The notes under the pieces were generated by a model that saw nothing but the letters and a program-made list of their open reading frames with translations, had not been told where the DNA came from and made no database searches. From positions 1 to 36,845 of the IMG/VR virus record IMGVR_UViG_3300048549_001710: 36,845 nt of DNA; one strand, given 5' to 3'. The number at the start of each line of letters is the position of its first letter. Within the stretch, counting starts at the first letter, position 1. Position numbers and translations under genes: made by a program. Positions 1-36,845 of the stretch are shown here, piece after piece. Origin of the DNA: a virus.

Positions 1-50
1 TAGTTGAAGGTATAACCTTTATAAGTGAATTGTTTTTTCGCGTTGTTCAT
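1..50 (-). CDS. Start of an unidentified gene, cut by window edge
   Basis: An ATG at position 50 opens a frame that stays open to the window edge and encodes MNNAKKQFTYKGYTFN. It lies about 14 bases downstream of a promoter-like block (64-103), just as the genes starting at 621, 2017 and 3079 do. Its first four residues, MNNA, match those of the gene starting at 3079, and the first ten bases, ATGAACAACG, also match the gene starting at 2017. There is no obvious Shine-Dalgarno sequence in front of it. Too little is visible to suggest a function. Confidence 0.6.
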   Translation of the reverse strand, partial: MNNAKKQFTYKGYTFN

Positions 51-63
51 GATTAAGACATTA

Positions 64-103
64 GTATATTATTATATAAAAAGCAAGATGTACTTGTGTC
101 ATA
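64..103 (-). promoter_or_regulatory. Repeated promoter-like block, copy A
   Basis: Read on the minus strand this holds TATGACAC, then 8 bases, then CTTGCTTTTTATATAATAAT followed by ATAC. Copy B at 634-673 matches 22 of 24 bases in the AT-rich core and has the same 8-base gap. It sits directly upstream of the gene starting at 50, and its TATGACAC box overlaps the stop codon of the gene ending at 99. The TATAAT within the core could be a -10 box, but there is no conventional -35 at the usual spacing, so recognition by a host or a phage-specific polymerase is open. Confidence 0.6.
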
Positions 104-386
104 CAGATTTTATATACTCTGTCCATAAATGATATTTGACAATATTTCCAATATCCCTGAGACCGACAAGCTTTTCAGAAATCTCAACCCTGAGTTGATC
201 TTTTAATTTTTGTTCCTCCGGAGTCCGGAAGTGATGATTTCTGCCATGAAAAGATGCACATGGGAATTGCTCAAATGCTTTCTCAATTGCTTCGTTAAAA
301 TTATGCCATTCCTCAACCAAACTTTTGGCACAATTGCCATTGAGATTTGGAACCGGAGAGGCAGAGATTATTTCTTCTTTATTCAT
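99..386 (-). CDS. Small hypothetical protein (95 aa)
   Basis: A 95-residue soluble, mostly helical-looking protein with no recognised family. A His-containing stretch (FHGRNHHF, about residues 46-53) is followed by a charged helix. It is the second gene of a two-gene unit: the preceding gene stops with TAA four bases before this ATG. The junction GGAAATTAAGAAAATGAA is the same ribosome-binding arrangement found in front of the genes starting at 1127, 2308 and 2783. Position in the small-gene region suggests an accessory role, but the sequence gives no direct evidence of function. Confidence 0.65.
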   Translation of the reverse strand: MNKEEIISASPVPNLNGNCAKSLVEEWHNFNEAIEKAFEQFPCASFHGRNHHFRTPEEQKLKDQLRVEISEKLVGLRDIGNIVKYHLWTEYIKSV

Positions 387-390
387 TTTC

Positions 391-621
391 TTAATTTCCT
401 AGTGCTGATTTTTGTTCTTTAGTTAACTCAATTTCGTATTCTGAAATCACCCATTCAAATGTAGATTTATCTTCATCAGATAAACTTGAAATCCATTCAA
501 CATCTACATCCTCAATTGGAGTTGTCTCGTTAGTAATGTCCGGTAATCCATCTGCAAATAAGGCTCCAACTTCAGCGCCTTGAATAAATGATCCGGTAGA
601 TTGTAGTATTAATTGATCCAT
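391..621 (-). CDS. Small acidic hypothetical protein (76 aa)
   Basis: A 76-residue acidic protein with many Asp and Glu residues in its second half (IEDVDVEWISSLSDEDKSTF) and no recognised family. It is the first gene after promoter-like block B, with a start only about 13 bases past the AT-rich core and no visible Shine-Dalgarno sequence. Small acidic proteins of this kind in phage accessory regions are sometimes inhibitors of host nucleic-acid-binding proteins; that is only a general possibility here. Confidence 0.65.
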   Translation of the reverse strand: MDQLILQSTGSFIQGAEVGALFADGLPDITNETTPIEDVDVEWISSLSDEDKSTFEWVISEYEIELTKEQKSALGN

Positions 622-633
622 GTTTATCAGTAT

Positions 634-673
634 GTATATTATTATATATTAAGCAAGTGGCACTTGTGTCATA
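634..673 (-). promoter_or_regulatory. Repeated promoter-like block, copy B
   Basis: Minus-strand order is TATGACAC (666-673), 8 bases, then CTTGCTT and an AT-rich core with TATAATAATATAC (634-657). It lies in the 54-base gap between the gene ending at 676 and the gene starting at 621. Nearly identical to copy A. Confidence 0.6.
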
Positions 674-675
674 AA

Positions 676-930
676 TTATTCTTCGTAAGGTTCTCTACTA
701 ATTTCTTGAGCCTCATATTTAATATGTCCCCATGCCATTTCGATTATTTGACTTTTTGTAAACTCAGCATCTAAGTCGTTAACGAAAAATGAGGAGCAAG
801 TAAATTGTCCATTAAAAGAAAAACCTTCTTTTGCATAAAATGGTAACTCCCATTCTCCAAAAGAAAAGATCGGTTGCTCGACTCCAACATTTAATTCTGA
901 AGCTAATCGTTTGAGTTTTCTGAATTGCAT
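676..930 (-). CDS. Small hypothetical protein (84 aa)
   Basis: An 84-residue protein with a basic N-terminus (MQFRKLKRLASELNVG) and an acidic C-terminus (EISREPYEE). No family is recognised. It starts in a TAATG overlap with the stop of the gene before it, so it is translationally coupled as the third gene of the cluster led by promoter-like block C. It ends just before block B. Confidence 0.65.
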   Translation of the reverse strand: MQFRKLKRLASELNVGVEQPIFSFGEWELPFYAKEGFSFNGQFTCSSFFVNDLDAEFTKSQIIEMAWGHIKYEAQEISREPYEE

Positions 931-1127
931 TATTGGTTCTCCTGATTATTCAAATCAGCAAATTGAATAAGCTTTTGAATCTCTGCTTGTAATGCATTTT
1001 TTCTGTGAAGTAATTGCCATTGCTTTCTTTCAATCTCCTCTTTTTCAGCAAGAGCAGAATCGAAATGTCGCTTGTCCTGAGTGCTTAATCTGTCCCTGTG
1101 ATATGCGTGATATGATGATAGTTTCAT
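930..1127 (-). CDS. Small helical protein (65 aa)
   Basis: A 65-residue protein rich in Glu, Lys, Gln and Leu whose residues about 25-55 look like one long amphipathic helix (for example EEIERKQWQLLHRKNALQAE), compatible with a coiled coil. No family is recognised. Its start is preceded by the repeated initiation unit at 1125-1151, in which AAAGGAAA lies 9 to 10 bases from the ATG. It follows the zinc-binding-like protein by 17 bases and overlaps the next gene by one base. Confidence 0.65.
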   Translation of the reverse strand: MKLSSYHAYHRDRLSTQDKRHFDSALAEKEEIERKQWQLLHRKNALQAEIQKLIQFADLNNQENQ

Positions 1128-1151
1128 TTTCTTAGTTTCCTTTCTTAGTTA
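1125..1151 (-). repeat. Repeated translation-initiation unit, copy 1
   Basis: A 27-base unit spanning the upstream stop codon, the ribosome-binding site and the ATG of the gene starting at 1127. It matches 26 of 27 bases at 2781-2807, which is the same kind of junction in front of the gene starting at 2783. In sense it reads TAACTAAGAAAGGAAACTAA followed by GAAAATG. Shorter versions occur at the starts at 386 and 2308. Confidence 0.7.
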
Positions 1152-2017
1152 TCGTATTTAATTTCAGTCAAATCGGATGGTTTCCAATTCACAATGATTG
1201 GTTGCCAATTAAGCAATATAGCACCTAATTCTTTTCGCGCCTGTCTGTTGGTTACCAAATGTTCAACCTGAACATATTTTAATGGTCTACCCTGAAGCTT
1301 TTCCGTGAAGTAGGTGTAAGCAATTCCTTCCGGTTCAGCTTTCACAAACTCAGTAAATTTTGATGCTATTTTTTTATACTCAGACTTCAAGAAATCAACT
1401 GAAACATTAATTGGTAATTGACCTGATCCGGCACAACTTCCGGTAAAGTATCCGGTGTTCTTGTAAGTGTAACCATGCTCTGCGAGAAGTCCGGTTTTTA
1501 CATCAACCTTATGGGACTTACCACATATTTGGCAACATCCCCTGTGAGTAGCTGAACGCTCAGTTCTCTTACCCTCTGATTTTTCTACCTTTGGTTTCTT
1601 AACGATAGGTAAAGATTTGATGTAGTCCCTTGCTGTTGCTAGTCCTAAAACTTCATTGAAATCGAATCCGGCATACTCCCAAATTTTTCTGTGCTTCTCG
1701 CGAACTTGGTGAACATAATTAGGTATTCCGTAATAATACTCATTGTGAATTTTGTAATCACCCTCTTCAGGAAAACAAATGTAATTTCCAACATAACGAA
1801 CTCCTTTAGGCAATTCACCATGCTCGGCAATCCACTCATCTTTTTTGTCAATTGAAATCCATCGGTGGGTCTCAGGACGAAGATCAGGGACATCAATGTT
1901 ACTGATAGTGCGTGAAACTTCTCCGCTAATTTTCTCGTACTGACGAGAGATTACATCGAGTGCTTCCTTCTGAGAGGCTTTAGAATAAAAGTGAGTTGGT
2001 AATGTTTCGTTGTTCAT
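1145..2017 (-). CDS. Phage protein with Cys/His zinc-binding-like motif (290 aa)
   Basis: A 290-residue protein, the largest in the left small-gene region. About residues 161-200 contain CCQICG, then AEHGYTY, then GYFTGSCAGSG: a CxxC pair followed by a conserved HGY and a GSC. This C..C...HGY...C.G arrangement occurs in many uncharacterised phage and plasmid proteins and probably binds a zinc ion. The remainder is mixed helix and strand with no recognised catalytic motif. It leads the cluster behind promoter-like block C and begins ATGAACAACG like the genes at 50 and 3079. A nucleic-acid-related role is plausible but unproven. Confidence 0.75.
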   Translation of the reverse strand: MNNETLPTHFYSKASQKEALDVISRQYEKISGEVSRTISNIDVPDLRPETHRWISIDKKDEWIAEHGELPKGVRYVGNYICFPEEGDYKIHNEYYYGIPNYVHQVREKHRKIWEYAGFDFNEVLGLATARDYIKSLPIVKKPKVEKSEGKRTERSATHRGCCQICGKSHKVDVKTGLLAEHGYTYKNTGYFTGSCAGSGQLPINVSVDFLKSEYKKIASKFTEFVKAEPEGIAYTYFTEKLQGRPLKYVQVEHLVTNRQARKELGAILLNWQPIIVNWKPSDLTEIKYDN

Positions 2018-2030
2018 GATTATTAAACTA

Positions 2031-2079
2031 GATTATTATTATATAAAAAGCAAGAACTAAAAAAAAAGGGTGTGTCATA
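2031..2079 (-). promoter_or_regulatory. Repeated promoter-like block, copy C
   Basis: In minus-strand order the block has TATGACAC (2072-2079), a 17-base spacer that includes a run of nine T, then CTTGCTTTTTATATAATAAT (core 2031-2054). The core matches copy A at 22 of 24 positions. It sits between the gene ending at 2084 and the 290-aa gene starting at 2017. Confidence 0.6.
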
Positions 2080-2083
2080 AAGA

Positions 2084-2308
2084 TTATCCAATCAGGAGTA
2101 CTCCATTATCTAAGCTTGCAACTATTTTACCATCCTCATTGACCCATGCGTCTTCAGCTTCCTGAAATTTGTTATCCAATATCTCAGCGTCCCCACAAAC
2201 TTCCTGTGCCTGTGCTTTAGTAATCTTCAATGGGTATCCCCCACCGATATCTATAGTGGTGACTAACTCAATTTTCTTAGCCTTGCGAATTGCTGTTCTT
2301 AATTTCAT
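2084..2308 (-). CDS. Small hypothetical protein (74 aa)
   Basis: A 74-residue protein with a basic N-terminal helix (MKLRTAIRKAKKIELV), a short glycine turn (IDIGGGYPLKI) and an acidic second half ending in hydrophobic residues. No family is recognised. It starts four bases after the stop of the 56-aa gene, with CCGGAGAG as a Shine-Dalgarno sequence. It is the last gene of the cluster led by promoter-like block D. Confidence 0.65.
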   Translation of the reverse strand: MKLRTAIRKAKKIELVTTIDIGGGYPLKITKAQAQEVCGDAEILDNKFQEAEDAWVNEDGKIVASLDNGVLLIG

Positions 2309-2312
2309 TTTC

Positions 2313-2483
2313 TTACTCTCCGGAATTTTTAATGATCTCGATCAACTCATCTTTTTCATCTTGGTAGAGACCATCGATGAGAAAAGCTAAGTTCTCAGTA
2401 AGTTCGATACACTTGCCATCAGACCATGACTGAGTAGTGTTTGCGTTAGCGATAAGTTTTTCAAGTTGTTCGTGAATGTTCAT
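2313..2483 (-). CDS. Small hypothetical protein (56 aa)
   Basis: A 56-residue frame from the ATG at 2483 to the TAA at 2313, encoding a helical acidic protein that begins MNIHEQLEKLIANANTTQS and ends IEIIKNSGE. It fills what would otherwise be a 214-base gap and its stop lies four bases before the next start, in the same TAAGAAAATG junction used elsewhere in the region. This spacing supports it being a real gene. No function is recognised. Confidence 0.6.
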   Translation of the reverse strand: MNIHEQLEKLIANANTTQSWSDGKCIELTENLAFLIDGLYQDEKDELIEIIKNSGE

Positions 2484-2512
2484 AATATTATAAAGGATGT
2501 GATATTTATATT
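2484..2512 (-). promoter_or_regulatory. Possible degenerate promoter-like block
   Basis: Just upstream of the ATG at 2483 the minus strand reads ATCACATCCTTTATAATATT, which resembles the ACATCTTGCTT plus TATAATA part of the repeated blocks but lacks the TATGACAC box. It may be an additional weak start site inside the cluster. Confidence 0.25.
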
Positions 2513-2522
2513 TTCCGGAATT

Positions 2523-2783
2523 TTACAATTTAAATTTTAAATAAGTATCATTCTCAAATTGTTTAGAAGAAATCCTTTTATAACGACATTCGATTGACTC
2601 TTCTTTCTCCGCTTCAAAACTTTTGATATTATTAAATTCTCCAATCGGTTCTAAATAAAATTTTCTAGTTCCAAAAGGGTTGCCTTCAATGCGAATGACT
2701 TTTTGAAATTTCCTTTGGGATTTATGCTTAATCCAAAATCCCTTCTTGATAATCCATGATGCAAGGTAACAATATAAATTCAT
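2523..2783 (-). CDS. Small basic hypothetical protein (86 aa)
   Basis: An 86-residue lysine-rich protein beginning MNLYCYLASWIIKKGFWIKH, with an amphipathic first helix that is too short and too charged to call a membrane segment with confidence. No family is recognised. The start is set by the repeated initiation unit at 2781-2807, giving an AAAGGAAA ribosome-binding site. It is the second gene of the cluster led by promoter-like block D. Confidence 0.65.
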   Translation of the reverse strand: MNLYCYLASWIIKKGFWIKHKSQRKFQKVIRIEGNPFGTRKFYLEPIGEFNNIKSFEAEKEESIECRYKRISSKQFENDTYLKFKL

Positions 2784-2807
2784 TTTCTTGGTTTCCTTTC
2801 TTAGTTA
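2781..2807 (-). repeat. Repeated translation-initiation unit, copy 2
   Basis: Differs from the copy at 1125-1151 at one of 27 bases. It covers the TAA of the gene ending at 2801, the GGAAA ribosome-binding site and the ATG at 2783. Confidence 0.7.
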
Positions 2808-3079
2808 ATTTTGAATTCAAGTCTGCCAATTGGTGAACGAGTTTCCTCAAACTTAATGTTCCTCCAATCGATTTCAATAGTATCGTAAATGTCATTTACT
2901 AAACTTCTTGCCTCTTGTATAGCTTCAAGAAAAGTTTTAGTCCATGCAGTTTCTTTTGGGTCATGTAATGCTCTACCATTCTCACGAAAAGCTTGATATG
3001 TAATTACATAATCGTAACCCTCCTCCGGAGAATTCTCTGCGTTTTTAATTGTAAACTTAGTTCCTTTTGCGTTGTTCAT
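2801..3079 (-). CDS. Small hypothetical protein (92 aa)
   Basis: A 92-residue protein starting MNNAKGTKFTIKNAENS and containing a mixed alpha/beta pattern (YDYVITYQAF, then a helix FLEAIQEARSLVNDIYD). An in-frame ATG exists at 3088, but it lies inside the AT-rich promoter core, and the start at 3079 shares ATGAACAACGC with the gene starting at 50, so 3079 is preferred. First gene behind promoter-like block D. The shared MNNA start may mean the two genes are distant paralogues or only share an initiation region. Confidence 0.65.
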   Translation of the reverse strand: MNNAKGTKFTIKNAENSPEEGYDYVITYQAFRENGRALHDPKETAWTKTFLEAIQEARSLVNDIYDTIEIDWRNIKFEETRSPIGRLEFKIN

Positions 3080-3084
3080 AATAT

Positions 3085-3139
3085 GCATAATATATTATAT
3101 TAAGCAAGATGCAACAAAAAAAATGGAGTCCGTGTCATA
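3085..3139 (-). promoter_or_regulatory. Repeated promoter-like block, copy D
   Basis: In minus-strand order: TATGACAC (3132-3139), a 23-base spacer with a run of eight T, then ATCTTGCTTAATATAATATA (core 3085-3108). It marks the end of the long virion-gene run and the start of the left accessory region. Confidence 0.55.
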
Positions 3140-3143
3140 AAAA

Positions 3144-3254
3144 CTATCGCTTCAGCCTTCTAGCTCGATGATTGTTTCCGGTGTAGACCGGAGCATCGAC
3201 TTTAGTTTTCTTTTCTTTCTTTTCCTTTTTAATTTCTTTTTTTTCTTCACTCAT
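3144..3254 (-). CDS. Very small Lys-rich protein (36 aa)
   Basis: A 36-residue frame beginning MSEEKKEIKKEKKEKKTK, with a KE-rich N-terminal half and a basic tail ending in RARRLKR. Its ATG lies three bases after the TAA of the preceding gene, whose last codons GAA GAG GAG GAA supply a strong purine-rich Shine-Dalgarno sequence. That coupling supports it being translated. The charge suggests nucleic-acid contact, but nothing specific is recognised. It is the last gene of the virion run. Confidence 0.55.
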   Translation of the reverse strand: MSEEKKEIKKEKKEKKTKVDAPVYTGNNHRARRLKR

Positions 3255-3257
3255 AAA

Positions 3258-3482
3258 TTATTCCTCCTCTTCACCCTCTCCACCTTTTCCGGACATTGCT
3301 CCACCAAACATCATCATAGCTTTAGCGAATGCCGGATGAAGTGGTGGGATTTCATACTCCCTTGAAGTAGATGTTTTCTTCACCTTCGAGATTGGTTTCT
3401 TTGATCTCTTCAATTGGTTTTCCGTAGGCATCTTGGACGAACCTCGTCCGTCTTGTTTTTTCTTGTTTAGGTAATCGCTCAT
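3258..3482 (-). CDS. Overlapping small protein after the giant gene (up to 74 aa)
   Basis: This frame ends at 3258 and overlaps the last 130 bases of the giant gene in the +1 frame. It encodes a Lys-rich first half (MSDYLNKKKQDGRGSSK) and a Met/Gly tail ending GGEGEEEE. The start is uncertain: ATG at 3482 gives 74 residues and ATG at 3431 gives 57, and neither has a convincing Shine-Dalgarno sequence. An alternative is that the frame is reached by frameshifting from the giant gene. The reading frame itself is supported because its end provides the ribosome-binding site of the 36-aa gene. Confidence 0.45.
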   Translation of the reverse strand: MSDYLNKKKQDGRGSSKMPTENQLKRSKKPISKVKKTSTSREYEIPPLHPAFAKAMMMFGGAMSGKGGEGEEEE

Positions 3483-6400
3483 TTTTTTCAGTATATTTTG
3501 GTCTGCCCATAAAGTCATCAACAAAAGCATCTCTGTCTGCTTCAGTCGCAGGGAACTTTCCGGCAACAGCTAACTCCCCTAAAATATCAAAACTAGAATG
3601 ACCAACAGCTTCCTTCTTGATCATGTTCCATGTAACCCAATGCATAGCAAATGCGGAATCAATCCAAGCGTAATCTTTTCTTTTCTTCCCTACCTGTTTC
3701 GCGAGATCAGAGAACATATATTCTAATGTCCGATACATGGCATGTTCAACAGGATCATCCAATTGCGACCCGATAGTTTTATAATAACCTGATCTATCTT
3801 CCGGTACACCCTTGGCATCCACTCGATATGGACTGACCCCAAATTTCACATATTCTTTTTTCTGCTTCTCGGCAAATTCCTTAGCAGTTTTTGATGCCTC
3901 CGGATCAGCAATAATTTCATTTACTTTTTGCAGTCTGTTTTGAACTGCACCTTGTATTTGGTGTTCCCATACATTCACGAATTGCCATCTGTCCATGATG
4001 ACAACATTTGGGTCTGCCATTAAAGCGATAACGAATGATGTAACCTTGTCTTTCACTCCGGCTCCAAGGAAACCTGTTGACCACATCTTTTCGCGGATTT
4101 GCTGACCATTTAAAGACTTGTCATTAAAGATGCCTGTCAGTTCTTTCCATCTGCCATTCCATTTAACAAGCATGTCATGAATTGCCTGAATGTTTTGCTT
4201 GGCATTATTCCCTGCGGATACCGGACTCTTTTGATCGTTAAACATATTGGCAACGATGTCAGTAAAAGTATCCGGTTGATCCTCGATATTTCTTCGTTCA
4301 GCTTCACTTGCTAGAGCGACCCTTTCTTTCTTGGGTAACTTTTTAATTCTTGAATCGATGTAAGCTTTTTTCTGTTTTCCAATTGCGGTAAGTCTGTCTT
4401 TGATTTTATCGACTCTTTTCTTTTCTTTTTTCTTCAGCTTATTAACTATGCGAGTCCGTAATTTATTTAACTTTGATTTTGGCAACTCACCTAATGAAAC
4501 TGCTTCCTGATAAAGTGGGCTTGATTCAGCTAAGGATCGATAGTCAATTTTAGTTGGCTCGATTTCAGATTCAAGTTCTCCAATTTTTACATCAAAATCT
4601 TTGTACCCTTTTTGCGATCTCCATCCGGCTCCATATTTTTCATCGGCAACCGCACTCATATCATAAAATGTACCTTTTTCCATTTCATAATTTCCATCAA
4701 TAGATTGGAAGATGGCATTCCACATGGGCTTATAATTTGTTGTTCTAAGCCACCCTGCTTCCTGATTGTAGGGATCAAGCATCCGGCTCAGTAAACCCCA
4801 TATAAAACTCTGTGCGATCATCTCCGGAGGCTTGACAATGTCATGCAGTTCTTTCGCACTCTCATACCCCTCTTTAGCTAATTCTATAAACTCAGGATTA
4901 GTTGCCATTGTGCTGTCTAACCATCCGATCAATTGGTCAATGTCATTTACATAGTCTAGGAATTTTGTAGGAGGTGCAGGGATGTCAAAACTACTTACAG
5001 AATTTAATCTAAGTTGATGAATCTTTTCCCAATTTTCAGGAGTCGCATAACGCTTTCCTAATTTTTTCATCATGGCATCCGCGAGTGCATTGTCTGAAAA
5101 ATATTGATCCCAATGAGACTGAGTCCAATTCTTGGAATTTTTTGTCAGTTGAATTTCTGTTTTGTCATTATCATAACTTAACATTGGGAAATTCATTTTC
5201 GTATCTTTACTCATTACCTCGCTCGGAACACTAGGCATGAATAGCAACGAATTGAGCATAGATTTCCTTACCCCATCTGATATCTGTCCACGATTAGCTT
5301 CAATGCTCTCGTGGCGAATTGCTCCCTTGTTTCTCCATCGCGCATCTGCAAAGGCAAGAGCATCTTTAGGTGCTTGTTTCCTGACTTCTTCTGTGGTGAA
5401 GGGAAAGTTTTCAGGTACTGAGAGTTCCCCATCATCTTTCCTTGTTTTAATTTCTGTTTCTGTGTCGATATCATAGATTGAATCTTGGTCTCCCCAAATT
5501 GCCATTCGCACAGCATCAAGGTAGTTGTTAACAGGGAATGCAACATCGAGCATAAAACCTCGATCATCACTTAACCATCCCCCTAGGTGCGCACCATCTT
5601 TCTTAAATCGATGGGCATGAGTTTTTATATAATTCCATAATGCAGTCCGGTTCATTTCCTGATTTGGAATAATAAATTCTGTTTCTTTTTCAGGTGCTAC
5701 CACATATCCGGTTTTAGCATGAATAAGATTGCTCTGATCAATTGTAAATCCATAAGGATTCTTTCTCATATCCTCGATTAGATTATCAAAATGTTGTGCG
5801 GTATCATCAGTCAACATGGTGTATGGCATCGCGAGAATTGTACCCTCGTTGGCGAATGTAAATTCCTGTCTTTTAAGATCACCTTCATCACCCCAAACTT
5901 TTGCCTGTGATTTCGCATCGACAACAGCATAAGTTCTGCCTCCGTACTCCTCATGCATTTTAAATAAATCAAATCCATGTTTCTTATAAAGGTATGTATT
6001 AATTGAATTATCAGTAGACTTGGATGGGTCACTAATATTTGTTTCTATGCTTGATGGGCTTTCAAACATATTCCAATTAAGACCTTTTTCATGATACCCC
6101 TGCATTACGATTTCTTCCATTGCTTTTGGTGGGAGATTTGCCAAAACATCATCCTCACCTCTACGACCTGCTATAAATACTTTGTTTAGATTTTCCTTAA
6201 AGCTTTGATCCATCACACTTTCCATGAATCGACCCATTGGTGAATCTAATCGACCTGCTCCATCATTAAGAATTTTATCACCTTCAAATAATTTTGTAAG
6301 GTATGAAACTAGTGTTGGTATTTTTGTTTTTCTATATCTTGAACTAGGAGAATAAGTTCTCCATTGCCACACTACAGAGTCAATAACATCCGCAATATTT

Positions 6401-9400
6401 ACTCCATTAAAAGAAGTTCCAATATATTGTTTCCGATCCTCAAGTGGCATCTCTCTCCACCACTCACTAATTAAATTTTGATGCATGGGATTATCTGTAT
6501 CCCACATTTTCTTACCTTTAATAACAAAAGTGGACTCATTATTTTGAGGAGACATATTAGAACCTCTCCCAACCCTTTCTTGCCTGTCGGTAAAAAACGC
6601 TTGGATCGAACCATACCGATGCGTTTGGTCTCCTATATCATCTCTAAAATTTCCGCGATGGGTCATCGTATCAGTATGCCCATGAATTAAAACTATTGGC
6701 TCAGGTGAATCTTCTTTAGTTAACAATCCACCCTGATGCCACTCTTTGAAATATTTACTATTGTAACCATTCTCTTGAAATTCTTTATCGGCATCCATAA
6801 GAAGATCAATGTCTGCCCTACTCATTTTGGACACATCCATTTCAAGTCTGCCATCTTTCACTCCGGCACTCCATGAAGGTTCCGGCATAAAGAATAACCC
6901 CTGACCTAAATTTCTTCTCTGATAGGTCTCATTACTAGTCTTTAATTTATGGTCATTAGCAAACATATCATTTCCTTCAGTCGCACGAAGAATCGTGTTT
7001 GTAATTATTGCTCTTTTGAAACTTGTTTCACCAACACCTAACCTCAATGCACCATAAGTTTTTAAATATTTTATCAATCCAAAATCGTTTTTATCTGCTG
7101 TTCTCCGCATTAAAGGATGGATCAAATGCATGGTCTGTGGGTTTTTATACCACTCTTCTGTTTCTGCCCTAGTGGCATCACCTTTAGGAAAAACTAAATA
7201 CTCTTTTCCAATATCATTACCCTGCCCTTTACGATGATCTATTGCTAGATAATTTCCGGTATCAAAATCATACCTAAATGCATCAAGTAAATTTAAATAC
7301 TCCAAGTCAGTATAGGTAGAATCTTGATCATTTAAACCCTCAAGTTCTTGAGCTAAATCAGATGTTATATCATCCATATGAACCTCGGCAATTCTAGCTC
7401 GAACCTCATCTCTTTCCTTTAAGGCGAATGCTGTAATAAGCCGGACATAGGAATCAGAATTAGTGCTATCCACCAAAACCTCATCTGTGTAGTCACTTTG
7501 ATTAAATTTATATTCCCCTCTTTTACTCTCATGAAAACTGATGTGGTCTTTATTTTTACTTTTTAAAAGTTGCGATAATCTTGCACTTGCTGTCCTTAGA
7601 TCATTTACGCTAGTTAAATCTAAATGCACAATTGGAATGCCAACCTGATCTGCAAAATCATACAATGCCTGATAGATTTTTTTTCCTGAAAAAACACTTC
7701 CAAATTGACCTGTTCCCTCTTTACCTAAATCAGTTGTATCGAGCCGGATTACAAATGGGAAATCTTGATCTTTTCTTTCATTGATAATGTTTATTTTAAA
7801 TGAAGCTCCACCCTTCCAACCATCTTTGATTTTAGCTTCAGAATTGCTGTCAGTAATTTTATAAGTGATCCCATAATCATCAATAATTTGATCCTCAGTC
7901 ACCAACTGATTTCCATCAATATCTGAAACCTGACTTAAATTAAATCCTGAATCCAATTCTACTTTGATACCATCATAATTAGAAAGCACTTGCTCCAACT
8001 CGTTCCCTAAAGCTTCATAACTATCTTTCTTCCAATCAATCCTTGCTTGCTCATTATACTCAGCATCAATAGGAGGTTCCATGCCAAGTCCGAAATCAAT
8101 TTTCTGAGTGGCGAATATATCTTGATTTCCTTTAGTTGCACCAATTAAAAATGATCCAATTCTATCGACCTGATTTTGATTATCTTCATGTGGATTTAAA
8201 GCCCACTCGATCAATGATTCGTTTAAGCTTTCACCATCAATATTAAAATCAGAATCAGGGTCTCTAAGGATGGTTTCAATTTCTTTATCGGTATACCTGT
8301 CAAACGAAGATGGTAATGCGATAAACCCATTTGTTTTATTTGAAGTTACATATTTCTTTTTGCCTTTTGAGGGGATAGTTGAATTTTCACTTCCTTGACC
8401 GGACAGCATCGGCATGTAATTAAATTTTGCATTTTTGTAATCATACGCATACCCACTCCTGTTTTCAGTATTGAGTCCGGCTAATGCAGAAACATCATAA
8501 CTCTTAAAAGCGTTTTTCATTTTATTACGCTCAGGGTCTGAGAACCATTCGTTATTATTTGGATCAACAATTCGCTCACCTGATTCCTTCATGCCCATTG
8601 CCATAACATAAAGTTCATTCTCTCCTTTACCCAATGGATTAATCTGTCCTTCATCTGTGCTTTCGCTCAAAACAGATTGTGCATGTTCAGCAAAATTCCT
8701 TTTAAAATCATCCACACTTATTCCATCCGGAAGTAATCCGGCATGTGCCATTATTTCTATGTTATTTTCAACAATGTCGGCATCGTATGCCATTACCTTT
8801 AAGTTAGGATAAATAGTTCTACCCATGCGAGTGTAAGGCTTTTTAGGGCTTATTTGCCAAGCGTAAGGAGTAACGCTTCTTTCAAAGAATGGATTGTAAT
8901 CTGATCGATTTTTCCATGACGCTGAACGATATCCAAATTTCAGCATTTGTCTTTTGTCAATTGCCGATTGGATCATATCAATAACAGAGTTTACAGCATT
9001 ATTATATTTGCCTGACATTCCAAAAACTTGACGAGTCTTCCAATGTAAATTTTTCCCTTCGTTACCTTTTCCAATTCCGGTGAACTTCCCTGCTTCCCCT
9101 TCGTTGCTCCGAAGTGCATCTGCTTCCAAAAGTTGATTGTATTGAGTTGAGTCTTTTACATGGAAATGAGACGCAAGTGCCATATTAACACCAATGCCCC
9201 CAAACAACTGAGTGAATCTTTCATTTGCAGTTTGTCCATCTTCAGGAGCGTGTTTTCTTCCGGTCTCAATATCTTCTGCTCGTTGAGCTAAATGCTTTTG
9301 TTTTTCTTTTGTGTAATTATTAAAAACTTTCTTAACCTTATCGTTTGATAACATTGCTTCCGAAATTATAGACTTGGCATGTTTTTCAGTCTTGGGGTCA

Positions 9401-11373
9401 AGGACTCCCATTTTAGTTAATGCAGTCTTCATCGCGTCAAACAGGGAATGACGAATGCCCTTGTTCATATTAGCAAACGCATTTGGATTTTCCTGAGTTG
9501 CTAGGCTCCATTGCTCGGCTCCAATTTCCTCAGATAATAATCCGGCATCACCCTTGCCATTATAATTCACATCAACAAGATTTCCCTTATTGTCCAATTG
9601 TCCGGTAAACCCAAGTTGATGAGCATATTCAGGTATGCTTGGCATGATTGCCATTGCGTAATCCTTGGCGAATTGAAATGCCTCTTTGTTAACTTTAACA
9701 CCTCCTAAATTTTTTCCGTTCTCATCGGTGTAAATAAATTCAACACCATTATCATCTTGGTATTTTTCTAAGATTGCCCTGCGAGTCATCGGTGCTGAAC
9801 CAAGTAATTCCTTCATCGCATGATGACCATGTTCATGAAGAAATTTTTGAGACGCAATTTTAGTTCCTTCTTTTATATATTTTTCATTAATATAAATCGT
9901 TCGAGATTTACCATCGTAGAATGCCGGAGGTACTTTACCTTCTTTTACTTTAGGAACCTTAATGTCCGGTGATCGATTTTTATTTATTGTTTCTCTTGCA
10001 AAATCATCACTCACAAGTTCCATTCTAAAATTACCAAGTCCGGCTAATTCATCGAGTGTAGTAAGTGCGACTTTGGACATATCATCCAAACCTTTTATTG
10101 CTTCAGCAGTTTCTCTATTTCCCTGCTGTTTTTTCTTTGCTATGTAATTATCAACTCCGGTCTGCGAACGCTCAGAAAGTGATCCGTCCGAATTAAATGC
10201 TGAACGAGATTTTCCTGATCCTCTCTGTCCACCAATAGCACCAACAGGACTACCCATTCCCATGCCCATTCCGGTAGCATATCCAACTTCCTCTGCGGAC
10301 TTACCCTTTAGTCCCTCCATTGCTATTTGCATTGCCCCTGCTCCCAATCCTGCAACAAAAGAATCAAATGCAATATCATACATTTGAGTTCCCTTCATAT
10401 TATACAAAGCTGTTGCTGTTTTTCTCGTAGCTTTGCTCACCTTGTCGCTTGTTGCAAGACGATGTAAAAATCTAGAATGCGAAGAAGGTTGAGAAAATAT
10501 ACTTGCGATTTCTCCAAGTTCCCTGCCTGTCTTTCCGGCAATTTTCGTTAAGACTTCTCCGGCATAAGAAAAAGAAATTGCAGATGCGATTGGGGCTACA
10601 ATGGGAGTAGTAATTCCACCTAGAGTTCCGGCAATTGATGCACCCTGAAGAACAGAATATCCTCCACCAATTTTCGCATTGTCTGAAAGTTTTTTTGGAA
10701 GACCTAAAACATCACTTGTTTTTAACAATCCATCACCTACACCTTTTAATGCGAATGCAGATGCTTTAGCAGATTCTTTCAAGCCTTTCCTGACCATTTT
10801 TGATCCACCCTTCAACGCGATTGCTGATGGTAATAAATTTGTGGCATCTGTAAAGTCTGCCAAAAATGAAACCTTATTTTGGAATTGATTGGTAGTCGCT
10901 TTTATAAAAGCTTCCCTAGCATCATTGAAATAATTCATTTCAAACTTATGCCGACTCCATGCCCTCTCTGCTCTTTGCTCTAAACTAAGCTCAGAATTAA
11001 AATGATCTTTAATATTACCTACCATTACTTTGTAGGAATTATAGGTATCTCTAGCACCTAGTTCGGCACTTCGGAAAAAGCTTCCCCATGCGTCTGCCAT
11101 ATCTCCATCCTTGTCACCCAAACCTAGCATAGACATAGTCATGGACTTACCATTCCAAGCTTGTGGAATTTCCTCAGTCACATAATCAGATAACCCTTCA
11201 GGAACAGCTTTGGCAAATTCCCACATTGCTTCACCATAACCACGATTTTCTCTCCTCATCCAATCCTGAATGAAGTATTCCTTTTCCCTATCCTCCGGAG
11301 TTATTGTCTCAGTTTTATAGTCAATCTTATCTGACTCTTTAAAACTCTCTTCAAGTTTTGAGTAATCAATCAT
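3352..11373 (-). CDS. Giant polyvalent-type internal virion (ejection) protein, 2673 aa
   Basis: One uninterrupted frame of 2673 codons, over a fifth of the window. Residues about 238-275 and 330-380 are Gly/Ala-rich hydrophobic segments, as in ejected proteins that insert in membranes. HEHGH at 513-517 fits a zinc-metallopeptidase HExxH site. Around 1555-1660, IHGHTDTM followed by HRYGSIQAFFTDRQERVG and a later FVIKGKKMWDTDN resemble ADP-ribosyltransferase domains of phage polyvalent proteins. Residues about 1885-1990 (GYVVAPEKETEFIIP, later GGWLSDDRGFMLDVAF) resemble a domain common in large phage proteins. Residues 2300-2365 form a very basic helix, and 2420-2470 contain GAGVKDKVTSFVIALM with MDRW. 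The start is an ATGA overlap with the 828-aa gene. The ejection role is inferred from size, neighbours and composition. Confidence 0.8.
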   Translation of the reverse strand: MIDYSKLEESFKESDKIDYKTETITPEDREKEYFIQDWMRRENRGYGEAMWEFAKAVPEGLSDYVTEEIPQAWNGKSMTMSMLGLGDKDGDMADAWGSFFRSAELGARDTYNSYKVMVGNIKDHFNSELSLEQRAERAWSRHKFEMNYFNDAREAFIKATTNQFQNKVSFLADFTDATNLLPSAIALKGGSKMVRKGLKESAKASAFALKGVGDGLLKTSDVLGLPKKLSDNAKIGGGYSVLQGASIAGTLGGITTPIVAPIASAISFSYAGEVLTKIAGKTGRELGEIASIFSQPSSHSRFLHRLATSDKVSKATRKTATALYNMKGTQMYDIAFDSFVAGLGAGAMQIAMEGLKGKSAEEVGYATGMGMGMGSPVGAIGGQRGSGKSRSAFNSDGSLSERSQTGVDNYIAKKKQQGNRETAEAIKGLDDMSKVALTTLDELAGLGNFRMELVSDDFARETINKNRSPDIKVPKVKEGKVPPAFYDGKSRTIYINEKYIKEGTKIASQKFLHEHGHHAMKELLGSAPMTRRAILEKYQDDNGVEFIYTDENGKNLGGVKVNKEAFQFAKDYAMAIMPSIPEYAHQLGFTGQLDNKGNLVDVNYNGKGDAGLLSEEIGAEQWSLATQENPNAFANMNKGIRHSLFDAMKTALTKMGVLDPKTEKHAKSIISEAMLSNDKVKKVFNNYTKEKQKHLAQRAEDIETGRKHAPEDGQTANERFTQLFGGIGVNMALASHFHVKDSTQYNQLLEADALRSNEGEAGKFTGIGKGNEGKNLHWKTRQVFGMSGKYNNAVNSVIDMIQSAIDKRQMLKFGYRSASWKNRSDYNPFFERSVTPYAWQISPKKPYTRMGRTIYPNLKVMAYDADIVENNIEIMAHAGLLPDGISVDDFKRNFAEHAQSVLSESTDEGQINPLGKGENELYVMAMGMKESGERIVDPNNNEWFSDPERNKMKNAFKSYDVSALAGLNTENRSGYAYDYKNAKFNYMPMLSGQGSENSTIPSKGKKKYVTSNKTNGFIALPSSFDRYTDKEIETILRDPDSDFNIDGESLNESLIEWALNPHEDNQNQVDRIGSFLIGATKGNQDIFATQKIDFGLGMEPPIDAEYNEQARIDWKKDSYEALGNELEQVLSNYDGIKVELDSGFNLSQVSDIDGNQLVTEDQIIDDYGITYKITDSNSEAKIKDGWKGGASFKINIINERKDQDFPFVIRLDTTDLGKEGTGQFGSVFSGKKIYQALYDFADQVGIPIVHLDLTSVNDLRTASARLSQLLKSKNKDHISFHESKRGEYKFNQSDYTDEVLVDSTNSDSYVRLITAFALKERDEVRARIAEVHMDDITSDLAQELEGLNDQDSTYTDLEYLNLLDAFRYDFDTGNYLAIDHRKGQGNDIGKEYLVFPKGDATRAETEEWYKNPQTMHLIHPLMRRTADKNDFGLIKYLKTYGALRLGVGETSFKRAIITNTILRATEGNDMFANDHKLKTSNETYQRRNLGQGLFFMPEPSWSAGVKDGRLEMDVSKMSRADIDLLMDADKEFQENGYNSKYFKEWHQGGLLTKEDSPEPIVLIHGHTDTMTHRGNFRDDIGDQTHRYGSIQAFFTDRQERVGRGSNMSPQNNESTFVIKGKKMWDTDNPMHQNLISEWWREMPLEDRKQYIGTSFNGVNIADVIDSVVWQWRTYSPSSRYRKTKIPTLVSYLTKLFEGDKILNDGAGRLDSPMGRFMESVMDQSFKENLNKVFIAGRRGEDDVLANLPPKAMEEIVMQGYHEKGLNWNMFESPSSIETNISDPSKSTDNSINTYLYKKHGFDLFKMHEEYGGRTYAVVDAKSQAKVWGDEGDLKRQEFTFANEGTILAMPYTMLTDDTAQHFDNLIEDMRKNPYGFTIDQSNLIHAKTGYVVAPEKETEFIIPNQEMNRTALWNYIKTHAHRFKKDGAHLGGWLSDDRGFMLDVAFPVNNYLDAVRMAIWGDQDSIYDIDTETEIKTRKDDGELSVPENFPFTTEEVRKQAPKDALAFADARWRNKGAIRHESIEANRGQISDGVRKSMLNSLLFMPSVPSEVMSKDTKMNFPMLSYDNDKTEIQLTKNSKNWTQSHWDQYFSDNALADAMMKKLGKRYATPENWEKIHQLRLNSVSSFDIPAPPTKFLDYVNDIDQLIGWLDSTMATNPEFIELAKEGYESAKELHDIVKPPEMIAQSFIWGLLSRMLDPYNQEAGWLRTTNYKPMWNAIFQSIDGNYEMEKGTFYDMSAVADEKYGAGWRSQKGYKDFDVKIGELESEIEPTKIDYRSLAESSPLYQEAVSLGELPKSKLNKLRTRIVNKLKKKEKKRVDKIKDRLTAIGKQKKAYIDSRIKKLPKKERVALASEAERRNIEDQPDTFTDIVANMFNDQKSPVSAGNNAKQNIQAIHDMLVKWNGRWKELTGIFNDKSLNGQQIREKMWSTGFLGAGVKDKVTSFVIALMADPNVVIMDRWQFVNVWEHQIQGAVQNRLQKVNEIIADPEASKTAKEFAEKQKKEYVKFGVSPYRVDAKGVPEDRSGYYKTIGSQLDDPVEHAMYRTLEYMFSDLAKQVGKKRKDYAWIDSAFAMHWVTWNMIKKEAVGHSSFDILGELAVAGKFPATEADRDAFVDDFMGRPKYTEKNERLPKQEKTRRTRFVQDAYGKPIEEIKETNLEGEENIYFKGV

Positions 11374-13856
11374 CTTCCAAAATTATATCGTTTCTCATAT
11401 GAAGACCCTTCGTTTGCTGTCTCAAAAAAGTTATTTTTTTCGTAGTTCAGTTTAGCGACTAATGCCTTATTTAGTTCTAGTTCCTTACCTGATAATGTTG
11501 ATTGCTTTGACTTTAATTCATTAATCTTCGCATCATATTCTTCAGCACGATAGTTACCTAAATCATTTAGCATATCAATCCCTCCAATTGCCCAACCAAT
11601 ACCACCTGAAACCAAACCTCCCATAAAAGATATTCCAATCTTTTTTAGTACTGATTTACCAAGTGCCTTGGATGCTTTTTCCGCTACTTGTTGATCAAGT
11701 TTTTTCGTAACAGCTTTCTTTAATTTAGCTTCACCTTTTTTTCCGAACCCAAATTTCTTTGTGTCGTTTGGATCAATACCAACAAGCTTTGCCTGTTTTG
11801 CTAATTCCTTTGGATTGTCCAATTTGTCAGATAGCATCTTATTATATTTTTGCTTAGATGTCATACCTCTATCCATATTATCGAAAATAGCTTTGTCTTT
11901 CCCTTTTATATTTTCGCGAATAGTTCGATTTAAGTTAAGTGCATTTTCTGCTTTATTTGAAAAATATCCGGTTGCCGATGCCCCTGCAGAAAACCCTGCT
12001 CCACCTCCAATTAGATTCCGTCCGTTCTCACTTTGGTCTGCTCTATTGGATACATTCTTTTTAATGTCGTTTAAAATATTTTTAACCTGTTCGTTGTAAT
12101 TCTTAGTTGCTGTTGTCCCCAACTCTTTTTCATTGCGAGGTTTTTCACTATCGGTAAAGCCTTGCATTATTTCTCCGGCACTTGCCTCAACAGCTTCAAA
12201 TTCATTAAGTGTTAATTCTCCATTTTCCCACAACTGATTCCCTGCAATACCAAATGCACTATTTACTCTCTGAGATTTCTCAGGAGTGTCTATTACAATT
12301 TTTGATAAAAATTCTTCCCTAGACATTCCTTTCTTAATCGCATTTCGAGCATGGGCAATATCGGTCTCCATTGGAACAGCTTGGTTTTTATATAAGCTTT
12401 CAATTCCACCCTGCATAAACTCAGAAATTCCACCTAGCTGTGTATCAATTTCACCAAGGGTTAATCCACCATATTGATCCTGAACTCCCTTGAAAATTCT
12501 TGGCACATATTTATTTGTGTCAGACATAAACTTACCTTGTAATGCTCCCATTACATCCTTCATGAAAAGTAAATCATTTGCGGTAATCTCGCCTCCTCCA
12601 TATTGAACAATCTCCCCTGCTTCATAAGGTTTTGAAGTAGCAGGGTTTATTAATTTATGAAATTGTCCACCTTCTCCTATGTCTTTTGATGTTACTTTAT
12701 ATTCACTACCAATTTTTTTGTCATACCATCTATTTACATTTTCGTAAAAAGTTTGCGACCCCTGAATCCGATTAACATCTTGATTTGATAAAACCCCTGC
12801 TCCCTGTGCCAATTTAGCTAACTTGATTAGGGCAACTGATGCACTCACAGGGTTTCCTACGAAATACTCTTTTAGACCTTCAGGGTCATTAGGGTTTTTC
12901 ATCACATAAGCTAAAGCATTATTTATCAATAAGTCAGTTTGTCGAAGGTCACCCATGCTGTCCATGACTTGCTTAAATTCACCAAATCCAACTAACTCAG
13001 CTATTTCATTTGCGGTCTTCCGAACTCCTCCGTCAGGCACAACCAATGATTCTAATTGCTTGGTCAATGTATCAATTTGTTCCTGTGGTAAATTTAAATT
13101 TGTAATGACAGAATCAACGGCATTTTGCATTTCACTCTGCGACAAAAAGTTTAATTCTTCAAGCTGAGTGCCATCACCTTCCTTTTTCATCATCCCCTGT
13201 TTAATGGTAGGTAAAAGAGCAGAGTTATATCTTCCTAACCCCATTGCCTTGTTAACCTCCTGAACAGACTGAGTGGCTAAAGAAACATCACCTCCCTGCT
13301 CCTTAACATATTTTAAATATTCCTGTGATCTTGTTACCGGAGTAACATCTTTATTTTTAGGATCACTACTCCATGCTAAGTAAGCATTCTTTGATTTAGA
13401 TAAATTTGTTTGAAGTTCTAATTGCTCGTTTTGATTTTGAATTAAATTTGTCTGCTGTTGTATTTGATTTTTTCGAGCTTCATTAACTTCAAACTCTTGT
13501 TTGAATTTCATACCTTCTCGGTATTTTTTCATTGCTTCTTGCACCCCTCCGGCATCACTTAAAAATTTCTGCCCTTCTTTATCTCGGTACTTCTTGTCTT
13601 GTTGAATTTGTTGAATTTCAAATGGAGACATATTTCTTTCTAGAGCTAAATCCCTAAATTCTTCTGTCTGCATAAAGTCATCTGCTAGTGCTTCTGCTTC
13701 TTTCTTTTCAAAATAAGCACTACCTATGTTTTTTACAATTCCTCCAATTATTGCACCATTTTGTGCCATTGCTCTAGCTTGAGCTTCAGCACCTCTTTGA
13801 AGACCTGAATAGTCTCCGCGATTAACTTGTATGTTTGAAAAATATGGTGATGCCAT
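11370..13856 (-). CDS. Internal virion (ejection) protein, 828 aa
   Basis: An 828-residue, largely helical protein. The N-terminus is Ala/Gln-rich (AEAQARAMAQNGAIIGGIV). A Gln/Asn-rich likely coiled coil follows at about 115-165 (KNQIQQQTNLIQNQNEQLEL). A Gly-rich hydrophobic segment lies near 742-765 (GISFMGGLVSGGIGWAIGG) and resembles a membrane-inserting stretch. Such features are usual for the internal core or ejection proteins of podoviruses, stored in the capsid and released into the envelope before DNA. It sits between the 644-aa and the 2673-aa proteins, with an ATGA overlap to the latter, so the three are probably made together. No enzymatic motif is seen. Confidence 0.7.
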   Translation of the reverse strand: MASPYFSNIQVNRGDYSGLQRGAEAQARAMAQNGAIIGGIVKNIGSAYFEKKEAEALADDFMQTEEFRDLALERNMSPFEIQQIQQDKKYRDKEGQKFLSDAGGVQEAMKKYREGMKFKQEFEVNEARKNQIQQQTNLIQNQNEQLELQTNLSKSKNAYLAWSSDPKNKDVTPVTRSQEYLKYVKEQGGDVSLATQSVQEVNKAMGLGRYNSALLPTIKQGMMKKEGDGTQLEELNFLSQSEMQNAVDSVITNLNLPQEQIDTLTKQLESLVVPDGGVRKTANEIAELVGFGEFKQVMDSMGDLRQTDLLINNALAYVMKNPNDPEGLKEYFVGNPVSASVALIKLAKLAQGAGVLSNQDVNRIQGSQTFYENVNRWYDKKIGSEYKVTSKDIGEGGQFHKLINPATSKPYEAGEIVQYGGGEITANDLLFMKDVMGALQGKFMSDTNKYVPRIFKGVQDQYGGLTLGEIDTQLGGISEFMQGGIESLYKNQAVPMETDIAHARNAIKKGMSREEFLSKIVIDTPEKSQRVNSAFGIAGNQLWENGELTLNEFEAVEASAGEIMQGFTDSEKPRNEKELGTTATKNYNEQVKNILNDIKKNVSNRADQSENGRNLIGGGAGFSAGASATGYFSNKAENALNLNRTIRENIKGKDKAIFDNMDRGMTSKQKYNKMLSDKLDNPKELAKQAKLVGIDPNDTKKFGFGKKGEAKLKKAVTKKLDQQVAEKASKALGKSVLKKIGISFMGGLVSGGIGWAIGGIDMLNDLGNYRAEEYDAKINELKSKQSTLSGKELELNKALVAKLNYEKNNFFETANEGSSYEKRYNFGR

Positions 13857-13858
13857 GA

Positions 13859-15793
13859 CTATAAATATTTTTTGGTTAATCCTCCGGTGACCCCTCCAAC
13901 AGCACCTCCAACAATACTACCCCACATTGAAGACTCCCCTGCTTTTCGAGTTGCCTCGGCTCCGGCATATGAAGAATTATAACTATTTAATTCAGCTTGT
14001 TGATTCGCTTCAAATTGCGCCCCTTGTGCCGGATTGTAAAGTTGTGGACTTGCGCCAACTCCGGCATATGCATTTCCATAAACAGCTTGCCCTGCTTGGT
14101 TTTGAACTCCGGAGGGTCTGCCTAAAATCGCTTGAAATGGGTCTGCCGAAGTTGCCTGTTCGATACCAACTCGTTGAGTTGCATATCCCCGATCCATCTG
14201 TAAACCCTGTTGATATAATTGATCATTAATTTGTTTTTGAGATATCGCTCTATCCATCAAGCCCATTTGGGTATTCATGACTTGTCCGGCAAAGTTCTGC
14301 CTTTGAGTTTCTCTTGCTCTTGATGCTTGTTCACCAAAATTTAATTCTGCTAAAACACCTGAGAAATCCCTGCCTCGACCTCTTGCGGATGATGCCATTC
14401 TAGCACCTTGTTGCGCTGTCCTTAACTCTCTTGCGGTAAGTCTGCCTCCGGCTTGCATTCCCCGTTGAGCCTGATCAAGCATTTGTTGATTTAAACCCTT
14501 AGCGGACGCTTGTCCTTGTCTTTGTGTTCCGGATTGTATTTGTGATGGATTACCCTTTTCTGCTATAAATGCGTTTTTTCGTTTTTCCTCGATAAGTTCT
14601 AGTCTTTTTTCTCTTGATGATTCTTGAAATTTTTTCTTGTCGTTGGCATAGGCATAAAGCTTTCCTTCCCACTCATTGTCTGCCCAATCGTCTTTCATAT
14701 TCTGCCAACTTTCAGACTTATCCCAATCTAATGTATTCTGCTGATATGAATCCCCAAACATTTGTTTTTGCTCATCATAAGACTTTTCAAAACTTTCTAG
14801 ATCAGTAACTGATCTGTCATAATTGTTTTGCAGTTGACCTTGTCGCATTGTCGGTTGTGGATTATCCACTAAACCAAAAATGTCATTTGATTGATTACGA
14901 GGAATTGCAGACATTTCCCCAAGTCTTTCAGTTTCATCAAGGGCATCTTGAATGCCTCCCTGCTGACGATAAAGATCAGTCGCTTGCTGTCCATATTCAC
15001 CAACCAATCCCAATTCATTGGCAATTGTGCTTCTTTGTTCCCGTTGCCTTAAATCTTGTTCAAATTTTTGAGCGCCAAGAAATTCTCCGTTTTCATCAAA
15101 CCCTGCTTGTCTAGTAGTTTTAGTTCCATCTTCATTGAAATATTCAGTCTGTTGCCGACCACCTACTAAATCTGTGATTCCACCACTATAAACATTCTTC
15201 CCTGCCGATTCTATTCCAACATACTCGCGAACGATTCCGGATTCAGGATCGGCAACTTTATTTGTGTTCCCTCGTTCGTAAAAAGGCGCTCCTGCACCGG
15301 ATTCCGGAGCAACAACATCTTGACCTGTGTTAGCCTTGTGTTCTGCTGTCCACATATTCCATCGACCTACGATATTTTTTTCACTATCGTCTCCATATAC
15401 AAAACCTTGGTTGTGGGCATTTTCCCACCATGTTCCGTCTGCATCCTGACCTTTTAATATTTTATTATACAAACCAAGAGATGGATCAACCTCCCGTGCT
15501 TTTGCTAAAATCGCATCCTTTTGATTGTCAAATTTAACATACTTACTTCGATCAAAATTCTTATCGTCCGTAACAACATACCCTTCTTGGTCAACTTGTT
15601 TTCGCTCACCTACTAAAGCGTTTTTTGCAATTTTTTGTTCGAGTCGTGCGTAAGCAGGTCTCCCTGAATTTTCATCAGACTCTGCTCGATAAAGAGCACT
15701 TGCCATGTCAACTTGTGCTTCTAAGGCTTCACGCATTGACTCTCCATAATTAATAGGAGTGGGTGGGTTATAAGTGGTTTTTGAACTAGACAT
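13859..15793 (-). CDS. Internal virion (ejection) protein, 644 aa
   Basis: A 644-residue protein very rich in Gln, Ala, Gly and Arg. The first 200 residues are charged; the middle third is helical with repeated QG and RQ content (for example QMLDQAQRGMQAGG); the last 25 residues hold a Gly-rich hydrophobic stretch (SIVGGAVGGVTGGL). This composition matches capsid-internal ejection proteins of P22- and SU10-like podoviruses, where such hydrophobic ends are thought to enter membranes. Its start overlaps the upstream 115-aa gene by eight bases and its stop lies two bases before the 828-aa gene. Confidence 0.65.
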   Translation of the reverse strand: MSSSKTTYNPPTPINYGESMREALEAQVDMASALYRAESDENSGRPAYARLEQKIAKNALVGERKQVDQEGYVVTDDKNFDRSKYVKFDNQKDAILAKAREVDPSLGLYNKILKGQDADGTWWENAHNQGFVYGDDSEKNIVGRWNMWTAEHKANTGQDVVAPESGAGAPFYERGNTNKVADPESGIVREYVGIESAGKNVYSGGITDLVGGRQQTEYFNEDGTKTTRQAGFDENGEFLGAQKFEQDLRQREQRSTIANELGLVGEYGQQATDLYRQQGGIQDALDETERLGEMSAIPRNQSNDIFGLVDNPQPTMRQGQLQNNYDRSVTDLESFEKSYDEQKQMFGDSYQQNTLDWDKSESWQNMKDDWADNEWEGKLYAYANDKKKFQESSREKRLELIEEKRKNAFIAEKGNPSQIQSGTQRQGQASAKGLNQQMLDQAQRGMQAGGRLTARELRTAQQGARMASSARGRGRDFSGVLAELNFGEQASRARETQRQNFAGQVMNTQMGLMDRAISQKQINDQLYQQGLQMDRGYATQRVGIEQATSADPFQAILGRPSGVQNQAGQAVYGNAYAGVGASPQLYNPAQGAQFEANQQAELNSYNSSYAGAEATRKAGESSMWGSIVGGAVGGVTGGLTKKYL

Positions 15794-16133
15794 TATTTAT
15801 CCTCCTGAAAAAGTTTTCACTTTTGTAATAGTTAATTTTTTTATTTTTTAAAGCCCTACCAAATCCAATATAAGAAAGTTTAAATGGAATCTTGCTCCAC
15901 CATTGCTTGAAGCAGTTTTCACCTATTGCGAAATGCACATACCAAGCATCTGCATCATCATGCTCAATCCATTTATTTATTGGGCAACCATCATTTTTTT
16001 TGACAGGTTTTGCTAATAAAATTGAATTAGGATCAGAGTAAACAAATCCATGTTCCAAATAAATACTCACATCGCGAAAGAAATCTTGATTGATTTTATC
16101 GTAAAATTTAACTGCTTTTTCTAACTTCGTCAT
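15786..16133 (-). CDS. Conserved-type small phage protein beside fibre genes (115 aa)
   Basis: A 115-residue protein containing DDADAWYVHFAIGENCF followed by IPFKLSYIGFGRAL and a basic end. The pattern 'aromatic-VH-hydrophobic ... P-hydrophobic ... IGF-R' is recalled from uncharacterised proteins in many marine phages, commonly between the fibre genes and the internal virion genes. It joins the fibre gene by an ATGA overlap. A chaperone or assembly role would fit its place, but there is no direct evidence. Confidence 0.65.
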   Translation of the reverse strand: MTKLEKAVKFYDKINQDFFRDVSIYLEHGFVYSDPNSILLAKPVKKNDGCPINKWIEHDDADAWYVHFAIGENCFKQWWSKIPFKLSYIGFGRALKNKKINYYKSENFFRRINNV

Positions 16134-17590
16134 GTCGCTATTTGCACATCGTTTAAACGAGAACCTGTTGTATGAAAAGTGGTGTCTAAATACAGGTCAT
16201 TGCCGTTGGAAAAAGTCGGATGGGTGTAGAAGGTCACATAGTCCTCGCCAAGTTCCTCGACCACTTCATACCGCGATCCACGAGTGCTACCGCCATGCCA
16301 CCCTTTTGAATTGCCATCTAAATCATACAAATTAACTGCTTGGTCTGTTGCTCTAACACTATAGATTTTATAATACTGACCAATCGTTAGGTTTCCCGAC
16401 CCATTCAATGCGATCACCAATGGTCTTTGTGCTGATGGGTAAGTGTAATTGCTCCCTGTTGCCGTCTCGATAACAAAGCTTGCGTCATGCCCATATACTA
16501 CTTGCCGTTTCTGAAAACGAATTTCGTTGCTAGCAGAATAATGTCTAATTCTGAACCAATCTCCACTTTCATAGGTTTCGTAATTAGCCAACCAAGGAGT
16601 GTACAAATCAATAGTGCCTCCACCGAAATTCATTTGGAAGGGTGGATCAACTTCAAAATCTGAGTCTAATTCGACAAGTCCAACTCTAACTGATTTACTT
16701 GGTGTCCCGATTTGAAACTGAACATAACCATTACTCTGCCCGTCAATTTTTTGAACTGATGATGCTCCTGCGTTATACCCATCAACTCCACTAATTTTTT
16801 CGAGTGATCCGCCTGTAAAGGCTTGTACTGACCCACCACTTACCTCGCCTTGAAATAAAGAAATAGAACTTATTTCTCTCGTTCCGTGTGCCGTAGAGAA
16901 ACGCAATCCATATGTTAACTCCGTAGCCTCAAATTCTACATACCCGTCTGCGAAAGTTATGTTTCTATCCACCCCGTAAGGGGTTTCGTTTGCCCGTAAA
17001 GTTTTCACATGAACAACCCCATTAATATTGGTGTCCGTGCGAGTGACTTTAACCACTAGCTTAGTTCCATTCGCAATTGGATTGCTAAACATTTGCTGAA
17101 TGGAAACTGCCCCACCATCACCTTTAATAATGCCTTGTGCTAATTTATCTTTATCTAATGGAGTCGAACTAGTTACAGACCAATTCTTTGGTGTAACTGC
17201 TTGTACATTATTTTGAATTTGGCTTGCACTTGCAAAAATGCTTTGCGTTGAATTAGTCAACCGCATACCCCCATTTGACTGAACTAAATCAATCTCGTAG
17301 ATTTCCCCTACTAACGCAGTTTTCGTGGAGTTAGTCCAAGATATTAAAATCACAACCTCAACACCAAGACCAAGTGTAGCTAAACTGAAATCTGTATTTA
17401 AAAGCTTTTCGCCACTCAAATTAATCTCGGTCAGATTAGTCCAAGTGACAGGCTCAATGGTGAAGTTTCCTGTTGGTGGTGGAGTCTGCCCACCTAAATT
17501 TACAATAGCAGTTTCCGCACTAGACAAGCGAACATCTAGGTTCTTAATTTCAGAACCTACCTTTGTGCCAATCTGTGCGAGAATTGACAT
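16130..17590 (-). CDS. Tail fibre / receptor-binding protein candidate (486 aa)
   Basis: A 486-residue beta-rich protein high in Ser, Thr, Gly and Asn. Residues 3-22 (ILAQIGTKVGSEIKNLDVRL) match 13 of 20 positions with residues 7-26 of the fibre gene just before it, so they are probably a shared attachment module. The rest lacks a recognised family; residues about 265-400 look like a beta-sandwich, lectin-like region (GYVQFQIGTPSKSVRVGL). Residues about 424-463 are encoded by 120 bases with 63 G or C (52%), far above the surroundings, suggesting an acquired tip segment. Position at the end of the fibre cassette supports a host-recognition role. Confidence 0.65.
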   Translation of the reverse strand: MSILAQIGTKVGSEIKNLDVRLSSAETAIVNLGGQTPPPTGNFTIEPVTWTNLTEINLSGEKLLNTDFSLATLGLGVEVVILISWTNSTKTALVGEIYEIDLVQSNGGMRLTNSTQSIFASASQIQNNVQAVTPKNWSVTSSTPLDKDKLAQGIIKGDGGAVSIQQMFSNPIANGTKLVVKVTRTDTNINGVVHVKTLRANETPYGVDRNITFADGYVEFEATELTYGLRFSTAHGTREISSISLFQGEVSGGSVQAFTGGSLEKISGVDGYNAGASSVQKIDGQSNGYVQFQIGTPSKSVRVGLVELDSDFEVDPPFQMNFGGGTIDLYTPWLANYETYESGDWFRIRHYSASNEIRFQKRQVVYGHDASFVIETATGSNYTYPSAQRPLVIALNGSGNLTIGQYYKIYSVRATDQAVNLYDLDGNSKGWHGGSTRGSRYEVVEELGEDYVTFYTHPTFSNGNDLYLDTTFHTTGSRLNDVQIAT

Positions 17591-18619
17591 TTATAGTTCC
17601 GCAAGAAATGCAGTTTCAAAAGTTGAGTAGTCACCTAGGTTTACATTATTAATTTTAATGCCGGAAGAATTTGGAACTTTTAAAACACCAACCTCAAGTG
17701 TCGTTGCTGTCGATCCAAGTAACGCTTTAAAACTTCCCTGACCACTATCGTCCCAAATGAATTTTGCCTTATCGTTTACTACAGAACCTGAAGTATAAGT
17801 AAAATTTACAATATAAGACGAAGCACTTGAAGCCCAAATATATTCTGCTATACTGACTAATTGCCTAACACCACCTACCATTTGATCAGCAAAAACTATA
17901 AAATCAGGATTTGCAGTTCCGTTATCGAACTCGTATGCAGAAGCGTCATCAAAAGAACCAAGTTGATCGTAGTGGCTAACATAATTTGTGCGACCTGCCT
18001 GTTGTGTGTAAGTGACGCTTGAACCATTTCTTTCAAAAGTGATTGCGGTTACATTATCTGTTCCTGTTGCTTTTGTCAGAACTAAGTTTCCATATCCGGT
18101 AGAATAGTTACTAGTATAACTTGCCTGAGTCCCACCACCTCGATTAACTTCAAGACCACCTGTCTGTGCTGTTTCTGTTCCATCACTTTTTAAATTTACC
18201 TCAATAATATTATCTTCAACGCTCAGAGTTTGAGTGTTTATTGTTGTGGTAGTTCCGGTGACATTCAGGTCTCCTATTTCTGCTCTTGTTGCAGACAAAA
18301 CTGAAAATATATCCGTGCCGTTCTTCAGGTTATTAATGCTTACCTTCGATGCTTTTAAGCTAACCTCACCCGTAGTGGCATACCCTGCGTTTTCCAAATT
18401 AGTTATTCTTCCTCCAAGCGAAACTCTAGCATTCCCAAGCGAGGTAACTACTCCATTCAGGGAAACTTTTGTAGCGTAAGGTGAAAAGTCAATGGTGTTA
18501 ACCACATTCCCAAGGCTAACTTGTGTCGCGTAATTAGTGCTTAGTGAAACTCTCAAATTTGAAAATTCACTACCTACTTTTTCGCCAATTTTTCCTAATA
18601 TATCGTTTGCTGTACTCAT
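17591..18619 (-). CDS. Tail fibre protein (342 aa)
   Basis: A 342-residue beta-rich fibre protein. After the shared N-terminal motif (residues 7-26) come short repeats containing YATQVSLGNVV, YATKVSLNGVV and NARVSLGGRI, a pattern typical of trimeric fibre shafts. Next comes a segment with TINTQTLSVEDNIIEVN, a motif seen in many phage fibre and neck-appendage proteins. The C-terminal half is Ser/Thr/Gly-rich without a recognised domain. It starts directly after the Mtd-N-like gene and ends one base before the next fibre. It probably forms part of the same fibre as the following gene. Confidence 0.7.
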   Translation of the reverse strand: MSTANDILGKIGEKVGSEFSNLRVSLSTNYATQVSLGNVVNTIDFSPYATKVSLNGVVTSLGNARVSLGGRITNLENAGYATTGEVSLKASKVSINNLKNGTDIFSVLSATRAEIGDLNVTGTTTTINTQTLSVEDNIIEVNLKSDGTETAQTGGLEVNRGGGTQASYTSNYSTGYGNLVLTKATGTDNVTAITFERNGSSVTYTQQAGRTNYVSHYDQLGSFDDASAYEFDNGTANPDFIVFADQMVGGVRQLVSIAEYIWASSASSYIVNFTYTSGSVVNDKAKFIWDDSGQGSFKALLGSTATTLEVGVLKVPNSSGIKINNVNLGDYSTFETAFLAEL

Positions 18620-18620
18620 G

Positions 18621-18860
18621 TTAATTTTTGTTTAAATCGAAGTGTAAATTAAAAGTTAATTCTGTCCCATATTCTGTCCGCAAAGATTCAAGTCCGGCAT
18701 CATCAATGTATTCGAGTTGAGACCAATTTTTAAAACCATCTCCACATTTCATTCTTTTAGCAGACAAATCTAAACCAATTTCTCCCTGCCTTAAAACGGG
18801 GTCTGAGGAACTCCATTCGCTTGCAGTTGATCTGCGAACCAATATTCGTCTGATACTCAT
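18621..18860 (-). CDS. Mtd-N-like small tail protein (79 aa)
   Basis: A 79-residue protein nearly all of which fits the N-terminal domain found on Bordetella phage major tropism determinant (Mtd) and many fibres: VRRSTASEWSSSDPVLRQGE, then LDLSAKRMKCGDGFKNWSQL. The family hallmark is RR-T-x-x-W, later P-V-L-x-x-GE, then K-x-GDG-x-x-W. Here the domain stands alone; the usual C-terminal body is missing, so it may be an adaptor between the tail and separate fibre proteins. ATGA overlap with the upstream gene. Confidence 0.75.
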   Translation of the reverse strand: MSIRRILVRRSTASEWSSSDPVLRQGEIGLDLSAKRMKCGDGFKNWSQLEYIDDAGLESLRTEYGTELTFNLHFDLNKN

Positions 18861-19387
18861 GCCCTCCCTCCATCTATGTCAAATGCCGAAACATAATGTG
18901 GGTCACTACTTGCCTCCCCACCATCAATAATTGAATCAATAAAGTCAGTATTGTTGACAAAATTCCAATTTTGCGAGGTGGATTCATATTGGAGGATATC
19001 ACCATCCTGTGGGGTAGTGGAAGCTACATCCGCAAGTTGGGGCAAGTTAAGTTGAGTCAGTCCGGCATCAGTATCATTACCCCATGATTGACCATTCCAT
19101 TTTAAGACATCTCCTAAATTAACACTACTAATTGAAACATCATTCAGTCCATCAAGTGCGGTTGCTCCTCCTGTCCCTCCTGTCCCTCCGCTTGGAACTC
19201 CGGAACCGGACATAGTACCATTAACTAATAGTGTACCATCAATTTGAATGGTTTCTCCTGATCCAATAACAATATTATTAGTTGGAACAATTACGCTTGG
19301 CGCACCAATTCTTGCAAAAGTTTCCACGCTTAACTCTGTGCCAACTTGTGGCAATCCTTGTGGAGTAACTATCGCTTTAATTGCCAC
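18857..19387 (-). CDS. Tail fibre-associated protein with 'LxDV' repeats (176 aa)
   Basis: A 176-residue protein starting at a GTG that overlaps the upstream TAG by one base (TAGTG). It has a Gly/Ser/Thr linker (GVPSGGTGGTGGATALDGL) and two units of a repeat common in marine phage fibres: ALDGLNDVSISSVNLGDVLK with WNGQSW, and LADVASTTPQDGDILQY with ESTSQNW. The C-terminus ends FDIDGGRA, and such endings are common in fibres of cyanophages and other marine phages. A structural fibre role is likely. Confidence 0.65.
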   Translation of the reverse strand: MAIKAIVTPQGLPQVGTELSVETFARIGAPSVIVPTNNIVIGSGETIQIDGTLLVNGTMSGSGVPSGGTGGTGGATALDGLNDVSISSVNLGDVLKWNGQSWGNDTDAGLTQLNLPQLADVASTTPQDGDILQYESTSQNWNFVNNTDFIDSIIDGGEASSDPHYVSAFDIDGGRA

Positions 19388-21450
19388 TAAGAATAATCTC
19401 CTATATTTCTCGCGTTTTGAATAACAGCTTCAACTTGTGCTGACCGAATTGACGCTTTACCATTACTTTTAAATTCTAAATTAGCGGACTGACCTCGTTG
19501 CCTAATATTAAAAGTTTGAAAATTACTTTTCGACTCAATCAATGAATCAATTTCTTTTACCTTAGTAGAGGAAGTTGGAGAGTTAGTGTTAGCCGTTACT
19601 TCTAATTTCGTAGAAACAATCACCTCGTAATCTACATCCCTTATCCATCCACTTGCCGGAGAAAGAGGATGCCCAAATAAAATTAAAGCCCAATCGATTC
19701 TATTCCCCATTGAGTCATATACATTTTCTCCATTGTCCTTATTTAAATGTATATTTTGGATGTAGCCGGAACTACTCCGGTTCACCTCGTTGATAATATA
19801 TTCACTTCCCTGAGTGATCCACTCTGAAGTATAATTAAGGTTATAATTTACAATTGATCCGTGTGTTGTTCGAGTTGATAAAATTTTTATTTTAGTACCA
19901 ACCTCAATGTCAGAATTATTAGTTGAGCCAAAATATCCACCCTGCTTAACAATTTGCTCACCTCCAATATCGTAATTTATTCTGCCTTGAACAAATTTCT
20001 TGGCTCCGTAATCCTGTGCTAAATAACTTCTTGTAACTAATTTGAAATTAATTGCTTCGCTTTCATCGCGATCTAAGTCACTATATTTATAAACTTCACG
20101 ATCAGTTGAAATATATACTTCATCCTGAAATGTATGAATGTCCGAAATGTTAAATCCAAAGGTACTATTTTTCGTCAATTTCTCACTAAACGAATCAAGT
20201 GAAATAAATTGAGATCGCAAACTATCATAGACCAATATGTGGTTAGGTCTTACTGCTCCATCTAGTGGCAAGGCGCAGTACACTAAATTTTTATGGTAGT
20301 GTAGAATTGATGTATCTATCGCATCAACATTTACTCTTTTTAAAATATTTGGAATCTTTTTTGAAAGAGGTTCACTATCCAAATTTACTTTTGAAATTGC
20401 AATGCCCAACCCTTTGCTTGGATCAAGTTGGGGGACTAAAACTTGAATGTCACCTTCATTGGAAATGAAATAAATATAGCTTCCATTTTGCGTCCATGCA
20501 TTTGTTCCGGCAATTCCTAATTGTCGAGTAATTTCTGTTGCCCTGCCCCCTGACTCAAGAGTGGATATATTTGAAATAATATGAATGCTTTTTTTGCATA
20601 AACATAAAATTTGATCTTCTAAATAAGGTGCAAGCGCAAGCAATACATCACCTTGCCCCTTGTTTAAAAAAAATGCATTTGATTTCTTAAATAAATTATT
20701 TTCAAAGGAGTCGGAAATTGCTACTGATGTTGGTGAGTCATCAAACCAAGGGACAATTAACCTATTTTGAAAATAAATTCCAAATGGTGCTTGTGGGCAA
20801 ACCATAAAGCTTGGGTCTTGAACAGGAACCGAACTAGGGTTTCCGGACAGGTCAACATAATGTGGTGCTGTGGGGTTAGCTGTTGAATCCTGAAGGTACA
20901 TTGTATGATTTGCGTCCAAAGGTTTCCATCGATTTACTGACCCACTAAAAGTTATGCCATCATACCAAATATAAGGTCTTACTCCGGACGCATAAGAAGG
21001 AAATATAATTAATTGATCGTAAGCTTGTATAACTCTAAAGGCATGATTAAAAACAGGAGTTCGAGACGGGAAAGAGGTGTTCCTAAATTGCCAAGCATAT
21101 TCCTGAATAAAAGCTACATTTGATGTTGGATTTGAGAGTGTTGTATCGTCTATGTAATATTGGTCTTCATTGAGACCCATCACTATTAACTTTTCAGTCC
21201 CCAAAGGAGGTGACCATGTGACCAATTGAGTAAGTGCTTTAGGGCTAACCGAAACAGAAGACGAAAACATTAATTTTAGTCCACCTCGCGATTTAGCTAC
21301 TCCCTCTTCTATTCTAACATTTTCTGCTTCTGTAACCAAAGATGGTTCCAATCTTGTAGGCTCAGTAATTTGATCAAGACCAATAAAAGAAATATCTCCA
21401 TCTTCAACAAAAGGATCATCGTATTGAAAAACTGACCTAAATTTACCCAT
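19387..21450 (-). CDS. Tail nozzle / tail tubular protein B-like (about 687 aa)
   Basis: A large beta-rich protein. Near the N-terminus it has EAENVRIEEGVAKSRGGL, the 'ENV-x-x-x-x-G-x-x-x-RGG' pattern of podovirus nozzle proteins (T7 gp12-like and P22-like stabilisation proteins). Later GIAGTNAWTQNGSYIYFIS followed by EGDIQVL is the propeller motif of the same group. It forms the tip of the short tail and closes the DNA channel. The start is ATG at 21450, overlapping the 83-aa gene by eight bases; an in-frame TTG at 21465 is possible but has no ribosome-binding site. Confidence 0.75.
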   Translation of the reverse strand: MGKFRSVFQYDDPFVEDGDISFIGLDQITEPTRLEPSLVTEAENVRIEEGVAKSRGGLKLMFSSSVSVSPKALTQLVTWSPPLGTEKLIVMGLNEDQYYIDDTTLSNPTSNVAFIQEYAWQFRNTSFPSRTPVFNHAFRVIQAYDQLIIFPSYASGVRPYIWYDGITFSGSVNRWKPLDANHTMYLQDSTANPTAPHYVDLSGNPSSVPVQDPSFMVCPQAPFGIYFQNRLIVPWFDDSPTSVAISDSFENNLFKKSNAFFLNKGQGDVLLALAPYLEDQILCLCKKSIHIISNISTLESGGRATEITRQLGIAGTNAWTQNGSYIYFISNEGDIQVLVPQLDPSKGLGIAISKVNLDSEPLSKKIPNILKRVNVDAIDTSILHYHKNLVYCALPLDGAVRPNHILVYDSLRSQFISLDSFSEKLTKNSTFGFNISDIHTFQDEVYISTDREVYKYSDLDRDESEAINFKLVTRSYLAQDYGAKKFVQGRINYDIGGEQIVKQGGYFGSTNNSDIEVGTKIKILSTRTTHGSIVNYNLNYTSEWITQGSEYIINEVNRSSSGYIQNIHLNKDNGENVYDSMGNRIDWALILFGHPLSPASGWIRDVDYEVIVSTKLEVTANTNSPTSSTKVKEIDSLIESKSNFQTFNIRQRGQSANLEFKSNGKASIRSAQVEAVIQNARNIGDYS

Positions 21451-21694
21451 TCCTTCTAAGCTCAATTAATCTATCGAGCTTTGATTCAATCCCATCTAAC
21501 CTTTTAAAAAGGGTTTCATTTTCTGAAGTATTTCGTGCCATATCGACTTCGAGCTTATTAATTCTTTTAGTGCTACATTCTATCTTTTGAAATGCCATCT
21601 TCATTACAAATCCACCTACAGCAAACAAAAGTCCGCTTACCATTTGAAGAGCATAAAATATTAAATTATTTTCCATTTTTATTTTTTCGTGCAT
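21443..21694 (-). CDS. Membrane protein with coiled coil, holin/spanin-like (83 aa)
   Basis: An 83-residue protein with one N-terminal hydrophobic segment (FYALQMVSGLLFAVGGFVMK, about residues 13-32) followed by a charged coiled coil (SENETLFKRLDGIESKLDRL) and a basic end. This layout is seen in small phage membrane proteins annotated as holin-like or as inner-membrane spanins, but it has no diagnostic motif. It is encoded next to a lipoprotein, which makes a two-component lysis pair conceivable. An internal ATG at 21676 is an alternative start. Confidence 0.55.
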   Translation of the reverse strand: MHEKIKMENNLIFYALQMVSGLLFAVGGFVMKMAFQKIECSTKRINKLEVDMARNTSENETLFKRLDGIESKLDRLIELRRNG

Positions 21695-22082
21695 GATAAT
21701 GAGTGTACAACATTGGAACTAAAATCCATAACGCTAACCCAATAACGCAAAGCTTTAAAACACCATAAACTTCTTCTAAGACTCCATCAAAAAAACCATT
21801 ATTTTTAGCAGACTCTAGCTTCGCATTTATTAGTGCATTCGCGCCATCTTTAGTAAGCGCCTCAATTACAAGTTCCTCAGACTGATCCTTTGACTTATCT
21901 AGTAGTAAAAGTGATCCGGCTCCGGCTCCAAGTCCGGCTCCAAGTCCGGCTCCCATTGGTGACCCTGCGGTAGCAACTGCCCCCACTCCTCCACCAACTA
22001 CCGCGAGCGTGGGGGGGAGTAGGGATTTATAGCTACTACAACTACTAAAAAAGAAAAAAACAAATATCCAAAAAAGCTTCAA
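21666..22082 (-). CDS. Predicted lipoprotein with membrane segments (138 aa)
   Basis: A 138-residue protein with a strongly hydrophobic signal (MKLFWIFVFFFFSSC) and a lipobox-like FSSC placing the modified Cys at residue 15. A Gly/Ala-rich hydrophobic region follows (about 28-60, including GAGLGAGLGAGAG), then a charged central helix, and near 107-127 a second membrane segment (VIGLALWILVPMLY) before a basic tail. It could be a lysis or envelope-fusion factor acting with the 83-aa membrane protein, or a superinfection-exclusion lipoprotein. Its place among tail genes also allows a virion role. Confidence 0.6.
   Translation of the reverse strand: MKLFWIFVFFFFSSCSSYKSLLPPTLAVVGGGVGAVATAGSPMGAGLGAGLGAGAGSLLLLDKSKDQSEELVIEALTKDGANALINAKLESAKNNGFFDGVLEEVYGVLKLCVIGLALWILVPMLYTHYHARKNKNGK
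21915..21953 (-). repeat. Short tandem repeat, 12-bp unit
   Basis: The plus-strand unit TCCGGCTCCAAG occurs at 21921-21932 and 21933-21944, with partial units on either side. It encodes the Gly-Ala-Gly-Leu repeats of the predicted lipoprotein and could change in length by slippage. Confidence 0.7.
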
Positions 22083-22486
22083 CTCATTTGGATTGTAAAT
22101 CCGCTTGCAGGAATTTTAAAAATGTCTCCGTTATTAATATCGACTGATGTTTGCAAAGCTCCATAAACCAACATATTTCCACCTGTGGAAGAATCCATTA
22201 GTGCGATGTGGGTGATTGTACCCCAATCTGCTGTAGCGTCTGCCCAACGAAATTCAGATGCATTAGTAACCGAACCTCCGGATGCTGTTCCAAAATCTCC
22301 TTGACTTGTTGCTCCGGCTTGAATCCGTGCGTATGCTCCACCTGAACATTCAGTTCCTCCTCCGGCATCACTAGGTGCTGATGTAAATAGTGCAAGGTAT
22401 GGTTTACCTGAACTTAGCGTTATGTCTGTTCCTCCAACTAGTCCTGTTAGAACAGCTTCCTCTGTATAATCTGTTGCTTGGCTCAT
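22079..22486 (-). CDS. Tail-fibre-family small virion protein (135 aa)
   Basis: A 135-residue protein of a widespread phage family, often annotated as a tail fibre protein. The recognisable features are KPYLALFTSAPSDAGGGTE, SGGAYARI, and WGTITHIALMDSSTGGNMLV. These follow the family order: 'YLALFT.AP..AG.GTE', 'Y.R', 'WG.ITH..L.D...GG..L'. It is beta-rich and probably structural. ATGA overlap with the lipoprotein gene. The 31-base gap to the upstream gene has no clear ribosome-binding site. Confidence 0.65.
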   Translation of the reverse strand: MSQATDYTEEAVLTGLVGGTDITLSSGKPYLALFTSAPSDAGGGTECSGGAYARIQAGATSQGDFGTASGGSVTNASEFRWADATADWGTITHIALMDSSTGGNMLVYGALQTSVDINNGDIFKIPASGFTIQMS

Positions 22487-22517
22487 AATTTATTTTATTT
22501 TTTAGTGTTAAAGGCTT

Positions 22518-24545
22518 TTACACCTCGAAAAATTCGTAAGTTGTTTCATCTATCCAAACTGCTTTTGAGGCATTCCCTGCATCATTTTTTGTTATTCCGA
22601 AAAACAATACGCAATCATCAGGTATAGATGTTATATTAATATTAAAAATGGTACTCCCTGATCCACTAATTGGAATCTTCCAATAACATGGACATTGTGA
22701 CTCCAAAGTGGGTGCTAATTGTCCTCTACCTAAGTAGTCAGTATTATTAATAGGGTCACGAGGATAAGTGGTTCTCCAAAAGGGAGAACCTGTGTAAGAC
22801 CCGACTGCAATCAAACCATCAACATCAGCAACCCAATTATTAATATGTGCTTGAGTCCCTGTAAGATTAGTAGTTGCAGTTTTTGATACAGCATTAACAC
22901 TATTAATTGTTCCGTCACCCGATCTCCAATCACTAGATCGCGACATAAGGGCAAAAACGATATGACTTGGCAAACTTGGTGTTGAACCTGATGTCCAAGT
23001 TTCTGCTTCGAGGTTAAGATGTAAATTATACTCACCGACTCCTATTGAATCACCTACAGCATTAACAGGAACCATCCATTCATTTAGTTTTATGTGTCTA
23101 TTTGATCGACCCACATAAGGAGCTACAACACTTCCTGAAGCAGTATTACTTGAGTTTAAATGTTGATTAGGAAAGAAACCATAAGTTGAAAGTTTTTGAG
23201 TCCCAAGCGGATGTTTGAACTTCCAAAATGCAACCCCACTTGCATCGTCCTGATCAATTAAAGTTGTGCCTCCATCAGGTGATTGAATTGAATTATAAAA
23301 AGCATAATAAACATCAAAACCTTTTGCGGTTTCGTTTAATGTAAAAGGTGCAGTTCCACTCGAAACTCCCGACCTGTCTCCCGTCTCTAAGTTAATTAGA
23401 TGTGATTCAGTAGAAGTACCATTAGGCATAACTACAACAGAAGTTTTTTGCGTAATATCTTTCCAAAATGTAATTCTGTAAGCGTATGCGGATGTGATAG
23501 AGTTAAAAGTAAATTTCGTGTTAAACACACTTCCTACATAATTATCAGACTCAACTTCAAAAATACCCGTCCCGTCATCATCAAAATGGTAAGTCGGAGG
23601 GGTATCATAAAATTCCCAATTAGTATTTTCGTTAGCAATGTTAATTCCTGTTCCACCTGAATTGATAATTGCAGTTGAACCACTAACTGACTCAATTACA
23701 TGATGTCTGTTTGCTATTAAATTTTTTGCGTTATCCGTAACTAAAGCTTTTATTACTCGACCAACATCAGTTGATTCAAATTTCTTACCTGAACCCTGAG
23801 CAGTTACTCCCAAGCTTAAATTAATTGAAACTGCACCATTCTTAGTAGGATTAACTCCGGAAGAACTTACTGAAATTGCCGTACCAATCTGAGCGTAACC
23901 CTTTTTGATCACACTATTTCCGGAGGCATTTATTGAAACCCCCATGCCAATTTGAGCGTAAGCTTTTTTGATCGCACTTATCCCAATGTAGGTTCGATAT
24001 GGGAATGACATGTTAATCATTGTTGATCCAAATCGCACTCTTTGGTGAACAACGGGATCGGTGTCAATTGATACCGGAAGTGTAACTTTAGTTGCAAATT
24101 TTACTCCCCCCTTAGCTTCAACTCCCATATTAAATTGACTTGAAGCTGTTCTTCTTTTTACTGCATTACCTCCCCCAATTTCCCCTCGATCCTGTGAGCG
24201 AAATGGAGTTCCTGTTTCCAACCAAAAAGGAATATTTACAGCATCGTTGTATTCAATTTCGTAGTCTACTCCCTCAACCAAATCAACCACATGAGAAACA
24301 GGTTCCCAATCCACATTGATGGTGACAGGTTTAATTATTTGAATTTGCCCTCCGGAAGTAAATTTTAAAATATTGTAACTCTGAAGTAAGTTTATCTCTA
24401 CAGAACCGGACATGGTAATTTCTGTTCCGGCATCAAAATCTACTCCGGCATCCGAAGTCTTATCAATAAGCAACCTTACCTTAGACCCTACTTGCGGATA
24501 TGCGATGCCCGTAAAATTCTGTAATGGTAAATTTGTAGTAGGCAT
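22518..24545 (-). CDS. Large beta-rich tail protein with internal repeats (675 aa)
   Basis: A 675-residue Ser/Thr/Asn/Gly-rich protein, almost certainly structural. Residues 192-253 contain three units of about 21 residues: IKKAYAQIGMGVSINASGNS, IKKGYAQIGTAISVSSSGVN and TKNGAVSINLSLGVTAQGSG. Directly after comes KKFESTDVGRVIKALVTDN, resembling the 'F...DVGK.I' segment of phage spike proteins. The C-terminal 400 residues have no recognised family. The repeats resemble the C-terminal units of the adaptor encoded just upstream, suggesting the two proteins contact each other or descend from a common module. Start one base after the adaptor's TAA. Confidence 0.6.
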   Translation of the reverse strand: MPTTNLPLQNFTGIAYPQVGSKVRLLIDKTSDAGVDFDAGTEITMSGSVEINLLQSYNILKFTSGGQIQIIKPVTINVDWEPVSHVVDLVEGVDYEIEYNDAVNIPFWLETGTPFRSQDRGEIGGGNAVKRRTASSQFNMGVEAKGGVKFATKVTLPVSIDTDPVVHQRVRFGSTMINMSFPYRTYIGISAIKKAYAQIGMGVSINASGNSVIKKGYAQIGTAISVSSSGVNPTKNGAVSINLSLGVTAQGSGKKFESTDVGRVIKALVTDNAKNLIANRHHVIESVSGSTAIINSGGTGINIANENTNWEFYDTPPTYHFDDDGTGIFEVESDNYVGSVFNTKFTFNSITSAYAYRITFWKDITQKTSVVVMPNGTSTESHLINLETGDRSGVSSGTAPFTLNETAKGFDVYYAFYNSIQSPDGGTTLIDQDDASGVAFWKFKHPLGTQKLSTYGFFPNQHLNSSNTASGSVVAPYVGRSNRHIKLNEWMVPVNAVGDSIGVGEYNLHLNLEAETWTSGSTPSLPSHIVFALMSRSSDWRSGDGTINSVNAVSKTATTNLTGTQAHINNWVADVDGLIAVGSYTGSPFWRTTYPRDPINNTDYLGRGQLAPTLESQCPCYWKIPISGSGSTIFNINITSIPDDCVLFFGITKNDAGNASKAVWIDETTYEFFEV
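23884..23978 (-). repeat. Imperfect 63-bp direct repeat inside tail gene
   Basis: Two 32-base segments starting at 23884 and 23947 differ at four positions and lie exactly 63 bases (21 codons) apart. They encode the repeated IKK(A/G)YAQIG units. The similarity at the DNA level implies a fairly recent duplication. Confidence 0.7.
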
Positions 24546-24546
24546 A

Positions 24547-26136
24547 TTAGTAAATTATTTGAAATGTTCCTCCACTTTGGGAAACGATTTGATACTTACC
24601 TACCGGAAGTGTCGTTCCTCCGGATAAAGTAATTGGTACTTTCGATACAAAGAATCTTCCAACTAAAGGCACTCCATTATTAACCCAATTTCCGATGGTA
24701 ATAATTTTATTTCTACCATTAGCAACTAAGCCAAGACCTAAGTCAATTTTAGCATCTGATCGATTGTATGAATCCCAAAATGTGCCTTTAGGGTAAGAAG
24801 GATGCCCTTGAGCAAACCCTTGAGTGTAAGTAACCAAACTACCTGTTGCGGTATTTATAAAAGTTGATGTCCATTCAATATCATCTCCGGCACTTAGCCC
24901 ATCAAGTCGAGTTATTTGAAAATATGTATTATTGGGAAATCTACCACTACCAAGCGGATGATTATAACCATTTGGAAATATTATATATTGCCCCAATTTT
25001 GGAGTCCCTCCAACTTGATAAATCCCTGCTGTTTTTACTATATTTCTACCATTTGCTGTAGTAGAAAAACTTGTACCTAAATTTGTACGACTAAATTTAG
25101 CTGAATTTATTCCGCGAGCAGAGGCTCCAAGAGAAAACGATAATTCCGGTAATCCCTCTTTGATTGCTCCGATGCGATCTGTTGTTTGATCTTGGGTATA
25201 TGGTTGTGTAGCATTTGTCCTACGATATGCATTACCTCTTATCACATAAGGTTGTCCTCGATCTTGCTGTTGATCTAATTTATCGACCTCTCTTACCAAT
25301 GCGTCTAGCACTTTGATCTCCCATAGCTCAGATTTCTCGTGCTGTCCGTCTCCTGTTAACCACGATTTGTACGCATGTAATTTTATTGCCGGATATAAAA
25401 ATTTAGCAACAGGGGATGTGCTTGAGGATGTTGTGTAGGTAGGTGCATCGATTCGATACTTAATCCAAACTTCATTTACAACCGCATCTAAAGATTCTAC
25501 ATAAATACCCTCAGTTCCCTCCCTGAAATTTAGTGGAGTTGCTTTTGTATATCGAGGGTCAGTTTTATGAACAGAGATTATTGTCTCAATTGCATTTTTT
25601 CCGGTCTGCTCATAAGCAATATATCTTTCAAATCGCTCATTAAGTTCTTGAAAATATGTTGTATTGTTGGGATCAATATTATCATATTCAAAATTAGCTA
25701 AATTAATTCCGGATGATGTGTAAGGGACTTGAATACAAAGGTAATTCTTATCATTAAATCTTACCTTAGCCCCTATATCATAAAGACCACTTTCTTCCCA
25801 CTCAGGATCATTATTGTAGTCTCCTATTTCATGCCAAAAAGCAACACTTTCATCAGGCTTATATCCTGTTGATATTTTCCAACAACGATAGTATTTATCT
25901 TTATAAAATACTTCTTCATCCACAGCATATGTTTTGCTGTTGTCGTACTCTTCCCGAAAGTACCTTTTTTCAGTTAATGTAAATTCTGCCCAAGGGTAAT
26001 AATCATAGCAAAATCTTACCGCATCATTGATATACTCGGTAAGAAGAATCTTTTCATGTGCAAGCAAATTAGCAGGGTCTATCCCTGCTGTTGATGCTAT
26101 ACCATTAAGGCAACTTTCAAATGTGACTGATCGCAC
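24547..26136 (-). CDS. Head-tail adaptor with inserted CBM-like modules and repeat tail (529 aa)
   Basis: The start is GTG at 26136; no ATG fits the frame. Residues 1-60 and about 170-295 fit a podovirus head-tail adaptor (tail tubular A-like): helical N-terminus with AVRFCYDYYPWAEF and a later VNEVWIKYRIDAPTY followed by a C-terminal helix (EIKVLDALVREVDKLDQQQD). Between these lie two units resembling carbohydrate-binding modules of the CBM5/12 type: YDNSKTYAVDEEVFYKDKYY with W101, and residues about 112-165 (YDIGAKVRFNDKNYLCIQVP). Residues 331-370 and 463-481 carry a repeat shared with the 675-aa neighbour. At 529 aa it is well over twice the usual adaptor length. Confidence 0.65.
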   Translation of the reverse strand: MRSVTFESCLNGIASTAGIDPANLLAHEKILLTEYINDAVRFCYDYYPWAEFTLTEKRYFREEYDNSKTYAVDEEVFYKDKYYRCWKISTGYKPDESVAFWHEIGDYNNDPEWEESGLYDIGAKVRFNDKNYLCIQVPYTSSGINLANFEYDNIDPNNTTYFQELNERFERYIAYEQTGKNAIETIISVHKTDPRYTKATPLNFREGTEGIYVESLDAVVNEVWIKYRIDAPTYTTSSSTSPVAKFLYPAIKLHAYKSWLTGDGQHEKSELWEIKVLDALVREVDKLDQQQDRGQPYVIRGNAYRRTNATQPYTQDQTTDRIGAIKEGLPELSFSLGASARGINSAKFSRTNLGTSFSTTANGRNIVKTAGIYQVGGTPKLGQYIIFPNGYNHPLGSGRFPNNTYFQITRLDGLSAGDDIEWTSTFINTATGSLVTYTQGFAQGHPSYPKGTFWDSYNRSDAKIDLGLGLVANGRNKIITIGNWVNNGVPLVGRFFVSKVPITLSGGTTLPVGKYQIVSQSGGTFQIIY

Positions 26137-26139
26137 AAC

Positions 26140-26469
26140 TCATACTTGTATTTGCGCGGATTTCGATTTAATGGCAACTAGTTCTCCGAACCTTTTTTCC
26201 AACCAATTTAAAAATGTTTTATCCTTCCAAATCTCATACCCCAATTTACTACCCCAAAAGTGGTAGACGGGTTGACATATCTTCATTCTCAATCGCCCAA
26301 AACTATAATTCTTTCGCTCACCATTAGTAACTCGCTTTTCCGCTTGCATTAACAAAATTTGTTCTTTTTCGGCAGAAGCGAGGGATGCAGATTCAATTTC
26401 AGCAAAGTGTGAATAGACATCTTTTGTAATGTCAACACCATCTACTTTAATTTCCTCTACATCCCTCAT
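26140..26469 (-). CDS. Small head protein candidate (109 aa)
   Basis: A 109-residue protein with a long helix (SHFAEIESASLASAEKEQIL) and a basic C-terminal half. It starts behind a strong Shine-Dalgarno sequence (GGGGAGGTAAGAATG) just after the capsid gene and ends three bases before the GTG of the adaptor. Placement between capsid and adaptor is usual for decoration, head-completion or closure proteins, but no family is recognised. Confidence 0.55.
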   Translation of the reverse strand: MRDVEEIKVDGVDITKDVYSHFAEIESASLASAEKEQILLMQAEKRVTNGERKNYSFGRLRMKICQPVYHFWGSKLGYEIWKDKTFLNWLEKRFGELVAIKSKSAQIQV

Positions 26470-26490
26470 TCTTACCTCCCCAAACTTAAA

Positions 26491-27573
26491 TTAAGTTAAA
26501 GTAACTTTTCCGTGATCAAGACCACCGGAATAAGATTTTAAACTGAAAACCGATTCAATTATGCTTCTAGCACCACCACCTAAATCAGGAAGTTCGCGAA
26601 CGCTAGTTTCTTCCGCGTAACAAGCTTCAAACTGAGACAGATTAAGAACATATAATGCCTTTTGTCCAACTGATGCATCATAAGCAGGGGATGATCCGGT
26701 TGTTCTCGCATCCTGTTCCAAGAAGCTCGATAAGTTGAGCGAAATTGTCCCAAAATCGGACTCGATTATGTCAACTGCATAAGATAATCGTGCATTATCT
26801 GCATCGCGATTTGAAGCAGTTAAATTATCAGTTCTTGGTGAGAAGATACTGAAGTCAGAAATGTGCTTTTTCATCTGTGTTCCGCAGAGACCAAAGAATG
26901 TTTTATCACTCTCTCCGGTTTGCTCATAGATGGACTGCATTACTCCACGAACATCTTGCTCGGTAAGTATTCCTGATCCGGTTGCCGAACCACTAACAAT
27001 TGATGCTGAAGGAGTGAGGAAATCGCTAGGAATTGGTGCTACTGAACTTGCTGTAGAAGTAACCCATTTTCCAAGTCCGCGAGTCTGATATGGAGTTGCA
27101 CTACTTGTGCCTGTTCCGGTCTCTTGTGCAGTCTCTTGAGACGAGCAAAAAGTTGCTTCCTGATCACGCTTGTGTGCGACTAAAGCTTTGCTGATCGAAA
27201 GTGCCATTTCCTTTTTCCATCCAACTCCTGCGACATCAGAAACCATGTTTGCTAAACGCGAAACTTTTGGCACTCTGCGAGCATACTGAAGATAAACTGA
27301 ACACTTCTGCCTTTGATCATAATTCTCAAAATCAGAATTTCCAATATCATCACCATCAATTGGTAAATTATTGGATATTCCTGAAGCGTAAGTTGCTGTT
27401 TGAACCAAGTTCGCTTTATGCTTATCGAGACCCCATTCAACGAATGTATTCTTTGGTGCTGATCCGCGTTTTACCTGACTTAAAAAAGGACATGCCTTTT
27501 GATCTACCACAACGAGCAGATCGGCTAATGACTCACGAATGAGTGACTGATTTGTTTCTACTATACCTGCCAT
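26491..27573 (-). CDS. Major capsid protein, SU10/DUF5309-like (360 aa)
   Basis: A 360-residue protein whose pattern fits the SU10-type major capsid family (DUF5309, HK97 fold). It has an N-terminal 'PFLSQVKRGSAPKNTFVEW' motif, RRVPKVSRLANMV, a helix with ISKALVAHKRDQEATF, a central KTFFGLCGTQMKKHISDF, and a C-terminal VDIIESDFGTISLNL leading to YVLNLSQFEACY. The order and spacing match the family. A strong GGGGGAAAATTAA ribosome-binding site precedes the ATG, as expected for the most abundant virion protein. The scaffold candidate is immediately upstream. Confidence 0.85.
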   Translation of the reverse strand: MAGIVETNQSLIRESLADLLVVVDQKACPFLSQVKRGSAPKNTFVEWGLDKHKANLVQTATYASGISNNLPIDGDDIGNSDFENYDQRQKCSVYLQYARRVPKVSRLANMVSDVAGVGWKKEMALSISKALVAHKRDQEATFCSSQETAQETGTGTSSATPYQTRGLGKWVTSTASSVAPIPSDFLTPSASIVSGSATGSGILTEQDVRGVMQSIYEQTGESDKTFFGLCGTQMKKHISDFSIFSPRTDNLTASNRDADNARLSYAVDIIESDFGTISLNLSSFLEQDARTTGSSPAYDASVGQKALYVLNLSQFEACYAEETSVRELPDLGGGARSIIESVFSLKSYSGGLDHGKVTLT

Positions 27574-27593
27574 TTAATTTTCCCCCTAAATTT

Positions 27594-28556
27594 TTATAAG
27601 ATTGATTCTATATATGATGCTGAGTCTTCAATGTTGCCGGAGGAGGCTTTCGCTAATAATCCTTCTTTATCGGTTCTAGGTTTCCCTCGAACGACAGATG
27701 GAGTTTTACGGGTTGGTGCAGATGGAACTTTAGGTGCTTGTGCAACTTTTTGTTGCTGTGCTTTGCGAGCGTTGATTGCTTTTACCCCTTCAACCATATA
27801 CCCAATTGCAAGGTCACCATATGGATCGCTATTTAAATATTTGGATAAATGCTGATTGTTTTTTAAAATTGTCTGAAGCTCAACATTTTCAGGAGAATGA
27901 TTATCTTTCATCCATCCAAAAGTGTTTTTTGCAATCTCCCTTTGTTGAGCTTTTACCTGAATTTGATTCCGGACTTTTGGAATATTTTTCCTTAAATCCC
28001 TATCGGTTTCGACCATAAGCTTTCGAGCTATATCACTCTCCACTTCATGTTCGTTCCCCTGCAAATCTTGGTAGTCTCCACCATTTGGATTTTCTAGTAA
28101 CCAATCTCGCAAATGCTCTGCATCCTCTTCTCTTTTTTCTGCTTCCTCCAAGGTTGTAACTTCTGCCAACCGATCCATTCCGACATCTTTATATTCTGCC
28201 CTTGTCCCTTCTAACTCAGCGACCCTTTTTTCGAGTAGTTCTTTTTCTGCCTCCGCTAATTTTCTAGCTTCAACTAATTTCCCTATTCGTTTTTTTACAC
28301 CATCAGAATCTTGATTTATTTCTTCTTCAGATTCTTGTACAATTTCTTGTACGGCATCAGGTTGCTCAGGTTCAAGCTCAGGCTCATACTCAGGCTCCGA
28401 AACTGATTGTTGATCATCCGTTATTTCCTCTTCAACATTTTGACTTTCAAAGAAATTATTGACCCCACTTGCTTCAGCAATATCTGCTAAAGAAATAAGA
28501 CCTTCCGGTTTTGTTTCTGCTTTTTGAGGCGCGACCTCTTCGATTGTGTCTGACAT
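27594..28556 (-). CDS. Scaffolding protein candidate (320 aa)
   Basis: A 320-residue, very acidic N-terminal half (for example EPEYEPELEPEQPDAVQEIV) followed by a coiled coil at about 90-125 (EARKLAEAEKELLEKRVAEL) and a basic C-terminal part (APTRKTPSVVRGKPRTDKEG). This charge layout and a position directly upstream of the major capsid gene are typical of scaffolding proteins, which shape the procapsid and leave before DNA entry. No protease gene is visible nearby. The ATG has no clear Shine-Dalgarno sequence and follows a gap with two hairpins. Confidence 0.7.
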   Translation of the reverse strand: MSDTIEEVAPQKAETKPEGLISLADIAEASGVNNFFESQNVEEEITDDQQSVSEPEYEPELEPEQPDAVQEIVQESEEEINQDSDGVKKRIGKLVEARKLAEAEKELLEKRVAELEGTRAEYKDVGMDRLAEVTTLEEAEKREEDAEHLRDWLLENPNGGDYQDLQGNEHEVESDIARKLMVETDRDLRKNIPKVRNQIQVKAQQREIAKNTFGWMKDNHSPENVELQTILKNNQHLSKYLNSDPYGDLAIGYMVEGVKAINARKAQQQKVAQAPKVPSAPTRKTPSVVRGKPRTDKEGLLAKASSGNIEDSASYIESIL

Positions 28557-28587
28557 AGTTTGTATTCGTTAGCCGATTGAATTAACT

Positions 28588-28630
28588 CTCGTTGTGAACG
28601 AGGAACTATGTCGAAGTTCAAGCTGAACTT
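28588..28630 (-). promoter_or_regulatory. Two adjacent hairpins upstream of scaffold and capsid genes
   Basis: The 106-base gap 28557-28662 contains two perfect inverted repeats. CTCGTT-GTG-AACGAG lies at 28588-28602 (6-bp stem, 3-base loop) and AAGTTCA-AGC-TGAACTT at 28614-28630 (7-bp stem, 3-base loop). There is no T-run following, so a Rho-independent terminator is unlikely; an RNA-processing or stability element, or an operator, fits better. Confidence 0.5.
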
Positions 28631-28662
28631 AGGGGGACGCAAGTGCCACAATGAAGTTGCGG

Positions 28663-28908
28663 TTACTTGGGGTCAATAAACCTATACCATGTCGAACGAG
28701 TTCGTTGTTTATGCACGGGGTTCCACTCGGAACCTTTAAACATTTCAATCTCTCCGGTTTTTAATCCGTTATTGATAATACGATATGCTCGGTTAGTTCC
28801 AATTTTGGCACTCTCTAAAAAATTCTTAAACTTAAACCAACCTTTTCCATCAGGTAAATTGTCAGGTGTATCTAATAGACCTTGTAATTTCTTCCAATTT
28901 ACCTCCAT
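28663..28908 (-). CDS. Small hypothetical protein, possible DNA-binding (81 aa)
   Basis: An 81-residue basic protein with W, K and R throughout. The segment FLESAKIGTNRAYRIINNGL reads like a short helix-turn-helix, and the C-terminal half (RTRSTWYRFI) could be a wing. No family is firmly recognised. The ATG overlaps the end of the phosphoesterase gene by ten bases. It is the last gene before the hairpin gap. Confidence 0.5.
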   Translation of the reverse strand: MEVNWKKLQGLLDTPDNLPDGKGWFKFKNFLESAKIGTNRAYRIINNGLKTGEIEMFKGSEWNPVHKQRTRSTWYRFIDPK

Positions 28909-29612
28909 AAAAATTTCCCTTCAAATTTTCGTGCAGTATAACATGCCCATGATTTATTGGAAAAATATCCATATGCCCATCCGGTCTCATGTGCCAATCG
29001 ATTTACCTTTGCTCGGTTCCAATCCATTGCTGTTGTTGCTAAACATCCGGCACTCACTCCGGCTCCACCTCCCATTTTTGGAATTGATGCATGTTGGATG
29101 CTGTGAATGTGACCATGAACAACGAGTCCACCTGATTGGCTAAAGGTTTCCGCATGTCTTTTGGTTGCTGTCACCCCATGATAAAATCCATGCACAAAAT
29201 TTATTTTACCAAGAGATAAAATGCCTTTATCCACATCATAGGGATACATCTTACATTTTATGGAACGACATTTTTTCTCAATATCTTTTATGCAAATTTT
29301 TGCAGTATCTCGAATTAATCCAAGCGAATGTTTGTGTGCTGTCTGCCAAAGTCTATCGTCATGGTTGCCAAGTAAAAAATGGTGAGGTTGAAACTTATTT
29401 AAAAATTCCATCCCTGCCCAAACATCTGCTTCCATCGAGGCATTTTTTTCTGCCGGATCAGCATTTTTCATTAGTGGAGAAAAATCAAAAAGGTCTCCAC
29501 CAAAAATTCTTACATCAGGATTAAATTCTTTTGTAAATTTTAAAAGTTGCTCGACCGAATCATGACATTGCTTATCGCCATGCAAGTCGGATGCGTAAAC
29601 AAAAGATTTCAT
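28899..29612 (-). CDS. Calcineurin-like metallophosphoesterase (237 aa)
   Basis: A 237-residue protein with the complete metal-binding set of the calcineurin-like phosphoesterase superfamily: D9-x-H11 in SDLHGD, D40 in FGGDLFD, GNHD at 82-85, H141 in NFVHGFYHG, and GHIH at 167-170. These enzymes hydrolyse phosphomonoesters or phosphodiesters with two metal ions; the substrate here cannot be read from sequence. It sits between the portal and scaffold genes, an unusual place for an enzyme, with an ATGA overlap to the preceding 52-aa gene. Roles in nucleotide second-messenger removal or DNA processing are both possible. Confidence 0.85.
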   Translation of the reverse strand: MKSFVYASDLHGDKQCHDSVEQLLKFTKEFNPDVRIFGGDLFDFSPLMKNADPAEKNASMEADVWAGMEFLNKFQPHHFLLGNHDDRLWQTAHKHSLGLIRDTAKICIKDIEKKCRSIKCKMYPYDVDKGILSLGKINFVHGFYHGVTATKRHAETFSQSGGLVVHGHIHSIQHASIPKMGGGAGVSAGCLATTAMDWNRAKVNRLAHETGWAYGYFSNKSWACYTARKFEGKFLWR

Positions 29613-29767
29613 TCCTCGTCAATTTCAATTACGCTCATGTTCGCGATATACTCAAATGATAATGTTTGCAAACATGCGATTATTTGCCTTGTGGTTAAAC
29701 CCTTTTGGATAAAATCTTCACAAACTAAAGTTAATTCGTCTTGTAATTCATCTTCCCAATCCTCCAT
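29609..29767 (-). CDS. Small acidic hypothetical protein (52 aa)
   Basis: A 52-residue acidic helical protein beginning MEDWEDELQDELTLVCEDFI. Its TGA overlaps the ATG of the phosphoesterase gene (ATGA) and its start overlaps the preceding gene's end by 37 bases. Without it there would be a 118-base gap in an otherwise gapless run. No function is recognised. Confidence 0.6.
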   Translation of the reverse strand: MEDWEDELQDELTLVCEDFIQKGLTTRQIIACLQTLSFEYIANMSVIEIDEE

Positions 29768-30033
29768 TTTTTTGCTTCCTCTATTTTTGCTTTTAAAGTT
29801 GAGATTGCCTCGACTCGACCTGACGCATGACTCAACTCGTTTGTCTTCAATTTAGGATTGGAAATTTCATTTATAGCATCGAGTAATTCTAAATCGATAA
29901 TGGTGTCTAAGGCTTGCCATAACCTCGACTTTTCTCCTTGCTCGGCAAATACTTTTTGACATTCTTCGTAAGTAAATTGCTCAGGATATTTTATTAATTT
30001 TGCAGTTCTCCGTTTGAAAAAATTTCTTATCAT
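29731..30033 (-). CDS. Small helical protein after portal (100 aa)
   Basis: A 100-residue protein with a basic start (MIRNFFKRRTAKLI) and helical remainder (SHASGRVEAISTLKAKIEEA). It begins in a TAATG overlap with the portal stop codon. Small helical proteins in this position occur in many podoviruses with unknown role; no family is firmly recognised. Confidence 0.6.
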   Translation of the reverse strand: MIRNFFKRRTAKLIKYPEQFTYEECQKVFAEQGEKSRLWQALDTIIDLELLDAINEISNPKLKTNELSHASGRVEAISTLKAKIEEAKKWRIGKMNYKTN

Positions 30034-32156
30034 TAGTATTCTCCCCCTCCGGTGACAGGTTTGACTCCCACTCTCCCAATTTGAGCATTTTCTTGTTGGG
30101 CGATTCCAAATTGCAAATATTTAATCCGGTTGTCCGCGAGTTGCTTAACCAATGGTTTTTCTGCCATTTTTTGTTGAAGTTCCTCACTCGACTGAATGAT
30201 TTGTTCAGCAGTTTGTTTACGCAGATTGAAGTTTACACCTTCTTTAGAAGGAGGTTCAATTCCGCTCATAATTCTGATCCACGAAAGTTGTTCATCTTCT
30301 ACTTCTTTCATGGTTGCAGTATCCTTATCGAGGATAACTTCTTTTGCCAAAAGTGGATCAATATTTAAAGCGATATAATTTAAAAGCTTATTCCGATCCA
30401 TTGCTCCGGTTGTGTCGAACTGAGTAAGTTTTTGAAGAGAATCCAATTTCTTTTCCATAAACTCAGGGTTTAAAGTATCCACCGAAAATCTCAGGCTAAG
30501 ATCATATCTTCCCTGAATATCATCCGGCTCAATCATAATTTCTTCCGGAGGTGCGCCTGTTATTCTGCTGACCATTTCAGGTGCTAGATATTGTTGGCAC
30601 AAACAAAGTGCCTGACTAAATGCTTCTCTCCAAGAGTCCAACCATCGGTTTACCATGCATTGTTGGTAAAGTAGCTTTGCTTCCGGTTTTTCAGGGTCAC
30701 CAAAATATCTTAGGGCATCTGTGTAGGAAGCATTTTCTGCCTCAATAGAACCCTGAGATGGAGCCGGAGGGTTCATCCAATCCACATCATCCGGACGAGT
30801 AATTGTAATCTGACTTGCCGGAGCAATCATCAAATTTAATCCACCCCTGCGAGCATTAACTTTTAATGGAGGTATGACAGAAATCTGACTTGCATCATTT
30901 CTTAAATTTCTCTGAGTCTGAATTTCAAATTGATTCGGTGCTACAATTTCTGATATTCCGCGAGCGTCAAAAATTGATTGCGAAAGTCGTTCGCGAGAAA
31001 ATAGAACAAACGGCATTTGATTGTGTCCATATTCTAATAAATCATGCTTTCCATAATGATCATTTACATGAGCAGAAAATGCTGTGCAGTAGATTGCCGG
31101 AACATTTGTATCCTCATCATAGACTCGTTGATAAGCATAAAAAATTTCGTAGAGATTATCAAAGTCTCCTTTTACACCTTTGCCAAGAATGTTGACTCCC
31201 ATTTTGATAGGATTCCGGTAATCATATTCTTCAACTCCGGTGGAACCCTCAGTTTTCGCAATTACCTCTTCAACAAAATCTTCATCAAAACCCTCAGTAT
31301 TAATTTTGTCGCGAAGCTCAGTTTCTGACATCCACTCGCGTCTCATAATTACTCTTGCACGATCTAAATTCGTACAATTTGCATCAACAAAAACATCATC
31401 ATAAAGTTTGTGTGCGACAAACCTCGGACGATTCTCATGCTCGATTGGAGCCGGAAGTTTTGTCTCTCCGGTTTCCCTAAATTCTTTAAGACCTTTTTTT
31501 AGTACCTTTTCCTTAACCCCAACAAAAACTTGGCTCATTAGTGCGAGTGCCTGCTCCTCAGAGTCAGGGTCTTGGATTATTGACATTATTTCTTCCAACG
31601 CACTTTCATCCCCTCCGGCATTTTGAACCATCATGAATAAATCCTGAAGACTAAATCTCTTCATTCGCATGATTGTCTCCTGTTGCCAATAGACACCAAG
31701 AATACCAATTGCCGGAGATGAGGAAAACATTTCCTGAGCCAAAATCTCTACTTCTCTCCTTAATTCAGGAAGCATTTTTTGCTCCATGAAATAAGCTAAA
31801 ACATCTCTCCAATAAGATGCCTTTTTATTATCAGACATCTCAATCCCTGTGACATTCATATTAGCCCTAAAGAAGGACTCAAGTGCCATGTGGACATGTT
31901 CGTTAATCAATCGATCAGCGAGTAAAATCTTCGTGTCGGATGCTCCCTCCCAAGGAATTGGTTGGTGACCGATTTCTTGTTCATGCTTCCGGAAATCCGT
32001 ACTTTGCCCTGCCCAACGGGCATATCGGACATCGTCCATATCGTCCCTTTGCGTGAGGTTCCTTCCGGCATCCTCCAAGATAGAAGCAAGCTCAGACTGC
32101 AATAAAGGAACATCAGGTTCCTTGTACATTTTATTTTTGTCTTTTTCTTCCCTCAT
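30033..32156 (-). CDS. Portal protein (707 aa)
   Basis: A 707-residue protein at the usual portal position, after terminase and before scaffold and capsid. The N-terminal part contains HQPIPWEGASDTKILLADRL and INEHVHMALESFFRAN, as in large podovirus portals. A middle region with MPFVLFSRERL, ISEIVAPNQFEIQTQRNLRN and VNARRGGLNLMI fits the stem/crown domains. The C-terminus is helical and Gln-rich (ENAQIGRVGVKPVTGGGEY). The portal is a dodecameric ring at one capsid vertex through which TerL pumps DNA. ATGA overlap with the upstream helix-turn-helix gene. Confidence 0.8.
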   Translation of the reverse strand: MREEKDKNKMYKEPDVPLLQSELASILEDAGRNLTQRDDMDDVRYARWAGQSTDFRKHEQEIGHQPIPWEGASDTKILLADRLINEHVHMALESFFRANMNVTGIEMSDNKKASYWRDVLAYFMEQKMLPELRREVEILAQEMFSSSPAIGILGVYWQQETIMRMKRFSLQDLFMMVQNAGGDESALEEIMSIIQDPDSEEQALALMSQVFVGVKEKVLKKGLKEFRETGETKLPAPIEHENRPRFVAHKLYDDVFVDANCTNLDRARVIMRREWMSETELRDKINTEGFDEDFVEEVIAKTEGSTGVEEYDYRNPIKMGVNILGKGVKGDFDNLYEIFYAYQRVYDEDTNVPAIYCTAFSAHVNDHYGKHDLLEYGHNQMPFVLFSRERLSQSIFDARGISEIVAPNQFEIQTQRNLRNDASQISVIPPLKVNARRGGLNLMIAPASQITITRPDDVDWMNPPAPSQGSIEAENASYTDALRYFGDPEKPEAKLLYQQCMVNRWLDSWREAFSQALCLCQQYLAPEMVSRITGAPPEEIMIEPDDIQGRYDLSLRFSVDTLNPEFMEKKLDSLQKLTQFDTTGAMDRNKLLNYIALNIDPLLAKEVILDKDTATMKEVEDEQLSWIRIMSGIEPPSKEGVNFNLRKQTAEQIIQSSEELQQKMAEKPLVKQLADNRIKYLQFGIAQQENAQIGRVGVKPVTGGGEY

Positions 32157-32374
32157 GCCACATTAACCTTATCATTGACCATGAAAATGCTTTCACTATC
32201 TAAAAGCTTTTCTATTTCTGCACGAACAAAGAATGCTCGCGATTTCGGACGAAAATATTTAGGCTTTAATGCACCTGATTGAATCCATTGGGTAATCTCG
32301 TTATCATCGAGACCCAACCACTCTTTTACCTGACCTCGCCTTAATAAGGCTTTTTTTGGTGCAAAATGTGCCAT
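32153..32374 (-). CDS. Small helix-turn-helix protein (73 aa)
   Basis: A 73-residue protein with a MerR/excisionase-type helix-turn-helix: LLRRGQVKEWLGLDDNEITQ then WIQSGALKPKYFRP and FFVRAEIEKLL. The pattern 'G-x-x-x-x-W-x-x-x-G-x-L-x-P' followed by a wing and 'F-x-R-x-x-I' is typical. It probably binds DNA as a regulator, or acts in packaging since it is coupled to the portal gene by an ATGA overlap. A 30-base gap precedes it. Confidence 0.7.
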   Translation of the reverse strand: MAHFAPKKALLRRGQVKEWLGLDDNEITQWIQSGALKPKYFRPKSRAFFVRAEIEKLLDSESIFMVNDKVNVA

Positions 32375-32404
32375 GTTTAAAAAAACACAGCAGAGAAGAT
32401 ATTG

Positions 32405-32590
32405 TCAACTTTTATCTCGAACCACTATTTCATCTAGTGATCTTCCAAGATTTTCATTCTTAGAAAGTAAATGCTTTTTTGTTTCCGGCTTAACCATTGC
32501 GGTTATCATAACCCTCCGGACTTCCGGTGGAAGTTTCGGTCTGCCATTTTGATTCGGTCTTTTTCCACCCCATGTACTAATTTCTTTCAT
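32405..32590 (-). CDS. Ribbon-helix-helix-like protein (61 aa)
   Basis: A 61-residue protein with a basic N-terminal arm (GGKRPNQNGRPKLPPEVRR) followed by VMITAMVKPETKKHLL and LGRSLDEIV, matching the strand-helix-helix pattern of CopG/Arc-type repressors. Such proteins dimerise and bind operators with the strand. It is coupled by ATGA to the preceding gene. Its target could be the repeats in 33609-33716, an inference only. Confidence 0.6.
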   Translation of the reverse strand: MKEISTWGGKRPNQNGRPKLPPEVRRVMITAMVKPETKKHLLSKNENLGRSLDEIVVRDKS

Positions 32591-32766
32591 CGTTTGATTA
32601 TTGTTTTATTTTTATCAAGTGGCAAGCTAGAAACTTGTCGATTCTTGGTGTCTATAATAATTAATGAACCTTCATTGGCATTTTTGACTAATTGATTAAC
32701 AAAATTGGATTGAAAATCAGGACTCAAGTCCAAGATATTCCGGATTCTTTTTTCTAGTGCGTTCAT
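32587..32766 (-). CDS. Small hypothetical protein (59 aa)
   Basis: A 59-residue frame from the ATG at 32766 to the TGA at 32587, encoding MNALEKRIRNILDLSPDF and later SLIIIDTKNRQVSSLPLD. Both ends are ATGA overlaps, with the genes 32763-33017 and 32405-32590, which strongly supports it as real. No family is recognised. Confidence 0.65.
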   Translation of the reverse strand: MNALEKRIRNILDLSPDFQSNFVNQLVKNANEGSLIIIDTKNRQVSSLPLDKNKTIIKR

Positions 32767-33017
32767 GATTTCTCGGTATGAAGGTTAATGAAATCGACAA
32801 TGTCTCTTTTCTTTGTTGATCTGAGAATGCAAAGTTCAGGCTCATTACTAATGTTTTCAAAAAAAGGATTACATCCGTCATTATCCGGATCATTCAAAAC
32901 TTTCTCTGTGGCTTTTTTCTGTTCACGAATCCACTTTTTTGCTTCTGCTTTATTGCAAAAAAAGATTTCTGTGTTGTGACCTTCAAATGAGTCATATTTT
33001 ACTTCGTAAATTTTCAT
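32763..33017 (-). CDS. Small hypothetical protein (84 aa)
   Basis: An 84-residue alpha/beta protein (MKIYEVKYDSFEGHNTEIFF, then a helix KAEAKKWIREQKKATEKVL). No family is recognised. It starts by a TAATG overlap with the preceding gene and ends in an ATGA overlap. Confidence 0.65.
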   Translation of the reverse strand: MKIYEVKYDSFEGHNTEIFFCNKAEAKKWIREQKKATEKVLNDPDNDGCNPFFENISNEPELCILRSTKKRDIVDFINLHTEKS

Positions 33018-33247
33018 TAGTTATTTTCCTTTATAGTTTGAAACTCTGCTTCTGATAAGAATAAATCATCGTTGAAGCAATAGTAGATGTGAAGATGTGT
33101 ACGCGAGTCCCATAAGTAGATATACCACTTCTTTCCGATAAATGTAGGAACTTCGTCCCCACAGCATCCTATGCGAATGCCTACCGGATATCCGGTCTTC
33201 CATAAATAAGGACAAGCGTCCGTGCGAGATTTAAGTTCAATTGTCAT
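33017..33247 (-). CDS. Small Trp/Cys-containing hypothetical protein (76 aa)
   Basis: A 76-residue protein with GIRIGCCGDEVPTFIGKKWY and TYLHIYY-like beta content; two adjacent Cys plus a third at residue 12. No family is recognised. The start is preceded by AGGATAAATATT, a good Shine-Dalgarno arrangement, and overlaps the gene before it by 11 bases. Confidence 0.6.
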   Translation of the reverse strand: MTIELKSRTDACPYLWKTGYPVGIRIGCCGDEVPTFIGKKWYIYLWDSRTHLHIYYCFNDDLFLSEAEFQTIKENN

Positions 33248-33521
33248 AATATTTATCCTGAAGAATTTGTTTTACCTCTAAAATTGAAGCATGTTTAAGA
33301 AGTCGAAGTTGCTTACCCAAAAGAAGACACAAAGACCAACGATCTGCGAATTGGCGCAAACCTTCGTCCCGTAACCACTCTTTTGTCCGAAAAGCTACTT
33401 GACGGGTAGTCATTGTAGAATCGATTGCAGTTACTGATAACTCTGAAAAAATTAATTCAGCAAGATCAGTAACTTCAGCGTTAGTAAGAAAAGTTTTAGA
33501 TTTAAGTGATTCAATGTTCAT
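33237..33521 (-). CDS. Small hypothetical protein (94 aa)
   Basis: A 94-residue helical protein (FLTNAEVTDLAELIFSELSV, later RQFADRWSLCLLLGKQLRLL) with no recognised family. It is the first gene after the long non-coding gap and follows promoter-like block E directly, so it leads the operon of tiny genes that runs into the portal. Confidence 0.65.
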   Translation of the reverse strand: MNIESLKSKTFLTNAEVTDLAELIFSELSVTAIDSTMTTRQVAFRTKEWLRDEGLRQFADRWSLCLLLGKQLRLLKHASILEVKQILQDKYYDN

Positions 33522-33535
33522 ACCTACAACTTACT

Positions 33536-33583
33536 TTATATTATATAATAATCAAGATAATTCTGAAATTTCTCTATGTCATA
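33536..33583 (-). promoter_or_regulatory. Repeated promoter-like block, copy E
   Basis: In minus-strand order: TATGACAT (33576-33583), a 19-base spacer, then CTTGATTATTATATAATATA (core about 33536-33556). It is the most diverged copy and lies upstream of the gene starting at 33521. It is the only copy recognised outside the left 3.2 kb. Confidence 0.5.
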
Positions 33584-33608
33584 AAATGAAAATGTCAAGG
33601 TGTGATTA

Positions 33609-33620
33609 ATCGATATCGAT
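33609..33620. other. 12-bp perfect palindrome
   Basis: ATCGATATCGAT is identical on both strands. It lies in the long gap between the terminase stop and promoter-like block E, a suitable place for a dimeric regulator to bind. Confidence 0.5.
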
Positions 33621-33643
33621 AATTCACCCCCAAAAATGCAAAA

Positions 33644-33663
33644 TTCGTAACGCTTCGTAACCC
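33644..33663. repeat. Direct 10-bp repeat
   Basis: TTCGTAACGC (33644-33653) is followed at once by TTCGTAACCC (33654-33663), a one-base difference. It is part of the repeat-rich gap after the terminase gene. Confidence 0.6.
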
Positions 33664-33674
33664 TTTTTAAAATT

Positions 33675-33716
33675 ATAGATGCGGATTCGTGCGGTATAGA
33701 TGCGGATACGCGCGGT
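33675..33716. repeat. Tandem 21-bp repeat, two copies
   Basis: Copies at 33675-33695 and 33696-33716 share ATAGATGCGGAT, then a variable base, CG, a variable base, then GCGGT; 19 of 21 positions match. The repeat is more GC-rich than the rest of the gap. It could be an iteron (replication origin), a packaging site or an operator. Confidence 0.7.
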
Positions 33717-33726
33717 ATCGAGTACC

Positions 33727-35370
33727 CTAATACCCTCCACCTTGCCTTAAAACACCCTGAGTAGAGTCAATATAAGTCGGTGCAGATAAGCAATAGTACC
33801 TTAAGCAATCTATGTAATCTTTTGAAGCAGATGTTTTTCCGTCCTGTCCGGTGTAGATACTCATACAGAATCGCAAGTTTTTACATTTTTCATGGACGAA
33901 TAATCGAGGAGTATTTAATGCATCCACAGGTTGTTCAGGATTATAATCCAAGAGGTCATTAATTAATGCGATTCCTTCTTCAATGCGAACCCCAACGCTT
34001 GGTTCAAAGAACATCCCAATATCTGCCATCTGATCAATTAAAGTGGTCACTCCGGACTTGGTTGCGGTAGGTGCTGATCCAAAACGAGAATCCATCACCC
34101 TGAGAAAAATCTCCTCTCCACCTTCAAGTTCGTCAATTAATTCCTTGTATCTTTGCAAACTGAATCCCCAAGGTTGCTGTGCATCTCCGGCATCACCATC
34201 AATCTTTCTTCCGGATACCGCCCATTCTCCGGCAATTCCAATTCCATCGATCATGGTGTATTGATCAGGAAATTCTCGGTAGACATAACTCTTTCCATCC
34301 GAAGCAACCCTCACCCAAAGGATAACCCAATTTTTTCCATGAGATGGATCAACAATCATGTAATTGGTTCCCTCCGCAGGGATAGCATCCGAATCCACTA
34401 TGTGGCTCGAATCAAAACGAGGTAGTAATCCCCCTGCCACTTTGGAGGGCAAACCATACGCTCGAACTAGAATTTTTTGGCGAGGGTCTCGCTTTAGTGT
34501 ACGCTTTAATGCATCGTAATTATTAAATTTATTCCAAGAAGAATGAAAAAATATAATCTTCGCATTTTCCTTTAATGGTTGCATTCTAACCGGAACTTTC
34601 ATGTCCGGCAATAATTCAGGATCAGCATCAATTGCCTCAGTCGTAATTGCACCATCCATGTACTCACGAATGGTAGGTGTATATCCTGTCACCGGAGTAA
34701 AGGTGATCAACATGCCTCTCCAAGGATATCCATTCATCCATTCAGGGTGATCAGGATTCACCACAGGTTTATTTGCCCTCGATGTCATCCGGAAACGCAA
34801 CGAATTTATATGCTCGATTGAAATTAGCTCGTCCCCCCAAACCATATCCCATTCTGAACCCTCAAGTATCCCTGTATCAAGGTTTTGCGAATAATTTCGG
34901 AAGAAAATTCTCGATCCATTAGGTGCAACCAAACAAGATTCTGTAAATCCACCCTTTTTCGAGAAAGTCAGGTTAGTAACCTTCCCTTTTTTTGCCATTT
35001 TCCACTCATTTGGGATGAAATTCCAAATATATTGCTGTTGTTGCTCAATTGAAGTCGATGCAGTTGTATGCATACATAAAACATTAGCCTCCGGAATGTC
35101 ATTTATTAGTTTCATTACTCTCTTACTCGCGTAAAAACTCTTGCCGGAACGATTGCCTCCGAGTATCAATAATTCATCGCACTTAGCAAATTCTTCATCT
35201 GCCATTTTCCAATGTTCAGGCTCATATCCATTATGAAATGGGTCTTTTATCTCTAGCTGAATTAATTTTTCCCTCTCCTCGATGATTCGCATGGTCTCAT
35301 CTGCACCCATTGCCTGTGCTTGTTCCTGAGTGGGAATGTCGTAATAAGGATGGGGAGTAGGTTGAATCAT
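33727..35370 (-). CDS. Terminase large subunit (547 aa)
   Basis: A 547-residue protein with a full ATPase-nuclease layout. Walker A is GGNRSGKS at 71-78, Walker B MVWGDE at 176-181 with catalytic E181, and TFTPVTG at 223-229 the coupling motif. The nuclease domain shows D341 in MIVDPSHG, D427 in RVMDSRFG, and D518/D521 in KDYIDCLRY, the metal-binding acidic set of the RNase H-like fold. It drives DNA into the procapsid through the portal and cuts the concatemer. ATGA overlap with the 52-aa gene before it. Length is normal for the family. Confidence 0.9.
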   Translation of the reverse strand: MIQPTPHPYYDIPTQEQAQAMGADETMRIIEEREKLIQLEIKDPFHNGYEPEHWKMADEEFAKCDELLILGGNRSGKSFYASKRVMKLINDIPEANVLCMHTTASTSIEQQQQYIWNFIPNEWKMAKKGKVTNLTFSKKGGFTESCLVAPNGSRIFFRNYSQNLDTGILEGSEWDMVWGDELISIEHINSLRFRMTSRANKPVVNPDHPEWMNGYPWRGMLITFTPVTGYTPTIREYMDGAITTEAIDADPELLPDMKVPVRMQPLKENAKIIFFHSSWNKFNNYDALKRTLKRDPRQKILVRAYGLPSKVAGGLLPRFDSSHIVDSDAIPAEGTNYMIVDPSHGKNWVILWVRVASDGKSYVYREFPDQYTMIDGIGIAGEWAVSGRKIDGDAGDAQQPWGFSLQRYKELIDELEGGEEIFLRVMDSRFGSAPTATKSGVTTLIDQMADIGMFFEPSVGVRIEEGIALINDLLDYNPEQPVDALNTPRLFVHEKCKNLRFCMSIYTGQDGKTSASKDYIDCLRYYCLSAPTYIDSTQGVLRQGGGY

Positions 35371-35525
35371 TTCTTTGGTTTTGGTGTTGTTTTAGTAACC
35401 GGAGTTCTTTTCTTAATTGCTCGATTCATCAATGTCTCGAACTTTGCCATTGCTTTTTGCTGTTCTTTTACCTCTCCCCATTGACGAAGAACTTCCTCTC
35501 CTTTTCTATGTGCATTTCCGGTCAT
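35367..35525 (-). CDS. Small basic helical protein before terminase (52 aa)
   Basis: A 52-residue protein beginning MTGNAHRKGEEVLRQWGEVK and ending with a Lys/Thr/Pro-rich tail (TPVTKTTPKPKK). Its ATG follows the preceding TAG with no gap and its TGA overlaps the terminase ATG. The tight coupling at both ends supports a real gene. It may assist the terminase, or be a remnant or minimal small subunit; no family is recognised. Confidence 0.6.
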   Translation of the reverse strand: MTGNAHRKGEEVLRQWGEVKEQQKAMAKFETLMNRAIKKRTPVTKTTPKPKK

Positions 35526-35918
35526 CTAGTACCTACCTTTCCATCTTGGACATCTGCCGACCAATACCCATGAGGTCTCATCCCCAATAGGAGGTCTTGC
35601 TGTCAGTTTCATGCCCTTTAAAAAATTACGATTATTCCTCAACCGGACGCGAATATCTCCACAGAAAACCAAGTTTCGATTCAATGGAATTTTAGTCACC
35701 ACTAATTCCTGAGTCTCCTGAATAGGCTCCGGCTCAGAAAGGACATCTACCAATAATCCCTTTTGCACTAGATTTCTAATCTCATGCTCTCCGGTCTCGG
35801 TATAAACAATCCGATTCGATACTTTCGCCCATCCGGACACATCGTTCTCCATTCGATATTCCCTCACCTGTTCTCGCGGAATACCTAACTCTTTCGCTAA
35901 ATCAACCTCACTCTTCAT
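35526..35918 (-). CDS. HTH-like protein, small terminase candidate (130 aa)
   Basis: A 130-residue protein whose first 50 residues (SEVDLAKELGIPREQVREYR, then GWAKVSNRIVYTETG) read as a DNA-binding helix-turn-helix. The C-terminal half is basic and beta-rich (RNLVFCGDIRVRLRNNRNFL). The frame is open to an ATG at 35963, but the ATG at 35918 has AAGGA seven bases upstream and is preferred. Location two genes before TerL and the DNA-binding start make it a candidate small terminase; its length is also typical. Not confirmed by any family motif. Confidence 0.55.
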   Translation of the reverse strand: MKSEVDLAKELGIPREQVREYRMENDVSGWAKVSNRIVYTETGEHEIRNLVQKGLLVDVLSEPEPIQETQELVVTKIPLNRNLVFCGDIRVRLRNNRNFLKGMKLTARPPIGDETSWVLVGRCPRWKGRY

Positions 35919-36000
35919 TTTCATATCCTTCATGTTCGTGGGGTGGAGAAACAACATCCTCATTGTCCCAAATCCATCCCAAGGTTAAATAATAATCCAT
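35908..36000 (-). CDS. Possible very small acidic protein (30 aa)
   Basis: A 30-codon frame between two genes, starting MDYYLTLGWIWDNEDVVSPP and ending in acidic residues. It starts two bases after the TAG of the 160-aa gene and overlaps the next start by 11 bases, which fits the coupling seen elsewhere, but it is too short to be sure. Confidence 0.3.
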   Translation of the reverse strand: MDYYLTLGWIWDNEDVVSPPHEHEGYENEE

Positions 36001-36002
36001 CT

Positions 36003-36485
36003 CTAGTTCTTGTTCCAAGGTTTTACCTTTCCCTTAAATTTTCTAAATAATTTCTGAGGTATGAACACACAGCATTGATAATCTGTAATTACATTCATTT
36101 CCGGTCTGTCAGTTCTGCCCCACACCTTAATCCTTCCATGTTCATTGACTTCCCTTACATCCGCAAATGCCTCAGTCCCACATCCAAACGATACCGCCAA
36201 AAAACACTTCTGATTACAAATTGTAGTCTCCCTGACCAATTCATCCCATTTGCTCTTTGCTATAAAATACCATTCGTAATCTCCAAAACCATGCTTGGAA
36301 TGCTTTACCTCGATCCATCCCAACTGCCATTCGTCTTTATCTTCAATTCGTAAATCCAAAATAGCAGTATCCTCAGTATTTTTCATACTCAGTTCATGTT
36401 TTGCCCAACGCTTTTCAATCCTGTCCGCAAATCTTCTTTGCCTGATCTGATCCGCAAGAGTTTGCATTTTCCATTCCTGTCCCAT
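36003..36485 (-). CDS. Possible PD-(D/E)xK-type nuclease-like protein (160 aa)
   Basis: A 160-residue protein. Residues about 42-60 (ILDLRIEDKDEWQLGWIEVK) give Asp, then E-x-K in a beta strand, followed by a helix-like FIAKSKWDELV. This D...ExK spacing is the core of PD-(D/E)xK nucleases such as Holliday-junction resolvases and VRR-NUC proteins. It overlaps the previous gene by TAATG. The assignment rests on a short motif; a non-enzymatic role is possible. Confidence 0.5.
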   Translation of the reverse strand: MGQEWKMQTLADQIRQRRFADRIEKRWAKHELSMKNTEDTAILDLRIEDKDEWQLGWIEVKHSKHGFGDYEWYFIAKSKWDELVRETTICNQKCFLAVSFGCGTEAFADVREVNEHGRIKVWGRTDRPEMNVITDYQCCVFIPQKLFRKFKGKVKPWNKN

Positions 36486-36727
36486 TATCTATCCACTTTC
36501 ATAAATAAAAATTTTCGATCAAATGGTAGGTCTTCAATCATCCGGTGTACCTTCCATAATGCTGAAATATATATTTGATCATTTTTCCTCGATATACCTT
36601 TTTTATCCTTACTTCTCTCAACCAAGTTGTGCAGTTGAAGATTTAATAAATTGTACAAATATTTATATTCCTTGTTAGTGAGTTTTTTAGGATCACTTTC
36701 AGTTAACATATCTAAATTTGGTTTCAT
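36485..36727 (-). CDS. Small hypothetical protein (80 aa)
   Basis: An 80-residue helical, basic protein (MKPNLDMLTESDPKKLTNKE, later RKNDQIYISALWKVHRMIED). The frame extends to an ATG at 36790, but the ATG at 36727 forms an ATGA overlap with the stop of the gene that enters from the right edge, and is preferred. No family is recognised. Confidence 0.55.
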   Translation of the reverse strand: MKPNLDMLTESDPKKLTNKEYKYLYNLLNLQLHNLVERSKDKKGISRKNDQIYISALWKVHRMIEDLPFDRKFLFMKVDR

Positions 36728-36845
36728 GTCTTTGTCAGTTCTCCCCATTTTTCCCATGCCATCTTTTCTGATCCTTTCATAAAAAACCATACCTCAAATC
36801 CACCTCTCGATTTACTAGGGATACCCTCTCGCTCAGGATATCCTT
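36724..36845 (-). CDS. C-terminal end of a gene cut by the right edge
   Basis: An open frame enters at the right edge and stops at TGA 36724-36726, giving 39 residues that include GIPSKSRGGFEVWFFMKGSE and end WGELTKT. It has no upstream stop within the window. Too short to identify. Confidence 0.5.
   Translation of the reverse strand, partial: GYPEREGIPSKSRGGFEVWFFMKGSEKMAWEKWGELTKT

What the first reader, a model, noticed from the sequence alone, without database searches (positions are those of the whole stretch)
3352..11373. Giant 2673-aa ejected-type protein with a protease motif and an ADP-ribosyltransferase-like region
One unbroken frame of 2673 codons follows two other internal virion proteins. 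It combines hydrophobic Gly/Ala segments (about 238-275, 330-380), HEHGH at 513-517, an ADP-ribosyltransferase-like region near 1555-1660, a widespread large-phage-protein domain near 1885-1990 and a basic helix near 2300-2365. Polyvalent phage and plasmid proteins are known to carry enzymes into the cell with DNA; here a protease and a transferase may be delivered before phage genes are expressed.
Basis: partly seen in the sequence, partly recalled or inferred. Interest (0 to 1): 0.8.

Follow-up and report, generated by a model that had tools for sequence, protein, structure and literature searches.

The report
Giant modular phage protein with protease
A bacterial virus carries a giant 2,673-residue protein with a protein-cutting domain and swappable modules separated by a recurring short motif, which suggests (but does not prove) that it is injected into the host and cuts itself into separate working pieces.

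Summary
The 2673-aa ORF is real (minus strand, 3352-11373) and ends a late-gene block behind 644- and 828-aa proteins; that gene order recurs in three related contigs. It is a polyvalent-type phage protein (Iyer 2017) with no usable Pfam, PHROG or PDB sequence match. The zincin call holds up: HExxH is invariant in the full-length relatives, is followed by an invariant third-ligand-type helix (SEEIGAE, E616), and 26 HExxH occur in 33 related giant ORFs against 1.0 expected. The ART call for 1555-1660 is not confirmed (low model confidence, no profile support), although relatives do carry canonical ART-PolyVal modules. The 1885-1990 domain is weakly supported. (1) The C-terminal ~550 residues are an undescribed all-helical domain found in 66 uncultivated-phage loci. 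(2) Modules in this family are bracketed by a short [NR][FY]MP[SAE] motif (38 [FY]MP against 5.6 expected; 2 against 3.2 in other ORFs of the same contigs; 23 against 4.6 in proteins not used to define it), conserved as protein while synonymous codons differ. Best reading: an ejected polyprotein that its own zincin may cut at these sites. The cutting itself is untested.

The parts
3352..11373 (-). Whole ORF, 2673 aa, giant polyvalent-type protein (P0001)
   Evidence: full-length relatives L001 95%, L002 79%, L003 54% identity
10234..10662 (-). Residues 238-380: Gly/Ala-rich mildly hydrophobic stretch of the N-terminal region (constant end, shared with L030/L037)
   Evidence: read from translation; no KD19 window above 1.4; N-terminal homology E 5e-51 to 1e-57
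9454..10086 (-). Residues 430-640: zincin-like metallopeptidase domain
   Evidence: AF2 pLDDT mostly 70-85 over about 409-619, with dips into the 50s
9823..9837 (-). HEHGH (513-517), zinc-binding/catalytic motif; HEFGH in L003, HELGH in L030/L037
   Evidence: lies inside a long helix in the model
9514..9540 (-). LLSEEIGAE (612-620), candidate third zinc ligand E616 (ExxxE/D helix)
   Evidence: E616 invariant in A1 and A7; same-type motif downstream of HExxH in 19 of 26 family ORFs, 2.9 expected
8419..9216 (-). Residues 720-985: second conserved domain of the constant N-terminal half
   Evidence: hmmsearch E 4e-54 and 4e-53 to L030/L037; A7
8407..8421 (-). Motif site 1, NYMPM (985-989), at the end of the constant N-terminal half
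   Evidence: same spot reads NYMP/NFMP/NFLP in L003, L030, L037, L091, L094, L045, L052
6880..6894 (-). Motif site 2, FFMPE (1494-1498); L002 and L003 carry different inserts of about 250 and 200 aa here
6484..6756 (-). Residues 1540-1630: ART-like stretch (H1564, Y1587, D1625 invariant in 4 relatives); fold unconfirmed
5404..5766 (-). Residues 1870-1990: domain with a weak relative in Rhodococcus phage E3 gp68
5230..5244 (-). Motif site 3, LFMPS (2044-2048), just before the C-terminal core
3484..5184 (-). Residues 2064-2630: C-terminal core (RMLDPYNQEAGW ... KWNGRW ... GAGxKxKV ... DRWQ ... HWxTWNxIKxExVGHSS), all-helical
   Evidence: 66 viral loci, A6/A10, AF2 pLDDT mostly 80-95, no significant Pfam/PDB sequence match
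4339..4596 (-). Residues 2260-2345: basic helical insertion in the core, mostly absent from L003 and absent from distant relatives
11370..13856 (-). 828-aa ORF upstream, putative internal virion protein by position (stop overlaps the giant ORF's start)
13859..15793 (-). 644-aa ORF upstream, putative internal virion protein by position
   Evidence: by eye its C-terminus resembles that of the first large protein of phage C75C1

Best explanation
A polyvalent protein of a short-tailed-type (SU10-like capsid) phage, most likely packaged in the virion and ejected with the DNA. It has a constant N-terminal half (Gly/Ala-rich region, zincin, second conserved domain), a middle in which effector modules are gained and lost as cassettes, and a constant C-terminal helical core. 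Its zincin most likely works on the protein itself, cutting at the [FY]MP motif between modules to release them in the virion or the host. Shown by sequence: architecture, zincin signature, module swapping, motif enrichment. Inferred: packaging, ejection, catalysis, and that the motif is the cutting site.
For: Zincin: 26 HExxH in 33 related ORFs against 1.0 expected, third-ligand-type motif downstream in 19 of 26 (2.9 expected). Motif: 38 [FY]MP in 27 non-redundant ORFs, shuffle mean 5.6, maximum 13 of 300; 2 against 3.2 expected in 135 other ORFs of the same loci; 23 against 4.6 (P 7e-10) in 22 ORFs not used to notice the motif, FMP and YMP rank 4 and 6 of all tripeptides after masking core and zincin. 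Modules lie between sites: in L037 the stretch FMP|...|YMP is one complete ART-PolyVal (E 1.1e-15) and the L083 stretch between RFSP sites holds PBECR5 (E 4.9e-29) plus ART-PolyVal; L002/L003 inserts sit at site 2; 9 of 44 insert boundaries carry a site, 2.5 expected. Protein-specific variants: L094 FMPS four times, L073 FLP four times, L083 FSP six times. Codons differ at synonymous positions between sites of one protein.
Against: No cleavage data. Zincin presence and two or more [FY]MP sites are not significantly associated (11/24 with, 1/6 without; Fisher P 0.20); L052 has two sites but HExxE in place of HExxH. Several zincin-bearing members have no [FY]MP site. Foldseek gave no significant fold match for either model in the PDB (jannalysin metallopeptidase only at E 4.4). 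N4 virion RNA polymerase has an MPTase domain yet is packaged unprocessed (PMC5512222).
Confidence: 0.5

Rival explanations
1. The protein is ejected and acts as one intact chain; [FY]MP is a structural or docking linker (for packaging, unfolding through the tail, or binding a partner), and the zincin acts on host proteins or is a vestigial structural part.
For: No significant zincin-site association; N4 vRNAP is packaged intact although it has an MPTase domain (PMC5512222) and its C1 subdomain carries a conserved HExxH (PMC12633501); zincin-bearing members without the motif exist.
Against: Intact zinc-ligand sets are kept across highly diverged members; a linker without a reader needs no fixed FMP letters, let alone protein-specific variants.
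Confidence: 0.35
2. The motif is a by-product of module shuffling: modules are copied with their ends, so the same ends recur without function.
For: Modules are gained and lost at or near these sites; some ends, such as DIRYMP after ART domains, look inherited with the module.
Against: Unrelated domains end in the same motif; peptide is conserved while synonymous codons differ within one protein; other ART-bearing phage proteins end in IRFSR or IYHARG without FMP.
Confidence: 0.15

Closest known systems
Polyvalent proteins (Iyer et al. 2017, PMC5512222)
   Same: Giant multi-domain phage protein near late genes, zincin hub domain, ART/PBECR modules in relatives, proposed ejection and MPTase processing
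   Different: The passages read there describe no inter-module motif ('linker' 0 occurrences); the C-terminal core matches no Pfam or PHROG family searched
N4 virion RNA polymerase gp50 (PMC12633501)
   Same: Giant ejected protein with HExxH subdomain, ejected with two partner proteins
   Different: No RNA polymerase module identified here; zincin in the N-terminal half rather than the C-terminal domain
Phage C75C1 (OQ984151)
   Same: Nearest annotated relative by terminase (31%) and capsid (30%), three large genes in one block
   Different: Its large proteins have no HExxH and no core motif; one stray YMP only
ART-PolyVal PF18760 and MPTase-PolyVal PF18818
   Same: Relatives L037/L083 carry ART-PolyVal above cutoff; L030 zincin hits MPTase-PolyVal weakly (E 0.13)
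   Different: The window's own protein matches neither above cutoff

Membership tests
Polyvalent phage proteins | Several unrelated domains in one very long phage protein | tested here: met
   zincin, second N-terminal domain, 1870-1990 domain, helical core in one 2673-aa frame; relatives add ART-PolyVal and PBECR5
Polyvalent phage proteins | Encoded near virion structural genes | tested here: met
   same strand as terminase, SU10-type portal and major capsid genes
Polyvalent phage proteins | Packaged and ejected with DNA | not testable with these tools
   needs virion proteomics
Zincin metallopeptidases | HExxH in a helix plus a downstream third ligand | tested here: met
Zincin metallopeptidases | Zincin fold | tested here: inconclusive
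   secondary-structure order fits; Foldseek not significant
ART-PolyVal (H-Y-D ADP-ribosyltransferase) | Profile match or ART fold at 1555-1660 | tested here: not met
   no Pfam ART match, hhalign below 1%, model pLDDT below 50 so the fold itself could not be judged
ART-PolyVal (H-Y-D ADP-ribosyltransferase) | Conserved H, Y, D in order | tested here: inconclusive
   H1564, Y1587, D1625 invariant in 4 sequences, but equivalence to the strand 1/2/5 residues (PMC5512222) is not shown

The most novel reading that the evidence does not exclude
A self-processing phage polyprotein: effector modules are kept as interchangeable cassettes between cognate cutting sites read by a co-encoded zincin, with each lineage's protease and site variants co-evolving.
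Probability: 0.35. Interest if true: 0.75.

Novelty: new variant of a known kind. Interest (0 to 1): 0.55.

Why it matters
Iyer et al. proposed that zincins process polyvalent proteins, and the passages of that paper read here name no sites. A recurring motif gives a concrete, testable cut site. The widespread, undescribed helical core marks a family of giant phage proteins in uncultivated phages; four genome-bin hits all lie in Verrucomicrobiota, a hint at hosts.

Tried and rejected
An HhH-GPD glycosylase identity for the core, guessed from GxGxK and DRW, found no support: no Pfam, PDB-sequence or significant PDB-fold hit. BFVD gave two significant matches, neither with an informative name. 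tblastn of the whole protein, the C-terminus and the 828-aa neighbour found no cultured phage. hhalign for the ART region gave nothing usable. A zincin-site association test was not significant.

Full report
Observation. The frame 3352-11373 is open for 2673 codons on the minus strand, last of three large genes (644, 828, 2673 aa); L001-L003 keep the same order. Pfam, PHROGs, PDB and the phage collection gave no usable single-sequence match. Terminase, portal and capsid place the phage with SU10-type capsids.

Family. Three full-length relatives (95, 79, 54%) and L090-L094 (31-42% over the zincin and second domain; L092 and L093 are the contigs of L030 and L037) share the N-terminal half. The C-terminal core reaches 66 viral loci. 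Where the containing frame is long enough to read, it is a giant ORF; some loci hold only fragments.

Zincin. HExxH occurs once in most full-length members, 26 in 33 ORFs against 1.0 expected, with an E-[ILVFM]-x-[AGSY]-[EDY] motif downstream in 19 of 26. The model puts HEHGH in a helix after two strands and E616 in a later helix. Foldseek was not significant. L052 has HExxE.

ART. Not confirmed for this protein. It is confirmed by Pfam in relatives L037 and L083.

Core. Residues 2064-2630 model mostly at pLDDT 80-95, all helical, with 29 invariant positions in 33 sequences, most of them divergent. No PDB fold matched significantly; BFVD returned two significant matches, one an uncharacterised phage protein and one without a name. 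The Foldseek query was the whole 1194-residue model, half of it low confidence, which lowers sensitivity.

Motif. I noticed [FY]MP in the window protein, L001-L003 and L008-L017, so the first test is partly circular. Restricted to 22 ORFs read later, 23 sites stand against 4.6 expected (P 7e-10), with 3 reversed PM[FY]. Across 27 non-redundant ORFs, 38 against 5.6 in shuffles, and 2 against 3.2 in 135 other ORFs of these loci. Neighbours favour N/R before and S/A/E after. Modules sit between sites, insert boundaries are enriched (9 of 44, 2.5 expected; this count used [FY][ML]P and MAFFT gaps that split some inserts), and synonymous codons differ between sites of one protein. The Fisher test linking zincin to sites was not significant (P 0.20). 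The window protein itself has three sites against 0.24 expected (P 0.002).

Mechanism. Self-processing at the motif is the reading that best joins the retained zincin with the motif, but no cleavage was observed, and N4 vRNAP shows that an MPTase-bearing ejected protein can stay intact (PMC5512222).

Structural inputs. Both AlphaFold2 jobs used alignments of window and locus proteins only: A9 with 9 sequences (mean pLDDT 53) and A10 with 33 sequences (mean pLDDT 60). Low depth is the likely reason for the poor middle.

Noticed in passing
window 28899-29612 (-): Calcineurin-like phosphoesterase gene (Pfam Metallophos E 3.8e-8) between the scaffold/capsid and portal genes.
   Followed up: no
window 36003-36485 (-): Putative PD-(D/E)XK endonuclease (Pfam PDDEXK_14 E 5.6e-6) near the end of the window.
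   Followed up: no
window 24547-26136 (-): 529-aa protein with a carbohydrate-binding module match (CBM_5_12 E 7.6e-6) in the structural block.
   Followed up: no
L098-L101: All four genome-bin hits of the core domain lie in Verrucomicrobiota assemblies, a hint at the host phylum.
   Followed up: partly
L002:14432-15175: The L002 insert at site 2 looks by eye like a second ART (GERIYHGSA ... GFLGLGYYG) and matches phrog_4700 weakly (E 2.4e-5).
   Followed up: partly
L083:5400-7460: Stretch between two RFSP sites holding a PBECR5 nuclease (E 4.9e-29) and an ART-PolyVal domain; the motif variant in this protein is FSP, six [FY]SP occurrences against 0.7 expected.
   Followed up: partly
L052, zincin region: Zincin domain with HExxE in place of HExxH while two YMP sites are kept.
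   Followed up: no
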